This document shows positions 1-64,000 of a DNA stretch of 64,000 nt, in pieces. Position 1 is the first letter of the stretch. Each line of letters begins with the position of its first letter. This stretch comes from Modestobacter sp. DSM 44400 (GTDB lineage: Bacteria > Actinomycetota > Actinomycetes > Mycobacteriales > Geodermatophilaceae): positions 1-64,000 of the forward strand of contig NZ_FNOZ01000021.1 of NCBI RefSeq assembly GCF_900107175.1, given 5' to 3'. The notes beneath the pieces are model-generated. The model had not been told where the DNA came from, ran no database searches, and saw only the letters and a list, made by a program, of their open reading frames with translations. Made by a program: the position numbers and the translations under genes.

Positions 1-466
1 GGCGGGGGACCGCCACCTCAACTTCCACGAGACCCGGGACAACCTCTGTAGCTGGTCCTGGACAAGCTGGTCAGAACGGCGTGTCGTCCGAGCCTTCAAA
101 CTGCGGGTCGTGGGTCCGATTCTTCTGGGCGCCCGGCGATGCGGCGACTCAGACATGCCGACCGGGCGGCGTTATGAGAGCGGCTTTACGTGCCACGCCG
201 ATCTCGCAGGGACGAGGGAGGTCATCGGCCGCGTGGTGCGGTCATCGGGCGGCTCCGAGGGCGAAAGCCCAGGTCCGGGCAGTCGTTCTGTCGACAAGCG
301 GGCATTCCGGGGAGTCGTCGCCGGCCCCACGGAAGGCTTGCACAACGATTAGGTGACGGGGGGTCCACGGCCCGTCCTGAGGGCCTCGGCCGCACCTGCG
401 ACGGCCCTAGCTTTCGGGCTGTCCGCGGTACTTCCCCGCCGCGACGGACACCGAAGGAGAGACCGC
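1..466. other. Left-edge stretch without a recognisable gene
   Basis: Several frames stay open here only because the DNA is GC-rich, and none of their translations resembles a family I know. The one notable piece is tRNA-like sequence near 99-135, listed separately. No good ribosome-binding site is seen before the one serving the small ORF at 467. A gene running in from the left edge cannot be excluded for the first 60-350 bases, since one forward frame has no stop until about 352. Confidence 0.4.
96..136 (+). other. Possible degenerate 3' end of a tRNA gene
   Basis: The stretch GTCGTGGGTCCGATT followed by CTGGGCGCCCG looks like a T arm plus acceptor strand of a tRNA, with a TCCGATT loop. 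Its conceptual translations (for example KLRVVG) are the kind that arise when tRNA 3' ends are translated. The 3' half of the T stem does not pair well, and no D or anticodon arm can be fitted upstream. It may be a remnant left by a tRNA-targeting integrative element, or chance. Confidence 0.25.
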
Positions 467-562
467 GTGCACCTGCCCGCGTCACTGCGCACCCACCCCG
501 CCCCGGACGCTGGACCGGTGGCGTCCGAGTTGCTCTCGCCCGTGTTCATGGGCCACGCGTGA
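467..562 (+). CDS. 31-residue ORF translationally coupled to the downstream gene
   Basis: This is a GTG-started ORF of 31 codons. An AAGGAGAG ribosome-binding site lies about 5 bases upstream, the best such site in the first 2 kb. Its TGA stop overlaps the ATG of the next gene (TGATG at 560-564), a typical arrangement for translational coupling. The product has no membrane segment and matches no family I recognise; it is proline- and alanine-rich with a short hydrophobic C-terminal stretch. It could be a leader ORF that controls translation of the next gene rather than a functional peptide. An upstream start in the same frame (353) has no ribosome-binding site. Confidence 0.45.
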   Translation: MHLPASLRTHPAPDAGPVASELLSPVFMGHA

Positions 563-1485
563 TGCTTCTCTGGCCGACCGTCTCGGCGCTCGGCTTCCTC
601 ATTCTCGCCGGGCTGGTGATCGCCCTGGGAACGAGCTCCACCGCCCGGTACGAGTTCGAGCGCAACCGCGCGCAGGGCCAACGGCAGCGGTTGTTCGTGC
701 CGGACCCGGACGGCGCGCTCGCCATCACCGCCGAGAGCACGGCGGCTCCGGCGGCCGGCGACCAGTCGCGGCCGCTGGGTGGGCCGGCCACTCCCGACCA
801 GTCAGCTCCCGGCGAGGCGGTCGCCGGGCACGCCCGCGAGCGGCAGGGGGCGTCCGGCAACGTCGCCACCCTGCCGCAGGCGCACCCGGCCGGTCAGCGC
901 GTCGACGGTCCGTCGGCGCCGGCCTGGTGGCTGGTGACCGAGGGCGACAACCGGGCGATCGCCGGCCCCTTCGCCGACCGGGTGGAGGCGGACTGGGCCG
1001 GTCTCGCCGGCACGGCGGGCGCGTCGGCGCACGCGGTGCACGGCGTGCGGCGCCCGGACGGTGGGGTGACGCGACGGCAGACACCCGAGGACCGGGCTTG
1101 GCTGACCGAGCTGGGCGATCAAATCGACCGGCTGCCCGAGGACTGGGACGAGGGGCTCACCGATGACGACCCGACGGCCACGCTCGTCGTCGAGGTGGCC
1201 ACGGCGCTCGTCGAGGCCGGCCTCCCGCTACATCACTGCGCCGGCGAGGGTGTGGCGGGCGGGGTCTGCCTCACCCCGGAGGCCGGGTGCGCCGGCGTCC
1301 TGATCAGCTGGCACCAGCACGACCGGATGAGTCACGACCAGGTGCGCGGTACCGGCATGGTCACCGCAGTTCAACGGACGATGAACGCCGCAGTCGCCGA
1401 GTGCCTGGAGCAGCTGGGCTTCCTGGTGGCGCCGTTCGACTCGTCGGGCTGCTCGCTGGTGATCGACGCCCGGACCTGGTGGTGA
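562..1485 (+). CDS. Membrane-anchored hypothetical protein
   Basis: The protein has 307 residues. Residues about 4-24 form one hydrophobic segment (VSALGFLILAGLVIALG), followed by a charged stretch, an Ala/Gly/Pro-rich linker to about residue 110, and a compact C-terminal domain ending in DARTWW. A segment with GPFADRVEADW resembles short modules that read 'display value, look up position' in actinobacterial proteins of unknown function; that is only a resemblance. The C-terminal part has four or five cysteines. I do not recognise the family. The ATG start is chosen because it overlaps the stop of the 31-codon ORF and begins right before the membrane segment. A strong hairpin follows the gene at 1515-1547. 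Confidence 0.6.
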   Translation: MLLWPTVSALGFLILAGLVIALGTSSTARYEFERNRAQGQRQRLFVPDPDGALAITAESTAAPAAGDQSRPLGGPATPDQSAPGEAVAGHARERQGASGNVATLPQAHPAGQRVDGPSAPAWWLVTEGDNRAIAGPFADRVEADWAGLAGTAGASAHAVHGVRRPDGGVTRRQTPEDRAWLTELGDQIDRLPEDWDEGLTDDDPTATLVVEVATALVEAGLPLHHCAGEGVAGGVCLTPEAGCAGVLISWHQHDRMSHDQVRGTGMVTAVQRTMNAAVAECLEQLGFLVAPFDSSGCSLVIDARTWW

Positions 1486-1514
1486 AGCGGCGGTCCGGGA
1501 GGTTCTGGTCGTGC

Positions 1515-1547
1515 CCGCTGCGTGCCCGTACGGCGGGCACGCAGCGG
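1515..1547 (+). terminator. Hairpin terminator after the membrane-anchored protein
   Basis: Two perfectly complementary 14-base arms (1515-1528 and 1534-1547) flank a 5-base TACGG loop, starting 30 bases after the stop codon at 1485. There is no T-run, as is usual for terminators in GC-rich actinobacteria. Confidence 0.7.
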
Positions 1548-1883
1548 CGATCGACGGTAGAGCGCGGTGACTCGGTAGCGCGCCTGAACAGCGCGAACGC
1601 ACTTCCGCCCTAATCAGTAGTACGTGGGGATCGAACTTGAAAACCGTATGGCTCACCGCCAGGCCCGGCGCTCGGGGGTGCCGGCGCCAGTCGACATCGC
1701 CAGCGTGGCCGGCCCGGTCGCCCATGCTGAGCGTCCGCCTGCAGTTGCGCCGCCGCCGGCGTGACCTAGTCATGACCTAACGGGCGGAAAACTGGGGTCA
1801 TGAGGGGGGAAATGCGGTCATCCAGGGGGTGCGAAACGGCCCTCACTGGCGGCCTGATTGCCGCGCTGACCTGCGGTTTTGCG
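1548..1883. other. Intergenic region with a cluster of TGACC/GGTCA half-sites
   Basis: No gene is supported here. At 1762-1767 and 1774-1779 TGACCT is repeated directly. An 8-base inverted repeat, TCATGACC (1770-1777) and GGTCATGA (1796-1803), follows, and another GGTCAT lies near 1815. This looks like an operator cluster, but no start codon lies close enough to name its target. A TTCGATCCCCAC-like stretch on the minus strand near 1625-1640 faintly recalls a tRNA T arm. Confidence 0.35.
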
Positions 1884-1957
1884 TGGAGCGGGTGACGAGA
1901 ATCGAACTCGCACTGTCAGCTTGGGAAGCTGATGTTCTACCATTGAACTACACCCGC
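1884..1957 (-). tRNA. tRNA-Gly (anticodon CCC)
   Basis: Read on the minus strand, the acceptor strands GCGGGTG (1957-1951) and CACCCGC pair fully, and the T arm contains GTTCGATTC. The anticodon arm TCAGC/GCTGA closes a seven-base loop TTCCCAA, giving anticodon CCC, which reads GGG glycine codons. The discriminator is T, and CCA is encoded in the gene (TGG at 1884-1886 on the plus strand). It stands alone, divergent from dcd. Confidence 0.95.
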
Positions 1958-2069
1958 GACGGGCCCCTCGGCCCTCGCCGGACAGCCTAGCAAGGCCCTC
2001 TTCCGTGGTCCGGACCCACTCGGCGAGCTCCTCCGGACGGGCAGGCCCAGGGTCGCGCAGGCTCCTCCC

Positions 2070-2075
2070 TAGACT
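2070..2075 (+). promoter_or_regulatory. -10 box of dcd (leaderless)
   Basis: TAGACT ends 7 bases before the dcd ATG, and there is no Shine-Dalgarno sequence between them. Transcription would begin at or within a base of the start codon. The -35 region is not recognisable. Confidence 0.5.
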
Positions 2076-2082
2076 CCGCGCC

Positions 2083-2676
2083 ATGCTGCTGTCCGACCGT
2101 GACATCCGCGCCGCGCTGGACTCCGGCCGGCTGGGCATCGACCCCTTCGACGCCGCGATGGTGCAGCCCTCCAGCATCGACGTGCGGCTGGACCGCTTCT
2201 TCCGGGTCTTCAACAACGCGCGCTACACCCACATCGACCCGGCGCTGCAGCAGGACGACCTGACCACGCTGGTCGAGCCGGCCGCGGAGGAGCCGTTCGT
2301 GCTCCACCCGGGGGAGTTCGTGCTCGGCTCGACACTCGAGGTCGTGCGCGTCCCCGACGACCTGGCGGCAAGGCTCGAAGGCAAATCGAGTTTGGGCCGC
2401 CTCGGGCTGCTGACCCACTCCACGGCCGGCTTCGTCGACCCCGGTTTCTCCGGACACATCACCCTCGAGCTGTCCAATGTGGCGAACCTGCCGATCACGC
2501 TGTGGCCGGGGATGAAGATCGGCCAGCTGTGCCTGTTCCAGCTCAGCTCGCCGGCCGAGCACCCCTACGGCTCGGCGGTCTACGGGTCGCGCTACCAGGA
2601 CCAACGAGGTCCGACGCCGTCCCGGTCCTTCCGGAACTTCACCCGCGCCGACACCCGGGCGGCCCCGCCGACCTGA
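2083..2676 (+). CDS. dcd: dCTP deaminase (possibly bifunctional with dUTPase)
   Basis: This enzyme deaminates dCTP to dUTP in the cytosol, feeding dTMP synthesis. Mycobacterial homologues also hydrolyse dUTP to dUMP, and this protein may do the same, but I cannot tell from sequence alone. The 197 residues match the family length. They begin [12 protein letters not shown] and contain QPSSIDVRL, the catalytic-region motif [12 protein letters not shown], then [12 protein letters not shown] and the C-terminal tail [15 protein letters not shown]. The ATG at 2083 fits the family N-terminus exactly and follows a -10 box with leaderless spacing. It is transcribed divergently from tRNA-Gly and is followed by a methyltransferase on the same strand 56 bases away. 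Confidence 0.97.
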
Positions 2677-2732
2677 GCGGTCCGCGCGCGCAGCGCCGGA
2701 TGACGGGGCACCCCGCGGGGTAGGGCGGTGCC

Positions 2733-3509
2733 ATGGATTACCGGGGAACGTCAGTCGCCGCGCCGTCGCGGCCCGCTCCCGAGCTCGACACGGTCGGCGC
2801 CTTCGACTGCGCGGAGGAGTCCGCGCACTACGCGTTCTCCGTGCAGCTGCTGCTGAGCCAGTACGCCGCCGTCGTCCCCTGGCGGGCCGAGGGCGTCGGC
2901 GAGCTCGGCAGCGGCGACGCCCGGGCCGTCGGCCAGGTCGTGCGCACCATGCCGGGCCTGCGCGTCCACGGCACCGACATCAGCGCGACCTCGGTCGAGC
3001 GGGCCCGGGCGACGATCGACGAGCTGGGCGTGGCCGACCGGTACACCGTCGAGCTCGGTGACTTCTTCGAGTGGGCCGGCTCCGCCGCCGGTCGCCGGAT
3101 CTCCACGGTCATCGCCAACCCGCCCTACATCCCCGCTCCCGACGGCGACATCCTGATGCCCGAACTGTGGGGCGGAGTGCATGGCAACGACCTGGCCCTG
3201 CGCCTGCTCACGGTGGGCTTCGAGCACCTGCTCGTCGCCCTGCCCAGCTACTCCGACCCGGCCGAGATGCTCGAGACCGCCGCCGACCTCGGTTACCGGG
3301 TGGCCAACTTCCTGGCCATGGGCCTCGAGTTCGGCCGGTACAGCAATGAGCCCAAGGTCCGCGCCCACATCGAGCGGCTCGTCGCCGAGGGGCACGGCTG
3401 GGCCGGGGACGACGAGTACGTCGTCGCCATCGCCCTGCTCACCCAGTCCCCAGCGGTCGCCCGGGACCGGTCGGCGCAACTGCGCAGGGCCCTGCAGCTC
3501 CCCGGCTGA
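2733..3509 (+). CDS. SAM-dependent methyltransferase with an NPPY motif
   Basis: The protein has 258 residues. A Rossmann-type methyltransferase fold is indicated by GELGSGDARAVGQVV (motif I, about residues 56-70), an acidic residue in HGTDIS, and VIANPPYIPAP at about 127-137. NPPY is the catalytic motif of enzymes that methylate amide or amino nitrogens, such as HemK/PrmC and adenine methyltransferases. Motif I is slightly off consensus (GSGDA for GxGxG). The substrate cannot be deduced, and the context (downstream of dcd) gives no strong hint. No ribosome-binding site is obvious before the ATG; a TAGGGC box 6 bases upstream may mark a leaderless start. Confidence 0.75.
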   Translation: MDYRGTSVAAPSRPAPELDTVGAFDCAEESAHYAFSVQLLLSQYAAVVPWRAEGVGELGSGDARAVGQVVRTMPGLRVHGTDISATSVERARATIDELGVADRYTVELGDFFEWAGSAAGRRISTVIANPPYIPAPDGDILMPELWGGVHGNDLALRLLTVGFEHLLVALPSYSDPAEMLETAADLGYRVANFLAMGLEFGRYSNEPKVRAHIERLVAEGHGWAGDDEYVVAIALLTQSPAVARDRSAQLRRALQLPG

Positions 3510-3527
3510 GCGGGCCCCTATGGCCCG

Positions 3528-3618
3528 CCCAGGGCTTCCCTGAGCTTGCCGAAGGGATGCGGGACGGAGTCCTTCTACCGAGCCTGCGAAAGGCTCGGGG
3601 AGGCGGTCCTTCTTCAGG
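3528..3618. repeat. Dispersed intergenic repeat, family 1, copy 1
   Basis: About 90 bases in the gap between the convergent methyltransferase and MFS genes. Read forward it contains AGGGCTTCCCTGAGCTTG, GGGATGCGGGACGGAGTCC and CCGAGCCTGCGAAAGGCTC. The same order of motifs, on the opposite strand, occurs at 34601-34710. Inside each copy the GAAGGGATGCGGGA-type unit tends to repeat. It may work as a bidirectional terminator or be a REP-like element. Its right end runs into the last codons of the MFS gene. Confidence 0.65.
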
Positions 3619-4939
3619 CGTCCGGCCCCCGCCGGCCATGGGGCACCGTAACCGGGGGCTCGGCGCCGGCCACCTCGACGTCCGCACCGCGCTCCGGGTC
3701 CGCCGAGGCAGCCGTAGCCGCCAGGCCGGGCAGCTCGTCGTCCACGTACCGCTCGCGGCAGACGATCCAACCGGTGATCAACAGCAACACGACACCGACG
3801 TAGACGAGGACGAACATCCCGGTGTAGCCACCGGTCGCGCCGCGGAGGACGCCGACCAGCAGTGGCCCGACCGCGGCGAGCAGGTACCCGCCCCCCTGGG
3901 TCACCGTCGACAGCGCAGCCGTGGACTCCGGCGTCCGGGCGCGCAGCCCCATCAGCGTCAGCACCATGGAGAACGTGCCCAGGCCCAGGCCCAGCAGGGT
4001 GACCCACAACCACGTCGCGGTCAGCGGGGCGACCGCCAGCCCTGTCCAGCCGGCCAGGTAGCAGCAGATGAAGCCCACCAGCAGAGGGCGCTGCAGGCGC
4101 GACCGGACGGTCAGCGGCGGCACGGCGGCGTTCACCGGGATGGCGATGACCGCGTTGAGCCCGACCAGCAGTCCCGCGGCGGCTGCGGACATCCCCTGAT
4201 CGCGCAGGTACTGCGCCGTCCAGCCGATGATCACGTACGCCTGCATCGCCTGCAGGCCGAACATCAGCGTCATCGACCAGGTCAGCCGGCTGTGCACCAG
4301 CGCGCGCATCCGGACGGCGGTGTGCCGGCCGGCCGAGGCTCCGGGACGGGCCGGGACGGCCAGCCACGGCAGGACGGCGACCAGGGCGAGGACCGCCCAC
4401 ACGCCGAGCGCCCACCGCCACCCACCGTCACCGATGCGCGCGGCGATGGCCGCCGTCGCGCCGGAGGCCAATGTCCCGCCGATCGCCATCGCCGTGCCAT
4501 AGGCGCTGACGAGCAGCCCGGTCCGGCCCGGGAAGTACCGCTTGACCAGCCCGGGCAGCAGCACGTTCCCCAACGCTCCGCCCGCCATGGCCGCCACCGT
4601 GCCGAGGACGAAGAGCCAGAAGGAGCCCGCTGCCGCGCGACCGACCAGGCCGAGCGCCATCGCCAGCAACGCGGCGGCCAGCACGTGACCGTCCCGGAAA
4701 CGGGCGGCCAGCGGGGGCCCGGCGAACCCCAGCGCGGCGAAGCAGAGCACCGGCAGGGTGGTGATCACCCCGGCGGCCGCGGAGGAGACGCCGAGGCCGT
4801 GCTCGATCTCCTGCAGCACCGGCCCGACCGAGTTAACCGCCGTCCGGAGGTTCACCCCAGTCAGCAAGATGGCCGTGCCGACCAGGAGCAGTCCCTGCCG
4901 GGGCTTCGCGGACGGCGGGGCAGGGGCGGTGCGGGTCAC
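3614..4939 (-). CDS. MFS permease, CynX/NimT (cyanate/nitroimidazole carrier) type
   Basis: This is a 441-residue, roughly 12-helix carrier of the inner membrane. After a short cytoplasmic N-terminus come LLLVGTAILLTGVNLRTA and SVGPVLQEIEHGLGVSSA, the typical opening of the CynX/NimT subfamily. GTVAAMAGGALGNVLLPGLV and KRYFPGR follow, also hallmarks of this group. Substrates in the subfamily include cyanate and glyoxylate-like small anions, but no substrate can be assigned here. The GTG at 4939 is chosen because a GGGGG stretch lies just upstream and the membrane domain starts soon after. A longer reading to 5137 would overlap the DUF389 gene and is unlikely. Confidence 0.85.
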   Translation of the reverse strand: MTRTAPAPPSAKPRQGLLLVGTAILLTGVNLRTAVNSVGPVLQEIEHGLGVSSAAAGVITTLPVLCFAALGFAGPPLAARFRDGHVLAAALLAMALGLVGRAAAGSFWLFVLGTVAAMAGGALGNVLLPGLVKRYFPGRTGLLVSAYGTAMAIGGTLASGATAAIAARIGDGGWRWALGVWAVLALVAVLPWLAVPARPGASAGRHTAVRMRALVHSRLTWSMTLMFGLQAMQAYVIIGWTAQYLRDQGMSAAAAGLLVGLNAVIAIPVNAAVPPLTVRSRLQRPLLVGFICCYLAGWTGLAVAPLTATWLWVTLLGLGLGTFSMVLTLMGLRARTPESTAALSTVTQGGGYLLAAVGPLLVGVLRGATGGYTGMFVLVYVGVVLLLITGWIVCRERYVDDELPGLAATAASADPERGADVEVAGAEPPVTVPHGRRGPDA

Positions 4940-4994
4940 GACCCCCAATGGTCCTCCAAGGCCGGCGGCGCCCGGCCACCGGGCCGTCGGTGCG

Positions 4995-5960
4995 TCAGCT
5001 GCGGGCGTGCCCGACCCGCTGGACCCGCGGGGTGGCCCGCGGCACCCGGCGCCAGACGGCACGCTGCAGCGCCAGCGTGGCCAGCGCCGCCACGAGGATG
5101 CCGGCCAGGTTGATGCCCAGCTGAGTGGTCGCCTCACGGAAGTCGGTCCCCCCGCCCAGCGCGAGCGAGAGGGCCATCTCGCCGGCCGCCGGCACCGTGG
5201 TCACGGAGATGAACACGCCGACCAGCGCCCCTGACCGGGCTGAGGTGAGCGAGAGGACGCCGGCGATGCCGGCCAGCACGGCGACCAGCAACGACCAGCG
5301 GTCGGGCTGGGTGATGAAGGCAGTGGCCGGCCGGTCCTTGCCCAGGAGCTCGGGGCCGATCCACCCCAGGCCCCGGCCGAGCAGGGCGACGAGCGTGGCG
5401 AGGGCGATGGCCACCGCGAAGCCGACCAGCAGCGAGACCACCGCCTGACGGCCCACCCGTCCCCGCCGGTGGACGACGGCCACGGCCAGCGCGGCGAGCG
5501 GGCCGAACTCCGGGCCGAGCACCATCGCCCCGATCACCAGCGGCGCCGAGTCGTTGACGATGGCCACGGCGGCCAGCAGCGTCGCGATGGTGAGGAAGGC
5601 CAGGTAGGACACCGACAGGGCGGCGTCCGCGGCCGTCGTCCGCACCACCTGCTCCCAGACGACGGCGTCCGAGCCGTCGCCCGGTGCGCGGCGCTCCGCC
5701 TCCTCGGCGGGGCGGGATACCGCCGCGTCGACCGCCTCCATCGCGATGCCACCGTCCCGGTCGACGTGCAGTTCCCGCAGCCCGTCGATGAGCTGGTCGG
5801 CGGACTCGCGGGCGACGTCGACGAGGAACAGGTCGCCGGCCGGGCGGATCGAGCCGCCGGGGACGACGGCCAGGTGGGCGACCCCGGCGTCGCCGTCCAG
5901 CAGGTCGCGGACCGCGCGGGTGCGGTCGGGGGGCACGGTGACCCGAAGGTGGAGGAGCAC
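4995..5960 (-). CDS. DUF389 membrane protein
   Basis: The 321 residues comprise an N-terminal soluble domain of about 110 residues (starting LLHLRVTVPPDRTRAVRDLL), which looks ferredoxin-like, and a C-terminal block of about six membrane helices. The membrane part contains NDSAPLVIGAMVLGPEFGPL, the signature of the DUF389 (TIGR00341) family. The role of this family is not established; some members are found in phosphate- or stress-related settings. It begins 10 bases after the stop of the upstream anchored protein (5970), so the two are probably cotranscribed. The MFS gene follows on the same strand. Confidence 0.88.
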   Translation of the reverse strand: MLLHLRVTVPPDRTRAVRDLLDGDAGVAHLAVVPGGSIRPAGDLFLVDVARESADQLIDGLRELHVDRDGGIAMEAVDAAVSRPAEEAERRAPGDGSDAVVWEQVVRTTAADAALSVSYLAFLTIATLLAAVAIVNDSAPLVIGAMVLGPEFGPLAALAVAVVHRRGRVGRQAVVSLLVGFAVAIALATLVALLGRGLGWIGPELLGKDRPATAFITQPDRWSLLVAVLAGIAGVLSLTSARSGALVGVFISVTTVPAAGEMALSLALGGGTDFREATTQLGINLAGILVAALATLALQRAVWRRVPRATPRVQRVGHARS

Positions 5961-5969
5961 AACCGGTGG

Positions 5970-6530
5970 CTAGCGGGTGCCGCTGACGGTGACCGTCACC
6001 TCGGCGACCGGGCTGGTCGTGCCGTCGTCGGCGACGGCGAGCATGGCCAGCTGGTGCGGGCCGTCGCCAGCCGGTGCGGCGAGCAGCAGGGTGGGGCTCA
6101 GGCACTGTTGCAGCTCCAGCTGCGGGCCGGCCGGCGACTCGGTGTAGGCGACGGTGCTGCCGGCGTCGCCACGGACCGGCACGCCGTCCAGGGTCACGAC
6201 GTAGGGAACACCGTCGGGCCCGGTGAGGCGGAAGCGCAGCGCCTGCCCGGCCGTGACCGCACTGGTGGCCACCCCGATCGCGGGGGTGTCGCAGTCGGCC
6301 GTGAGCGGCACGTCCTCCGTGCCGCGGCTGCCCGCGAAGGCCAGCACCGCCAGGGCGACCGCGGCGAGGGCCAGCCACGTCCAGTGCCGGCCGCGGCGGA
6401 TGGGCGGCCGGTCGTCGGCCAGCACCCGCTCGTCGTTGATGTCGCGGGCGTAGTGCAGCTGGGTGCGCCGGTTGCCGGCCTTGAGCTCCGGGTCCTCGCG
6501 CCCCCGGACGCCGCCGAAGATGAAGCTCAT
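5970..6530 (-). CDS. Single-pass membrane protein of unknown function
   Basis: The 186-residue product starts MSFIFGGVRGRED, a conserved-looking N-terminus. It has a basic cytoplasmic segment to about residue 48 and one membrane helix at about 51-67 (WLALAAVALAVLAFAGS). An extracytoplasmic domain of some 115 residues follows, with two cysteines (TADCDTP, LQQCLSP) that could form a disulfide. The domain is rich in beta-prone repeats and may be Ig-like, but this is inference. It lies just upstream of the DUF389 gene and downstream of the Fe-S reductase on the same strand. Confidence 0.65.
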   Translation of the reverse strand: MSFIFGGVRGREDPELKAGNRRTQLHYARDINDERVLADDRPPIRRGRHWTWLALAAVALAVLAFAGSRGTEDVPLTADCDTPAIGVATSAVTAGQALRFRLTGPDGVPYVVTLDGVPVRGDAGSTVAYTESPAGPQLELQQCLSPTLLLAAPAGDGPHQLAMLAVADDGTTSPVAEVTVTVSGTR

Positions 6531-6579
6531 GTCGTCCAGTGTCCCTGCGGACCCCTGCAGGGGGGCAGGCAGTCCTTCA

Positions 6580-8871
6580 TCAGTCGTGCTGGGTGGCGGC
6601 CGAACCGGTGCCGGCCGGGTCGTCGGGCTCGGTGCCGACGCCGGGACCGGACTCGGTGCCCGGGGCGCCGACCGGCGCCAGCGAGCGCAGCAGGATCTGG
6701 CTGACGTCGAGGACCTCGACGTGCTCCTTGGCCTCGCCGTTCTGCTTCTTGGAGGTCAGCGCGTCCGACAGCATCGTGATGCAGAACGGGCACGCGGTGG
6801 AGATGACGTCGGGATCGAGCTCGAGCGCCTCTTCGGTGCGCTCGACGTTGATCCGCTTGCCGATCTTCTCCTCCATCCACATCCGCGCACCGCCGGCGCC
6901 GCAGCAGAAGCCGCGGTCCTTGCAGCGGTGCATCTCCTGGGTGGTGAGGCCCTGGACGGAGTCGAGGATCTCCCGCGGCGGGGTGTAGACCTTGTTGTGC
7001 CGGCCCAGGAAGCACGGGTCGTGGTAGGTGACCTTGCGGTCGATCGGCGTGACCGGGGTCAGCCGGCCGTCCTCGACCAGCTTGCCCAGCAGCTGCGTGT
7101 GGTGGACGACCTCGTAGTCCCCGCCCAGCTGCGGGTACTCCCGGCCGAGGGAGTTGAAGCAGTGCGGGCAGGTGGCGACGATCTTGCGCCGTCCCTCGCC
7201 GCGGCCCTCGAACACGGTGTTGAGCGTTTCCACGTTCTCCCCGGCCAGCTGCTGGAAGAGGAACTCGTTGCCCACCCGGCGGGCCGGGTCACCCGAGCAG
7301 GTCTCCCCCTTGCCGAGGACGGCGAACTCCACGCCGGCGGTGTGCAGCAGCTCGGCGACGGCCTTGGTGACCTTCTTGGCGCGGTCGTCGATGGCGCCGG
7401 CGCAGCCGACCCAGAACAGGTACTCGACGTCGTCGTCGATCGCGCCCTCGACGTGGCGGACCTCGAAGTCCAGGTCCTTCATCCACTCCTCGCGGACGTT
7501 GCCGCCCACGCCCCACGGGTTCCCGCGGTTCTCCAGGTTGCGCATCATCACGCCGGCCTCGGAGGGGAAGTTGGACTCGATCAGCACCTGGTAGCGGCGC
7601 ATGTCCATGATGTGGTCGACGTGCTCGATGTCCACCGGGCACTGCTCGACGCAGGCGCCGCAGTTGGTGCAGCTCCACAGCACGTCGGGGTCGATGACCC
7701 CGCCCTCTTCGAGGGTGCCGACCAGCGGGCGGTGCGCCTGGGCGTCGTTCGTGCCCTCGATGCGGGCGTAGCCGGACGCCCAGACCTGCTCGTCGCTGGG
7801 CTCAAGCATCGCGTAGTCGGCGAAGTTGGGAGCCTCGTCGGAGGCCTTTTGCGCGCCGGTCAGATACGGGGCCTTGGCGTACAGGTGGTCCCGCAGGTCC
7901 ATGATCACCATCTTCGGTGACAGCGGCTTGCCGGTGTTCCAGGCGGGGCACTGGCTCTGGCACCGCCCGCACTCGGTGCAGGTGGTGAAGTCCAGCATCC
8001 CCTTCCAGGTGAAGTCCTCGATCTTGCCGCGGCCGAAGATGTCGTCCTCGCCGGGGTCCTCGAAGTCGATCGGCTTGCCGCCCGAGGTCATCGGCTGCAG
8101 TGGGCCGAGGGCGACCTTCCCGTCGTCCTCACGCTTGAAGTAGATGTTGAAGAAGGCGCTGAACCGGTGCCAGGCGACGCCGAAGTTCAGGATCCGGGAG
8201 ATCGTGATCAGCCAGACCAGCGAGACGACGATCTTGACGAAGGCGATCGAGCTGATCAGGTTCGGGCTGGCCGGGAGCAGGTGCGAGAGCGCGCCGGAGA
8301 CCGGGTGCGCCCAGGACGGGGCGTCGTCGTAGCCCGCGGCGATCTTGGCGGCGCGGATGGCGAGGATGGCGATGCCGATTACCAGGACGACGGCCTCGAC
8401 GAAGTAGCCGCGGCCCTCGTTGGACCCGGCGAAGCGGCTCTGCCGGCCCTGCCGGCGCGGATGGTCGAGCTGCCGCCGGACGATCAGGTACAGGATGCCG
8501 AGGATCGTGCCGGTGCCGATGACGTCGACGAAGAGGTTCCACAGGCTCCACTCCCCGATGAGCGGCAGGTGCCACTCCGGGTTGAAGACCTCGCCGAACG
8601 CCTCGACCAAGGTGAGGAAGAGCCCGTAGAAGCCCAGGAAGACGAACCAGTGGGCGGCGCCGATGGCGGACCACTTCAGCATGCGGGTGTGGCCGAGCGA
8701 CTCGACGGCCAGCGTCTTCAGGCGGGGCCCGACCGGGCTGGCGCGCGTCGGGTCAGGCTGGCCGGTCTTGAAGATCCGCAGCATGGCCCGGACTGCCTTG
8801 GTGGCGTAGACCACCGACACCACCAGCAGGAGCACGGCCAGCGTGCCGAGGACGATCTGCAACGGGCCCAT
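6580..8871 (-). CDS. Membrane-bound Fe-S oxidoreductase, HdrD/GlcF-like (Rv0338c-type)
   Basis: The 763-residue protein fuses a membrane domain to a heterodisulfide-reductase-like Fe-S domain. Residues 1-235 hold about five helices with histidines suited to haem b (narG gamma-like). Two 4Fe-4S motifs follow, CTECGRCQSQCP at about 298-309 and CTNCGACVEQCPVDI near 410. The C-terminal half has CCG-type cysteine-rich repeats (FWVGCAGAIDD, CCGAGGARMW). Such proteins pass electrons between quinones and a soluble partner. Mycobacterial Rv0338c is the closest named relative and, as there, dnaK is nearby. The ATG at 8871 has AGAGGGAG three bases upstream; longer in-frame readings lack a site. The C-terminal 35 residues are Gly/Pro-rich and unstructured. 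Confidence 0.88.
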   Translation of the reverse strand: MGPLQIVLGTLAVLLLVVSVVYATKAVRAMLRIFKTGQPDPTRASPVGPRLKTLAVESLGHTRMLKWSAIGAAHWFVFLGFYGLFLTLVEAFGEVFNPEWHLPLIGEWSLWNLFVDVIGTGTILGILYLIVRRQLDHPRRQGRQSRFAGSNEGRGYFVEAVVLVIGIAILAIRAAKIAAGYDDAPSWAHPVSGALSHLLPASPNLISSIAFVKIVVSLVWLITISRILNFGVAWHRFSAFFNIYFKREDDGKVALGPLQPMTSGGKPIDFEDPGEDDIFGRGKIEDFTWKGMLDFTTCTECGRCQSQCPAWNTGKPLSPKMVIMDLRDHLYAKAPYLTGAQKASDEAPNFADYAMLEPSDEQVWASGYARIEGTNDAQAHRPLVGTLEEGGVIDPDVLWSCTNCGACVEQCPVDIEHVDHIMDMRRYQVLIESNFPSEAGVMMRNLENRGNPWGVGGNVREEWMKDLDFEVRHVEGAIDDDVEYLFWVGCAGAIDDRAKKVTKAVAELLHTAGVEFAVLGKGETCSGDPARRVGNEFLFQQLAGENVETLNTVFEGRGEGRRKIVATCPHCFNSLGREYPQLGGDYEVVHHTQLLGKLVEDGRLTPVTPIDRKVTYHDPCFLGRHNKVYTPPREILDSVQGLTTQEMHRCKDRGFCCGAGGARMWMEEKIGKRINVERTEEALELDPDVISTACPFCITMLSDALTSKKQNGEAKEHVEVLDVSQILLRSLAPVGAPGTESGPGVGTEPDDPAGTGSAATQHD

Positions 8872-9085
8872 GGGCTCCCTCTCGTGCGGGCGTGCGCGGG
8901 CGTCTTCGCCCATCCCGGACGGACGATAACCGGGCGGGCAGAGGCTACCTGCTGGTAACCCGCGGACCTGCGCCGAGCCGCCCCGGGGGAGCCGGACCGC
9001 GACTCGCCTCGCGCTGAGGTCACCGAGCTCGCGTTCGGGGGTGAGCGTCGCAGCGCCGGCGCGAGCCCGGTGGCGGAGCCCTGCG

Positions 9086-9853
9086 TCATCCGGCCCGGAC
9101 CAGTCCCCGCTCCCGCGGAACGATGGTGAACGCCCGGACCGCCGGCCCGGGCACAGCCAGCAGGGCATGCAGCCGGTCCTCCTGCACCCTCCAGCGCGAT
9201 CCGAGGTCGGCGTCGGCCAACTGCGGGAACCGGATGCCCAGGGCTCGCAGCTCGCCCTCGCGCCGCTTCTCCTCCCACAGCACCTGGGCGGGGGTGCGCT
9301 ACCGTCGCGCGGCCGCGCCGGCCTGGCCGGGCTCGCCGTCCGTGGTCTGGCCGCGCAACAGGGCGGCGTCCATGGCGACGACCGCGTCCTCCAGGTCCCA
9401 CTCGCGCGCGCAGTCGACAAGCGTGCGCGCCGCGGACGTGATCGGTAGCCGGTTCCGGGTGGTCCGGTGGACGGAGGGCAGCGGAGCCCGGTTCACCAGG
9501 TAGCCGGCGCCCCGCCGCCACTGGTCGGGATCGGTCAGCCGCACGGCGCTGTCCAGGTCGCGCCGCAGCGGCCAGCCCCACAGCCGGGCCGCGGAGCTGT
9601 GGCTCACCGCAGTCTGCGGGCGGCCGAGGAAGGCGAGCGTCGCGAAGCAATCGATGGCATGCCTCCCACCCCGGCGTTCGACGACCTCGGCCAGGTCGGT
9701 GGTGGTCTCGTAGACGCCACGGCGGATCCGCACCCAGCGTCCGGAGGAGCAGGCGTTGCGCATCTCGTCGGGCCGGTATCCGGCGGCACGTGCCTCGGCC
9801 GCGGTGAAGACGCCGAGCTGCTGGTGGGCGCGGGCGCGAAGGGTGGGGTGCAC
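9086..9853 (-). pseudogene. AbiEi-like / DUF559-type gene remnant with an in-frame stop
   Basis: Reading from 9853, the first 184 codons encode a winged-helix N-terminus (QLGVFTAAEARAAGYRPDEM, SGRWVRIRRGVYETTT) of the kind found in AbiEi-family antitoxin-like proteins. A TAG stop occurs at 9299-9301. The same frame then continues with VLWEEKRREGELRALGIRF, the conserved end of these proteins. The usual middle section, which carries the restriction-endonuclease-like core with its acidic residues, is missing between the two parts. So there is both an internal deletion and a nonsense codon. The remnant is probably inactive, although the N-terminal DNA-binding part could still be made. No toxin partner is adjacent. 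Confidence 0.7.
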
Positions 9854-10157
9854 GCCGGATTCTCCGCATGCCCAGCCCTCGAGAGGGCGTGTGCGGCGCG
9901 CCTGCGGACGACGACTCCGACCGCAGCCCTCCGTCGTCGGCGGTCCTCGCGTGGAGGTCGCCGAGCTCGCGCTGGAGGGTGGGTCGGCGGCGCGGGGGCG
10001 AGTTCGGTAGGGCGACGCAACCCCCGGGGAACACTTCGCCCGGGTCTGCCGTTACGGTGGGCAGGAAAGTTGAGCGGACCCGGCGCAAGGCACTCGTGGT
10101 CCCTCGGCTCCCTCCGGACAGGCACCACCTCCAGAACGGAAGAGAGAGGCCACCTTC
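9854..10157. other. Upstream region of dnaK
   Basis: This holds the divergent starts of the AbiEi remnant and the dnaK operon. Apart from the HAIR operator at 10069-10089 and the ribosome-binding site GGAAGAGAGAGG before the dnaK ATG, no gene or RNA is supported. Confidence 0.5.
10069..10089 (+). promoter_or_regulatory. HAIR operator (HspR binding site) upstream of dnaK
   Basis: GTTGAGC, seven bases, then GCGCAAG fits the HspR-associated inverted repeat CTTGAGT-N7-ACTCAAG at ten of fourteen positions. It lies 69 bases before the dnaK start. The left arm contains TTGAGC, which can act as a -35 box, so HspR binding would block RNA polymerase. hspR is the fifth gene of this same operon, giving negative autoregulation. 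Confidence 0.75.
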
Positions 10158-12044
10158 ATGGCACGAGCAGTCGGTATCGACCTCGGCACCACCAACTCCG
10201 TCGTCGCTGTCCTCGAGGGCGGCGAGCCCACCGTCATCGCCAACGCCGAGGGCGCTCGCACGACGCCGTCCGTCGTCGCGTTCGCGAGGAACGGCGAGGT
10301 CCTGGTCGGCCAGTCGGCCAAGAACCAGGCGGTCACCAACGTCGACCGCACCATCCGCAGCGTCAAGCGCGAGATGGGCACCAGCTGGAAGACCGGCGAG
10401 ATCGACGGCAAGGCGTACACCCCGCAGGAGATCAGCGCGCGGGTACTGCAGAAGCTCAAGCGCGACGCCGAGACCTACCTGGGTGAGCCGGTCACCGAGG
10501 CCGTCATCACCGTCCCCGCCTACTTCGAGGACGCCCAGCGCCAGGCCACCAAGGAGGCCGGGGAGATCGCCGGCCTGAACGTGCTGCGCATCGTCAACGA
10601 GCCGACCGCTGCCGCGCTGGCCTACGGCCTGGACAAGGGCGACACCGAGCAGACGATCCTCGTCTTCGACCTGGGGGGCGGCACGTTCGACGTCAGCCTC
10701 CTGGAGATCGGTGACGGCGTCATCGAGGTCAAGTCCACCGCCGGTGACAACAAGCTCGGTGGCGACGACTGGGATGAGCGGGTCGTCAAGCACCTGGTGC
10801 AGACCTTCAACGTCTCCAACGGCATCGACCTGTCGAAGGACAAGCTCGCGATGCAGCGTCTGCGGGAAGCCGCGGAGAAGGCCAAGATCGAGCTTTCCGG
10901 CGCACAGTCGACGAACATCAACCTGCCCTACATCACCGCCGGTGCCGACGGCCCGCTGCACCTGGACGTCACGATGACCCGGGCGGAGTTCCAGCGGCTG
11001 ACCCAGGACCTCCTGGACCGCACCAAGGCCCCGTTCAACCAGGCGATCCGGGATGCCGGCGTCTCCGTCGCCCAGATCGACCACGTCGTCCTCGTCGGTG
11101 GCTCCACCCGGATGCCGGCCGTCAGCGACCTGGTCCGCGAGCTGACCGGCGGCAAGGAGCCCAACAAGGGCGTCAACCCCGACGAGGTCGTCGCCGTGGG
11201 TGCCGCGCTGCAGGCCGGCGTGCTCCGCGGCGAGGTCAAGGACGTCCTGCTGCTGGACGTCACCCCGCTTTCCCTGGGCATCGAGACCAAGGGCGGCATC
11301 ATGACCAAGCTCATCGAGCGCAACACCACGATCCCGACGAAGCGCTCGGAGATCTTCACGACGGCCGACGACAACCAGCCCAGCGTGCAGATCCAGGTCT
11401 TCCAGGGTGAGCGCGAGATGGCCGCCTACAACAAGAAGCTCGGCATGTTCGAGCTGACCGGGCTGCCGCCGGCACCGCGTGGCGTCCCGCAGGTCGAGGT
11501 GGCCTTCGACATCGACGCCAACGGCATCGTGCACGTCCACGCCAAGGACCTGGGCACGGGCAAGGAGCAGTCGATGACGATCACCGGCGGCTCGGCCCTG
11601 CCCAAGGACGACATCGCGCGGATGATGGCCGACGCCGAGGCGCACGCCGAGGAGGACAAGAAGCGCCGCGACGACGCCGAGACGCGCAACCTCGCCGAGT
11701 CGCTGCAGTACCAGACGGAGAAGTTCCTCGCGGAGAACGGCGACAAGATCCCCGAGGAGAAGAAGACCGAGCTCGGTGAGGCTCTCAGCGAGCTGCGAGG
11801 CGCCCTCGGTGGCTCCGACATCGCCGCCATCAAGGCTGCGCAGGAGAAGGTGGCCCGGGTCTCCCAGGAGGTCGGTGGGGCGCTGTACGCCCAGCAGTCG
11901 GAGGCCGCCGGCGGTGACGTCCCCGGCGGTGCCACCGACGCCGGTGCCACCGACGCCGGTGCCCCGGGCGCGCAGAGCGCCCCGTCCAACGACGACGACG
12001 TCGTGGACGCCGAGATCGTCGACGAGGACACCGACAAGCGCTGA
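10158..12044 (+). CDS. dnaK: Hsp70 chaperone DnaK
   Basis: The 628-residue ATP-dependent chaperone of the cytosol works with DnaJ and GrpE, encoded just downstream. The nucleotide-binding domain (1-360) shows [45 protein letters not shown] and [12 protein letters not shown]. The substrate-binding domain has [17 protein letters not shown] and the lid is about 480-590. The C-terminus ends in an acidic [18 protein letters not shown] tail preceded by an AGATDAG-type tandem repeat. The ATG has a GGAAGAGAGAGG site. The long open frame on the opposite strand is a composition artefact well known for dnaK. Confidence 0.99.
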
Positions 12045-12053
12045 CGGTCCGCT

Positions 12054-12102
12054 CTCCACGCGTGCCCCGGCCCGGCAGGTCCGGGCCGGGGCACGCGTGG
12101 AG
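12054..12102 (+). promoter_or_regulatory. Perfect 22-base-pair hairpin between dnaK and grpE
   Basis: Arms 12054-12075 and 12081-12102 are exactly complementary with a CAGGT loop. The hairpin starts 10 bases after the dnaK stop and ends 34 bases before the grpE ATG. It has no T-run. As it lies inside the operon it could be a partial terminator or a 3'-end stabiliser that keeps dnaK mRNA more abundant than grpE-dnaJ-hspR mRNA. That role is inferred. Confidence 0.75.
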
Positions 12103-12135
12103 CCCGGCGACCCCGTACCGGCACAGGGAGAGCAG

Positions 12136-12735
12136 ATGAGCGAGCACAACAGCGACACCGAGTTCGAGGCGCCGGCCGCGGCCGCCGAGCCGATGGACGA
12201 GGTGGACCGCCAGCTGGCGGAGCGCCTCGAGGACCTCCAGCGGATCACCGCCGAGTACGCCAACTACCGACGCCGGGTCGAGCGTGACCGGGTGCTCGTC
12301 GTCGACCAGGCCGCCGAGCGCTTCGCGGGGCAGCTGTTCCCGATCGTCGACGACATCGAGCGGGCCCGGGACCACGGCGACCTCACCGGCGCCTTCAAGG
12401 TGGTCGCCGACCGCGTGTTGGGGCTGCTCGACGGTCTCGGCGTGGCCACCTTCGGCACCGCCGGCGACCCGTTCGATCCCGCACTGCACGAGGCGGTGCT
12501 GCACGACACGTCCCCGGACGTGTCGGTGCCGACGGCCAGCACGGTGCTCCGTCCGGGCTTCCGGCGGGGTGACCGCGTGCTCCGGACGGCGATGGTCGGG
12601 GTCACCGACCCCGAGTCCCCGGCACCCGCCCCGGCCGGCGCCGCCGACGTCATCGACGGTGACGTCATCGACGGCGAGGTCATCGACGACCCGGCGCAGC
12701 CCGAGGGCTCCACGGCCGGCCCGACCGCCGGCTGA
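12136..12735 (+). CDS. grpE: Nucleotide exchange factor GrpE
   Basis: GrpE releases ADP from DnaK. The 199-residue protein has an acidic N-terminal arm, the coiled-coil dimerisation helix with RLEDLQRITAEYANYRRRVERD (about 30-52), and the beta-wing region with FDPALHEAVLHD and GFRRGDRVLRTAMVGV. After the family core comes a 45-residue tail rich in Ala, Asp and Pro, with a VIDGDVIDGEVIDD repeat. That tail is longer than in many homologues. The ATG is preceded by GGGAGAG at good spacing. It is the second gene of the dnaK operon. Confidence 0.97.
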   Translation: MSEHNSDTEFEAPAAAAEPMDEVDRQLAERLEDLQRITAEYANYRRRVERDRVLVVDQAAERFAGQLFPIVDDIERARDHGDLTGAFKVVADRVLGLLDGLGVATFGTAGDPFDPALHEAVLHDTSPDVSVPTASTVLRPGFRRGDRVLRTAMVGVTDPESPAPAPAGAADVIDGDVIDGEVIDDPAQPEGSTAGPTAG

Positions 12736-12805
12736 GCACCCTCCCCACCGTCCGTTCCGGCCTCCGGCACCCGCCAGGTCGACCCCCGCAGGAAGGGAGC
12801 GCCCG

Positions 12806-12934
12806 ATGATCGAGCCCACCAGGTCCGGCTCCCCTGCGGAGCAGCCATGGAGTGCGTCGAAGACGTCTGATACCCCTGCGGAGCAGCGATTGACCGTGCC
12901 GAAGGCATCTGACACCCCTGCGGAGCAGCGATGA
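12806..12934 (+). CDS. 42-residue tandem-repeat ORF in the dnaK operon
   Basis: The ORF starts with ATG after AGGAAGGGAG, an excellent ribosome-binding site, and its TGA overlaps the dnaJ ATG (ATGA at 12931-12934). Its sequence contains three copies of a 42-base unit beginning at 12831, 12873 and 12915, each starting CCCCTGCGGAGCAG. The period is exactly 14 codons, so the peptide repeats SDTPAEQ-type units ([21 protein letters not shown]). It has no membrane segment and should be hydrophilic and disordered. I know of no such gene in dnaK operons. It may be a real small protein, a coupling leader for dnaJ, or a minisatellite that happens to stay open. Each unit also carries a CGGAG that could bind ribosomes before the dnaJ start. 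Confidence 0.5.
12831..12929 (+). repeat. Minisatellite of 42-base units
   Basis: Three copies begin at 12831, 12873 and 12915; the last is partial and ends at the dnaJ start. The first 14-15 bases of each unit (CCCCTGCGGAGCAGC) are identical, while the rest has diverged, for example AAGACGTCTGA against AAGGCATCTGA. The same 14-base core occurs once more near 21530 between aceB and glcD. Confidence 0.85.
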
Positions 12935-14154
12935 GCAGCACCCGGGACTTCATCGAGAAGGACTACTACGCGGCCCTGAGCGTCGCCAAGGACGCTGACG
13001 CCGCGGCCATCAAGAAGGCCTACCGGCAACTGGCACGCGAGCTGCACCCGGACAAGAACCCGGACAATGCCGCGGCCGAGACCCGCTTCAAGGAGGTGTC
13101 GGAGGCCTACGACGTCCTCTCCGACCCCAAGCGGCGGTCGGAGTACGACGAGGCGCGCCGGCTGTTCGGCTCCGGTGGCTTCCGCCCCGGCGCCGGGGGA
13201 GCCGGCGGCTTTCCCGGGGGCGCCGCCGGTCAGCCGTTCGACCTCGGTGATCTGTTCGGCCAGGCGGCCGGTTCACCGGGTGCCGCCGGCGGCCGCGCCG
13301 GAGGTCTGGGTGACCTGTTCGGCGGCCTCTTCGGTGGCGGGGGAGGCGCCGCAGCCGGCCCCCGCGGCCGGAGTCAGGCGGCGTCCGGGCCGGCCCGCGG
13401 TCAGGACGTCGAGACCGAGGCGACGCTCTCCTTCGACGAGGCCGTCCTCGGGGTGACCGTTCCTCTGCGCATGCAGAGCCCGGGCACCTGCGCCACCTGC
13501 CACGGCAACGGCGCCCGGCCCGGCACCAGCCCGCACACCTGCCCGGTGTGCAACGGCGCGGGGGTCACCAGCCGCAGCCAAGGGGCGTTCGCCTTCTCCG
13601 AGCCCTGCCGCGAGTGTCGCGGCACCGGCTCGGTCGTCGACGACCCATGCCCGGAGTGCAAGGGCGCCGGGGTCACCAACCAGACCCGCACCATCACCGT
13701 GCGCATCCCGGCCGGGGTCAAGGACGGCCAGCGCATCCGGCTGGCCGGCAAGGGCGCCCCCGGGCGGCGAGGTGGGCCGGCCGGCGACCTGTTCGTCGTG
13801 GTCCACGTCAGCGTCTCGGAGCTGTTCGGCCGGTCCGGCAGCGACCTGACCCTGACGGTGCCGATCAGCTTCGCCGAAGCGGCGCTGGGGACGACGCTGA
13901 CCGTGCCCACCCTGGACGCCCCGGTGTCGCTGAAGGTCCCCGCCGGGACCACCAGCGGGCGAACCTTCCGGGTCCGTGGCCGCGGCGTGCAGGGCAGGAG
14001 CGCGCACGGGGACCTGCTGGTGACCGTGGAGGTCGCGGTGCCCAAGAAGCTCACGCCGGCCGCCCGTGAGGCGATCGAGAAGCTGGCCACCGAGCTGCCC
14101 GACGACCCCCGCCCGGAGATCACCGCGGCGCTGGGGGCTGGAGGTGCGCGATGA
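12931..14154 (+). CDS. dnaJ: Hsp40 co-chaperone DnaJ
   Basis: DnaJ delivers substrates to DnaK and stimulates its ATPase. The 407 residues show the J domain (10-75) with [13 protein letters not shown] and HPD at 39-41. A Gly/Phe-rich linker (about 80-155) follows. The zinc-binding domain has four CxxCxGxG-type repeats ([32 protein letters not shown]), and then come the C-terminal beta domains. The Gly/Phe linker is longer than in Escherichia coli DnaJ. This arrangement matches the actinobacterial DnaJ1 that is cotranscribed with hspR. The start overlaps the stop of the 42-codon ORF, and the stop overlaps hspR. Confidence 0.98.
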
Positions 14155-14609
14155 CCATCCCCCCGGTGGGCAGCCCGGACCCGCGGCGGATGCCGCGACC
14201 GGTCGCTGAGGACGCGCCCGTCTTCGTCATCTCGGTGGCCGCCGAGCTGGCCGGCATGCACGCCCAGACGCTGCGCCAGTACGACCGACTGGGGCTCGTC
14301 CGGCCCGGTCGCACCCCTGGCGGCGGACGGCGGTACAGCCCGCGGGACGTCGCCCTGCTGCGTGAGGTGCAGCGACTGAGCCAGGAGAACGGCGTCAACC
14401 TGGCCGGCATCAAGCGGATCATCGAGCTGGAGTCCCAGGTCGAGGCGCTGCAGGACCGGGTGCGCGAGCTCCTGGAGGACCTCCAAGTGTCCGAGGACCA
14501 CCGGGTGGCCGCGGAGTCCGCCGTCTCCGCGGCCTACGCGGGCGCCCTCGTCCCGCGGCCGACGCCCGGTTCCGCGCTGGTGGTGTGGCGCCCTGGTCGA
14601 TCCTCGTGA
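14151..14609 (+). CDS. hspR: Heat-shock repressor HspR, MerR family
   Basis: HspR represses dnaK and clpB by binding HAIR operators, with DnaK acting as co-repressor in Streptomyces. The 152-residue protein has a MerR-type winged helix at about 26-95, shown by [28 protein letters not shown] and [20 protein letters not shown], then a coiled-coil dimerisation helix. Its ATG overlaps the dnaJ TGA (ATGA), so it is translationally coupled and last of the chaperone genes. Two HAIR elements in this window, before dnaK and clpB, are the expected targets. Confidence 0.95.
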
Positions 14610-14674
14610 GTGACCCGAACGAGGCGGCCGGGAACGCAACGGGGCCCCGGCGCGTGGAACACGATGTGACCACC

Positions 14675-15193
14675 ATGGCGAGCACCCGCGGGGCCCGCGA
14701 CGTCAGCAGCGACGTCGGCGGAGGCACCGATGTCGACGGCGCCGAGGCCTACGTGCGCCTGGAGCGTGAGGTCGCGTTGCTGCTGCGCCGGTCCCGGGCG
14801 ATCTCGGGCCGACTGGCCGGCGAACTGCACCACGGCCTGGAGGGCGCCGCCTACGGACTGCTCGTGCTGCTCGACGACGCCGGGCCGTTGCGAGCCAGTG
14901 ACGTCGTCGCACGGCTGGGCCTGGACAAGAGCACCGTCAGCCGGCAGGTGGCCTCCCTGGTCGACCTGGGGCTGATCGACCGTGCCGCGGACCCCGGCGA
15001 CGGGCGTGCGCAGGTGCTGTCCACCTCGGTCGAGGGGCACCGCCGGCTCAGCGAGCTGCGCGACGTCCGGCGGGCCCGCTGGGAGGCCGACCTGGCCGAC
15101 TGGGCGACCCGTGACGTGGCCACCCTCGCCGAGCTGCTGGGCCGGCTGAACCGGCTCGGCGAGGCCCGCGAGGGCGAGGCCCTCGGCGACTGA
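14675..15193 (+). CDS. MarR-family transcriptional regulator
   Basis: About 172 residues with the MarR winged helix: LLVLLDDAGPLRASDVVARL, then LDKSTVSRQVASLVDLGLIDR and the wing DPGDGRAQVLSTS. MarR proteins usually sense small lipophilic or oxidised ligands. It follows hspR by 65 bases on the same strand and may be read from the dnaK operon. The start is uncertain: GTG at 14606 overlaps the hspR stop (GTGA), GTG at 14666 is also possible, and the ATG at 14675 is preferred because the conserved part begins only some 30 residues later. No operator is evident. Confidence 0.8.
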   Translation: MASTRGARDVSSDVGGGTDVDGAEAYVRLEREVALLLRRSRAISGRLAGELHHGLEGAAYGLLVLLDDAGPLRASDVVARLGLDKSTVSRQVASLVDLGLIDRAADPGDGRAQVLSTSVEGHRRLSELRDVRRARWEADLADWATRDVATLAELLGRLNRLGEAREGEALGD

Positions 15194-15212
15194 GCAACCC
15201 CGCACGCACGGC

Positions 15213-15249
15213 AGCGGGCCGCCCCCGGAGTTCCGGGGAGCGGCCCGCT
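15213..15249. terminator. Bidirectional terminator between marR and the lactate/glycolate permease
   Basis: AGCGGGCCGC and its complement form a stem of about 16 pairs with one bulged base around an AGTT loop. It lies between two convergent genes (stops at 15193 and 15278) and can serve both. Confidence 0.75.
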
Positions 15250-15277
15250 GTCGTCTACCGGCCGATGTGACGACAGG

Positions 15278-17041
15278 TCAGCCGGGAATCATCCAGCCCA
15301 GCACCGGCGTCGACTGCAGCACCACGATCACGCACATGAACAGCAGCAGGACCAGGCTCCAGCCGAAGACCTTGCGGAAGAGCTCGCCCTCCTTGCCGGC
15401 CATGCCCACGGCCGCAGCCGCGATCGCCAGGTTCTGCGGGCTGATCATCTTGCCCAGCACCCCTCCGGAGGAGTTGGCCGCGGCCAGCAGCAGCGGGTCC
15501 AACCCGGCCCGGGCGGCGGTCTGCACCTGCAGCGCGCCGAAGAGGGCGTTGGCCGAGGTGTCCGAGCCGGTGACGCCGACGCCGATCCACCCGAGCACCG
15601 GGGCGAGGAAGGCGAAGAACGCGCCGGCCCCGGCGAGGTAGGCGCCGAGGCTGGCGGTCTGCCCCGACAGGTTCATCACGTACGCCAGGGCCAACACGGC
15701 CATGACGGTGAGGATGGCCCACTTGAGTTCGGCGTAGGTCCGGCCATAGGCGGCCAGGGCGCGCGCGGGAGGAACTTTCAGCACCAGGGCGGTGATGATC
15801 CCGGAGATGATCAGCAGCGTGCCGGCAGCGCCCAGCCAGTTGAAGTTGAACGTCCCCGTCGAGAGCTCTTCGGTGGCCCCGGGGGCGAACACGTGCAGCC
15901 CCGGCCAGGCGAACTTGTAGGCGAAGGGCGCCTTGCCGAGGAAGGCCTTGACCGCGGCGATGTTCGCGATCGAGAAGATCACGATGATGATGAGGTAGGG
16001 CGCGTACGCCTTGATCACGTCGTTGCGGGAGTCCACCACGGCCGCGGCCCGGCCGCCGCCCGTCGTGCGTCCAGCGCCGGCGCTGGGGGCGTCGGCGTCG
16101 ATGGAGCGCTGTCCGCCGGGTCGGTCGCCGAGCTCGGTCCCGGCCGTGGCACCCACGGCGGCTCCGGCGGCTCCGGCACCCACCCCGGCCTGGAGTGCAC
16201 CGGTCCGCGCGGGCTTGGACACCCGGGTCACGAGGACGACAGCCCCCGCGGCCACCAGCGACGCGACGATGTCGGTCAGCGGTACGGAGATGTAGTTGGA
16301 GGCGATGAACTGGGCGACGGCGAACGAGAGGCCCGCGGTGAGGGCGGGCAACCACGCCTCCCGCAGTCCCCGCTTCCCGTCAGCGACGAAGACGAGGATG
16401 AGAGGCACGACCACGGCCAGGATCGGCGTCTGCCGGCCGACCATGGCACCGATGGTCTCCACGGTCAGGCGGCTGTCGTCACTCGCACCGGAGGTGACGG
16501 TGGCCAGGGTGACGATCGGCGAGGCCAGCGCGCCGAAGGCGACCGGGGCGGTGTTCGCGATCAGGGCGAGGGCCGCGGCCTTCAGCGGTGCGAACCCGAG
16601 GGTCATCAGCATGACCACGGTGATGGCCACCGGTGTGCCGAAGCCGGCCAGCGCCTCGAGCAGGGCGCCGAAGCAGAAGGCGATGATGATCGCCTGGACG
16701 CGCAGGTCGGGGCTGACCTTCTCGAAGGACCGGCGCAGCACGTCGAAGTGCCCGGTCTCGACGGTCAGGTTGTAGACCCAGATCGCGTTGATGACGATCC
16801 ACATGATCGGGAAGAAGCCGAACGCGGCCCCCTCGGTCGCGCCGAGCAGGGACTGGCCGACCGGCATGTCGAAGAAGATGACCGCGACGAGGATCGCGAC
16901 GACCAGCGAGATCAGGCCGGCCTGCCACGCCTTCATCCGCAGCACGCCGAGCAGCACGAAGAGCGTGACCAACGGGATGGCGGCGCAGAGGGCGCTGAGA
17001 CCCAGCGACCCCCCTACGGGGTCAAGTACCTGTTCGAACAT
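15278..17041 (-). CDS. L-lactate/glycolate permease, LctP family
   Basis: This is a 587-residue polytopic inner-membrane carrier of about 13 helices. LctP-family carriers (LldP, GlcA) import lactate and glycolate with protons. Family signatures seen are GAFGFFPIMWIVINAIWVYN-like sequence, GALLEALAGFGTPVAITVVML and the C-terminal GVTGSDTSANALFGALQ with NSSGGVLGKMISPQNLAIA. Residues about 280-335 form an Ala/Gly-rich hydrophilic loop (GAGAAGAAVGATAGTE) that looks like a lineage-specific insertion. It is last in the glcDEF direction of transcription, so glycolate is the more likely substrate. The ATG has GAGGTGAGGA upstream. Confidence 0.93.
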   Translation of the reverse strand: MFEQVLDPVGGSLGLSALCAAIPLVTLFVLLGVLRMKAWQAGLISLVVAILVAVIFFDMPVGQSLLGATEGAAFGFFPIMWIVINAIWVYNLTVETGHFDVLRRSFEKVSPDLRVQAIIIAFCFGALLEALAGFGTPVAITVVMLMTLGFAPLKAAALALIANTAPVAFGALASPIVTLATVTSGASDDSRLTVETIGAMVGRQTPILAVVVPLILVFVADGKRGLREAWLPALTAGLSFAVAQFIASNYISVPLTDIVASLVAAGAVVLVTRVSKPARTGALQAGVGAGAAGAAVGATAGTELGDRPGGQRSIDADAPSAGAGRTTGGGRAAAVVDSRNDVIKAYAPYLIIIVIFSIANIAAVKAFLGKAPFAYKFAWPGLHVFAPGATEELSTGTFNFNWLGAAGTLLIISGIITALVLKVPPARALAAYGRTYAELKWAILTVMAVLALAYVMNLSGQTASLGAYLAGAGAFFAFLAPVLGWIGVGVTGSDTSANALFGALQVQTAARAGLDPLLLAAANSSGGVLGKMISPQNLAIAAAAVGMAGKEGELFRKVFGWSLVLLLFMCVIVVLQSTPVLGWMIPG

Positions 17042-17110
17042 TCCTCACCTCGTCGTGAGCAGGGGCATGGGATGGATCGTGGGGTGGAGCAGGGGGTGCG
17101 GTGGCAGAGC

Positions 17111-17147
17111 GTGACGGTCCTGCTGGCTCTTGGCAAGCGACCGTCAC
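17111..17147 (-). terminator. Hairpin in the 17042-17183 gap
   Basis: GTGACGGTC (17111-17119) and GACCGTCAC (17139-17147) form nine perfect pairs around a 19-base loop. It lies between the glcF stop and the permease start, so it may terminate or attenuate glc transcription before the permease. Confidence 0.4.
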
Positions 17148-17183
17148 CATCCGGTGACCTGCGTTCTTCTCGCGTCGGCCGGG

Positions 17184-18584
17184 TCAGTGCTGCGGGCCGA
17201 GCGTGCTGACCGACAGCCCCCGGATCGAGGCGTCCAGGACCTCGATGGTGTGCGCCAGGCCGATCCGGGTGCCCTGTCGCTCCAGGGACGAGGCGACCTG
17301 CATCAGGCACCCCGGGTTGGCCGTGACGAGCACGTCGGCGCCGGTGGCCGCGATGTTGCGGGCCTTGCGGTCGCCCAGCTCCCGGGCCGGCTCGGGGTTG
17401 AGCACGTTCCAGATCCCGGCCGAACCGCAGCAGATCTCGCCCTCGGCGATCTCCTTGAGCTGCAGACCGGGTATCTCGGTGAGCAGCGAGCGGGGCTGCG
17501 CTCGCACGCCCTGCGCGTGGGCCAGGTGGCAGGCGTCGTGATAGGCGATGGTCACCTCCAGCGGGTGCCGGGGGGCGACCGAACCCAGATCGGCGAGCAG
17601 TTCGGAGACGTCGCGCACGGACGCCGCGAAGCTCTTGGCCCGCTCGGCGTAGGCAGGGTCGTCGGCCAGCAGCTCGGCGTACTCCTTCATGCTCGACCCG
17701 CAACCGGCCGCGTTGACCACCACGGTGTCCACGCCGGCGGCCTCGAAGGCGTCGATGGTGGCCCGGGCGAAGCGCTCGGCCTCCTCCTGCCGGCCGTTGT
17801 GCACCGACAGTGCTCCGCAGCAGCCCTGCTTGCGCGGGATGATGACGTCGCAACCGTCCGCGGCCAGCACCCGGGCGGTCGCGGCGTTCACTCCGGGGAA
17901 GAACTCGCCCTGCACGCAGCCGGTCAGCATCCCGACGACGGCCCGGCGCTCGCCGACGGCCGGCACCCGTTCCGGGAGCTTCTCCCGCTTCTCCAGGACC
18001 GGGGCCAGGCCCTCCATCGCGGCCAGCTTGGGCGCCAACCGGTCGAGCAGGCCGCTGCGGCGCACCAGCTTCGGGAGCCCGCTGACCTGGTAGGCCCGCA
18101 GCGGCCCACGCAGCGCGCGCAGCCGCCGCTTGTAGGGGAAGAGGGCGAAGATCGCCGTCCGCATCGCCTTGTCGCCGGGACTGCGGTCGTGGTGCCGCTC
18201 GACCTGTATCCGGGTGGCCTCGATGAGCTTGTCGTACTGGACGCCGGAGGGGCAGGCGGTCACGCACGCCATGCAGCCCAGGCAGGCGTCGAAGTGCTGG
18301 ACCATGCTGTCGCTCAGCGGAGCGCCCTGCAGGCCGGCCTTCATCAGGTCGATCCGGCCGCGCGGGGAATCCATCTCCTCCCCCCACAGCGTGTAGGTGG
18401 GGCAGGTGGGCAGGCAGAACCCGCAGTGCACGCAGTCGCCGATAAGCGCCGCCGAGGGCGGGTGCTCGTCGTCGAAGGCCGGGCGCACGTCGGAGGGGCC
18501 GACCGGCACGGGGCCGTGCGCCAGGGCGCTGGTTTCCGCCGGGTCGCCCAGGGGGAGCTGGACACGGGTGGGCTGTTCAGCCAT
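17184..18584 (-). CDS. glcF: Glycolate oxidase iron-sulfur subunit
   Basis: The 466-residue subunit carries electrons from the GlcD/GlcE flavoproteins toward the respiratory chain at the membrane. It has two 4Fe-4S motifs, CVHCGFCLPTCP at residues 51-62 and CLGCMACVTACP at 101-112. The C-terminal half has the two cysteine-rich CCG repeats (KQGCCGALSVHNG and EICCGSAGIWNVL), together with NAAGCGSSMKEY and TANPGCLMQV. Length and motif order match E. coli GlcF (407) with a longer N-terminus. The stop of glcE and this start are one base apart (18586 and 18584), a tight operon. Confidence 0.96.
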   Translation of the reverse strand: MAEQPTRVQLPLGDPAETSALAHGPVPVGPSDVRPAFDDEHPPSAALIGDCVHCGFCLPTCPTYTLWGEEMDSPRGRIDLMKAGLQGAPLSDSMVQHFDACLGCMACVTACPSGVQYDKLIEATRIQVERHHDRSPGDKAMRTAIFALFPYKRRLRALRGPLRAYQVSGLPKLVRRSGLLDRLAPKLAAMEGLAPVLEKREKLPERVPAVGERRAVVGMLTGCVQGEFFPGVNAATARVLAADGCDVIIPRKQGCCGALSVHNGRQEEAERFARATIDAFEAAGVDTVVVNAAGCGSSMKEYAELLADDPAYAERAKSFAASVRDVSELLADLGSVAPRHPLEVTIAYHDACHLAHAQGVRAQPRSLLTEIPGLQLKEIAEGEICCGSAGIWNVLNPEPARELGDRKARNIAATGADVLVTANPGCLMQVASSLERQGTRIGLAHTIEVLDASIRGLSVSTLGPQH

Positions 18585-18585
18585 C

Positions 18586-19851
18586 TCAGATGCCTCCGAC
18601 GAACCGGCCCGGCGCCAGGCGGCGCTCGGGATCGAACCGTTCCTTCACGCGGCGCATGAGGTCCAGGGCCGGGACCGGGCCCCAGGTGTCGACGCCGGAC
18701 TTGACCTCGGCCGGACCATCGAGCACCACCAGCGCGCCACCGGCCGCCGTGCACGCCTGACGCAACCGGGTCACCACGGCGCGTACCGCTGTCACGTCTG
18801 CGTCGGCCGGCAGGGCGCCGTACACCACGCCCGCGCCGGCGGAGCCCCGCAGCGTCAGCCCCACCCCGGCCGAGGCAGCCGCATCCCGACCGGCCGAGAG
18901 GACCGCGGGCAGCGCGGAGAGTGCGAAGGTGGCCTTGAGTGCGGTACCCGGGGCGTCGGCCCAGGGCAGCCTGCCCCAGCCGGCGGGCAGGTCGCCGGCC
19001 GCGGACCTGCCGCCGACCAGCTCGACAAGGGCTGCGCTGCGAGCCGCCACGCCGGCTTCGGTGCCCTCGAGCAGCACGTGGACGGCGCCCGGGCCGTCGG
19101 CGGGCCAGTCGACCTCCACGGCGGCGGGCACCAGCTGGGCGTGCACCACCTGTTGCGCCAGCCGGCCGGCGTCCGCGGCGGCGGCGAACAGCACGCTGAC
19201 CACCTGCCGGGCGGCCGGCACCGGGTGCAGCCGGAACACCGCCTCGGTCACCACGACCAGGGTGCCGAAGGAGCCGATGACCAGCTTGCCGAGGTCGTAG
19301 CCGGCCACGTTCTTGACCACCCGGCCGCCGGCCTTGGCGACCACGCCGTCGGCACGGACCACGGTGACCCCGAGCAGCAGGTCGCGTGCCGTCCCGACCG
19401 CCACCCGGCGGGGCCCGCTCATGTTCGTGGCCAGCGTGCCGCCGATCGAGGAGCCGGGCACCGCCTCGTCGAGGGAGAGCCGTTGACCGGCCGACCCGAC
19501 CGTTCGCTGTACGTCGGTCAGCAGCGCCCCGGCCTGGGTTTCGACGATCAGGTCGCCGGCGGCGTGGTCGAGGACGGCGCCCATCCGGCTCACGTCGAGT
19601 ACCAGGTCTGCCTGCTCCGGGGGTTGGCCCCAGGACAGCTTGGTGCCACGGCCGCGAGGGACGACGGTCAGCCCGTGTGCCGCCGCGGCGCGCAGCACCT
19701 CGGCGACCTCAGGAGTGCTGGCCGGCCGGGCGACCAGGGCGACGGGCACGCCGTCTACGGCATCGGCCGGGCTGCCGTCGGTGACGTCGCCGCAGGCCGA
19801 GGTGAGGGCGGCACGGGCCGCCTCGAGGCGGGTGCTGGAGGTGGTGGTCAT
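18586..19851 (-). CDS. glcE: Glycolate oxidase FAD-binding subunit
   Basis: The 421-residue protein contains an FAD-binding PCMH-type domain, with VVPRGRGTKLSWGQPP, LDEAVPGSSIGGTLATNMSGP and GGRVVKNVAGYDLGKLVIGSFGTL, the usual GlcE signature. GlcE is required with GlcD and GlcF for glycolate dehydrogenase activity. It is longer than E. coli GlcE (350) because of an Ala-rich N-terminus and central region. Start and stop are within a few bases of glcD and glcF, so the three are one operon. Confidence 0.95.
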   Translation of the reverse strand: MTTTSSTRLEAARAALTSACGDVTDGSPADAVDGVPVALVARPASTPEVAEVLRAAAAHGLTVVPRGRGTKLSWGQPPEQADLVLDVSRMGAVLDHAAGDLIVETQAGALLTDVQRTVGSAGQRLSLDEAVPGSSIGGTLATNMSGPRRVAVGTARDLLLGVTVVRADGVVAKAGGRVVKNVAGYDLGKLVIGSFGTLVVVTEAVFRLHPVPAARQVVSVLFAAAADAGRLAQQVVHAQLVPAAVEVDWPADGPGAVHVLLEGTEAGVAARSAALVELVGGRSAAGDLPAGWGRLPWADAPGTALKATFALSALPAVLSAGRDAAASAGVGLTLRGSAGAGVVYGALPADADVTAVRAVVTRLRQACTAAGGALVVLDGPAEVKSGVDTWGPVPALDLMRRVKERFDPERRLAPGRFVGGI

Positions 19852-19864
19852 GGGGGTGATCCGT

Positions 19865-21421
19865 TCAGAACGCGTCGGCCAGGCCGGCCTCGACGAGCGG
19901 ATGGGCCTTCTTCCGCTTGCCGGGCACCTCGCCGCACAGCCGGGGGGTGGGGAAGACCTTGCCGGGGTTGGCTATGCCGTCCGGGTCGAAAGCGCAGCGG
20001 ACCAGTTGCATCGTGTCCAGGTCGTCGTCGGTGAACATCTTCGGCATGTAGGCCGCCTTGTCCACGCCCACGCCGTGCTCGCCGGTGATCGCGCCGCCGT
20101 GGGAGATGCACAGGTCCAGGATCGCGCCGCTGACCTTCTCGGCGGCCTCGCCGGCACCCGGCTTGGACTCGTCGAAGAGCACGAGCGGGTGCAGGTTGCC
20201 GTCGCCGGCGTGGAAGACGTTGGCCACCCGGACGCCGGAGGACGACGACAGCTCGGCGATCGCGCGCAGCACCTCGGGCAGCGCCGTCCGCGGGATGACG
20301 CCGTCCTGGACGATGTAGTCGGGGCTGATCCGTCCAACCGCCGCGAAGGCGGACTTGCGGCCCTTCCAGATCAGCGCCCGTTCGGCGGGGTCGGTGGCCA
20401 GCCGCAGCTCGAAGGCGCCGTGCTCCCGGCAGAAGGCCTCCACCTGGGCGTACTCGTGCTCCACCTCGGCCGAGGCCCCGTCGAGCTCGACGACCAGCAC
20501 CGCGCCGGCGCCGGCGGGGTAGTTGCAGTGCACGGCGGCCTCGGCGGCCTCGATGGCCAGGGCATCCATCATCTCGATGGCCGCCGGCAGGACCCCGGCG
20601 CTGATGATCGCCGAGGTGGCCGCGCCGGCCTCGTCGGTGGAGGGGAACCCGACCAGCAGGGTGCGCACCTCCTGCGGGAGTCGGACCAGGCGCACGGTGG
20701 CGGTCGTGGCGATGCCGAGGGTTCCCTCGGAGCCGACGACGGTGCCGAGCAGGTCGTACCCGGGGGCGTCGGGCGCCAGGCCGCCGAGCTGGACGACGTC
20801 GCCCTGCGGCGTGACGAGCTCCGTGCCGAGCACGTGATTGCTGGTGAAGCCGTACTTGAGGCAGTGCGCGCCGCCGGAGTTCTCCGCCAGGTTGCCGCCG
20901 ATCGAGCAGATCTGCTGGCTGCTGGGGTCGGGGGCGTAGTAGTAGCCGTGCGGGGTGGCGGCGCGGGTGACGTCGAGGTTGATGACGCCGGGGTCCACGA
21001 CGGCCCGCTGATCCTCGCGGCGGATCTCGCGGATGGTGCGCATCCGGGAGGTGACGACCAGCACGCCGTCCGCGCGGGGGAGGGCGCCGCCGGACAGGCC
21101 GGTGCCCGAGCCGCGGGCCACGAACGGCACGCCGTGCTCGCTGCAGGCGCGGACGACCGCGGCCAGTTGCTGGGTGGTCTCCGGCAGCACCACCAGGGCC
21201 GGGGTGACGCGGTAGTGCGCCAGCCCGTCGCACTCGTAGGTGCGCAACTGGGTGGGGTCGGCGATGACACCGGTGACCGGCATCACTGCACGGGCCACCC
21301 GGCCCACCGCCTCCAGGGCCGCGCCGTTGTCGCCCGGCTCCCCGGTGGCCGAGGTGGCCTCCGGTGCGACGTTCCCGAGGACCGGGCCCGCCGTGGTCTC
21401 CGTGCCATGTGTGCCGCTCAT
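19865..21421 (-). CDS. glcD: Glycolate oxidase catalytic FAD subunit
   Basis: This subunit oxidises glycolate (and often D-lactate) to glyoxylate. The 518 residues show the FAD-binding domain with VPFVARGSGTGLSGGALP, PDPSSQQICSIGGNLAENSGG and GSEGTLGIATTATVRL, then the C-terminal oxidase domain with VFHAGDGNLHPLV and GGAITGEHGVGVDKAAYM, ending NPGKVFPTPRLC. The histidines in HAGDGNLHP and GEHGVG are the metal/substrate ligands of this family. The ATG at 21421 follows GGCGGAGCC; the longer frame to 21673 crosses a strong hairpin and is rejected. Confidence 0.96.
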   Translation of the reverse strand: MSGTHGTETTAGPVLGNVAPEATSATGEPGDNGAALEAVGRVARAVMPVTGVIADPTQLRTYECDGLAHYRVTPALVVLPETTQQLAAVVRACSEHGVPFVARGSGTGLSGGALPRADGVLVVTSRMRTIREIRREDQRAVVDPGVINLDVTRAATPHGYYYAPDPSSQQICSIGGNLAENSGGAHCLKYGFTSNHVLGTELVTPQGDVVQLGGLAPDAPGYDLLGTVVGSEGTLGIATTATVRLVRLPQEVRTLLVGFPSTDEAGAATSAIISAGVLPAAIEMMDALAIEAAEAAVHCNYPAGAGAVLVVELDGASAEVEHEYAQVEAFCREHGAFELRLATDPAERALIWKGRKSAFAAVGRISPDYIVQDGVIPRTALPEVLRAIAELSSSSGVRVANVFHAGDGNLHPLVLFDESKPGAGEAAEKVSGAILDLCISHGGAITGEHGVGVDKAAYMPKMFTDDDLDTMQLVRCAFDPDGIANPGKVFPTPRLCGEVPGKRKKAHPLVEAGLADAF

Positions 21422-21464
21422 GAGGCTCCGCCTTCGTCGCCGGACATGCTGGTCACCGTGCTGG

Positions 21465-21503
21465 CTCCCGGGGGCCGAAATGGCCATTTTGGCCCCCGGG
21501 GAG
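21465..21503. terminator. Near-perfect 39-base palindrome between aceB and glcD
   Basis: CTCCCGGGGGCC (21465-21476) pairs with GGCCCCCGGG-GAG (21491-21503, one extra G), and the central AAATGGCCATTT is itself a palindrome. It could form a cruciform or a strong transcript hairpin, and on the minus strand it separates aceB from glcD. The TGGCCATTTTGGCC core recurs at 56782-56795. Confidence 0.7.
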
Positions 21504-21545
21504 TGGGTCAGGGGCCGCCGTTCCAGTTCCCCTGCGGAGCAGGGT

Positions 21546-23147
21546 TCAGGGCATGCGCTCGTAGGCCGGGACGGTGAGGAAGTCGGGGTACTCGTCCGCC
21601 AGCGCCATCTCGGTGAACAGGGCCCGCGCATCGTCCCACCGGCCGGCGGCGAAGGCATCCCCGCGGGCGTCACGGATCTTGCCCATCTCGTCCTCGATCA
21701 CCTGCTCGACCAGCTCGCGGGTGACCTGCTGGCCGTCGGCGAGCGTCACGCCGTTGTGCAGCCACTGCCAGACCTGGCTGCGGGAGATCTCTGCGGTGGC
21801 GGCGTCCTCCATCAGGCCGTTGATCCCGGCGGCGCCGGAACCGCGCAGCCACGACTCGACGTACTGGATGCCGACGCTGATGTTGGCCCGCAGTCCGGCC
21901 TCGGTGGCCTCACCCGGGGTGGACTTCACGTCCAGCAGCTGGGCGGCGGTCACCGAAACGTCCTCGCGCAGCTTGTCCAGCTGGTTGGGCTTGTCGCCCA
22001 GCACCTTGTCGAAGACGTCCATCGCGGTCTGGACCATGCCCGGGTGGGCCACCCAGGAGCCGTCGAAGCCGTCATTGGCCTCGCGGGTCTTGTCCTCGGT
22101 GATCTTGTTGTAGGCGAATTCGTTCGCCTTTGGGTCCTTGCTCGGGATGAAGGCGGACATGCCGCCGATTGCGTGCGCGCCGCGTTTGTGGCAGGTGCGC
22201 ACCAGCAGTTCGGTGTAGGCCCGCATGAACGGTACGGTCATGCCGACCGAGTTGCGGTCCGGCAGGGTGAAATCCTCACCCCGGGTCCGGAACATCTTGA
22301 TGACGCTGAACATGTAGTCCCAGCGGCCGGCGTTGAGCCCGGCGGAGTGCTCGCGCAGCTCGTAGAGGATCTCCTCCATCTCGAACGCGGCCGGGTAGGT
22401 CTCGATCAGGCAGGTGGCGCGGATGGTGCCGCGCGGGATGCCGAGAGTGTCCTGCGCCAGGTTGAAGGCGTCGTTCCACAGCCGCGCCTCGAGGTAGCTC
22501 TCCATCTTCGGCAGGTAGAAGTAGGGCCCCTGGCCGCGGTCGATCTGTTTCTGCCCGCAGGTGGACAGGTAGAGCGCGAAGTCCACCAGGCTGCCCGAGG
22601 TCTGCTGACCGTCGACCAGGATGTGCTTCTCCGGCAGGTGCCAGCCGCGCGGCCGCACGATGATCGTGGGCAGCTCCTCGTCGGGCTCGAGGGTGTAGGC
22701 CTTGCCCTGGGGGCTGGTGAAGTCGATCGTGCGGTCGATGGAGTCCATCAGGTTCAGCGGGCCGTTGACGACGTTCTCCCACAGCGGGGAGTTCGCGTCC
22801 TCCTGGTCGGCGAGCCAGCACTTGGCGCCCGAATTGAGCGCGTTGATGGTCATCTTGCGGTCGGTGGGGCCGGTCATCTCCACACGGCGGTCGACCAGGC
22901 CGGGAGCCGGCTCGGCCACCCGCCACGAGTCGTCGGAGCGGATGTGCGCGGTCTCGGGGAGGAAGTCCAGCGTGCCCCCGTCGGCCAGCGCCTGCACTCG
23001 CTCGGCACGGGCCTGCAGCCGCTCCAGGCGCCGGTCGTTGAACTCGCGGTGGAGCAGGGCGATCAGCTCCAGCGCACGAGTCGTGAGGACCTCGTCGTAG
23101 CGCTCGCCCATCGGGCCGGTGATCTCCACACCGTCAACCGTGCTCAT
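21546..23147 (-). CDS. aceB: Malate synthase A
   Basis: This enzyme condenses glyoxylate with acetyl-CoA to malate in the cytosol. The 533-residue length is that of the A form (the G form, common in actinobacteria, is about 720). Visible motifs are TDRKMTINALNSGAK, FLADQEDANSP-type LADQEDANSPLWENV, RPRGWHLPEKH (catalytic arginine region), GTIRATCLIETYPAAFEMEEIL, the GGMSAFIPSK block, and GDGFDGSWVAHPG with the catalytic-base region AAGINGLMEDAATAEISR. A GGGAGAG site precedes the ATG. It is first of the minus-strand glyoxylate block and divergent from iclR. Confidence 0.97.
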   Translation of the reverse strand: MSTVDGVEITGPMGERYDEVLTTRALELIALLHREFNDRRLERLQARAERVQALADGGTLDFLPETAHIRSDDSWRVAEPAPGLVDRRVEMTGPTDRKMTINALNSGAKCWLADQEDANSPLWENVVNGPLNLMDSIDRTIDFTSPQGKAYTLEPDEELPTIIVRPRGWHLPEKHILVDGQQTSGSLVDFALYLSTCGQKQIDRGQGPYFYLPKMESYLEARLWNDAFNLAQDTLGIPRGTIRATCLIETYPAAFEMEEILYELREHSAGLNAGRWDYMFSVIKMFRTRGEDFTLPDRNSVGMTVPFMRAYTELLVRTCHKRGAHAIGGMSAFIPSKDPKANEFAYNKITEDKTREANDGFDGSWVAHPGMVQTAMDVFDKVLGDKPNQLDKLREDVSVTAAQLLDVKSTPGEATEAGLRANISVGIQYVESWLRGSGAAGINGLMEDAATAEISRSQVWQWLHNGVTLADGQQVTRELVEQVIEDEMGKIRDARGDAFAAGRWDDARALFTEMALADEYPDFLTVPAYERMP

Positions 23148-23260
23148 GGCTCTCCCTGCGTGTCAGTGTCGTTCTGGTGGATGCCGCTGGGATCGCCTGG
23201 GTACGTGCCCGGACGGGCGCACACCGGAACTGGCCGCGCCGCGGACTGCGCGAGGTGACC

Positions 23261-23297
23261 TTCCGTCATACGGGAGGTTCCCACTGGCATGCGGAAA
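23261..23297. promoter_or_regulatory. Candidate IclR operator between aceB and iclR
   Basis: TTCCGTCAT (23261-23269) and ATGCGGAA (23290-23297) form an interrupted inverted repeat with TTCCG/CGGAA ends in the divergent aceB-iclR gap. IclR proteins commonly bind such palindromes next to their own genes. A TACGTT box on the minus strand just beyond could be the aceB -10. Binding is inferred only from position and symmetry. Confidence 0.35.
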
Positions 23298-23431
23298 ACG
23301 TATCCTCGGTCACCAGTCGGGTCAAGGTGGGCCCGGGGCCTGCGGGCACCCGGCTCACGGCGGTCCGGGGCACCCGGTGACGCGTGCCGGGAGACGCGAA
23401 CTGCGCGGGTGCTGGGACGAGGGGGAGTGTC

Positions 23432-24247
23432 ATGGCTCAGGTCGAGCAGGCGGCCGGCGGCACGATCGGTGGAACGGAGGGCGGCGTCCAGTCGCTCGAG
23501 CGCGCCTTCCTGCTGTTGGAGCTGATGGCCGAGGACGGCGGGGAGGTCGCGCTGTCCCGGCTGGCGGTCGAGAGCGGGCTGCCGCTGTCGACGATCCACC
23601 GGCTGGTGCGCACCCTGGTGGCCCGCGGGTACGTGCGGCAGCTCCCCTCGCGCCGCTACGTGCTGGGCCCGCGGCTGATCCACCTGGGCGAGAGCTCCTC
23701 GCGCACGCTGGGCACCTGGGCCCGCCCGCACCTGAGCTCCCTGGTCGACAGCACCGGGGAGTCGGCCAACCTGGCCATGCTCGACGGCGACCGGGTGGTC
23801 TACGTCGCCCAGGTCCCCTCCCGGCACTCGATGCGGATGTTCACCGAGGTCGGCCGCCGGGTCCACCTGCACTGCACCGGCGTCGGCAAGGCCCTGCTGT
23901 CCCAGCTGCCGCCCGCCACCGCCCGGGACCTGCTGGTGCGCGGCGGGATGCCCCGGCGCACGCCGCTGACCGTCACCGACCCCGACGAGCTGATGGCCCG
24001 GCTGCCGCAGATCGCCGAGCAGGGTTACGCCCTCGACGACGGCGAGCAGGAGACCGGCGTCCGCTGCGTGGCCGTGCCGGTGCCCGGCGGACCGCTGAGG
24101 ACCGCCATCTCGGTGTCCGGGCCCGAGGGCCGGGTCGCGATGGACAGCGTGCCGCGGGTCGTCGCGGAGCTGCAACAGACGGCGGCCGCGCTGGCCGCCG
24201 AGCTGCGCGAGGACGGCCCACACGCGCTCAGCGGCCGGTCCAGCTGA
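23432..24247 (+). CDS. IclR-family transcriptional regulator
   Basis: The 271-residue protein has the N-terminal winged helix (SLERAFLLLELMAEDGGEVALSRLAVESGLPLSTIHRLVRTL-like, about residues 20-80) and a C-terminal GAF-like effector domain. The latter shows RVVYVAQVPSRHSMRMF, HCTGVGKALLSQLP and GYALDDGEQETGVRCVAVPV. IclR, AllR and GclR of this family respond to glyoxylate. Since it is divergent from aceB-glcDEF, it is probably the local regulator. The ATG follows GGGGGAG at five bases. Its 3' end overlaps the 3' end of the convergent hydratase gene by 20 bases. Confidence 0.93.
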   Translation: MAQVEQAAGGTIGGTEGGVQSLERAFLLLELMAEDGGEVALSRLAVESGLPLSTIHRLVRTLVARGYVRQLPSRRYVLGPRLIHLGESSSRTLGTWARPHLSSLVDSTGESANLAMLDGDRVVYVAQVPSRHSMRMFTEVGRRVHLHCTGVGKALLSQLPPATARDLLVRGGMPRRTPLTVTDPDELMARLPQIAEQGYALDDGEQETGVRCVAVPVPGGPLRTAISVSGPEGRVAMDSVPRVVAELQQTAAALAAELREDGPHALSGRSS

Positions 24248-25013
24248 CCTGACCACGGCTGACGAACGCGGCCACCCCGGCCCGGAAGTCCTCGCTGCTG
24301 AACACCTCGTGCACCAGGTCGTCGCCGGCGGGCACGTTCGCCCGGCGCAGCCGCGCCACCGCCCGCTTGGCCGCCCGCATGCTCAGCGGGGCGTGGCCGA
24401 GCAGGGTCGTGACCAACTCGCCCAGCACAGCGTCCAGCTCGCCGTCCGCGCACACCTCGCCGACGAAGCCGGTCGCCGCGGCGTCGGTGGCCGACAGCAG
24501 CCGGGCCCGCAGCAGCATGTCCAGCGTGCGGGCCGGGCCGAGGTGTGACACCAGCAGCGAGTAGGTGTTCATGGACAGGCAGTTGCCCAGCGTGCGGGCC
24601 ACCGGGACGCCGAATCGGCCGGAAGCGGTGGCCACCCGCAGGTCGCACGCCGCGGCGATGATCAGGCCGCCGCCGACGCAGGCGCCCTCCACCGCGGCGA
24701 TCGTCGGCACCCCGACGTCCTCCAGCCGGTTGACCACCCGCTCGATGCGCGCCTCGTAGGCGACGCCGTCCTCGCCGCTGGTGGACCCGCCGCTACCGAA
24801 CTCGAGGAACTGGCTGATGTCGGTGCCGGCGACGAAGGCCCGGCCGCCGGCACCGCGCAGCACCAGCACGTGGACGGACTCGTCCTCGTCGGCCCGCTCG
24901 CACGCGGCCTCCAGGCCGTCGTACATGGCGTAGGTCATCGCGTTGCGCGCCGCCGGCCGGTTGAACAGCACGGTCAGCACCGCGCCGTCCTGGCTGACCT
25001 CCAGGTCGCTCAT
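24228..25013 (-). CDS. Enoyl-CoA hydratase/isomerase family protein
   Basis: The 261-residue protein has the crotonase fold: LTVLFNRPAARNAMTYAMYDGL, the CoA-binding oxyanion motif RAFVAGTDISQF, and VGVPTIAAVEGACVGGGLIIAAACDLRVA. In typical enoyl-CoA hydratases both catalytic residues are glutamates. Here the first is in EGACVGGG, and the second position reads ARTLGNCLS, so the catalytic pair is not standard and it may be a different crotonase-type enzyme (hydrolase, isomerase or decarboxylase). The ATG overlaps the stop of the CoA-transferase gene (ATGA), so the two act in one pathway, probably on a CoA thioester made by the transferase. Confidence 0.85.
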   Translation of the reverse strand: MSDLEVSQDGAVLTVLFNRPAARNAMTYAMYDGLEAACERADEDESVHVLVLRGAGGRAFVAGTDISQFLEFGSGGSTSGEDGVAYEARIERVVNRLEDVGVPTIAAVEGACVGGGLIIAAACDLRVATASGRFGVPVARTLGNCLSMNTYSLLVSHLGPARTLDMLLRARLLSATDAAATGFVGEVCADGELDAVLGELVTTLLGHAPLSMRAAKRAVARLRRANVPAGDDLVHEVFSSEDFRAGVAAFVSRGQVSWTGR

Positions 25014-26221
25014 GCCTGCTTTCCCGTCGCGGGGGTGGTCGCGGCGGCCACCACGTCGGCGGGCACGCCGTACCGGGTGAGCACCGCGTGGGTGTCGGCG
25101 CCCAGCGGCGGACCGGCGACGCCGCGGACGGCGGGGGTGCGCGACATCCGCATGGGCGAGCCGAGCTGGCGCACCGGGCCGAGGGCGGGGTGCGGGGCGT
25201 CCCAGAAGAAGTCCCGGGCCGCCAGGTGCGCGTCGGTGAACACCTGGCCGTAGTCGTTGATCGGCGCGCACGGCACCCCGGCGTCCCCGAGGGCCGTGAG
25301 CAGGCTCTCGGTGGTGCGGGTGCGCGTGCGGGCCTCGATCACGTCGAGCAGCTCACCGCGGCGGGCGTGCCGCCGGGAGGCGTCGCCGTAGCCCGGGTCG
25401 GCGAGCTCGGTGGGCATGTCCAGCGAGCGGCACAGCCCGGCCCAGGTGTTCGGGGTGTTCGCACCGATGGTCACCCAGCCGTCCGCGGTCTGGAAGGCCT
25501 GGTACGGCGCCTGGCTCTGGTGGGCCGACCCGAGCGGGCCGCCGACCTCGCCGGTGGCGAAGTACTTGCCGGCCTCCCACACCGCCAGGCTCACGCCGGC
25601 CTCGAACAGCGAGACGTCGATCGACTGGCCGACCCCGGTGCGGTCCCGCTCGCGGAGCGCCGCGGTCACCGCGAGGGCGAGGTAGAGGCCGCAGACCAGG
25701 TCGCACACCGGCACGCCGACCTTCACCGGCTCGCCGCCGGGGGTGCCGGTGATGCTCATGATCCCGCTGCGGGCCTGCGCCATGATGTCCAGCCCGGGCA
25801 GCGGGGCCAGCGGGCCGTCCTGACCCCAGCCGGACCCCGAGGCGTACACGACCCGGGGGTTCACCGCCGCGACCGCCGCGGCGTCCAGGCCGAGGCGGGC
25901 CATCGCACCCGGGCGCAGGTTCTCGACCACCACGTCGGCCTCGCCCACCAGGGCGAGGAAGGCCGCCTTGCCGGCGGTGGACTTCAGGTCCAGCGCGACG
26001 GACTCCTTGTTCCGGTTCAGCCGCAGGTAGGGCGAGCTCTCGCCGTCCAGGAACGGCCCGCTGGCCCGGACCGGGTCACCGCTGCGGGGGTCCTCCACCT
26101 TGACCACCCGAGCGCCTAGATCGGCCAATTGCATGGCGGCGAACGGGGCCGCCATGAACACCCCGACCTCGAGCACGGTGATGCCGGTCAGGGGTGGCTG
26201 GGGTTCGGGGGTCGCGTTCAC
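25010..26221 (-). CDS. Class III CoA-transferase (CaiB/BaiF/Frc family)
   Basis: The 403 residues match formyl-CoA and related transferases. Signatures are LEVGVFMAAPFAAMQLADLGARVVKVEDP, YLRLNRNKESVALDL, VENLRPGAMARLGL and the GLDIMAQARSGIM block, whose aspartate is the likely catalytic nucleophile. These enzymes move CoA between carboxylic acids such as oxalate/formate, carnitine or succinate. No oxalyl-CoA decarboxylase is next to it, so oxalate use is not shown. It is translationally coupled to the hydratase gene and downstream of matC, separated by a hairpin. Confidence 0.9.
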   Translation of the reverse strand: MNATPEPQPPLTGITVLEVGVFMAAPFAAMQLADLGARVVKVEDPRSGDPVRASGPFLDGESSPYLRLNRNKESVALDLKSTAGKAAFLALVGEADVVVENLRPGAMARLGLDAAAVAAVNPRVVYASGSGWGQDGPLAPLPGLDIMAQARSGIMSITGTPGGEPVKVGVPVCDLVCGLYLALAVTAALRERDRTGVGQSIDVSLFEAGVSLAVWEAGKYFATGEVGGPLGSAHQSQAPYQAFQTADGWVTIGANTPNTWAGLCRSLDMPTELADPGYGDASRRHARRGELLDVIEARTRTRTTESLLTALGDAGVPCAPINDYGQVFTDAHLAARDFFWDAPHPALGPVRQLGSPMRMSRTPAVRGVAGPPLGADTHAVLTRYGVPADVVAAATTPATGKQA

Positions 26222-26271
26222 ATCTGCCTCTTCCGCGCGTGCCTGGGACGGCCATCGTGGCCGGTACGTGA

Positions 26272-26309
26272 CTGCGCCCCGGACGACGGGTGTGCCGTCC
26301 GGGGCGCAG
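26272..26309 (-). terminator. Terminator between matC and the CoA-transferase gene
   Basis: Perfect 14-base arms (26272-26285 and 26296-26309, CTGCGCCCCGGACG and complement) around a 10-base loop. It lies between the matC stop (26343) and the CoA-transferase start (26221) on the minus strand. Confidence 0.7.
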
Positions 26310-26342
26310 GTGGTGCAGTGGATCAGATCGGTACTGCTGAGC

Positions 26343-27848
26343 TCACAGCCAGCCGGGGGCGACCAGCACGAGCCAGGTGACGATCGGGATGATCGCCACC
26401 ATCGAGAACCCCCAGATCATCAGGGTCCGGAACACGCTGTCCCGCTCCCTCTCGGTGGCGTTCGCAACCACCAGGGCGCCGCTGGTGGAGAACGGGCTCG
26501 AGTCCACGATCGACGACGACAGCGCCAGCGCGGTGATCAGACCGATCGCCCCGACCGCGTTGGCGCCGAGCAGGAACGGTACGGCCAGCGGGATGAGCGC
26601 ACCGAGGATGCCGGTGGTGGAGGCGAAGGCGGAGACGACCGCGCCGATGTAGCAGATCAGCAGCGCGGCGATCAGCGGAACGCCCAGCTTGGCCACGTTG
26701 TCACCCAGCCAGCCGGGGGTGTCCTGGTCCTGCATCAGGCCGACGAAGGTGACGATGCCGCAGATCAGCAGCACGGTCGGCCAGGCGATCTGCCCGACGG
26801 CGCCCTTGGCCCCACGGGGGGCGATGAGCGAGAGGACGACGCCGACGGTGATGGCCATCAGGCCGATGTCCAGGTCGAAGGGAGGCAGGGATCCGATGAC
26901 CAGGACGGCGAGTCCCACCAGCGTCAGGGTGCGGTCCCGGTCGAGGGTGGTGACCGGCGCAGCGTGCTGCTCGGTGGCCAGCGCGGTGGTCTGCAACGCC
27001 TGCTGGTCCGCGCGGTCCTCGGCGGTGGAGTGCTGGTGGCTGGGCTGGCCGTGTCCGGCCGGGGTGACCCGGCCGCCGGAGAGCGCTGCGCCCTCGGTGC
27101 CGGTGCTGCCAAGGGCGAATCCCTGAGCCCGGGACCCACCGGGGATGTCCTCGCCGGTGCCCTCGGTGGCGTCGCCGGCGACGGTGGCGGCCATGAAGTC
27201 GTCGTCGTGGTCGCCGGTCATGTCGACGCGTCCGCCGCCGAGCAGCTTGCGGCCGCCGAAGAGGAAGAAGACCACGATCGAAAGCAGCACGTTGATCACG
27301 ATGGAGGCGCCCCACAGGAACAGCGGGCTGCCCGGCAGGTCGTTGTCCGCGACGACGGTGTTGGTGATGACGCCGAAGATCGAGATCGGGGAGAACCCGC
27401 CCGCGGTGGCGCCGTTGATGATGAAAAGCCCCATCAGCACCGGGTTGATGTTGTACCGGCGGGCGAAGGACATGCCGACGGGGGCGATGATCGCCACCAC
27501 GGCCGGGACGACGCCGCCGATGGCGGTCAGCGCGGCGGTGACGGTGAACATCGCCCACGGGATGGCCACCAGCCGGCCGCCGGACGCCTTGACCGCGGCA
27601 TGCACCAGCCAGTCGACCGTGCCGTTGTTCTTGGCGATGGCGAACAGGTAGGTGACACCGACGAGGACGACGAACAGCGACCCGGGGAAGAACCCGAAGA
27701 CGCTGTCGGAGTAGTCCTCCGATCCGTAGATGAAGTACGCCGCGATGAAGGTCGCGGTGAGAGCCAGCGCGCCCATGTGGACGGGCAGCACCGTGGCGAT
27801 CAGGAAGACCGCCAACAGGATGAGGATCGTGACGAGCTGTACGGACAC
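26343..27848 (-). CDS. MatC-type dicarboxylate carrier (SLC13-like permease)
   Basis: The 501-residue protein has about 12 membrane helices. Its first half matches the MatC_N domain (malonate/dicarboxylate carrier): VTILILLAVFLIATVLPVHMGALAL, GFFPGSLFVVLVGVTYLFAIAKNNGTVDWLV and INGATAGGFSPISIFGVI. The C-terminal half contains the matching inverted repeat with SSSIVDSSPFSTSGALVVANA. Between them, residues about 205-305, lies a long hydrophilic loop rich in Gly, Ala, Asp and His (PAGHGQPSHQH). It probably takes up a C3-C4 dicarboxylate. The start is GTG at 27848 with GGGGAC upstream. It diverges from the aminotransferase gene. Confidence 0.87.
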   Translation of the reverse strand: MSVQLVTILILLAVFLIATVLPVHMGALALTATFIAAYFIYGSEDYSDSVFGFFPGSLFVVLVGVTYLFAIAKNNGTVDWLVHAAVKASGGRLVAIPWAMFTVTAALTAIGGVVPAVVAIIAPVGMSFARRYNINPVLMGLFIINGATAGGFSPISIFGVITNTVVADNDLPGSPLFLWGASIVINVLLSIVVFFLFGGRKLLGGGRVDMTGDHDDDFMAATVAGDATEGTGEDIPGGSRAQGFALGSTGTEGAALSGGRVTPAGHGQPSHQHSTAEDRADQQALQTTALATEQHAAPVTTLDRDRTLTLVGLAVLVIGSLPPFDLDIGLMAITVGVVLSLIAPRGAKGAVGQIAWPTVLLICGIVTFVGLMQDQDTPGWLGDNVAKLGVPLIAALLICYIGAVVSAFASTTGILGALIPLAVPFLLGANAVGAIGLITALALSSSIVDSSPFSTSGALVVANATERERDSVFRTLMIWGFSMVAIIPIVTWLVLVAPGWL

Positions 27849-28073
27849 CGGCGTCCCCAGGAGTGGTCGTGGCGCGGGGGAGTTCCCGCCTTACTGCTTC
27901 CGCGATGCGGGAACCCGCTTTCGCCAGCAGGGAATTCGATCGTGGTCAAGCCACGGTGTCAAGCGTCACATGTGCATGTGCTGTGTCTTCGTTACATCCA
28001 CTAGCCGGTAGTAGCCTTCCGCACAGTGGACTTCGGGGGCTCACCCGGAGCCTCCGGACGAGAGGGCCAAGGC
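27849..28073. promoter_or_regulatory. Divergent promoter region of matC and the aminotransferase gene
   Basis: This is one of the most AT-rich gaps in the window. CACATGTG near 27967-27974 is palindromic and followed by a second CATGTG, and TTCGTTACATCC with TAGTAGCCT lies closer to the aminotransferase. Both fit a regulated divergent promoter, but no specific regulator can be named. Confidence 0.35.
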
Positions 28074-29246
28074 ATGTCAGCGACGACGACCACCGGCGGG
28101 CGCCACTTCCTGCAGATCCCCGGGCCCACCAACGTGCCCGACCGGGTGTTGCGCGCCATCTCGGCCCCGACGATCGACCACCGCGGCCCGGACTTCGCCG
28201 CGCTCGGCCTGGACGTGCTCGAGGCCGTCAAGCCCGTGTTCGGCACCGCGCAGCCGGTGGTCATCTACCCCGCCTCGGGCACCGGGGCCTGGGAGGCGGC
28301 GCTGACCAACACCCTGTCGCCCGGCGACAAGGTGCTGGCCTTCGAGACCGGCCACTTCGCCACCCTCTGGCAGGACATGGCCACCCGGCTGGGCCTGCAG
28401 GTGGAGTTCGTCCCGGGCGACTGGCGCCACGGCGCCGACCCCGACGCCGCGTGGGAGCGGCTCGCCGCCGACACCGCACGCGAGATCAAGGCCGTCATGG
28501 TCGTCCACAACGAGACCTCCACCGGCGTGACCAGTCGGGTCGCCGACGTCCGGCGGGCGATCGACGCCGCTGACCACCCCGCGTTGCTGCTGGTCGACAC
28601 GATCTCGTCCCTGGGCAGCATCGACTACCGCCACGACGAGTGGGGCGTCGACGTCACCGTCGCCGGGTCACAGAAGGGCCTCATGCTCCCGCCCGGGTTG
28701 AGCTTCAACGCGGTGAGCGACAAGGCGCTGCAGGCGTCCAAGACCGCGGGCCTGCCCCGCTCGTTCTGGGACTGGCAGCCGATCCTCGCCGCCAACGAGC
28801 GGGGCTTCTTCCCCTACACGCCGGCCACGAACCTGCTCTACGGGCTGAAGGTCGCGCTGGAGATGCTGGACGAAGAGGGCCTGCCGAACGTCTACGCCCG
28901 GCACACCAGGCACGCCGAGGCGACCCGGGCCGCCGTCCGCGGCTGGGGCCTGGAGGTGCTGGCCCTCGACGAGCGGGAGTACTCCGGCTCGCTGACCGCC
29001 ATCTACATGCCGGACGGCGGTGCGGACGCGGTGCGTGCGGTCATCCTGCGCGAGTACGACATGTCGCTGGGTGCCGGTCTGGGCAAGCTGGCCGACAAGG
29101 TGTTCCGGATCGGGCACCTGGGCCACTTCAACGACCTCACCCTGGCCGGCACCCTCGCCGGGGTGCAGATGGGCCTGGTGCGCGCCGGCGTGTCCATCGA
29201 CCCGAACGGGATCCAGGCCGCCCTCGAGCGCCTGCAGCAGCCATGA
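28074..29246 (+). CDS. Pyridoxal-phosphate aminotransferase, serine/alanine-glyoxylate type
   Basis: This class V aminotransferase of 390 residues transfers an amino group to glyoxylate, giving glycine. It begins with the family motif FLQIPGPTNVPDRVLRAIS, then YPASGTGAWEAAL, VHNETSTGV, LLLVDTISSLGSIDYRHDEW and the lysine that binds PLP in SQKGLMLPPG (about residue 201). FFPYTPATNLLYGL and RIGHLGHFNDLTL follow. Serine-glyoxylate aminotransferases of serine-cycle or photorespiration-like routes have these features. The ATG at 28074 has GAGAGGGCC upstream. It is followed after 46 bases by the large FAD/Fe-S dehydrogenase, probably its operon partner. Confidence 0.92.
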   Translation: MSATTTTGGRHFLQIPGPTNVPDRVLRAISAPTIDHRGPDFAALGLDVLEAVKPVFGTAQPVVIYPASGTGAWEAALTNTLSPGDKVLAFETGHFATLWQDMATRLGLQVEFVPGDWRHGADPDAAWERLAADTAREIKAVMVVHNETSTGVTSRVADVRRAIDAADHPALLLVDTISSLGSIDYRHDEWGVDVTVAGSQKGLMLPPGLSFNAVSDKALQASKTAGLPRSFWDWQPILAANERGFFPYTPATNLLYGLKVALEMLDEEGLPNVYARHTRHAEATRAAVRGWGLEVLALDEREYSGSLTAIYMPDGGADAVRAVILREYDMSLGAGLGKLADKVFRIGHLGHFNDLTLAGTLAGVQMGLVRAGVSIDPNGIQAALERLQQP

Positions 29247-29292
29247 CCGAGCTCGCGAGGTTCCGCATGAGCACAGCACCCGTCGAGGCACC

Positions 29293-32211
29293 GTGACAGC
29301 GACTCCCGAGCGCACGGCTCCCGCGGCGACCGCGGACTTCGAGCGTGACCTGCACGGTGCCCTGGACGGCGAGGTCGCCTTCGACGACTACACCCGGCAC
29401 GTGTTCAGCCAGGACGCCAGCATGTACTCGATCGTCCCGGTCGGGGTGGCCTACCCGCGGCACGCCGCCGACGTCTCGGCCGCGGTGCGGCTGGCCGCCC
29501 GGGCCGGCGTTCCGGTGCTCGCCCGGGGGGCCGGCACCAGCCTGGCCGGGCAGACCGTGAGCCCCGGGCTGGTGCTGGACCTGTCCCGGCACATGAACGC
29601 CATCCGCGAGGTGGACCCCGAGGGTCGCACGGCGGTGGTCGAGCCGGGCGTCGTCCAGGACGACCTCAACCGCGCGGCCGGTGTACACGGGCTGATGTTC
29701 GGTCCGGACACCTCGACCAGCAACCGCGCCACCATCGGCGGGATGATCGGCAACAACTCCGCAGGCAGCGGGTCGGTGCGCTTCGGCATGACCATCGACC
29801 ACGTGCACGAGGTCGACGTCGTCCTGGCCGACGGGTCGACCGCGACCTTCGGTGTGGTCGACGAGGCCGAGCGGGCCCGCCGGGCGGAGGGCACGACGCT
29901 GGAGGCTGCCATCTACCGCGAGCTGCCGAAGCTCGTCGCCGCGAACAGCGACGCGATCGCCACCGGCTTCCCCTCCTTCTGGCGGCGGGCCGGCGGCTAC
30001 CGGCTGGACCGGCTCGCCGAGGGCGCCCCCTTCGACCTGGCCAAGTTCCTGGTCGGCTCGGAGGGCACTCTGGCCATCGTCACCGCGGCGCGGGTGGGCC
30101 TGGTGCCCAAGCCGTCCAGGCAGGTCTTCGCCGTCGGCCACTTCACCACCGTCCAGGGCGCCATCAACGCGACCGAGGACGCGCTGTCGGTCGAGCCGGC
30201 CCAGGTCGAGCTGATGGACCGGACGATCCTCGACCTCTCGCGGCAGAAGATCGAGTACGCGGCGCTCGGCGAGATCCTGCAGGGTGACCCCGAAGCGCTG
30301 CTGTTCGTCTCCTTCACCGGCGACGACCAGGACGAGTTGGTCGCGTCCATGGACCGGCTCACCGCGCTCTGGGAGCAGCACGGGCACGGCTACCACACGC
30401 TGCGCGCGATCACGTCGGCCGAGCAGGGTGCGCTGCTCAAGGTGCGCAAGTCGGCGCTGGGGCTGCTCATGGCGGCGTCGGTGGGAGCGCGCCGGCCGCT
30501 GGCCTTCGTGGAGGACACCGCCGTCGACCCGAAGCACCTGGCCGAGTACACCGCCCGGTTCCGCGACGTGCTGGACCGGCACGGGCTGGAGGCGGGTTTC
30601 TACGGGCACTGCTCGGTGGGCTGCCTGCACATCCGGCCCTTCGTCGACCTGACCAAACCCGGTCAGGTCGAGGTCATGCGCTCGGTCGCCGTCGAGGTCA
30701 AGGACCTGGTCCGCGAGTACGGCGGGGTGAACTCCAGCGAGCACGGCGACGGACTGGCCCGCAGCGAGTTCAACCGTGAGCTCTTCGGCGACGAGCTCTA
30801 CGAGGCGATGCGCCAGGTCAAGGGCCTCTTCGATCCTGAGGGGCGGCTCAACCCGGGCAAGATCGTCGACTCCCCGGCCATGACCGACCACCTGCGCGAC
30901 GCCGACCCGGCGGTGCCCGGCCCGCTGCGCACCCGGCTGCAGTTCGACGTCGTCGGCGGCATGTTCGGCGCGGCCGACCGCTGCATGAACATCGGGCTGT
31001 GCCGCAAGTCCACCACCGGCGCGATGTGCCCGTCCTACATCGCCACCCGGATGGAGGAGCACTCCACCCGCGGCCGGGCCGGGGCGCTGGTCAAGGCGCT
31101 GAGCGAAGGCGACCCGCACGCGGCGCTGGCCGACGAGCGGCTGCACGAGGTACTCGACCTGTGCCTGATGTGCAAGGCCTGCAAAAGCGAGTGCCCGCTG
31201 GGCGTCGACGTCTCGGCGATGAAGAGCGAGGCGCTGGCGGCCAAGCATGACCGGCACGGCGTGCCGCTGCGCTCCCGTGTCTTCGGTGCGATCCGCACGC
31301 TGAACCGGCTGGGCGCGGCGACGGCGCCGCTGTCCAACCTGCCGGGCCGGATCAAGCCGCTGCGGGCGCTGATGGACTCGAAGCTGGGCATTGCCCGCCA
31401 GCGCGAGCTGCCGGTGTTCCAGCGCAACACCCTGCCGCGCTGGTTCAAGGGTCACACGGCGCCGGCCGTCCCGACCCAGGGCACGGTCACGCTGTTGGCC
31501 GACTCGTTCACCAGCTACACCGAGCCGGGCATCGGGCAGGCCGTCGTCCAGTTGCTGGAGCAGGCCGGGCACGCGGTGCGGTTGGAGAGCAAGGGCTGCT
31601 GCGGCCGGCCGAGCATCTCGAAGGGAATGCTGGACGACGCCCGCGACAAGGCCCGTTCGCTGGCCGCGTCGCTGTGCGACGGGGCGGAGCCGGGCTCGCC
31701 GATCGTCGGCTGCGAGCCCTCCTGCATCCTGACACTGCGGGCCGAGCACGTCGACCTGCTGCCCGATGACCCGAACGTGCGCGACGTCGCCGCGCGGGTG
31801 CGGCTGCCTGAGGAGCTGCTGGTCGAGGCGATCGACGAGGGTCGGCTCCGGCTGCGCGAGGACAGCTGGCTGGCCGGGCGCCGCATCCTCTTCCACGGCC
31901 ACTGCCACCAGAAGGCCGAGGCCGGGACGACGGCCACGGTCGCGCTGCTGTCGCGGATCCCGGGCGTCGTGGTCGAGGAGCTCGACGCCGGCTGCTGCGG
32001 CATGGCCGGCTCGTTCGGCTTCGAGTCCGAGCACTACGACATCTCGCTGCAGGTGGGGGAGGACCGACTGTTCCCGGCGGTTCGCGCGGCGGCGGCCGAG
32101 ACCGTCATCGCCGCCACCGGCGTCTCCTGCCGTCAGCAGATCTTCCACGGCACCGAGCGCAACGCCTGGCACCCGGTGGAGCTGGTGCTGGAGGCGCTGG
32201 CCCGGGGCTGA
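29293..32211 (+). CDS. FAD- and Fe-S-containing D-2-hydroxyacid dehydrogenase (YdiJ/Dld-II type)
   Basis: This 972-residue fusion combines a GlcD-like flavin half and a GlcF-like Fe-S half. The N-terminal part has VPVLARGAGTSLAGQTVS, PDTSTSNRATIGGMIGNNSAG and FLVGSEGTLAIVTAA, then FYGHCSVGCLHIRPF and VNSSEHGDGLARS. The C-terminal part has a ferredoxin-like region (CMNIGLCRK, CLMCKACKSECPLGVDV) and two CCG motifs (KGCCGRPSISKG and AGCCGMAGSFG). E. coli YdiJ (1018 residues) is D-2-hydroxyglutarate dehydrogenase; D-lactate is another possible substrate. The start is GTG at 29293, giving TATPERTAPA. It completes the glyoxylate-related cluster. Confidence 0.92.
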   Translation: MTATPERTAPAATADFERDLHGALDGEVAFDDYTRHVFSQDASMYSIVPVGVAYPRHAADVSAAVRLAARAGVPVLARGAGTSLAGQTVSPGLVLDLSRHMNAIREVDPEGRTAVVEPGVVQDDLNRAAGVHGLMFGPDTSTSNRATIGGMIGNNSAGSGSVRFGMTIDHVHEVDVVLADGSTATFGVVDEAERARRAEGTTLEAAIYRELPKLVAANSDAIATGFPSFWRRAGGYRLDRLAEGAPFDLAKFLVGSEGTLAIVTAARVGLVPKPSRQVFAVGHFTTVQGAINATEDALSVEPAQVELMDRTILDLSRQKIEYAALGEILQGDPEALLFVSFTGDDQDELVASMDRLTALWEQHGHGYHTLRAITSAEQGALLKVRKSALGLLMAASVGARRPLAFVEDTAVDPKHLAEYTARFRDVLDRHGLEAGFYGHCSVGCLHIRPFVDLTKPGQVEVMRSVAVEVKDLVREYGGVNSSEHGDGLARSEFNRELFGDELYEAMRQVKGLFDPEGRLNPGKIVDSPAMTDHLRDADPAVPGPLRTRLQFDVVGGMFGAADRCMNIGLCRKSTTGAMCPSYIATRMEEHSTRGRAGALVKALSEGDPHAALADERLHEVLDLCLMCKACKSECPLGVDVSAMKSEALAAKHDRHGVPLRSRVFGAIRTLNRLGAATAPLSNLPGRIKPLRALMDSKLGIARQRELPVFQRNTLPRWFKGHTAPAVPTQGTVTLLADSFTSYTEPGIGQAVVQLLEQAGHAVRLESKGCCGRPSISKGMLDDARDKARSLAASLCDGAEPGSPIVGCEPSCILTLRAEHVDLLPDDPNVRDVAARVRLPEELLVEAIDEGRLRLREDSWLAGRRILFHGHCHQKAEAGTTATVALLSRIPGVVVEELDAGCCGMAGSFGFESEHYDISLQVGEDRLFPAVRAAAAETVIAATGVSCRQQIFHGTERNAWHPVELVLEALARG

Positions 32212-32296
32212 TCGCACCACAGCGCACTCCGGCGCCCGCTGGACCCACGGGTTCGGCGGGCGCCCGCCGCATTGTGACGACTGTCGCCCGGCGCGT

Positions 32297-32326
32297 CAGT
32301 TGCGTGCGGCAACCAAATGACTGATC
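32297..32326 (+). promoter_or_regulatory. Candidate MarR operator/promoter
   Basis: GTTGCGTGCGGCAAC near 32299-32313 is an inverted repeat with five-base GTTGC/GCAAC arms, the size typical for MarR sites. It lies before the MarR-MFS pair, so autoregulation of both is likely. Confidence 0.4.
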
Positions 32327-32380
32327 ATGGGACGTGACCGAGCCGGCGCTGTGTGCCGGCCCCCTCCCCAGGACGGCGAC

Positions 32381-32869
32381 GTGCACATCACCCGGGACAC
32401 CTCCGAACGGCTCACCGCCGGTGTGGGCCGGCTCGTGCGCACCGGCCGCCAGCTCGGGCACCGCGCGGCCGCCGACCTCTACGGCGACCTCCCGCCCTCC
32501 GGCTGGGCGCTGCTGGCGTCGCTCGAGCAGGGCGGCGAGCAGCGCTGCAGTGCGCTGGCCGACAAGCTCTGGGTCGACGTCTCCGTGGCCAGTCGTCAGG
32601 TGTCGGCCCTGGAGAGGTCGGGGTACGTGGCCCGCAGGCCCGACCCGCTCGACGGACGGGCCAGCCTGATCAGCGTCAGTGCCGAGGGGGTGGCCGCCCT
32701 GGCCCGGGTCCGTGAGCTGCGCAGCCAGTGGGCCTTCGGCGCCCTGGAGCACTGGCGCGAGGACGAGGCCCGGCAGTTCAGCGTCCTGCTCGAGCGCATG
32801 GCCGACGACCTCGAACGCACCGGACGACGCTCGTCGTCCCCACACCCCGCCGCCCCGGTGGCCGACTGA
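32381..32869 (+). CDS. MarR-family regulator of the adjacent efflux pump
   Basis: The 162-residue protein has the MarR winged helix: SGWALLASLEQGGEQRCSALADKLWVDVSVASRQVSALERSGYVAR-like sequence, and a wing RRPDPLDGRASLISVS. A C-terminal coiled segment follows. The GTG at 32381 has AGGACGG upstream. An ATG at 32327 in the same frame gives 18 more residues and would place the start directly after the operator-like palindrome, so it remains possible. It is followed 56 bases later by an MFS drug exporter, the normal pairing for MarR repressors. Confidence 0.87.
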   Translation: MHITRDTSERLTAGVGRLVRTGRQLGHRAAADLYGDLPPSGWALLASLEQGGEQRCSALADKLWVDVSVASRQVSALERSGYVARRPDPLDGRASLISVSAEGVAALARVRELRSQWAFGALEHWREDEARQFSVLLERMADDLERTGRRSSSPHPAAPVAD

Positions 32870-32925
32870 TCCCTCGTCGGCACTCCCCGCCCGTCCCACC
32901 CCGGCACCACCCAGGAGAACCCCGC

Positions 32926-34605
32926 ATGAGCTCCACCACCACCGACCGGCTCCCCGCCGGCGGGGACACCCCCACGGTTGCGCCCGTCGAGCAGCAGGGC
33001 GGGATGACGCACCGCCAGATCCTCGAGGCGCTCTCGGGCATGTTGCTGGCGATGTTCGTGGCGATCCTGTCCTCGACCGTAGTCTCCAACGCGCTGCCGA
33101 CGATCATCACCGACCTGCGTGGCTCGCAGAGCCAGTACACCTGGGTCGTCACCGCCACCCTGCTGGCCTCGACTGCATCAACGCCGATCTGGGGGAAGCT
33201 GGCTGACCTGTTCAGCAAGAAGCTGCTGCTCCAGATCGCGATCGTCGTGTTCATCGTCGGCTCGATGCTCGCCGGCCTCTCCCAGTCGGTGCCGACGTTG
33301 ATCGGCTGGCGCGCCCTGCAGGGCCTCGGCCTGGGCGGCCTCACCGCGCTGGTGCAGATCGCGATGGCCGCGATGATCAGCCCGCGGGAGCGCGGCCGCT
33401 ACTCCGGGCTGCTCGGTGGCGTCTTCGCCCTCGGCACGGTTGCCGGCCCGCTCATCGGCGGGCTGCTGGTGGACACCTCCTGGCTGGGCTGGCGCTGGTG
33501 CTTCTACGTCGGCGTTCCGTTCGCCGCCGTCGCGCTGGTGCTGCTGCAGCGCACGCTGCACCTGCCGGTGGTCAAGAGGAAGGTGTCCATCGACTACCTG
33601 GGCGCGGCGTTCCTGACGGCCGGCGTCTCGGCGCTCCTGATCTGGGTCACGCTGGCCGGCAACAGCTTCGGCTGGGCCTCGCTGAACAGCGCCCTGCTCC
33701 TCGGCGGCGGCGTGCTCGCGATCATCGCCTTCATCGTCACCGAGCTGCGGGCCAGTGAGCCGATGGTCCCCCTGCGGCTCTTCCGGGAGCGCACAACGAC
33801 GCTGGCCATCATCGCCAGCATGGTCATCGGCGTGGCGCTGTTCGGCACGACGGTCTTCCTCGGCCAGTACCTACAGATCTCCCGGGGGTACTCGCCGACG
33901 GTGGCCGGGCTGCTGACCCTGCCGATGATCGGTGGACTGGTGCTCGCCTCGACGGTCTCGGGGATCCTGATCTCCAAGTACGGCCGGTGGAAAGCCTTCC
34001 TGGTGGTCGGCTCGCTGCTGGTCGCCACCGGCTTCGGGCTGCTGGCCACCATCGACCACGGGACCGACATCGTCCTGCTCGGCGTCTTCCTCGCCGTTCT
34101 CGGCGTCGGCATCGGCCTGACCAACCAGAACCTGGTGCTGGCCGTGCAGAACACCGTGGCGGCCAGCGACCTGGGCGCGGCGAGCTCGGCGGTGGCCTTC
34201 TTCCGCAGCCTCGGGGGCGCGGTCGGCGTATCGGTGCTGGGCGCGGTGCTCAGCAGTCGGGTCGGCACGCTGATCCAGCAGGGCCTTGCCGACGTCCCGG
34301 GTGCGGCCACCGCGTCCTCGGGATCGGGGAACGTGGGGCTGGCCGACCTGGCCGATGCCCCGGCGGCGTTGCGCAGGCTCATCGCGGTGTCCTACGGCGA
34401 TGCGACCGGTCGGATCTTCCTGATCTCGGGACTGCTGTCGATCATCACGATCGTCGTCATCCTGTTCATCCGGGAGGTGGCGCTGCGCACCGAGTCCGGC
34501 GACCAGCGGGTGCAGACGGAGAGCTCGACGGCGGTCGGCGGTCGGAACACGACGGCCGACGTCGACGAGCAGCTTGCCGGGCAGGGGTCCGACCCGCGCG
34601 CCTGA
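32926..34605 (+). CDS. MFS multidrug exporter, DHA2 (14-helix) family
   Basis: The 559-residue protein has 14 predicted helices. Signatures of the DHA2 family are LAMFVAILSSTVVSNALPTI, WVVTATLLASTASTPIWGKLADLFSKK and RALQGLGLGGLTALVQIAMAAMISPRERGRY, with the exporter motif GGVFALGTVAGPLIGGLLVD. Such proteins pump drugs or dyes out using protons. The substrate cannot be told; repression by the preceding MarR gene is likely. The ATG has CAGGAGAAC upstream. The C-terminal 35 residues are hydrophilic. Its stop codon lies within a dispersed repeat (34601-34710). Confidence 0.92.
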   Translation: MSSTTTDRLPAGGDTPTVAPVEQQGGMTHRQILEALSGMLLAMFVAILSSTVVSNALPTIITDLRGSQSQYTWVVTATLLASTASTPIWGKLADLFSKKLLLQIAIVVFIVGSMLAGLSQSVPTLIGWRALQGLGLGGLTALVQIAMAAMISPRERGRYSGLLGGVFALGTVAGPLIGGLLVDTSWLGWRWCFYVGVPFAAVALVLLQRTLHLPVVKRKVSIDYLGAAFLTAGVSALLIWVTLAGNSFGWASLNSALLLGGGVLAIIAFIVTELRASEPMVPLRLFRERTTTLAIIASMVIGVALFGTTVFLGQYLQISRGYSPTVAGLLTLPMIGGLVLASTVSGILISKYGRWKAFLVVGSLLVATGFGLLATIDHGTDIVLLGVFLAVLGVGIGLTNQNLVLAVQNTVAASDLGAASSAVAFFRSLGGAVGVSVLGAVLSSRVGTLIQQGLADVPGAATASSGSGNVGLADLADAPAALRRLIAVSYGDATGRIFLISGLLSIITIVVILFIREVALRTESGDQRVQTESSTAVGGRNTTADVDEQLAGQGSDPRA

Positions 34606-34710
34606 GAAAGGACCTCCTCCTGGCGGAAGGATTCCCTCCCGCATCCCTTCGCAGGCTCAGCAGAAGGACCCCGTCCCGCATCCCCTCGCAAGTTCAGGGA
34701 AGCCCTGGAC
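34601..34710. repeat. Dispersed intergenic repeat, family 1, copy 2
   Basis: The complement of this segment reads CCAGGGCTTCCCTGAACTTG, GGGATGCGGGACGGGGTCC and GAGCCTGCGAAGGGATGCGGG, in the same order as at 3528-3618. The two copies are in opposite orientation. Like the first copy it sits in a convergent gap, here between the MFS exporter and the osmC gene, and it overlaps the exporter stop codon. Confidence 0.65.
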
Positions 34711-34753
34711 GGGGCCGAGGAGCCGGGTCGGGGACGCCCGGGACGGGGCCTGA

Positions 34754-34798
34754 CGACAGAGGCCCGCCCCCGATCGATCCGGGGGCGGGCCTCTGTCG
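34754..34798. terminator. Strong bidirectional terminator
   Basis: Perfect 19-base arms (34754-34772 and 34780-34798, CGACAGAGGCCCGCCCCCG) enclose the loop ATCGATC. It lies between the convergent MFS and osmC genes and can end transcripts from both. Confidence 0.85.
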
Positions 34799-34831
34799 CA
34801 CGGGGCCGGCGGGGTGCGCCGGCCGGCCGGC

Positions 34832-35272
34832 TCAGGCGAGTGCAGCATCCAGCGTGATGTCCACGCCCGTGAGGGCCTTGCTGACCGGGCAACCCACCTT
34901 GGCGGCATCGGCAGCCTTGGCGAAGCCGTCGGCGTCCACGCCGTCGACCTCACCGCGGACGGTGATCTTGATGCCGGTGAGCATGAAGCCGCCGTTGGCC
35001 TTGTCCGGGCCGAGGGAGACGTCCGCGCTCACCTCGAGGCTCTCCACGGTGCCGCCGGCCTCGCCGAGCACGGCAGAGAGCTGCATGGCGAAGCAGGCGG
35101 AGTGCGCGGCGGCGATGAGCTCCTCGGGGCTGGTGGTGCCCCCGGCCTCGTCAGCGGCGCGCTTGGGGAACGACACGTCGTACGTGCCGACCTTCGAACT
35201 GGACAGCTCGACCTGGCCGGAGCCTTCCTGCAGTGAGCCGTTCCATGCGGTGCGAGCGGTGCGGGTGGGCAT
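34832..35272 (-). CDS. OsmC/Ohr-family peroxiredoxin-like protein
   Basis: The 146-residue protein reduces organic hydroperoxides with two cysteines. It has the OsmC fold, with [23 protein letters not shown] carrying the first redox cysteine and VGCPVSKAL carrying the second. N-terminal [15 protein letters not shown] is typical for OsmC rather than Ohr. The ATG at 35272 has GAGGAGGTCC upstream, one of the best sites in the window. The regulator gene upstream on the same strand has the N-terminal cysteine expected of an OhrR sensor. Confidence 0.93.
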
Positions 35273-35352
35273 CGGACCTCCTCGGGGCAGGCCGCCGGGC
35301 CCACGGCAGGCCGGCGTGCCAGACATCGTGTCGTGCACAACCGTCTCGCTCT

Positions 35353-35364
35353 GGGAATGTTCCC
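35353..35364. promoter_or_regulatory. Palindrome in the osmC upstream region
   Basis: GGGAATGTTCCC (GGGAA and TTCCC arms around TG) lies between the ohrR-like gene and osmC. Its location suits an operator, but it does not match the TACAATT-type OhrR box, so its role is open. Confidence 0.3.
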
Positions 35365-35386
35365 GCGACCGGAGGTCGCAGGGCCG

Positions 35387-35863
35387 TCAGGCTGCGGGCT
35401 CGGGGGCCGTGGTGGTGTCGCGCGGGGTGGCGACCCGCTTGGTGATCAGTCGCAGCTGGCTCTTGAGCTCGCCGAACTCCGTCTTGTCCAGGCCCAGCGC
35501 GCCGATCATGTCCTCGTTGACGGCGCAGGCGGGCTGCTTGAGGGATCGGCCGACCTCGGTCAGCTGGATGGACACCGACCGCTCGTCGTCCGCCCGGCGG
35601 TGCCGGGTGACCAGGCCCGCGGCGGTCAGCCGCTTGAGGAGCGGGGACAGGGTGCCGGAGTCGAGCGCCAGGCGGGCGCCGAGCTGGCCGACGGTCTGCC
35701 CGTCCTCTTCCCACAGAAGCATCAGGACCAGGTACTGCGGGTAGGTGATGCCCAGCCCGTCGAGCAAGGGTCGGTACCGCGCGGTCACCGCGCGGGAGGC
35801 TGCGTAGAGCGCGAAGCAGAGCTGGTCGTCGAGAGCCAGGCTCGGCGACGGGGTGTCCGTCAT
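35387..35863 (-). CDS. MarR-family peroxide sensor, OhrR type
   Basis: The 158-residue repressor has a cysteine in the N-terminal [19 protein letters not shown], the position of the OhrR peroxidatic cysteine. The winged helix reads [49 protein letters not shown]-like sequence, with wing [14 protein letters not shown]. Oxidation of that cysteine by lipid hydroperoxides would release it from DNA and induce osmC downstream. The ATG at 35863 is chosen to match the OhrR N-terminus. It is divergent from clpB, with 152 bases between the starts. Confidence 0.9.
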
Positions 35864-35934
35864 CCGCACAGAGTAGGACGCCATCCGGTTCGTGTGCCCA
35901 ATAACGCCCCGGAGCGGACAGGTGGACGCCTGGG

Positions 35935-35955
35935 GTTGAGTGGAACAGACTCAAC
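35935..35955 (+). promoter_or_regulatory. HAIR operator (HspR binding site) upstream of clpB
   Basis: GTTGAGT, seven bases, ACTCAAC is a perfect inverted repeat and matches the HspR consensus CTTGAGT-N7-ACTCAAG at twelve of fourteen positions. It ends 60 bases before the clpB ATG, and its left arm contains TTGAGT, a plausible -35. In Streptomyces and Mycobacterium clpB is in the HspR regulon. Confidence 0.9.
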
Positions 35956-36015
35956 TCCTGTGCCGTTCGTGTGGCTGACAGGCACCGTCGTAGGAGAGGA
36001 ACCGGACACCCGACC

Positions 36016-38610
<2,595 letters not shown>

Positions 38611-38726
38611 CGCCGGCGGGGGCGCCGTCCACAGGCTGTGGACGGCGCCCCCGCGAGTTGACCCATCCCACCTAGCGTCCTGCCCTCGACTGCGGCCACC
38701 AGCGCCGCGCGGGGACGGAGGTCGCG

Positions 38727-39146
38727 ATGGACGGGACGAAGCGGGTACGGGTGCGGGCCGCCCACTGGGTGATCCGGCTGGGCTGCTGCAGTGGCCCTGC
38801 TGGTGGCCGGCGCCGCCGGGCTGCTGCTGAGTGCGGTCGTCGTCTGGTCGGTGGAGTTGCTGGTGCTGCCGGCCGTTCTGGCCGGGCTCGCCGCCGGCTG
38901 GGGCGCGCTGGTGCAGGGCTTCGAACGCCAGCGCCGCGGGGCCTGGTGGGGTCTGGTCGCGGTCCAGGCGCTCGCGCTGGTCTGGACCACGGCGGGCTGT
39001 CTGGCGACGGGCGGGGTGCGCCCGATCTGTTCTGGGCCGCGCGGGCGGTGGCGTTCGGCTGGCTGCTGCTGCACCTGGACAGCCGGGAGTGGGTGACGCG
39101 GGACGCCGAGGTGCCGGTGAGCACCCCGGTCCGCCCGGCGGGATGA
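38727..39146 (+). pseudogene. Frameshifted small membrane protein
   Basis: The intact-looking product is split over two frames. It begins in frame at 38727 (MDGTKRVRVRAAHWVIRLG), shifts near 38775-38790 to a frame with GAAGLLLSAVVVWSVELLVLPAVL and GLVAVQALALVWTTAGCL, then returns near 39020 to the first frame (DLFWAARAVAFGWLLLHLD) to stop at 39146. Restoring both gives about 139 residues with three or four helices. Net shifts are +1 and -1. Both lie near short G/C runs. This is either two sequencing errors or decay. I do not recognise the family. Confidence 0.6.
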
Positions 39147-39153
39147 GCGGGCC

Positions 39154-39720
39154 TCAGCCCTCGATGTTGTCCTGCACGCACTGCTGGTATTGGACCTGGT
39201 CGCCGGTCTCCTGCAGCTGGTCGACACAGTCGCCCACGGTGTTGAAGACGAGCACGGTGAGCACCAGGACGACGACGCCCAGCAGTGCGCCGAGGATGCC
39301 GGTCACCAGTCCGGCGATGGCCATCCCGCGGTTGTCCGCCCGGCGGGCCCGCACACGACGTAGCCCGAGCACAGCGAAGACAATCGCGAGCACGCCCAGC
39401 AGGATGCCCGGAATGCCGCCGAAGAAGGCCGCCGGGAGCGAGAGAATGCCCAGCACCAGGGCCGTGATGCCGAAGCCGTTGGACCGAGCCGGCTGGGCCT
39501 GTTGGCCGTACCCACCCTGGGTTCCGTAGTGCTCCGGCGCCGGGTAGGGCGCGGGCTGCCCGTAGCTCTGGGGTGTCCCGTAGCCCTGCGACCCGTAGCC
39601 CTGCGACCCGTAGCCCTGGGGTGGGTAACCGGGCTGCCCGCCGGGCGCGCCGTGCTCGGGATGTGGCTGCCCGTCGCCGGGGTGCTGGGATTCCGGCGGA
39701 GGACCCGGTGGTGTCGTCAC
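39154..39720 (-). CDS. DUF4190-type membrane protein with a Gly/Tyr/Gln-rich N-terminus
   Basis: The 188-residue protein has an N-terminal disordered region rich in Pro, Gly, Gln and Tyr, with a GYGSQGYGSQGYG tandem repeat, then two membrane helices (FGITALVLGILSLPAAFFGGIPGILLGVLAI and AIAGLVTGILGALLGVVVL). These match the DUF4190 pattern, in which Gly-rich helix pairs repeat. The C-terminus has two cysteines outside. Function is unknown. The GTG at 39720 follows a TACGCT box by six bases, a leaderless layout; the longer frame to 39816 is less likely. Confidence 0.8.
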   Translation of the reverse strand: MTTPPGPPPESQHPGDGQPHPEHGAPGGQPGYPPQGYGSQGYGSQGYGTPQSYGQPAPYPAPEHYGTQGGYGQQAQPARSNGFGITALVLGILSLPAAFFGGIPGILLGVLAIVFAVLGLRRVRARRADNRGMAIAGLVTGILGALLGVVVLVLTVLVFNTVGDCVDQLQETGDQVQYQQCVQDNIEG

Positions 39721-39726
39721 GGCGGG

Positions 39727-39732
39727 AGCGTA
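39727..39732 (-). promoter_or_regulatory. -10 box of the DUF4190 gene
   Basis: TACGCT on the minus strand ends six bases before the GTG start, with no Shine-Dalgarno sequence between them. Confidence 0.4.
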
Positions 39733-39789
39733 GGGCCACGACCGCTGGGGCTGTCCACAGGATGACCCGTACGAGCGAGGTGATGGCTG

Positions 39790-40785
39790 TTTGACGTGCG
39801 TTGTCTGCTCGTCCACGGAAGTCCGGGGCGATGGGAGGACGACGGATGCGGCTCGCGCGGGTGGCCGGCTGCCCGGCCGTTACCGGCACCGCGTGCTGGT
39901 CCGCCTCGACGGTGCCGGCTTCTCCCACCAGCTGCTCGAACACATCGCCGCCGGCGGCGGCCGGCGGGGCCGGCAATGGGGGGTCTCGGTCGGCTGGTCG
40001 TGCACCGACACCGAGATGGGCGCCATCGAGGCCCTGCCCAAGAACGCCTGGACGGCCGGGATCGACCAGCGCGGCGACCTCGTCGAAGACACGTTCGTCG
40101 CTGACCTGACCGGTCTGCCGGACCTGGGCTCCTGGCAGCAGAAGCTTCCCGGGCTGCCGATCCTCGTGCGCAACGAGCCGCTGCACCCCCGCTACCGCAA
40201 GCTGGCCACCGACCGGGAGAAACGGCTCGGCCGTCGCTTCCAGCTGATCGCCATCAACACCCGCGGCGGGCAGCTCGCCTGGCTCGATGCCCGTCACCGC
40301 TCCCACGTGCACGTGGAGAACGACGTCAAACAGGCCAAGGACCTCGCCGCTGTTCCGCTGGCCGTCCCGGCAGTGGGCGATCAACGTGGCCTGGACCCAG
40401 ATCGTGGTCCTGGCCGGCGGCCTGCTGGCCTGCTTCCGCCACCTCGCCCTCCCCGAAGGTGAGCTGCCCGACGCGGCCCCCAAGCTGCTGCGCTACCGGC
40501 TGTTCCACCTGCCCGCCCGCCTCACCCGCGGGCAACGCAAACGCTGGCTGTACCTACGCGCCGACTGGCCGTGGGTCCAGGAGCTGATTGACGCCTGGCG
40601 GGCGGTCAAGGCGCTGCCCGCCAGATGTTGATCACCATCACGACATCCCGACGACCCTGAAAGGAGTACCGCCCGACGCGACAGTCGGGCACCCAACCTG
40701 GCCACACACCGGAGACCACGATCAGAATGACAAGCCTGTGGTTCCGGAGGGGAAGCCCGTCACCCCCGTGAAAAATCCAGGCCAG
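39790..40785 (+). mobile_element. Remnant of an IS1380-family insertion sequence
   Basis: This segment holds the C-terminal half of an IS1380 transposase gene and non-coding sequence to about 40785. A GTGAAAAATCCAGG stretch near 40768-40781 resembles what I recall of IS1380 right ends, though I cannot confirm it. The 5' half, with the DDE core start and the left inverted repeat, is missing. Limits are approximate. Confidence 0.55.
39870..40631 (+). pseudogene. IS1380 transposase, 5'-truncated and frameshifted
   Basis: The frame from about 39870 encodes VLVRLDGAGFSHQLLEHI, WTAGIDQRGDLVEDTFVADLTGL, RNEPLHPRYRKL and HRSHVHVENDVKQAKDL, which match the second half of IS1380 transposases, including the acidic residue of VEND. 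Near 40345-40365 the frame shifts to one encoding RQWAINVAWTQIVVLAGGLLACFRHLAL and PKLLRYRLFHLPARLTRGQRKRW, up to the stop at 40629-40631. About 200 N-terminal residues are absent. It cannot transpose by itself. Confidence 0.85.
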
Positions 40786-41089
40786 GGCGCGTACCCGGTG
40801 ACGAGGAAGGTGGCCACCAACCCCGCCAGGTGCAGCGGAGAGGCCCCGGAGGGACGGCGGAAGCGGTCCTCCACCGGTCAGGCCTGGAAGTGCCCATCCA
40901 CTGCCAGACGGGGGGTAGAGCCCGCTACTCTCCTTCACCAGAAAGGTGCCTCCTGGCCCGCTTGGATATTTCCCTCGACAAACAACATCCGGGCGGCTCA
41001 GCTCTGAGGCACCTTCCGTATTGCTCGAGGGCCTCTTCATCACGTGGCGCAAAGCCCCGGGTTAGGTTTCGCCATCCCGAGGAGGACAG
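40632..41089. other. 458-base gap between IS remnant and the Rieske gene
   Basis: No gene is supported. The first 150 bases probably belong to the IS remnant. The remainder is less GC-rich than its surroundings, with CCCTCGACAAACAACATCC and GGTTAGGTTTCGCC stretches, and the last part (about 40960-41089) presumably holds the promoter of the DUF2231-Rieske gene, whose ATG follows GAGGAGGACAG. The minus-strand frame through this gap has no start site or family match. Confidence 0.45.
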
Positions 41090-42031
41090 ATGAGGGACGT
41101 GAAAACAATCGCCGACGCGGTGGTGGATGCGATCGAGGGGCAGCGGTGGCTGGATGCCCCGGGTTACAAGCTCGAGCACGGTCTCGCGCTGGCGTTCACC
41201 ACTCTCGGTGCCAGGGGTCGAGGCTTGCAGGACGTTCTGCACGGCACGCCGCTCGGGCACCCCCTGCACCCGACACTGACTGATGTGCCGCTGGGCGCCT
41301 GGACCGCGGCCCTCATCCTGGACGCCTTGGATGTGCTGTCCCCTCGACCCGAGGGATGGCGGCAAGCCGCGCAGCTCGCCGTCGGCGTCGGCGTCATGGG
41401 CGGTATGGGTGCGGCGCTGACCGGGCTGACGGACTGGCAATACACCCACGACAAGGCCCGCCGATCCGGGCTTGTGCACGGGCTGCTGAACTCGGCCGCC
41501 CTCGGGCTCAACGTGCTGTCGTGGCGTGCTCGCGGCCACGGCGAGCACGCCCGCGCCCGCCGGGCCAGTGCACTGGGCTACTGCCTCGTCCTGGCCGGCG
41601 GCTACCTCGGCGGCAAGCTGGTCTTTCGGCACCGAATCGGTGTCGATCACTCCCAGCAAGCGCCGTCGCCACACGGATTCATCGCAGTGCTGCCCGAGGC
41701 GGATTTGGCGGAGGACACCCCCCACGAGGTCCACTACGCCGGTGCTACGGTGGTGCTCACCCGACACGACGGTCATATCGCAGCAGTCGGCGGGCTGTGT
41801 TCGCATCTGGGAGCCCCGATGTCACAGGGTTGGCTCTACCGCGGCCAGTTGGTATGCCCGTGGCACGGGTCGCGTTTCGATCCGCGGACTGGTTGTGCGG
41901 TGACCGGTCCCGCGACCGCGCCGCTCACCCGCTACGAGATTCGGGCAGCCGCCGGCCAGATCGAACTCCGTCCAGCGGCACCTTCGTCCACGCCCGGTCA
42001 ACCCACCTCCCCGGCGGGAGCGCGACAATGA
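41090..42031 (+). CDS. DUF2231 membrane domain fused to a Rieske 2Fe-2S domain
   Basis: The 313-residue protein has an N-terminal DUF2231 module (HPLHPTLTDVPLGAWTAALILDAL, about residues 58-81, plus three or four helices to 180). A Rieske ferredoxin-like domain occupies 200-300. The latter has the two iron-sulfur ligand boxes, CSHLGAP and CPWHGSRFD. It may transfer electrons to or from the membrane, but no partner oxygenase is present. The hemerythrin gene follows with overlapping stop and start (ATGA). Codon use (AAA ACA ATC, CAA) is less GC-biased than nearby genes, consistent with transfer next to the IS remnant. Confidence 0.9.
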   Translation: MRDVKTIADAVVDAIEGQRWLDAPGYKLEHGLALAFTTLGARGRGLQDVLHGTPLGHPLHPTLTDVPLGAWTAALILDALDVLSPRPEGWRQAAQLAVGVGVMGGMGAALTGLTDWQYTHDKARRSGLVHGLLNSAALGLNVLSWRARGHGEHARARRASALGYCLVLAGGYLGGKLVFRHRIGVDHSQQAPSPHGFIAVLPEADLAEDTPHEVHYAGATVVLTRHDGHIAAVGGLCSHLGAPMSQGWLYRGQLVCPWHGSRFDPRTGCAVTGPATAPLTRYEIRAAAGQIELRPAAPSSTPGQPTSPAGARQ

Positions 42032-42510
42032 AGGCCGATGAGCTGCTCATCGAAGACCACGGCGTGATCCGGGGACTGCTGCACCAGCTGGAGCAGAGCC
42101 GGTCCGAGCATGCCGCGGAGCGCAGCGAGCTCTTGGACAGGTTGCTGAGCGTGCTCGACGTCCATGTCCAGATCGAGAACGATCTGTTCTACCCGGCAAT
42201 CCGCGACGTCAGCCCGCTGTACGCGATCGCCCACGCCGAACACCGCCAGATCGATGACCAACTCGCCGTCGTGTTTCGCACCGACCCCACCAGCGAGGAC
42301 TTCCACACCGAGGTCAAGATGCTGGCGGCAACGGTAGAGCACCACGCCAGCGAGGAAGAGCAGGAGATGTTTCCCCAAGCCAAAGCCCTCGGCGAGACCG
42401 AACTGGAGACCCTCGGGCAGGCCATGAGACAGCGCCAACAACACCTACGCACCTCCGCGGTGTCCCAGACACGGCTGCGGATCAAACGCGAAACCCTGCG
42501 ACGCCTCTGA
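42028..42510 (+). CDS. Hemerythrin HHE-domain protein
   Basis: The 160-residue protein has the HHE cation-binding four-helix bundle: LLIEDHGVIRGLLHQLEQ, LDVHVQIENDLFYPAI, AHAEHRQIDDQL and LAATVEHHASEEEQEMFPQA. The histidines and glutamates of HxxxE and EHH are positioned to hold a di-iron site. Such proteins bind oxygen or take part in iron, nitric-oxide or redox stress responses. Its ATG overlaps the TGA of the DUF2231-Rieske gene, so the two are coupled, and a Rieske/di-iron pair suggests one electron-transfer function. Confidence 0.92.
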   Translation: MKADELLIEDHGVIRGLLHQLEQSRSEHAAERSELLDRLLSVLDVHVQIENDLFYPAIRDVSPLYAIAHAEHRQIDDQLAVVFRTDPTSEDFHTEVKMLAATVEHHASEEEQEMFPQAKALGETELETLGQAMRQRQQHLRTSAVSQTRLRIKRETLRRL

Positions 42511-42842
42511 CGCAAAGATTCACCCTTCCAGGGCCTACGGCACCTGGGCCCGGTGACCGGGCCTGTCCCGTCGACCCCGACGGTGTGGCGGGCCCCTGAC
42601 CACCACCTGGCGCACGACCTACTCCGTCGACGGTGGCGCGATCGTCGACGTTCCGGGCACCACGACCACCGACGGACCCCCGGTCACCTTCACCGTCCTG
42701 CAGGCACACACGGTCCTGACCAACCCTTACGACTGAACGCACTCCGCGTCCGCGCGCAGCGGATCCGGCAGCGCCTGCTCCTCCACCTCGGACGGCATCG
42801 GCTCGCCGTCCCAGTACCAGCCCGGCGGCCAGGTCACCCGCA
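42511..42842. other. Gap with a gene fragment and the displaced C-terminus of the DUF222 gene
   Basis: At about 42585-42736 a plus-strand frame encodes a short tail with TTYSVDGGAIVDVPG and FTVLQAHTVLTNPYD before TGA. It looks like the end of a secreted beta-rich protein whose 5' part is gone. On the minus strand, 42729-42865 encodes the C-terminal tail of the DUF222 protein in a shifted frame (TPSGVMRVTWPPGWYWDGE). Nothing else is seen. Confidence 0.4.
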
Positions 42843-44210
42843 TCACACCGCTCGGCGTGCGCACCGCAACCGCCCGTCGGCATCGAGCCCGAACGCCCAC
42901 CCGGGACCGAACGTCTTGATCCGGTGGTGCCGCCGGCACCGGCAGCACAGGTTCTCGCACCCGGTCGCCCCACCATCGGCGTGGGCCACGGCATGGTCGA
43001 GGTCGCACCACTCCGCGCGCCTCCGGCAGCCCGGCCAGCGGCACGTCCGGTCGCGCACCTGCACGAATCGGCGCTGCCCGGCGGTGGGCCGGTACGCCGC
43101 CGTCCGTCCCGGCGGCCCCACGACCGCACCGCTCAGGTCATCCGGGGAGTCGACCGGCAGCCCGCGACGGCGCGTCCGGCGGCCGAAGGCACCTCGTCGC
43201 AGCTCGCGCTGGTTCACCACCGTCACCAGCCGACCGGTCACCGGATCACTGACCGCGACCTGCAGGCTGCCACCCTCGGGTGCCCGCAGCCCCACGGCAT
43301 CCAGCTCGACCAGCAGCTCAGGGCACTGCTGCGCCGTGACCACGTGCCCGGACACCTCGGCGGCCGGCTTGGACGAGCCCTCGCCCAGCCCAGACAGCTG
43401 CGCGTGCGCCGTCACGGGTGGCCGCTCCTCCCAGGGCCGCAGGATCAGGTCGGCTGCCGCCGCCGCCCGCAGCACCCCGATCGGCCGCTGGTCGCCGTCG
43501 GCCCGCAGCATCTGGGCGTACTGGTCACACGCGTCGGTGCACGCGGCCGCCCGTGGGGTGGGCAGGTCGATGACCAGCTGGCTCATCCCGTCGCCGGTCG
43601 TGTGGTGCCTGACGTCGGCCCGCCGGGCCGCCTCCCGGCGTCGCTCCTCCAGCGCCTCGGCGTCCAACTGCGCCAGGAGACGGTGGACCTTCGCCCGCAG
43701 CTGCGGCGCGGTCCGCGTCTGCACGTCGGGCAGGACCCGGCGCTGTACCTCGTCGGCGACCTCCCGGGAGACCGGGCCCAGCAGGTCGATGAGCACCGCG
43801 GCCGTGCCTTCGGTCAACCGCCCCTCGTGCAGCGCCTCCAGGCTCGCCGGCAGGTGTCGGACCAGGACCAGCGCCCAGACCGCGATCCGCTCCGCCTCAC
43901 GCTCACTGCAGCCGCGGATCAGCGCCAGCTCCGGCACGAAGGTCTCCGACACGTCGGCCAGCCCGTGCCGCCACAGCGCCACCGAGTCACGACCGGCACC
44001 GCCCCGGCTGCCCGCCGGCCGGTCACCCGTGGCGCGTCGCCGCCGGGCCAGCGCGTCGATCGCCACGGCCCGCGCGGCGACCTGCCGGGACATGCGCGCG
44101 TCGGCGGACCAGATGTCGGCCACGAGCTCGGTCTCCGATGGCGGCACGTACCAGTCGAAGGACAGGTCATCGGCCGAGATGAACCGGCTGCCACCCTCGC
44201 CCTCGATCAT
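42727..44210 (-). pseudogene. DUF222/HNH endonuclease-like gene, frameshifted near its 3' end
   Basis: The protein belongs to the actinobacterial 13E12-repeat-like group. An N-terminal DUF222 domain (DIWSADARMSRQVAARAVAIDAL, LAPEL-like VPELALIRG) is followed by an HNH motif (TCRWPGCRRRAEWCDLDHAVAHADGGATGCENLCCRCRRHH region) and KTFGPGWAF. As read, the frame stops at 42843 after LRCARRAV. Shifting one base near 42865 restores the expected tail VRTPSGVMRVTWPPG, ending at TAA 42727. The core including HNH is intact, so the product may still fold. ATG 44210 follows a TACGTT box by seven bases; ATG 44303 is the alternative. Confidence 0.75.
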
Positions 44211-44217
44211 GTGTCCG

Positions 44218-44223
44218 AACGTA
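44218..44223 (-). promoter_or_regulatory. -10 box of the DUF222 gene
   Basis: TACGTT on the minus strand lies seven bases before the ATG at 44210, a leaderless spacing, and there is no Shine-Dalgarno sequence. Confidence 0.4.
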
Positions 44224-44360
44224 GCCGGCACCTCTGACACTTCCGGCCCCGCTGGAACGGCAGATTCAACGGGCGGCCGCACGAGCATGCGCGGGTCGGA
44301 CATGACGCCGAGCGTCGCTGTGCGGCCGTCCCCGGCCGGCGTCCGAAAGCACCCGGCCGG

Positions 44361-44822
44361 TCAGCCGCGGCCGCGCATCGGTGCCCAGGCGGCGGTGGTC
44401 TTCGCCAGCAGGCTGGTGACCGCCGCCACGCACAGCACGAGCAGCAGCAACGACAACGCCGACGTGCCGCCGGCCCCGATGGCCGACATGAAGGTCAGCA
44501 GTCCCAGGAAGGCGGCGACCGCCACGCCGGTCCAGCGCGCCCAGGCCCGTCGGCGGGCCAGCCACAGCGCGGCCGTGGCGCCCACGACCCCGATGACGAG
44601 GTCCCGTAGCAGGCCGCCGACGACGAAGCGGGTGACCTCCTCGCGGGTGAGCTCCGGCTGCGCGAGGACGAAGCGGTCGACGACGCCCTCCCGGCCGAAC
44701 CAGGTCAGCGCCGCACTGAGCAGCAGCAGCGCGGCCAGCACCCCGAGCAGCCCGGTCGCCACGCGCACCGACACGGGCATTCCAGGCCCGGCCCGGTCCT
44801 GCCGCGAAGATGTGTCGGTCAC
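44361..44822 (-). CDS. Four-helix membrane protein of unknown function
   Basis: The 153-residue product has four hydrophobic segments: VATGLLGVLAALLLLSAAL, FVVGGLLRDLVIGVVGATAALWL, WTGVAVAAFLGLLTFMSAI and LSLLLLVLCVAAVTSLLA. An acidic/basic loop (PELTREEVTRFV) follows the first helix. No family is recognised. The GTG at 44822 is preceded by GAGGAGGAGCC, a strong ribosome-binding site. It is separated from the divergent fasciclin gene by about 230 bases. Confidence 0.65.
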   Translation of the reverse strand: MTDTSSRQDRAGPGMPVSVRVATGLLGVLAALLLLSAALTWFGREGVVDRFVLAQPELTREEVTRFVVGGLLRDLVIGVVGATAALWLARRRAWARWTGVAVAAFLGLLTFMSAIGAGGTSALSLLLLVLCVAAVTSLLAKTTAAWAPMRGRG

Positions 44823-45050
44823 GGCTCCTCCTCCTCGCTAACGGTCGTCAGCCCCGCGCTCGGCGGTGCCCCGGTCGGGCGTGTCCTCGCACGCCCGGTC
44901 GCGTGCCCAGACTGGCACCTCCCCGGAGCGCGGCAGGACCGCCCGACCGGCGCGCGGCCGACCCCGGGGCCCCGGGATGCGATGCTCGTCAGCCAGATCG
45001 CGGCGCCTCTCCCCGGCCGCCGCCGCCGACGAACACCAGGAGAGACCACC

Positions 45051-45731
45051 GTGACGACCGCCCGGCTGTCCCGCGCCATCGTCGCCGCCGTCCTGACCGG
45101 GCTGGTGGCCGCCACCAGCGCCTGCGGGTCCGACGACGGGAACTCGGGTGCCGCCTCGTCGGCCTCGGCGTCGGCGTCCGCCGGGTCGCCGGCCGGCGCC
45201 GCGGGGTCGACGTCGGCGGCCGCCCCCGCCGCCCCGTTCGGTCCCGGCTGCGCCGGCCTGCCCGCCGACGGGCCGGGCAGCCTGGCGGCGATGGCCACCG
45301 TCCCGGTGGGCACCGCGGTCAGCCAGGACCCGCTCACCACCGCGCTGACCGAGGCCGTGCTCGCGGCCAACCTGGTCGACGTGCTGAACACCCGGCAGGA
45401 CATCACCGTGCTCGCGCCGGTCGACACGGCGTTCCAGGCGATCGAGCCCGGCGCGCTGAGTGCGCTGCTGGGCGACACCCCGCGCCTGACCACCGTGCTC
45501 ACCCACCACGTGATCAACGGCCGGCTCGCGCCCGATCAGCTGGTGGGCGAGCACACGACGCTCAACGGCGACACGGTGACGATCGCCGGCTCCAGTACCG
45601 ACCTGACGGTCGCGGCGGACCAGACGCTGGCCGGCGCTGGGCCGGCCACGGTGGTCTGCGGCGACGTACCGACCGCGAACGCCACGGTCTACCTCATCGA
45701 CCAGGTGCTCGCCCCGCCCGCTGCCGGCTGA
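45051..45731 (+). CDS. Fasciclin-domain lipoprotein
   Basis: The 226-residue secreted lipoprotein starts with a signal peptide (SRAIVAAVLTGLVAATSAC) whose lipobox ends at C25. A Ser/Ala-rich linker follows, then one fasciclin (FAS1) domain with DPLTTALTEAVLAANLVDVLN, ITVLAPVDTAFQAI, LTTVLTHHVINGRL and ATVYLIDQVLAPP. FAS1 proteins such as mycobacterial MPB70/MPT83 are cell-surface adhesion-type proteins. The GTG at 45051 is preceded by CAGGAGAG. It precedes pyrE by 46 bases. Confidence 0.92.
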   Translation: MTTARLSRAIVAAVLTGLVAATSACGSDDGNSGAASSASASASAGSPAGAAGSTSAAAPAAPFGPGCAGLPADGPGSLAAMATVPVGTAVSQDPLTTALTEAVLAANLVDVLNTRQDITVLAPVDTAFQAIEPGALSALLGDTPRLTTVLTHHVINGRLAPDQLVGEHTTLNGDTVTIAGSSTDLTVAADQTLAGAGPATVVCGDVPTANATVYLIDQVLAPPAAG

Positions 45732-45764
45732 CCCGCACGCCGGGAGCGCGGCCGTCGTCCTCAG

Positions 45765-45770
45765 TAGGGT
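45765..45770 (+). promoter_or_regulatory. -10 box of pyrE (leaderless)
   Basis: TAGGGT lies exactly seven bases before the pyrE ATG at 45778, with no Shine-Dalgarno sequence between them. This suggests pyrE is transcribed separately from the fasciclin gene. Confidence 0.5.
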
Positions 45771-45777
45771 CGGGGCC

Positions 45778-46332
45778 ATGACGGCCTCTCCCGCGCACCC
45801 CGACCGCGACCGGCTGCGTGAGCTCATCACCGAGCTCGCCGTGGTCCACGGGAAGGTCACGCTGTCCTCCGGCCGCGAGGCCGACTGGTACATCGACATG
45901 CGCCGGCTGACGCTGCACCACGAGGGTGCGCAGCTGGTCGGCAGGGTGATGCGCCAGCTCACCGGCGACCTGCGCTACGACGTCGTCGGCGGCCTCACCC
46001 TCGGCGCCGACCCGGTCGCCACCGCCATGCTGCACGCCGCCGCGGACGGCGCCGGCTTCCTGGATGCCTGCGTGGTGCGCAAGCAGGGCAAGGCGCACGG
46101 TCTGCAGCGGCGCATCGAGGGCCCGGACGTCGCCGGCCGGGCGGTGCTCGTGGTCGAGGACGTCTCCACCACCGGCGGCAGCCCGCTGACCGCGGCCGAG
46201 GCGCTGCAGGAGGCCGGCGCGGAGGTGGTGGCCATCGCAGTCATCGTCGACCGGGGTGGCCGCGCCGCGGTCGAGGCCGCCGGCTTCGAGTACCGGGCGG
46301 CCTTCGACCTGGCTGACCTCGACCTGGACTGA
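45778..46332 (+). CDS. pyrE: Orotate phosphoribosyltransferase
   Basis: PyrE converts orotate and PRPP to OMP in pyrimidine synthesis. The 184-residue enzyme has SSGREADWYIDMRRLTL, VVGGLTLGADPVATA, VRKQGKAHGLQRRIEG with the catalytic lysine and loop, and the PRPP-binding motif VLVVEDVSTTGGSPLTA. Length and motifs match actinobacterial PyrE. The start is fixed by the leaderless -10 box. It is convergent with the dedA remnant; a shared hairpin contains both stop codons. Confidence 0.97.
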   Translation: MTASPAHPDRDRLRELITELAVVHGKVTLSSGREADWYIDMRRLTLHHEGAQLVGRVMRQLTGDLRYDVVGGLTLGADPVATAMLHAAADGAGFLDACVVRKQGKAHGLQRRIEGPDVAGRAVLVVEDVSTTGGSPLTAAEALQEAGAEVVAIAVIVDRGGRAAVEAAGFEYRAAFDLADLDLD

Positions 46333-46361
46333 GCGCGGCGAAAACGCCTCCGGCGCGCTCA
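46330..46361. terminator. Hairpin containing the stop codons of pyrE and dedA
   Basis: TGAGCGCG (46330-46337) pairs with CGCGCTCA (46354-46361), with an inner GCG/CGC pair around AAAA. The first arm begins with the pyrE TGA and the second ends with the dedA TGA on the other strand, a compact bidirectional arrangement. Confidence 0.55.
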
Positions 46362-46961
46362 GGCGGCCCGCCCCGCGTGCCCGGAGCGCAGGAACTCCAG
46401 GGCCACCGGGATCAGCGAGACGGCCACGATGCCCCCAGAATGACAGCTCCACGTGGTCGCGGACCACTTGGATCTGCCCGAGCCGGTAGCCCAGCGCGGT
46501 CACCCGGCGGCCCAAGCGATGCCGCCGATCACCGGGTAGAGCGCGTACCGGCGGAAGTCCATCCGCGAGGCGCCGGCCGTGACGGCGAACGTCCGCACGA
46601 TCGGCACGAACCGGGCGAGCAGGATGGCGCGCGCCCCGTTGCGCCCGAAGAAGGCGGCCGAGCGCTCCACGTACTCGGCCTTGAACAGCCGTGAGTTCGG
46701 CCTGTTGAACACCGCAGGGCCGGCGCGGTGGCCGATCCAGTAGCCCACAAGGTTGCCGAGGACCGCGGCCAGCGGGAGCAGCAGCACCACCCACAGCGGC
46801 GCCACCGGCGACCGGCCACGAGCAGGCCGGCGGTGAACAGCGGGCGAGTCCCCGGGGAGAAAGAAGCCGACGAGCAGGCCGGTCTCGGCGAAGATGATCA
46901 CCATGATGCCGATCAACCCGAAGGTGTTGATCAGGTGCGTCGGGTCGAGGAAGCCGCTCAC
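46359..46961 (-). pseudogene. dedA: DedA-family membrane protein, multiply frameshifted
   Basis: DedA proteins are flippase-like membrane proteins needed for envelope homeostasis. The GTG at 46961 starts SGFLDPTHLINTFGLIGIMVII and reaches FFLPGDS. The expected PLFTAGLLVAG then appears only in another frame, and PLWVVLLLPLAAVLGNLVGYWIGHR returns to the first. RFVPIVRTFAVTAGASRMDFRRY follows. The frame is lost again after GGIAWAAG, VTALGYRLGQIQVVRDHVEL is in a second frame, and IVAVSLIPVALEFLR in a third. That makes at least four one-base shifts, two near G/C runs of 4-5. It is either a pseudogene or poorly sequenced. Confidence 0.75.
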
Positions 46962-47034
46962 AGGAATGCGCGCTGCGGGGAGCGGCCGCGCCCCGGCCGG
47001 ACGCGACGCCTCCCGGGACGTCGTCCCGCCCACG

Positions 47035-47040
47035 TACCGT
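47035..47040 (+). promoter_or_regulatory. -10 box of the FAD-linked oxidase gene
   Basis: TACCGT lies six bases before the GTG at 47047, consistent with a leaderless transcript divergent from dedA. Confidence 0.4.
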
Positions 47041-47046
47041 CGTGGT

Positions 47047-48483
47047 GTGACGACCTCCACGACGACGTGGGTCCGCGAGCTCCAGGACGCCCTGGGCACG
47101 GGCAACGTGCTCACCGATCCCGACGTGACCCTCGCCTACGCCCGCGATCAGGCGATGCTGGCCGAGGCCGGCCTGCCGGCGGCCGTGGTGCTGCCGCGCA
47201 GCACCGAGGAGGTGGTCGCGGTGATGCAGGTGGCCTCCCGGCACGGGGTGCCCGTGGTGCCGCGCGGCGCCGGCTCCGGCCTGGTGGGCGCGGCCAACGC
47301 CGTCGACGGCTGCATCACCCTGGTGCTGACCCGGATGGACGCCGTCCTGGAGGTCGACCCCGCCGACCGGCTCGCCGTCGTCCAGCCGGGCGTGGTGAAC
47401 AAGACGCTGCGGGACGCCGTCCGGGGGCACGGGCTGTTCTACCCCCCGGACCCGGCCAGCTACGACTGGTGCACCATCGGCGGCAACCTGGCCGTGAACT
47501 CCGGCGGCCTGTGCTGCGTCAAGTACGGCGTCACCACCGACTACGTGCTCGGCCTCGAGGTTGTGCTCGCCGACGGGCGGGTGCTGCGCACCGGCCGGCG
47601 CACGGTCAAGGGCGTCGCCGGGTACGACCTGGCCCGGCTGTTCGTCGGGTCCGAGGGCACCCTGGGCGTCATCACCGAGGCGACGCTGGCGCTCCGGCCC
47701 GCCCCCGCGTCGCCGATCACCCTCGTGGCGAGCTTTCCGACCACTGCGCAGACCGGACAGGTCGTCGAGAGCGTGGTGACCAGCGGGTTGGTGCCGAGCA
47801 TGCTCGAGGTGATGGACCGCACCTGCATCCGTGCCGTCGACGACATGCTGAAGAGCGACCTCGACCGGGACGCGGCGGCGCTGCTGCTCGCCCAGTCCGA
47901 CAGTGGTGGCGCGTCGGCCGTCGAGGAGATCGCCGCCCTGACCCGACTGTGCGAGGAGGCCGGCGCCGACTTCGTCCACTCCACCGACGACCCGGCCGAG
48001 GGCGACATGCTGATGACCGCCCGGCGGATGGCCCTGCCAGCCCTCGAGCGCATCGCCAGCAGTCTGCTCCTGGACGACGTCGCCGTCCCGCGGTCCCAGG
48101 TGGCCACGTTCATCGACGGCTGCGTCGCGATCTCCGCGCAGGCGGACCTCGTCATCGGCGTCGTCGGGCACGCCGGCGACGGCAACATGCACCCGACCAT
48201 CGTCTTCGACGGCACCGACCCCGACCAGCGGACCCGCGCCTTCGCCGCCTTCGACGCCATCCTCGAGCTCGGGCTCTCCCTCGGCGGCACCATCACCGGC
48301 GAGCACGGCGTCGGCACGCTGAAGGCGGAGTGGCTGGAGCGGGAGATCGGCCCGGTGTCGCTGTCGGTCCACCAGGCGATCAAGGACGCACTCGACCCGG
48401 CCGGCCTGCTCAACCCGGGGAAGCTGTTCCGCCGCGCGCACCGCGCCGACCTCGGCGCGCTCGGGGCGCTCACCGGGGCGTGA
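47047..48483 (+). CDS. FAD-linked oxidase, GlcD/D-lactate dehydrogenase type
   Basis: The 478-residue flavoenzyme has an FAD-binding PCMH domain (VPVVPRGAGSGLVGAANAVDG, PPDPASYDWCTIGGNLAVNSGG, LFVGSEGTLGVITEATLAL) and an oxidase C-domain (VVGHAGDGNMHPTIVFD and GGTITGEHGVGTLK). These are the same ligand motifs as in GlcD. It stands alone without GlcE or GlcF, so it may act with its own partner elsewhere. D-lactate or another 2-hydroxyacid is likely. The GTG at 47047 sits behind a leaderless -10 box; the longer frame to 46894 would run through dedA. Confidence 0.9.
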   Translation: MTTSTTTWVRELQDALGTGNVLTDPDVTLAYARDQAMLAEAGLPAAVVLPRSTEEVVAVMQVASRHGVPVVPRGAGSGLVGAANAVDGCITLVLTRMDAVLEVDPADRLAVVQPGVVNKTLRDAVRGHGLFYPPDPASYDWCTIGGNLAVNSGGLCCVKYGVTTDYVLGLEVVLADGRVLRTGRRTVKGVAGYDLARLFVGSEGTLGVITEATLALRPAPASPITLVASFPTTAQTGQVVESVVTSGLVPSMLEVMDRTCIRAVDDMLKSDLDRDAAALLLAQSDSGGASAVEEIAALTRLCEEAGADFVHSTDDPAEGDMLMTARRMALPALERIASSLLLDDVAVPRSQVATFIDGCVAISAQADLVIGVVGHAGDGNMHPTIVFDGTDPDQRTRAFAAFDAILELGLSLGGTITGEHGVGTLKAEWLEREIGPVSLSVHQAIKDALDPAGLLNPGKLFRRAHRADLGALGALTGA

Positions 48484-48511
48484 ACGGCCACGCGGCAGGG
48501 AGACTCGCGAC

Positions 48512-49870
48512 ATGAGCGGGCCCCGCGAACGACTGGTCGTCATCGGTGGTGACGCTGCGGGCATGTCCGCCGCCGCCCAGGCGCGCCGCCTCCGGTCCGC
48601 TCCGGAGCTGGAGGTCGTCGTCCTGGAGCAGGGCGGCGACGTCTCCTTCTCCGCCTGCGGCATCCCGTACTGGGTCGGCGGGCAGGTGGCCGGCCGCGCC
48701 GAGCTGATCGCCCGCACTCCCGCGGAGTTCGCCGCGCAGGACATCACCGTGCACACCGGTACCCGGGTGGCGGGGATCGATCTCGACGCAGGCTCCGTGG
48801 TCACCGGGTCGGGCACCCGGTACTCCTACGACGCCCTGGTGGTCGGCACCGGCGGACGGCCGGCCCGGCCGCCCGTTCCGGGGCTGGACGCGCCTGGCGT
48901 GTTCGGCGTGCACCGGCTGGATGACGGTGCGGCGGTCCGGACGGCGATCGACGCGGGCGCACGCAGGGGCCTGGTGCTCGGCGGCGGCTACATCGGTCTG
49001 GAGATGGCCGAGGCGCTGCAGCGACGAGGGCTGGAGGTCACCGTGGTGCTGGCCGACCCGCTGCCGATGCAACTGCTGGACGCCGACATGGGGAAGCGCG
49101 TCTGCGCCGGGCTGCGCGCTATGGGCATGGCCGTGCACACCGACCAGGCGGTCCGCGAGGTGCTGGTCGACAGCGCCGGCCGGGCCTGCGGGGTACGCAC
49201 CGACGTCGGCAGCTACGACGCCGACCTCGTCGTCCTCGGGCTGGGCATGGGCCCGGAGGTGACGCTGGCCGCCGAGGCAGGGCTGGCGCTGGGCACGACC
49301 GGGGCGATCGAGGTCGACCACAGCCAGCGCTGCCGCGACCACCCGGAGGTGTTCGCCGCCGGTGACTGCGCGCAGACCTTCTCCCGGATCACCGGCGAGC
49401 CCGCCCACGTCGCGCTCGGCACCCATGCCAACAAGCAGGGCCGGGTCGCGGGGTCGGTCATCGGCGGCCGGCCGGCCCGCTTCCCCGGCGTGCTGGGGAC
49501 GGCGGTGACCAAGGTCGGGAACCTGGAGATCGCCCGCACCGGATTGTGCACCACCCAGGCGGAACAGGCCGGGTTCGGCTACCGCACCGACACCATCGAG
49601 GCGACCACGCGGGCCGGCTACTTCCCCGGCGCCGAGGAGATCGCCGTCAAGCTGATCAGCGAGCGCGGCTCCGGGCGGCTGCTCGGCGCGCAGATCGTCG
49701 GCGGCCCGGGGTCGGGCAAGCGGATCGACGTGCTGGCCACGGCCATCTGGGCCAGCATGACCGCCGAGGACGTGGCCGGGACCGACCTGTCCTACGCCCC
49801 GCCGTTCTCTCCGGTCTACGACCCGGTGGCGGTCGCCGCCCGGGCGGTCAGCCGTACCGAACAGGGCTGA
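48512..49870 (+). CDS. CoA-disulfide-reductase-like FAD/NAD(P) oxidoreductase
   Basis: The 452-residue protein has two Rossmann motifs, VVIGGDAAGMSAAAQARR near the start and GLVLGGGYIGLEMAEAL near 153. It contains SFSACGIPYWVGG, where the single cysteine is the one that becomes a mixed disulfide with CoA in CoA-disulfide reductase. VEVFAAGDCAQ-like DHPEVFAAGDCAQTF binds FAD, and the C-terminal dimerisation domain begins FPGVLGTAVTKVGNLEIARTG. Some homologues reduce polysulfide or peroxide instead. It follows the FAD oxidase by 28 bases and is probably in the same operon. Confidence 0.85.
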   Translation: MSGPRERLVVIGGDAAGMSAAAQARRLRSAPELEVVVLEQGGDVSFSACGIPYWVGGQVAGRAELIARTPAEFAAQDITVHTGTRVAGIDLDAGSVVTGSGTRYSYDALVVGTGGRPARPPVPGLDAPGVFGVHRLDDGAAVRTAIDAGARRGLVLGGGYIGLEMAEALQRRGLEVTVVLADPLPMQLLDADMGKRVCAGLRAMGMAVHTDQAVREVLVDSAGRACGVRTDVGSYDADLVVLGLGMGPEVTLAAEAGLALGTTGAIEVDHSQRCRDHPEVFAAGDCAQTFSRITGEPAHVALGTHANKQGRVAGSVIGGRPARFPGVLGTAVTKVGNLEIARTGLCTTQAEQAGFGYRTDTIEATTRAGYFPGAEEIAVKLISERGSGRLLGAQIVGGPGSGKRIDVLATAIWASMTAEDVAGTDLSYAPPFSPVYDPVAVAARAVSRTEQG

Positions 49871-49880
49871 GGGCCGCCGC

Positions 49881-50507
49881 ATGGCCGACCGCAAGCACGG
49901 CGAGGCGCCGCCGCTGACGGAGACCGAGATCCGCTCGCAGGACTGGTACGCCGAGGACGTCTCCGGCCAGCACCACGCCCGCGTGGCGTTCATCGACGTC
50001 GACCTCACCGAGGTGGTCGACACCGGCGCCGTCTTCGACGAGTGCACCTTCCGGGACTGTCGCTTCAATCTCTCCACTCACACCGACGCCGCGTTCCTGA
50101 ACTGCACGTTCACCGGCTGCTCGTTCTTCGACGCCACCTTCGTCGACTGCAAGGTGGCCGGCAGCATGTTCGACCGCTGCACCTTCGGATTGTTCACCGT
50201 GCGGGGTGGTGACTGGTCCTTCGTCGGGCTCCCCGGTGCCGATCTCTCGCGGACGTCGTTCACCGGCGTGCGGATGCGGGAGGCCGACCTCGCCGGCACG
50301 CGCTGCGCGGAGGCGACGTGGCAGTTCCTGGACCTGTCCGGGGCCCACCTGCACAGCGCCGACCTCAGCGGCGCCGACCTGCGTGGCTCGGATCTGTCGG
50401 CGGTGGACCCGCTGAACACCCGGCTCGCCGGCGCGGTCATCGACGGGGCGCAGGCCGTCGTCCTGGCCGGGGCGCTCGGGCTCGACGTGCGCCTGGACCG
50501 AGGCTGA
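49881..50507 (+). CDS. Pentapeptide-repeat protein
   Basis: The 208-residue protein is made largely of A(D/N)LXX-type pentapeptides: FDECTFRDCRFNL, FLNCTFTGCSFFDATF, LSRTSFTGVRMREADLAG and LHSADLSGADLRGSDLSA. Such right-handed quadrilateral beta-helices can mimic DNA, as in MfpA and Qnr, which protect DNA gyrase from fluoroquinolones. No gyrase role is shown here. It begins 11 bases after the previous stop, so it is likely cotranscribed. Confidence 0.88.
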   Translation: MADRKHGEAPPLTETEIRSQDWYAEDVSGQHHARVAFIDVDLTEVVDTGAVFDECTFRDCRFNLSTHTDAAFLNCTFTGCSFFDATFVDCKVAGSMFDRCTFGLFTVRGGDWSFVGLPGADLSRTSFTGVRMREADLAGTRCAEATWQFLDLSGAHLHSADLSGADLRGSDLSAVDPLNTRLAGAVIDGAQAVVLAGALGLDVRLDRG

Positions 50508-50510
50508 CCG

Positions 50511-50546
50511 GAGTGCCAGAGCGCGGAAAGTGCGCCCCTGGCACTC
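50511..50546 (+). terminator. Hairpin after the pentapeptide-repeat gene
   Basis: GAGTGCCAG (50511-50519) and CTGGCACTC (50538-50546) form nine perfect pairs, with an inner GCGC/GCGC. It begins 4 bases after the stop at 50507 and precedes fba. Confidence 0.7.
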
Positions 50547-50615
50547 CGTCGCCCGGGGGACGACGCGATACTGACCCCAGCACAGCAGCTGTCCCCGACG
50601 CCAGGAGTGCACCGC

Positions 50616-51650
50616 ATGCCCATCGCGACCCCCGAGGTCTACGCCGACATGATCAGCCGGGCGAAGGAGGGCGGCTTCGCCTACCCGGCCATCAACTGCA
50701 CGTCGTCGGAGACGATCAACGCGGCCCTGCGCGGCTTCGCCGACGCCGGCAGCGACGGGATCATCCAGTTCTCCACCGGTGGCGCGGAGTTCGGCTCGGG
50801 GACCCGGGTCAAGGACATGGTCGCCGGTGCCGTGGCGCTGGCCGAGTTCGCCCACGTGGTCGCCGAGCGCTACCCGGTGCAGGTCGCGCTGCACACCGAC
50901 CACTGCCCCAAGGACAAGCTGGACACCTACGTCCGGCCGCTGATCGCCATCTCGAAGGACCGGGTGGACGCCGGTCAGGCGCCGCTGTTCCAGTCGCACA
51001 TGTGGGACGGCTCGGCGGTCGAGCTGACCGAGAACCTGGAGATCGCCCAGGAGCTCATCGAGAAGTGCGCGGCCGCCAAGATCGTCCTGGAGGTCGAGAT
51101 CGGTGTCGTCGGCGGCGAGGAGGACGGCGTCGCCCACGAGATCAACGAGAAGCTGTATACCGCCGACGGCGACTTCATCCGTACCGCGCAGGCGATCGGC
51201 CTGGGTGAGAAGGGCGTGTACCTGCTCGCCGCCACCTTCGGCAACGTGCACGGTGTCTACAAGCCGGGCAACGTGAAGCTGCGCCCCGACGTGCTGCAGC
51301 GCGGCCAGGCCGTCGTCGCCGAGGAGTTCGGCCTGGGCGAGGGCGCCAAGCCCTTCAACCTGGTCTTCCACGGCGGGTCCGGCTCGGATCTGGAGGACAT
51401 CCGCCAGGCACTGTCCTACGGCGTGGTGAAGATGAACGTCGACACCGACACCCAGTACGCCTTCACCCGGCAGATCGCCGGGCACATGTTCAGCAACTAC
51501 GACGGCGTGCTCAAGGTCGACGGTGAGGTCGGGGTCAAGAAGACCTACGACCCGCGCACGTACATGAAGCTGGCCGAGACCGGCATGGCCGACCGGGTCG
51601 TGCGGGCCTGCGAGGACCTGCTGTCCGCCGGTCAGTCGCAGGCGGGCTGA
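50616..51650 (+). CDS. fba: Fructose-bisphosphate aldolase, class II
   Basis: The enzyme splits fructose-1,6-bisphosphate in glycolysis and makes it in gluconeogenesis. The 344-residue zinc enzyme has AYPAINCTSSETINAAL, LHTDHCPKDK with the two zinc histidine region, LEVEIGVVGGEEDGV, FGNVHGVYKPG and LVFHGGSGSDLEDI with GVVKMNVDTDTQYAFT. It is the long (class IIA) form typical of actinobacteria. The ATG at 50616 has CCAGGAG eight bases upstream. Confidence 0.98.
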   Translation: MPIATPEVYADMISRAKEGGFAYPAINCTSSETINAALRGFADAGSDGIIQFSTGGAEFGSGTRVKDMVAGAVALAEFAHVVAERYPVQVALHTDHCPKDKLDTYVRPLIAISKDRVDAGQAPLFQSHMWDGSAVELTENLEIAQELIEKCAAAKIVLEVEIGVVGGEEDGVAHEINEKLYTADGDFIRTAQAIGLGEKGVYLLAATFGNVHGVYKPGNVKLRPDVLQRGQAVVAEEFGLGEGAKPFNLVFHGGSGSDLEDIRQALSYGVVKMNVDTDTQYAFTRQIAGHMFSNYDGVLKVDGEVGVKKTYDPRTYMKLAETGMADRVVRACEDLLSAGQSQAG

Positions 51651-51715
51651 CATACCCGCTCCGGTGTCGGAACGGAACGGCTACGCCGTGCCATCGAAGC
51701 TTTGAGGAGAACCGC

Positions 51716-52123
51716 GTGACCCACTCCCACTCCAACCTGCTGGGCGAGCCGCCGGCCACGCTGCTGCCGGGCGATCCGGGAGCCGACGGGGCGCTGGCTG
51801 CGGGCACCGACCCGGCGGAGGTCGCCGCGGCGCACCCGACGTCCAGTGCGGCCTGGGCCGCGCTCGCCGAGACCGCGCTGCAGGGCGGCCGCACGATCGA
51901 GGCCTACGCCTACGCCCGCACCGGCTACCACCGCGGCCTGGACGCCCTGCGCCGCAACGGCTGGAAGGGCTTCGGCGCGGTGCCGTGGTCACACACCCCG
52001 AACCAGGGGTTCCTGCGCTGCGTGACGGTGCTGGCCAAGGTCGCCGGGGCGATCGGCGAGGTGGCCGAGGAGGAACGGCTCACCGAACTGCTGCGCGACT
52101 GCGTCCCCTCGCTGGCGGCCTGA
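51716..52123 (+). CDS. DUF3151 protein
   Basis: The 135-residue protein begins THSNLLGEPPATLLP-like sequence and contains AYAYARTGYHRGLDALRRNGWKGFGAVPWSHTPN and GFLRCVTVLAKVAGAIGE, the DUF3151 signature. The function is not known. A homologue (Rv0360c) lies near fba and purA in M. tuberculosis, and the same neighbourhood is kept here. The GTG at 51716 has GAGGAGAACC upstream, and it follows fba by 65 bases. Confidence 0.9.
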   Translation: MTHSHSNLLGEPPATLLPGDPGADGALAAGTDPAEVAAAHPTSSAAWAALAETALQGGRTIEAYAYARTGYHRGLDALRRNGWKGFGAVPWSHTPNQGFLRCVTVLAKVAGAIGEVAEEERLTELLRDCVPSLAA

Positions 52124-52230
52124 CCTGCGCTGTCGTTGATCGTTTCGAGGTGCGGGGTACCCGGTCCAGGGTTAGCGTTCGCCCTCGGTCGACGCCGTCG
52201 GGGCGTCGCCCCGAGAGGAGAGGCGGGGTC

Positions 52231-52374
52231 ATGGCCACGTTGCTGTGGATCATCGCTGTCGTGCTCGTCATCGCAGGGATCCTGGGGATCGTCCGGGGAC
52301 AACTGCTCTGGGGAATAGTGCTGATCGTCGTCGGCCTGCTCGTCGGGCCCGGCGGGGTGAGCGTCTTCACCTGA
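52231..52374 (+). CDS. GPGG-motif small membrane protein
   Basis: The 47-residue protein is almost wholly membrane-spanning: LLWIIAVVLVIAGILGIV, then LLWGIVLIVVGLLVGPGGVSVF. The GPGG near the end and the length match the small GPGG-type membrane protein family of actinobacteria. GAGAGGAGAGGCGG lies 3-12 bases upstream of the ATG, which supports translation. Its role is unknown. Confidence 0.85.
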   Translation: MATLLWIIAVVLVIAGILGIVRGQLLWGIVLIVVGLLVGPGGVSVFT

Positions 52375-52416
52375 CGCGTGCCGTCCCGACCGCCCAGCGG
52401 CCGGGACGGCCCCGGG

Positions 52417-54413
<1,997 letters not shown>

Positions 54414-54421
54414 GTTGGATC

Positions 54422-54601
54422 GCGATCCTCCGGATCGCACCGCGGCCGAACGGCGCCGGACTCGGGACGTGACCGAAAACGTCGTCCCGAGGACGACTGT
54501 GGGACGTGGACGCGGGGCTGAAGGCTCCCGTCCGCATCCCATGCAACGGCTCAGCTCAGGCCGGGACGGCTCCTGGCCGCGATGCGATCCGTCAGGATCG
54601 C
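54422..54601. repeat. Dispersed intergenic repeat, family 2, copy 1 (180 bases)
   Basis: The element is bounded by two copies of GCGATCC-NNN/NNNN-GGATCGC palindromes (54422-54438 and 54584-54601). The body from about 54506 on (CGCGGGGCTGAAGGCTCCCG, ATGCAACGGCTCAGC) matches copy 2 at 62781-62901. An extra 59-base stretch, including the hairpin GTCGTCC-CGA-GGACGAC, is present only here. Its right part overlaps the last codons of the convergent GDPD gene. Confidence 0.7.
54490..54600. other. Possible transcription stop inside repeat copy 1
   Basis: A hairpin GTCGTCC-CGA-GGACGAC, 70 bases beyond the purA stop, can end purA transcription. The flanking inverted repeats could add to this in both directions. 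Confidence 0.35.
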
Positions 54602-55624
54602 GGGGTCACCGGCGGACAGCTCGGCGCGGGCGCGGGCGGCGGTCTCCGGCGCGTCGGTGATGACGCTGTCGACACCGAGTGCGAACAGCAGACTGGCCTC
54701 CGCTTGCGCGTCGCCCAGCCCGCTCGGGTCGGCTCCGCGGCGCAGGTGGCGGGGGAGGAAGACGTTCTCCGGCCGGAGCGTGAACGGCTCGACGGTGAGA
54801 CCGGCCCGGTGCGCCTGGCCCACGAGGTCGGAGACGCCGACCAGGGCGCCGTCCGCGCCGTGGAGCAGGATACGGCCCTTGTGCGGCGCGATCCCGTCGG
54901 CGTAGGTCGAGATCTCGCGCAGCCCCGGAGGGGTCACCAGGGCGTCCTGCACGCCCTCCTCCTGGATCAGCTGCACCAGCCGCGTCCCGTGCGGCCCGAA
55001 GTCCGCCCTCAGCCTCCGCAGGGCCAGCGGCTCGAAGGCCATCACCACCACCGATCCCTCGGCGTCCGTGGCCCCCAGCCGGCGGAGCTCGGTGGAGAGG
55101 AGCTCGGTCATCGGCAGCCCCTGGGCGGCGAACCAGCCGGGGTGTTTGAGCTCGGCCTGTACCCGGATCGGGCGGGCGGCCGTGGAACGACGCCGGGCGA
55201 TGTCCACCACCTCGGCGAGGGTGAGGATGCCGTAGCGGCCGTCGTAGGCGGTGTTGAACGGTCGGACCGCCGGCATCCGCTCCACCGCACCCAGGGTGCG
55301 CAGCTCGGCGAGGGTGAAGTCCTCGGCGAACCAGCCGGTGACCTCGTGGCCGTCGACCTCCTGGGTGCGCCGGCGGGCGGCGAACTCCGGCTGCGAGGCG
55401 ACGTCGGTGCTCAGCGACAGCTCGTTCTCGTGCCGGGCGACCAGCACGCCGTCCCGGGTGACGACGACGTCCGGCTCGATCCGGTCGGCGCCCAGGTCGA
55501 TGGCCAGCTCGTAGCTGGCGACGGTGTGTTCGGGTCGGTAGCTCGGCGCTCCGCGGTGGCCGATGACGACCGGTTCCTGCGTCCGGCGGGATGACGGCGC
55601 GGCCTTCAGGCCGGTCTCGTACAT
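54551..55624 (-). CDS. Glycerophosphodiester phosphodiesterase (GDPD family)
   Basis: The 357-residue enzyme hydrolyses glycerophosphodiesters to glycerol-3-phosphate and an alcohol. It has the GDPD signature IGHRGAPSYRPEHTVASYELAIDLGADRIEPDVVVTRDGVLVARHENEL-like region (catalytic HRG, the EPDV metal-binding acids and the second H). IQAELKHP-like VQAELKHPGWF and VVVMAFEPLALRRL follow. No signal peptide is evident, so it is likely cytosolic. The ATG at 55624 is used; the longer frame to 55714 has no better site. Its last codons fall inside dispersed repeat family 2. Confidence 0.9.
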   Translation of the reverse strand: MYETGLKAAPSSRRTQEPVVIGHRGAPSYRPEHTVASYELAIDLGADRIEPDVVVTRDGVLVARHENELSLSTDVASQPEFAARRRTQEVDGHEVTGWFAEDFTLAELRTLGAVERMPAVRPFNTAYDGRYGILTLAEVVDIARRRSTAARPIRVQAELKHPGWFAAQGLPMTELLSTELRRLGATDAEGSVVVMAFEPLALRRLRADFGPHGTRLVQLIQEEGVQDALVTPPGLREISTYADGIAPHKGRILLHGADGALVGVSDLVGQAHRAGLTVEPFTLRPENVFLPRHLRRGADPSGLGDAQAEASLLFALGVDSVITDAPETAARARAELSAGDPAILTDRIAARSRPGLS

Positions 55625-55720
55625 GGCTACAAGTAGAACTCGCTTCCCTGTGCTCTGGGTGAACGCGCGCCGACGAGGAGCTGACAAATCAGAGGACAAC
55701 CGCCTCACCTGCACGCCAAC

Positions 55721-56761
55721 ATGACGGGTGTGACAGAACTATCGTTCCTCGGCCGGGGTGCCGCGGAGGTCGGGGACGTGCCCGTCGGCTGCGAGCTGGC
55801 CCGCGTCGCCCGGGTGGACCGTGGACGGCTCACCGTGCTGACCGCGGCGGGTGAACGGTGGGTGCGGCCGGGCAGCACGTTGCACGACGGAACCGGGCTG
55901 GGGGAGCCGGCGGTCGGCGACTGGGTCGCCCTCCGCGGCGAGCTGGCGGTCGCCGTGCTGCCCCGCCGCACGGCGTTCGTGCGCACCGTCGCCGGTCGAG
56001 GGTCGGCCGCGCAGGTGGTCGCGGCCAACGTCGACGTGGTGTTCGTCGTGGACTCCCTCGTCGGCGAGGCGCGGTTGCGTCGCGTGGAGCGCTACCTGGC
56101 CGTCGCCTGGGCCAGCGGGGCCACGCCCGTCGTCGTCCTGACCAAGGTCGACCTCTGCCCGGACGTACCGGCCGCCCTCGCGCAGGTGGCCGAGGACGCC
56201 ATCGGCGTCGACGTGCTGGCGGTCAGCGCGCTGACCGGGAGCGGCCTGGACCGGGTGGCGGCGCTGCTGCCCCCGGGGTGCACCGCGGCGATGGTGGGGC
56301 CCTCAGGTGTGGGCAAGTCCAGCCTCGCCAACGCCCTGGCCGGGCGGCCGGTCGCCGACACCGCGGAGATCCGGGACGACGGCCGGGGCCGGCACACCAC
56401 GACCGCCCGGCAACTGCACCTGCTGCCCGACGGCGGCCTGCTGGTGGACACCCCCGGCATGCGCGAGCTGGCGCTGACCGGCGGGGAGGACCTGGACACC
56501 GCGTACGCCGACGTCACCGCCGTCGCCGCGGACTGCCGGTTCCGGGACTGCGCGCACCGCACCGAACCCGGCTGCGCGGTCGCCGCCGCCATCGACCGCG
56601 GCGCGCTCGACCCCGCCCGGCTGACCGCCTGGCGCAAACTGCAGGCCGAAGCGCACCGGCAGGAGCGCCGGTTCGACTCCCGGGCACGCTCCCTGGAGTC
56701 CGCGCGGCTGCGCGCCCGCGCCCGCCAGCTCCGCGACCAGCCCAGCCGCCCCCGCCGCTGA
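55721..56761 (+). CDS. rsgA: Ribosome small-subunit GTPase RsgA
   Basis: RsgA (YjeQ) acts in late 30S ribosome assembly. The 346-residue GTPase is circularly permuted: TKVD (G4) near residue 141 comes before GPSGVGKSS (G1) near 193, then G3 DTPG near 244. The N-terminal OB-fold (RGRLTVLTAAGERWVRPGS-like) and C-terminal zinc-binding region (CRFRDCAHRTEPGCAV) are present. The basic tail (RARARQLRDQ) is typical for RNA contact. It is divergent from the GDPD gene. Start ATG at 55721 lacks a clear ribosome-binding site. Confidence 0.97.
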   Translation: MTGVTELSFLGRGAAEVGDVPVGCELARVARVDRGRLTVLTAAGERWVRPGSTLHDGTGLGEPAVGDWVALRGELAVAVLPRRTAFVRTVAGRGSAAQVVAANVDVVFVVDSLVGEARLRRVERYLAVAWASGATPVVVLTKVDLCPDVPAALAQVAEDAIGVDVLAVSALTGSGLDRVAALLPPGCTAAMVGPSGVGKSSLANALAGRPVADTAEIRDDGRGRHTTTARQLHLLPDGGLLVDTPGMRELALTGGEDLDTAYADVTAVAADCRFRDCAHRTEPGCAVAAAIDRGALDPARLTAWRKLQAEAHRQERRFDSRARSLESARLRARARQLRDQPSRPRR

Positions 56762-56771
56762 CGCTCGCGAT

Positions 56772-56797
56772 CCGGCCACAGTGGCCATTTTGGCCGG
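56772..56797 (+). terminator. Hairpin after rsgA with the TGGCCATTTTGGCC core
   Basis: CCGGCCA (56772-56778) pairs with TGGCCGG (56791-56797) around CAGTGGCCATTT. It begins 11 bases beyond the rsgA stop. The 14-base core TGGCCATTTTGGCC (56782-56795) is identical to that in the palindrome at 21465-21503. Confidence 0.6.
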
Positions 56798-56814
56798 AGC
56801 CGGGCGCCGGTCGG

Positions 56815-56820
56815 TAGGTT
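56815..56820 (+). promoter_or_regulatory. -10 box of purD (leaderless)
   Basis: TAGGTT ends seven bases before the purD GTG start at 56828, with no Shine-Dalgarno sequence. It supports GTG 56828 as the start and separate transcription of purD. Confidence 0.5.
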
Positions 56821-56827
56821 CAGCGGC

Positions 56828-58099
56828 GTGCGCGTGCTCGTGATCGGTTCCGGTGCCCGTGAGCACGCCCTGTGCGTGGCTCTGCAGTCCGACCCGGCGG
56901 TGACCGCGCTGGCCTGTGCCCCGGGCAATGCGGGCACCGCCGCGCTCGCCGAGGCCCGGCCGCTGGACGTAGGTGACCCGGTCGCCGTCGCCGCGCTGGC
57001 CGTCGAGTGGTCGGCTGACCTGGTCGTCGTGGGTCCGGAGATCCCGCTGGTCGCCGGCGCCGCCGACGCCGTCCGCGAGGCCGGCATCGCCTGCTTCGGA
57101 CCGTCGGCGCAGGCCGCCCAGATCGAGGGCTCGAAGGCCTTCGCCAAACACGTGATGGCCGCAGCCGGCGTGCCCACCGCCCAGGCCTGGCCGGTCGGTG
57201 GCCCGGCCGAGCTGGAGACGGCGCTGGACGAGTCGCACGCGGTCAGCGGCGGCGCGCCCTACGTCGTCAAGGACGACGGTCTGGCCGCCGGCAAGGGCGT
57301 GCTGGTCACCACCGACCGGGCCGCAGCGCTGGCCCACGGCACCGCGGTGCTCGGCGCCGGGCACGCCGTCCTGGTCGAGGAGTTTCTCGACGGCCCGGAG
57401 GTGTCGCTGTTCGCCCTGTCCGACGGGACGACGGTGGTGCCGCTGCTGCCCGCCCAGGACGCCAAGCGCCGCGACGACGGGGACGGCGGGCCCAACACCG
57501 GCGGCATGGGCGCCTACGCGCCACTGCCCTGGGCCCCGGCCGGACTGGTCGACGACGTGCTGGCCACCGTGCTCCAGCCGACGGTCAGCGAGATGGCGCG
57601 CCGGGGCGAGCCGTTCGTCGGGCTGCTCTACGCCGGGCTGGCGCTGACCTCGCGAGGCGTGCGGGTCGTGGAGTTCAACGCCCGGTTCGGCGATCCGGAG
57701 ACCCAGGTCGTGCTGCCCCTGTTGGAGACGCCGCTCGCCGGGCTGCTGTACGCCGCCGCGACCGGCACGCTGGACCGGCAACCGCCGCTGCGCTGGCGGG
57801 CCGGCGCCGCGGTCACCGTCGTCGTCGCCGCACCCGGCTATCCCGAGCGCCCCCGGGCCGGCGACGTCGTCACCGGGGCCGACGGCGAGGGCGTGCTGCA
57901 CGCCGGCACCCGGCTGGGCCCCGACGGTGTCGTGCACTCCGCGGGGGGCCGGGTGCTGGCGGTGACCGCGGTCGGCGCCGACCTCGCCGCCGCCCGGCAG
58001 ATGGCCTACGAGCGGGTCGCCGCCGTCCGACTGGCCGACGCGCACTGGCGCACCGACATCGGCCTGGCCGCCGTCGAGGGCCGGATCACCGTCGGCTGA
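56828..58099 (+). CDS. purD: Phosphoribosylamine-glycine ligase
   Basis: PurD makes glycinamide ribonucleotide, step 2 of the purine route. The 423-residue ATP-grasp enzyme starts [14 protein letters not shown] and has [79 protein letters not shown] and [16 protein letters not shown]. It is a little shorter than E. coli PurD (429). The GTG start is set by the leaderless -10 box. A methyltransferase gene follows after a 139-base gap. Confidence 0.98.
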
Positions 58100-58238
58100 C
58101 AGCCGCGGGAGCATCGCAGGGAGCGCCGGAGCGCGACACAGCGACCGAGGAGCGGAAGTCGACCAGTGTTCCCGTCGGTCGACAGCCGCGGCCGGAAATG
58201 GCGTTGACACCCGCCGCGGCGGGTGCGGAACTGCTCCG

Positions 58239-58967
58239 GTGCGCGACTTCGACCCCCTGGCCAGCTTCGGCGCCGACGTCGCCGCCACCTACGACGCGCA
58301 CCTGCGGGGCGACGAGGCCGAGACCGTCGCCTGCCTGGCTCAGCTCGCTGACGGTGGGCCGGTGCTCGAGCTGGCGATCGGCACCGGCCGGATCGGGCTC
58401 CCGCTGGCCGCTCAGGGGCTGGCTGTCGACGGCGTCGAGCAGTCGACGGCGATGATCGCCCGGCTGCGGGCGAAACCCGGTGGCGAGGACCTCGCCGTCG
58501 TGTGCGGCGACATGGCCAACGTCCCGGTCGACGGCACCTACCGGCTGGTCTACCTGGTCTTCAACACGATCTACAACCTGCTCACCCAGGACGAGCAGGT
58601 CCGGTGCTTCCAGAACGTGGCCCAGCACCTGACCGACGACGGGGTGTTCCTGGTCGAGGCGGCTGTGCCGGGACCGCTCTACCGCCTCGACGACTCCTAC
58701 GTCGACGCCGAGTCCGTCCGGACCGACGGCGTGACCCTCGACGTCGGCCGCTACGACCGGGCCACCCAGCTCCTCGACGAGTGCCACGTGTCGCTGTCGC
58801 CCGGCGGCATCCGGGTCACGCCGATCGTCACCCGCTTCGTCTGGCCGAGCGAGCTGGACCTGATGGCCCGGCTGGCCGGCCTCCGACTGCAGCATCGCTG
58901 GGGCGGCTGGCAGCGGGAGCCCTTCGACTCCCGCAGCGCCCGGCACGTCTCGGTCTATGGACGGTAG
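58239..58967 (+). CDS. Class I SAM-dependent methyltransferase
   Basis: The 242-residue protein has motif I VLELAIGTGRIGLPLA, followed by VDGVEQSTAMIARLR and VVCGDMANVPVDGTYRLVYLVFNTIYNLL, all typical of a methyltransferase fold. The GxGxG of motif I is present as GTGRIG. The substrate is unknown. Start GTG at 58239 has no clear ribosome-binding site. A perfect 18-base palindrome CACCCGCCGCGGCGGGTG (58208-58225) stands 13 bases upstream and may be an operator or leader hairpin. The gene is convergent with the AI-2E permease. Confidence 0.85.
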   Translation: MRDFDPLASFGADVAATYDAHLRGDEAETVACLAQLADGGPVLELAIGTGRIGLPLAAQGLAVDGVEQSTAMIARLRAKPGGEDLAVVCGDMANVPVDGTYRLVYLVFNTIYNLLTQDEQVRCFQNVAQHLTDDGVFLVEAAVPGPLYRLDDSYVDAESVRTDGVTLDVGRYDRATQLLDECHVSLSPGGIRVTPIVTRFVWPSELDLMARLAGLRLQHRWGGWQREPFDSRSARHVSVYGR

Positions 58968-58989
58968 CGGCGGCCCGGCCGGGCACCGC

Positions 58990-60495
58990 TCATTCCACGC
59001 TGACCGGCGCGGCCGCGCGGCCGCACTGCGGCTCCGGCGGGCGCGGGCCCTCGTGCCGGCGGGACAGGTAGGTGCCGGCCACGTTGAGGCAGGCCACCAG
59101 CGGCACCGCCACCAGAGCGCCGAAGATGCCGGCGACCAGCAGCCCCGCGCCGATCGAGAGCACCACGGCCAGCGGATGCACCCGGACCGCCCGGCCCAGC
59201 AGCAGCGGCTGCAGCACGTGCCCCTCGAGCTGCATGATCAGCAGTGTCGCGCCCAGCACGATCAGGGCAGTGACCAGGCCATTGGACACCAGCGCCACCA
59301 GCACCGCCGCCGTCCCGGCCAGGAACGATCCGATGATCGGGATGAAGGCGCCCAGGAAGACCAGCGCGGCCAGCGGAATCGCCAGCGGCACGTCGAGCAC
59401 CGACAGCGCGATCCCGATCAGGACGGCGTCGGACAGCGCCACCAGCGCCGTCGCCCGGACGTAGGAGACCAGCGTCCGCCAGGCCCGGCGTGCGGCCTCG
59501 TCCAGGTAGGCGCGCGAGGACCGGGGGGACAGGCCGACGAACCACAGCCAGAGCGGCCGGCCGTCCTTGAGGAAGAAGAACAACGTGAACAGCGCCAGCA
59601 CCATCCCGGTGAGGACCTCGCTGAGCGTTGCCGCGGTGGTCAGCGCACCGGCGGTGAGGGTGTCCTGGTTGTCGACGACGGCCTGCTGTGCGCTCTCCAG
59701 CGCCCGGTCGATCTGGGCCTGGGAGACCGGGAAGTTGTCGGTGACGAACTGCTGGATCTGCTTGATGCCCTGGACCACCTGGTCGGCGAGCTGGTCGTAG
59801 CCGGCGGTGAACCGCTCGACGACCAGCGTGATGATCCCGGCCACGGCGCCGACCCCCACGACCAGCATCGTGGCCGCGGCCAGCGCGTGCGGCCAGCCCT
59901 TGCGCACCAGCAGTGCGGCCCCCGGTTGCAGCAGCGCGGCGAGCAGCAGCGCCACGATCACCGGGACGACGACCACCGCGACGTGGCCGGCCAGCACCAG
60001 CAGCGCGTACAGCGCGGCGCCGACGACCAGGACGCGCCAGGACCACGCCGCAGCGACCCGCAGGCCGTTGGGCACGCTGTTCTCGGCGTCCTCCGGGTGG
60101 TCCGGCCCGAGCAGGGTCCCGCGACTGCGGTCCGGGCCCAGGACGTCATCCGAGGGATCGCCGGCCGCCGGCGGGCCGCTCACCCCGCCGCCCGCGACGT
60201 CGGGTGCCCCGGGGACCGGGCTGCCGGCCGGGTGCTCCGCAGCGGGCTGCGCCGGCTCGACCGGCCGCGCCACCGGCGTGGCCTGCCCGGTCTCGATCCG
60301 GGTCAGGGCGCCGGCCGACGCGCCGACGTCGCCCGGCCGGGGGTGGGCGGGGCCGTCATCGGGCTCGAGGTGGCCGTGCCGCTCGTCGTCCATGACCAGG
60401 ACGACGCGGGTGTCGGGCCAGCCGTGCGGATCCTGCTCGGCGGCCCGGATGCGCTCGCGGGCGAGGTCGACCAGATGGTGCGCCCGTCGGAACAT
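58990..60495 (-). CDS. AI-2E transporter-family permease (YdiK/PerM-like)
   Basis: The 501-residue protein has a long hydrophilic N-terminus (about 150 residues, rich in Pro/Gly) and then about eight membrane helices. These show VVVVPVIVALLLAALLQPG, a periplasmic-type helical domain (AGYDQLADQVVQGIKQIQQFVT), LVLALFTLFFFLKDGRPLWLW, GIALSVLDVPLAIPLAALVFLGAFIPIIG and LEGHVLQPLLLGRAVRVHPL. The family name comes from TqsA, but the substrate of most members is unknown. The ATG at 60495 is preferred; the frame extends to 60582, and the true N-terminus is uncertain. Confidence 0.85.
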   Translation of the reverse strand: MFRRAHHLVDLARERIRAAEQDPHGWPDTRVVLVMDDERHGHLEPDDGPAHPRPGDVGASAGALTRIETGQATPVARPVEPAQPAAEHPAGSPVPGAPDVAGGGVSGPPAAGDPSDDVLGPDRSRGTLLGPDHPEDAENSVPNGLRVAAAWSWRVLVVGAALYALLVLAGHVAVVVVPVIVALLLAALLQPGAALLVRKGWPHALAAATMLVVGVGAVAGIITLVVERFTAGYDQLADQVVQGIKQIQQFVTDNFPVSQAQIDRALESAQQAVVDNQDTLTAGALTTAATLSEVLTGMVLALFTLFFFLKDGRPLWLWFVGLSPRSSRAYLDEAARRAWRTLVSYVRATALVALSDAVLIGIALSVLDVPLAIPLAALVFLGAFIPIIGSFLAGTAAVLVALVSNGLVTALIVLGATLLIMQLEGHVLQPLLLGRAVRVHPLAVVLSIGAGLLVAGIFGALVAVPLVACLNVAGTYLSRRHEGPRPPEPQCGRAAAPVSVE

Positions 60496-60602
60496 CGAGT
60501 TCTCCAGGCGGTCGGGAGCAGGGGCCGGGCCCAGCCTGCCAGGTCGTGCGGGAAGATGACTGCCGTGGCGCTCCGAACTCACCAGTCCTCCGCGGCAACC
60601 GC

Positions 60603-61906
<1,304 letters not shown>

Positions 61907-61910
<4 letters not shown>

Positions 61911-62773
61911 CGCTGGACCTGCCCCTGGTCGCCCGCGGCAAGGTCCGCGAGGTCTACGCCGTGGACGGCGAGCGGCTGCTGCTGGTCGTCAGCGACCGGA
62001 TCTCGGCCTACGACGTGGTGCTGCCCACCCCCATCCCGGACAAGGGCCGGGTGCTGACCGCGCTGTCGGTGTGGTGGTTCGACCAGCTCAGCCCGGTCCT
62101 CGAGGCGCATGGCGCGGCGCACCACCTGGTCAGCGTCACGGACGTGCCGGCCGAGGTGGCGGGCCGGGCGATGCTGGTCCGCCGGCTGGAGATGGCGCCG
62201 GTCGAGTGCGTGGCCCGCGGCTACCTGTCGGGCTCCGGGACGGTCGAGTACCAGCGCACCGGTGCGATCCGGGACGTCGTCCTGCCGCCGGGGCTGGTCG
62301 AGGGGTCGCGGCTGCCCGAGCCGGTGTTCACGCCGTCCACGAAGGCCGAGGTGGGGGAGCACGACGAGGCGATCACCTTCGCCGAGGTGGTGGGCACCGT
62401 CGGGGCCGAGCGGGCGGACGCCCTGCGGGAGCTGACACTGGCGCTCTACCGGCGCGCGGCGGAGATCGCCGAGTCCGCCGGGATCGTGCTGGCCGACACC
62501 AAGTTCGAGTTCGGCACCCGGGCCGGCGCCGACGGTCTGGTGCTCGGCGACGAGGTGCTGACGCCGGACTCCTCGCGGTTCTGGCCGGCCCGCACCTGGT
62601 CGCCGGGGGCGGCGCAGCCCTCCTACGACAAGCAGTACGTGCGCGACTGGCTGACCGGTTCCGGCTGGGACCGGGTGTCCCCGCCGCCGGAACTGCCCGA
62701 GGACGTCGTCGCGGCGACCCGCGAGCGGTACGTCACCGCTTACGAACAGCTCACCGGGCAGGCCTTCGTGTGA
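61907..62773 (+). CDS. purC: SAICAR synthase
   Basis: PurC joins aspartate to CAIR, step 7 of the route, so its product is the substrate of PurB encoded just upstream. The 288 residues contain [30 protein letters not shown] (the ATP-binding GK motif), [46 protein letters not shown] and PDSSRFWP. This is the long single-domain SAICAR synthase of actinobacteria. It overlaps purB by four bases. Confidence 0.98.
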
Positions 62774-62780
62774 CGGACCC

Positions 62781-62901
62781 GCGGTCCGGAGGACCGCTGT
62801 GTGAGGTCGGCGCGGGGCCGGAGGCTCCCGTCGGCATCGCACGAAACGGCTTAGCGCAGGTCGGGCACGGCACTTGGCCGCGGTGCGATCCGGAGGATCG
62901 C
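62781..62901. repeat. Dispersed intergenic repeat, family 2, copy 2 (121 bases)
   Basis: GCGGTCC-GGA-GGACCGC (62781-62797) and GCGATCC-GGA-GGATCGC (62885-62901) bound the element. The body (GCGCGGGGCCGGAGGCTCCCG, GGCATCGCACGAAACGGC) matches copy 1 at 54506-54601 over about 97 bases. It lies between the purC stop and the frameshifted pilZ stop, and its palindromes may act as a bidirectional terminator. Confidence 0.7.
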
Positions 62902-62912
62902 CATGTGCACAG

Positions 62913-63571
62913 CTACGTCACCAGGCCGCGGGAGCGGGCGTTGCGCAGGGCGGTGAACACTTGCGAGCGGATGAGGTCCTCCGCGACCTCGGGCAGCTCC
63001 AGGAACTTCAACGACCACTCGTGCAACTGGTCCGGCCGCGGAACGCGGCGGATGAACTCCACCCGGGTCTCGAGCTGGCCGGAGTAGAGGTCGAGGATGA
63101 GCCCGATCGGCTGCCCGGCCTTCGGGAAGGGGATGACGTTGCCCAGGTCCCGTGCGGGCGGAACACGCAGCGCAGGCCGACCTCGCTGAGATCGACCGTG
63201 CTGCCGGAGAGCTCGGTCTGGCCGAAGACGACGCGGACCGGCAGGCCCAGCGGCGCCCGGACGGCGTCCCGGCGCTGGATGCGGGTCGCCTCGCCCTTCA
63301 CCCGCACCTGCACCAGGCCATCGGGGGCGACGTCGACCATCTGGGCCTCGACGGAACGGAACCCGTCGTCGGCCTGCCAGAACAGGTCGAGGGACTCGCC
63401 GTGGTTGATCCGCACCGGCTCACCCACCTCGTTGCGGGCGGCGGTCACGTGCACGTTGTTCTCGCCGACCTTGCGCACCCGGCTGGTCAGCGCGGCCTCG
63501 TCGCCGAAGACCACCACGCTCAGTGCCGTGTCTGCGGCTGGATAGTCGATGTTGGGTCGTCCGGCGACCAT
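62913..63571 (-). pseudogene. PilZ-domain protein gene, frameshifted
   Basis: The ATG at 63571 starts VAGRPNIDYPAAD and the frame continues through an N-terminal YcgR-like region (HGESLDLFWQADDGFRSVEA) to the PilZ motif RRDAVRAPL and LSEVGLRCVF. Beyond about 63155 the reading frame is lost. A shifted frame carries RDLGNVIPFPKAG, LETRVEFIRRVPRPDQLHEWS and DLIRSQVFTALRNARSRGLVT to a TAG at 62913-62915. Restored, it is about 218 residues. PilZ domains bind cyclic di-GMP through RxxxR and D/NxSxxG. Whether this is decay or a sequencing error is open. Confidence 0.75.
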
Positions 63572-63694
63572 CCCTGCTCCCTGGTCTCCATTCGTGGGCC
63601 GCCGGTGGGACGGTCCTGCGGGATCTTCATCGACAGCCGTCCCCGCGACTACAGCCGTGCAGCTCCTCCCTGCCACCCGTTCGTGTCACCCCGG

Positions 63695-63700
63695 TACCCT
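63695..63700 (+). promoter_or_regulatory. -10 box of purS (leaderless)
   Basis: TACCCT stands seven bases before the GTG at 63708, which supports that start over the in-frame GTG at 63702. Confidence 0.5.
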
Positions 63701-63707
63701 CGTGCCC

Positions 63708-63947
63708 GTGCCCCAGGTGGTCGTCGACGTCGTCCTGAAGCCCGAGATCTCCGACCCCCAGGGGCAGGCGGTGCTCGGTGCCCTCGGCCGGCTCGGCCAC
63801 CCCGGCGTCCGGAGCGTCCGCCAGGGCAAGCACTTCGTGCTGGAGGTCGACGGCGACCCCGACGAGGCGGAGCTGCGCGAGATCGCCGAGACGCTGCTGG
63901 CCAACCCCGTCATCGAGGACGTGGAACTGCGCCTCGCGAACGACTGA
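63708..63947 (+). CDS. purS: Phosphoribosylformylglycinamidine synthase subunit PurS
   Basis: PurS is the small bridging subunit of the three-part FGAM synthase (PurS, PurQ, PurL), step 4 of the route. The 79-residue protein begins PQVVVDVVLKPEISDPQGQAV and has GVRSVRQGKHFVLEVDG, both typical. It is followed after 21 bases by purQ, so the operon continues past the window edge. The GTG at 63708 fits the leaderless -10 box. Confidence 0.97.
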   Translation: MPQVVVDVVLKPEISDPQGQAVLGALGRLGHPGVRSVRQGKHFVLEVDGDPDEAELREIAETLLANPVIEDVELRLAND

Positions 63948-63968
63948 CCACTCACTGAAGGACAGGCT

Positions 63969-64000
63969 GTGCGCATCGGTGTCATCACCTTCCCGGGATC
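63969..64000 (+). CDS. purQ: Phosphoribosylformylglycinamidine synthase subunit PurQ (5' end only)
   Basis: Only the first ten or so codons lie in the window: GTG followed by RIGVITFPG, the known N-terminus of PurQ, the glutamine amidotransferase subunit of FGAM synthase. An AAGGACAGG lies just upstream. The rest of the gene is beyond the right edge. Confidence 0.9.
   Translation, partial: MRIGVITFPG

Follow-up and report, generated by a model that had tools for sequence, protein, structure and literature searches.

Why a 42-codon open reading frame built of tandem repeats should stand between grpE and dnaJ is the question raised by the DNA analysed here, a stretch of 64,000 nucleotides of Modestobacter sp. 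DSM 44400 (the window). The ORF listing places the frame at 12806..12934 on the forward strand, running from ATG to TGA, and direct reading shows the dnaJ ATG at 12931 overlapping the leader TGA at 12932-12934. The ORF, the upstream AGGAAGGGAG and this ATGA overlap are all as an earlier note on the same DNA had described them. The features of the interval are the following.

12136..12735, forward strand: grpE (Pfam)
12790..12799, forward strand: Shine-Dalgarno-like site AGGAAGGGAG, which now precedes the leader ORF
12806..12934, forward strand: leader ORF made of three in-frame 14-codon blocks, its TGA overlapping the dnaJ ATG
12806..12846, forward strand: element copy 1, 41 nt from start to start, 14 codons; at its end ATGG replaces the usual NTGA
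12834..12844, forward strand: hairpin of copy 1, CTGC-GGA-GCAG; the DNA fold of the piece alone favours another pairing
12847..12888, forward strand: element copy 2, 42 nt, 14 codons in the leader frame
12876..12886, forward strand: hairpin of copy 2, CTGC-GGA-GCAG
12889..12930, forward strand: element copy 3, 42 nt, 14 codons in the leader frame, abutting the dnaJ start
12918..12928, forward strand: hairpin of copy 3, CTGC-GGA-GCAG, containing GGAG 12922-12925
12931..14154, forward strand: dnaJ (Pfam DnaJ, DnaJ_CXXCXGXG and DnaJ_C)

The array at the leader (period 42, 2.5 copies, 83% matches, score 143) is the top-scoring of the 24 tandem-repeat rows obtained with TRF in the window. The 42-base repeat is therefore real, but where three units had been counted TRF delimits two complete units followed by some 20 bases of a third. 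A repeat-family search of 12700-13000 returned no family, and TRF together with direct inspection settle the array as real. The 15-mer CCCCTGCGGAGCAGC has three exact occurrences in the leader and one with a single mismatch at 21529, and when up to two mismatches are allowed the window holds 5 matches against 1.19 expected, a number reached in none of 100 shuffles. The leader frames stay in register because ATGA reads ATGG after copy 1 and because copies 2 and 3 measure 42 rather than 41 bases; the ancestral state would be three 14-codon micro-ORFs, from whose joining in frame the 42-codon ORF would arise. The GGAG of the third hairpin ends 5 nt upstream of the dnaJ ATG, and from its position it would act as a second Shine-Dalgarno site for dnaJ.

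The recurrence of the repeat core near 21530, which had also been pointed out earlier, proved to be a second copy of the same dispersed element (21508-21551), and it is close to certain that each leader unit is a copy of a dispersed element of ~41-44 bp belonging to Geodermatophilaceae. With as many as 3 mismatches allowed, a 30-base core is present in 9 of 112 genomes of the family, own genome included, and a reversed-pattern control of this core gave no match in the same 112 genomes. An 18-base core with up to 2 mismatches is found at 22 places in genome G031 versus none in the G031 control, at a threshold loose enough that 56 of the 112 genomes match somewhere and some have 1-2 control matches. 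A covariance model, R1, was built from 66 element copies, after one of the 67 rows of the first alignment (window 45292-45328, minus strand) had been set aside as a match due to chance. At E up to 0.05, R1 finds matches in 34 of the 112 family genomes, partly by construction since some of them supplied the sequences of the model: 14 genomes have 4-28 matches (14 in the own genome, 28 in G031, 23 in G051 and 20 in G026), and the other 20 have 1 or 2, possibly by chance. When 32 selected genomes were rescanned with an E limit of 0.1, the 14 rich ones gave 4-29 matches and the 18 others 0-2. At E up to 0.001 with strict filters, matches were obtained in 14 of 396 genomes sampled from the order and in 2 of 393 from the class, all of them Geodermatophilaceae, and none beyond this family in either sample. 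Judged from these scans, the distribution of the element within Geodermatophilaceae is patchy and extends over several genera. Of the 14 matches in the own genome 12 places were listed; among these the copy at dnaJ is the one clear start-side case, and the other listed copies with an assignable context lie at reverse stops or inside a gene. A viral carrier was considered and rejected, the single exact 18-mer in IMG/VR lying in an unrelated-looking reading frame and being, by eye, due to chance. Near a contig end of another genome (L211, G013 contig 193) lies an array of six CAGC/GCTG-type or near copies, ~44 bases apart.

The consensus of the element reads CCGNAGGCNTCCGGTTCCC, then C-NN-C GGA G-NN-G, then YG, often followed by N-T(G/C)A, the stem pairs being mostly CTGC/GCAG, CAGC/GCTG and CACC/GGTG, and rarely CAAC/GTTG or CGGC/GCCG. 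In 160 matches picked without a pairing rule, all four stem pairs are formed in 70, whereas shuffles of the 3' arm gave a mean of 13.2 and a maximum of 23, a test that is not fully free of bias since the loci were fetched by likeness to a paired core. It is nevertheless fairer than a covariation test on the 66 model rows, which is biased because nearly all of these rows were chosen with four pairs. A plain pattern search, counted manually, found the exact compensating double change from CTGC/GCAG to CAGC/GCTG in 16 rows. As far as comparison of copies can demonstrate it, the element thus has a covarying hairpin, CNNC-GGA-GNNG. When four-pair stems were sought without a loop rule, 81 matches were obtained, with the loop GGA in 66, GCA in 2 and GAA in 1; the other 12 have non-GNA loops, three of them on CGGC/GCCG stems, and were judged chance matches from where they lie in the loci. 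If so, the loop of the element would always be GNA, and mini-hairpins of the C-GNA-G type are unusually stable in DNA form. Taken whole, the leader RNA is as stable as its shuffles (z 0.08), and DNA folds of seven single-element pieces are weak, three of the seven favouring another hairpin; a strong RNA structure of the leader was rejected on these two results. A known RNA family was likewise rejected, the sole Rfam match (E 0.16) being far under the cut-off and beside the interval. Given the ordinary structure of the leader RNA and the weakness of its hairpins, the hairpin may count for more in the movement of the element as DNA than in translation.

In order to describe placement, 90 copies were grouped into 66 sites, sites at orthologous genes being counted separately, and gene boundaries were called by a simple codon-usage score; the window copies 12879 and 12921, which fall below the score cut, were added by hand and both belong to one site. 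At 25 of the 66 sites the element ends 0-3 nt before the start codon of the downstream gene, and at another 20 its end follows the stop codon of an opposite-strand gene by 0-7 nt; the corresponding shares among 19,537 positions drawn at random from these loci are 2.3% and 0.37%. The 20 reverse-stop distances are all 1, 4 or 7. The remaining 21 sites abut no called boundary, and some are inside genes: 9 precede a forward frame that has no start there, 7 have no clear coding frame and 5 are on reverse frames. In five loci (L215, L231, L233, L235 and L247) the copies lie inside a scored frame of the opposite strand, seemingly at one orthologous place, the own genome included. Arrays elsewhere likewise vary in copy number, and the 24 array spacings, the window's two included, range from 24 to 51 nt and once reach 90, so that they are not confined to multiples of 42; modulo 3, 13 of them equal 2, 11 equal 0 and none equals 1. 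Sites at the same genes turn up in more than one genus, for which vertical descent or a function, rather than mobility, could be the reason. No common functional theme emerged among 20 hand-chosen proteins at the sites, ten from each side. By Pfam, those on the start side include HTH_PafC/WYL, UvrD helicase, Ham1, HIT, ABC permease, amidase, DUF2469, a tetrapyrrole methylase with a NAD-binding domain, LGT and NADH dehydrogenase 49 kDa, and those on the stop side PAPS reductase, AAA ATPase, thioredoxin, ATP synthase alpha/beta, T2SSF, class-II DAHP synthase, thiolase, DUF3017, DUF429 and malate synthase. With the same unit found before many unrelated genes and, inverted, behind others, the element is not a feature of dnaJ.

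Micro-ORFs were analysed at 26 start-side sites, namely the 25 of the placement count and L188; L164, L201, L202 and L223, which have no gene start in place, were left out. An ORF of 13-15 codons runs through the element at 16 of the 26 (for example MSAPKACGSPAEQR, MNGPEAAGSPAEQR and MNQPKVSSSPAEQC), and at 20 of the 26 an NTGA in frame with the element makes a 4-nt overlap with the gene start. These micro-ORFs are of about 14 codons, encode peptides of the SGSPAEQ type and contain the GGAG Shine-Dalgarno core. At L169, L185 and L192 the element instead lengthens the C-terminus of the preceding gene before the same overlap. Because the element brings its own start, ribosome-binding site and stop, the downstream gene is probably still translatable. 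At L164 (G031 contig 1, ~829936) the copy stands before a gene with a flagellar-looking translated start, about 3 kb before csrA.

The grpE-dnaJ interval was then compared among relatives. Two of the 102 loci given (L105 and L106) had no confident hits and were skipped, and the 100 examined are not all distinct genomes, as the named and genus sets overlap. The element stands between grpE and dnaJ in 4 of these 100: Blastococcus capsensis (L020), Blastococcus sp. DSM 46786 (L036), Geodermatophilaceae bacterium URHB0062 (L046) and the window's own genome (L086). Two more genomes, reached through the element itself, have a copy at dnaJ, G031 (L175) and G054 (L240). The other members of the genus that were compared, 18 loci (L087-L104), all lack the element in this interval, and their gaps measure 70-88 bases versus 198 in the window genome. 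M. lapidis (L012; L089 is the same interval) has nearly the upstream sequence of the window and no element, and there CGCAGGAAGGGGGCGCCC lies immediately 5' of the dnaJ GTG, reading CGCAGGAAGGGGGCGCCC and then directly GTGAGCAGC. Since CGCAGGAAGGGGGCGCCC abuts the dnaJ start in M. lapidis, the insert of the window sits between dnaJ's own Shine-Dalgarno and its start codon. No target duplication is legible at dnaJ itself beyond ATGA. In a DnaK tree (76 of 81 rows), in which the own genome groups with Modestobacter rows, the dnaJ element, present in 4 labelled rows, needs 4 changes, at least 2 of them forced by starred branches; a single origin is therefore not supported, and losses are possible too. 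Taken with the recurrence of orthologous sites across genera, the tree makes repeated gain, loss or both possible at dnaJ. In many other Modestobacter (L088-L104) the ~82-base gap consists mostly of a long GC-rich inverted repeat, terminator-like in appearance, which in such form is found neither in the window (12736-12805) nor in M. lapidis.

Based on these observations we consider it probable that the leader is a tandem array of three copies of the dispersed element, inserted between the Shine-Dalgarno and the start codon of dnaJ and coupling translation in the manner of a MIRU. The former Shine-Dalgarno of dnaJ (12790-12799) would now load ribosomes onto the leader, and a ribosome translating the 42 codons would open the small hairpins, terminate at ATGA and re-initiate on dnaJ, aided by the GGAG 5 nt upstream; the leader peptide would be a by-product. 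Such an insertion may be tolerated because the element rebuilds the initiation site, and copies beyond opposite-strand stops because nothing is broken there. That the element couples the translation of dnaJ, a role that the earlier note had already suggested for the leader, is likely.

CsrA binds GGA in loops. The element may alternatively be a post-transcriptional regulatory site, such as a CsrA target, in which a GGA hairpin loop over the Shine-Dalgarno controls translation, and the position of this loop over a core 5 nt before the ATG, the recurrence of gene sites across genera and the presence of csrA in 100 of the 112 family genomes, own included, are in its favour. We nevertheless regard it as improbable. 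With csrA present in so many genomes, most of those with few or no copies among them, CsrA does not explain the patchiness of the element; the genes at the sites have no common function, the stop-side copies would give TCC and not GGA in the transcript of the preceding gene, and the structure predictions are weak. There is a still smaller chance that the element is a REP mobilised by a Y1 transposase of the RAYT kind. It is short, hairpin-bearing, dispersed, found in arrays and close to coding sequence, and REPs, as described in PMC3733652, are likewise small palindromes scattered through the genome, some of which may reach into a stop codon or an ORF. However, the Y1/RAYT transposase family PF01797 has no match in the 112 family genomes, whereas 5 of 14 control genomes match, the consensus of the 66 copies has no GTAG or CGTC tag, and, unlike REPs, the element carries its own micro-ORF and start.

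It is slightly less probable again that the ORF encodes a genuine small protein of the heat-shock operon, as the earlier note had proposed, with 14-residue SPAEQ repeats selected as a peptide. The frame is open through all three units behind a good start site, and SPAEQ-type peptides recur before other genes. Yet the two full leader units differ at 9 of 42 bases, split 2/4/3 over codon positions 1, 2 and 3, which shows no synonymous bias and nothing suggesting a conserved peptide. The 42-residue product has no Pfam match at E up to 0.01, the 18 other genus loci lack the element, and its dispersed copies include the same DNA inverted behind genes. The least credible account is an ordinary minisatellite formed by slippage at dnaJ without wider meaning, for which the tandem array, and the variable copy number of arrays elsewhere, may be cited, but which fails to account for the presence of the unit, its sequence and hairpin conserved, at dozens of unlinked places across several genera; slippage may still act as a local multiplier of the unit at dnaJ.

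Some copies bear traces of insertion, among them the second copy of the window.

21508..21551, forward strand (R1 match 21511-21547): second window copy, inverted beyond the malate synthase stop (TCA 21546-21548)

Its hairpin is CCCTGC-GGA-GCAGGG, and TCAGGG flanks it at 21508-21513 and 21546-21551. The gene concerned is malate synthase by Pfam, an identity as isocitrate lyase having been rejected. The element stands beside this stop, with TCAGGG on both sides, in 2 of 19 genus loci (own and L262), and no copy is seen there in the other 17, among which L261 covers just 23 bases past the stop. Behind atpD it is present, by eye, in 2 of 21 loci, the own one, as an array with repeated GATCAGGTCTTCTTCAG, and L310. 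At some sites the start-codon region appears on both sides of the element, as in L188 (CGATGAGCAC) and L208 (GGATGAGCG). The suspicion of a partly mobile motif, raised by the earlier note, is likely to be correct, and the element would spread, or would once have spread, by inserting at NTGA/TCA with duplication of the target. We may tentatively go further and envisage, as a possibility that we think more doubtful than not, a minimal mobile element of ~35-45 bp recognised through a single-stranded DNA mini-hairpin (C-GNA-G with an otherwise free stem), targeting and duplicating NTGA/TCA, bringing along a first cistron with its own Shine-Dalgarno and moved by something other than a Y1 transposase. 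If true, such targeting would make it land on start-stop overlaps and on stop codons of either strand, and the ready-made first cistron would be the reason why such an element survives.

Among known systems, mycobacterial MIRUs are repeats of 46-101 bp that form tandem arrays and share the direction of the neighbouring genes, and the senX3-regX3 spacer is a MIRU locus. MIRU stands for mycobacterial interspersed repetitive unit (Supply et al. 1997). According to the review PMC12548453, MIRUs are seemingly mobile; they insert at start codons, with their internal ORF coupled to the gene at a spacing of -4 nt, and probably leave its expression intact. PMC2453075 gives 77 and 53 bp for the repeat units of the senX3-regX3 spacer. 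The closest known kind to our element is, on the best reading, the MIRU, which would work alike, the two being compared by architecture and description only. Both are short interspersed repeats at start codons with an ORF overlapping the gene at -4 nt, and the element is both interspersed and tandem (14 matches in the own genome and up to 28 elsewhere; 24 array spacings). In contrast to MIRUs, it belongs to Geodermatophilaceae and not to mycobacteria, its unit is mostly 41-51 nt, it has a covarying hairpin with a GGA loop, and about 30% of its sites (20/66) are inverted beyond stop codons and there do not follow the direction of the neighbouring gene.

A likeness also exists to leader ORFs and bicistronic designs, in which, as PMC4833913 has it, a short first cistron is thought to hand ribosomes to the next gene, the difference being that here the first cistron is an interspersed repeat. 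The same paper reports a distance peak at 10-11 bp for leader ORFs and excludes overlapping leaders; the coupled-leader architecture is found in the window, with GGAG at 12922-12925, TGA at 12932-12934 and ATG at 12931. The TAACTGA direct repeats of Beggiatoaceae likewise stand immediately before the start codons of genes that share no function, but they are heptamers, for which the abstract of PMC4679880 claims no micro-ORF or hairpin. In the literature within reach, which excluded most subscription papers, we found no such element for Geodermatophilaceae, no start-codon elements beyond mycobacteria and no account of how MIRUs move. With a second set of such repeats in environmental relatives, where occupied and empty sites, target duplications and hairpin covariation can all be observed, the way in which MIRUs move would become testable without a pathogen. 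The element would also be a natural counterpart of engineered two-cistron constructs, distributed over housekeeping genes, dnaJ among them. For annotation it carries a warning, as micro-ORFs of this kind belong to a repeat and do not represent new protein families.

Other tandem repeats were noticed in the window. Repeats of 15 bases lie within grpE (12645-12688, in an acidic tail of the VIDG type) and close to where dnaK ends (11927-11963, in a GATDA-type tail), a 37-base unit is present almost twice in tandem at 34626-34697 (82% matches), apparently in intergenic DNA, and a perfect 15-base repeat of 2.8 copies (CCCGTAGCCCTGCGA) at 39577-39618 looks Gly/Tyr/Gln-rich on the minus strand.
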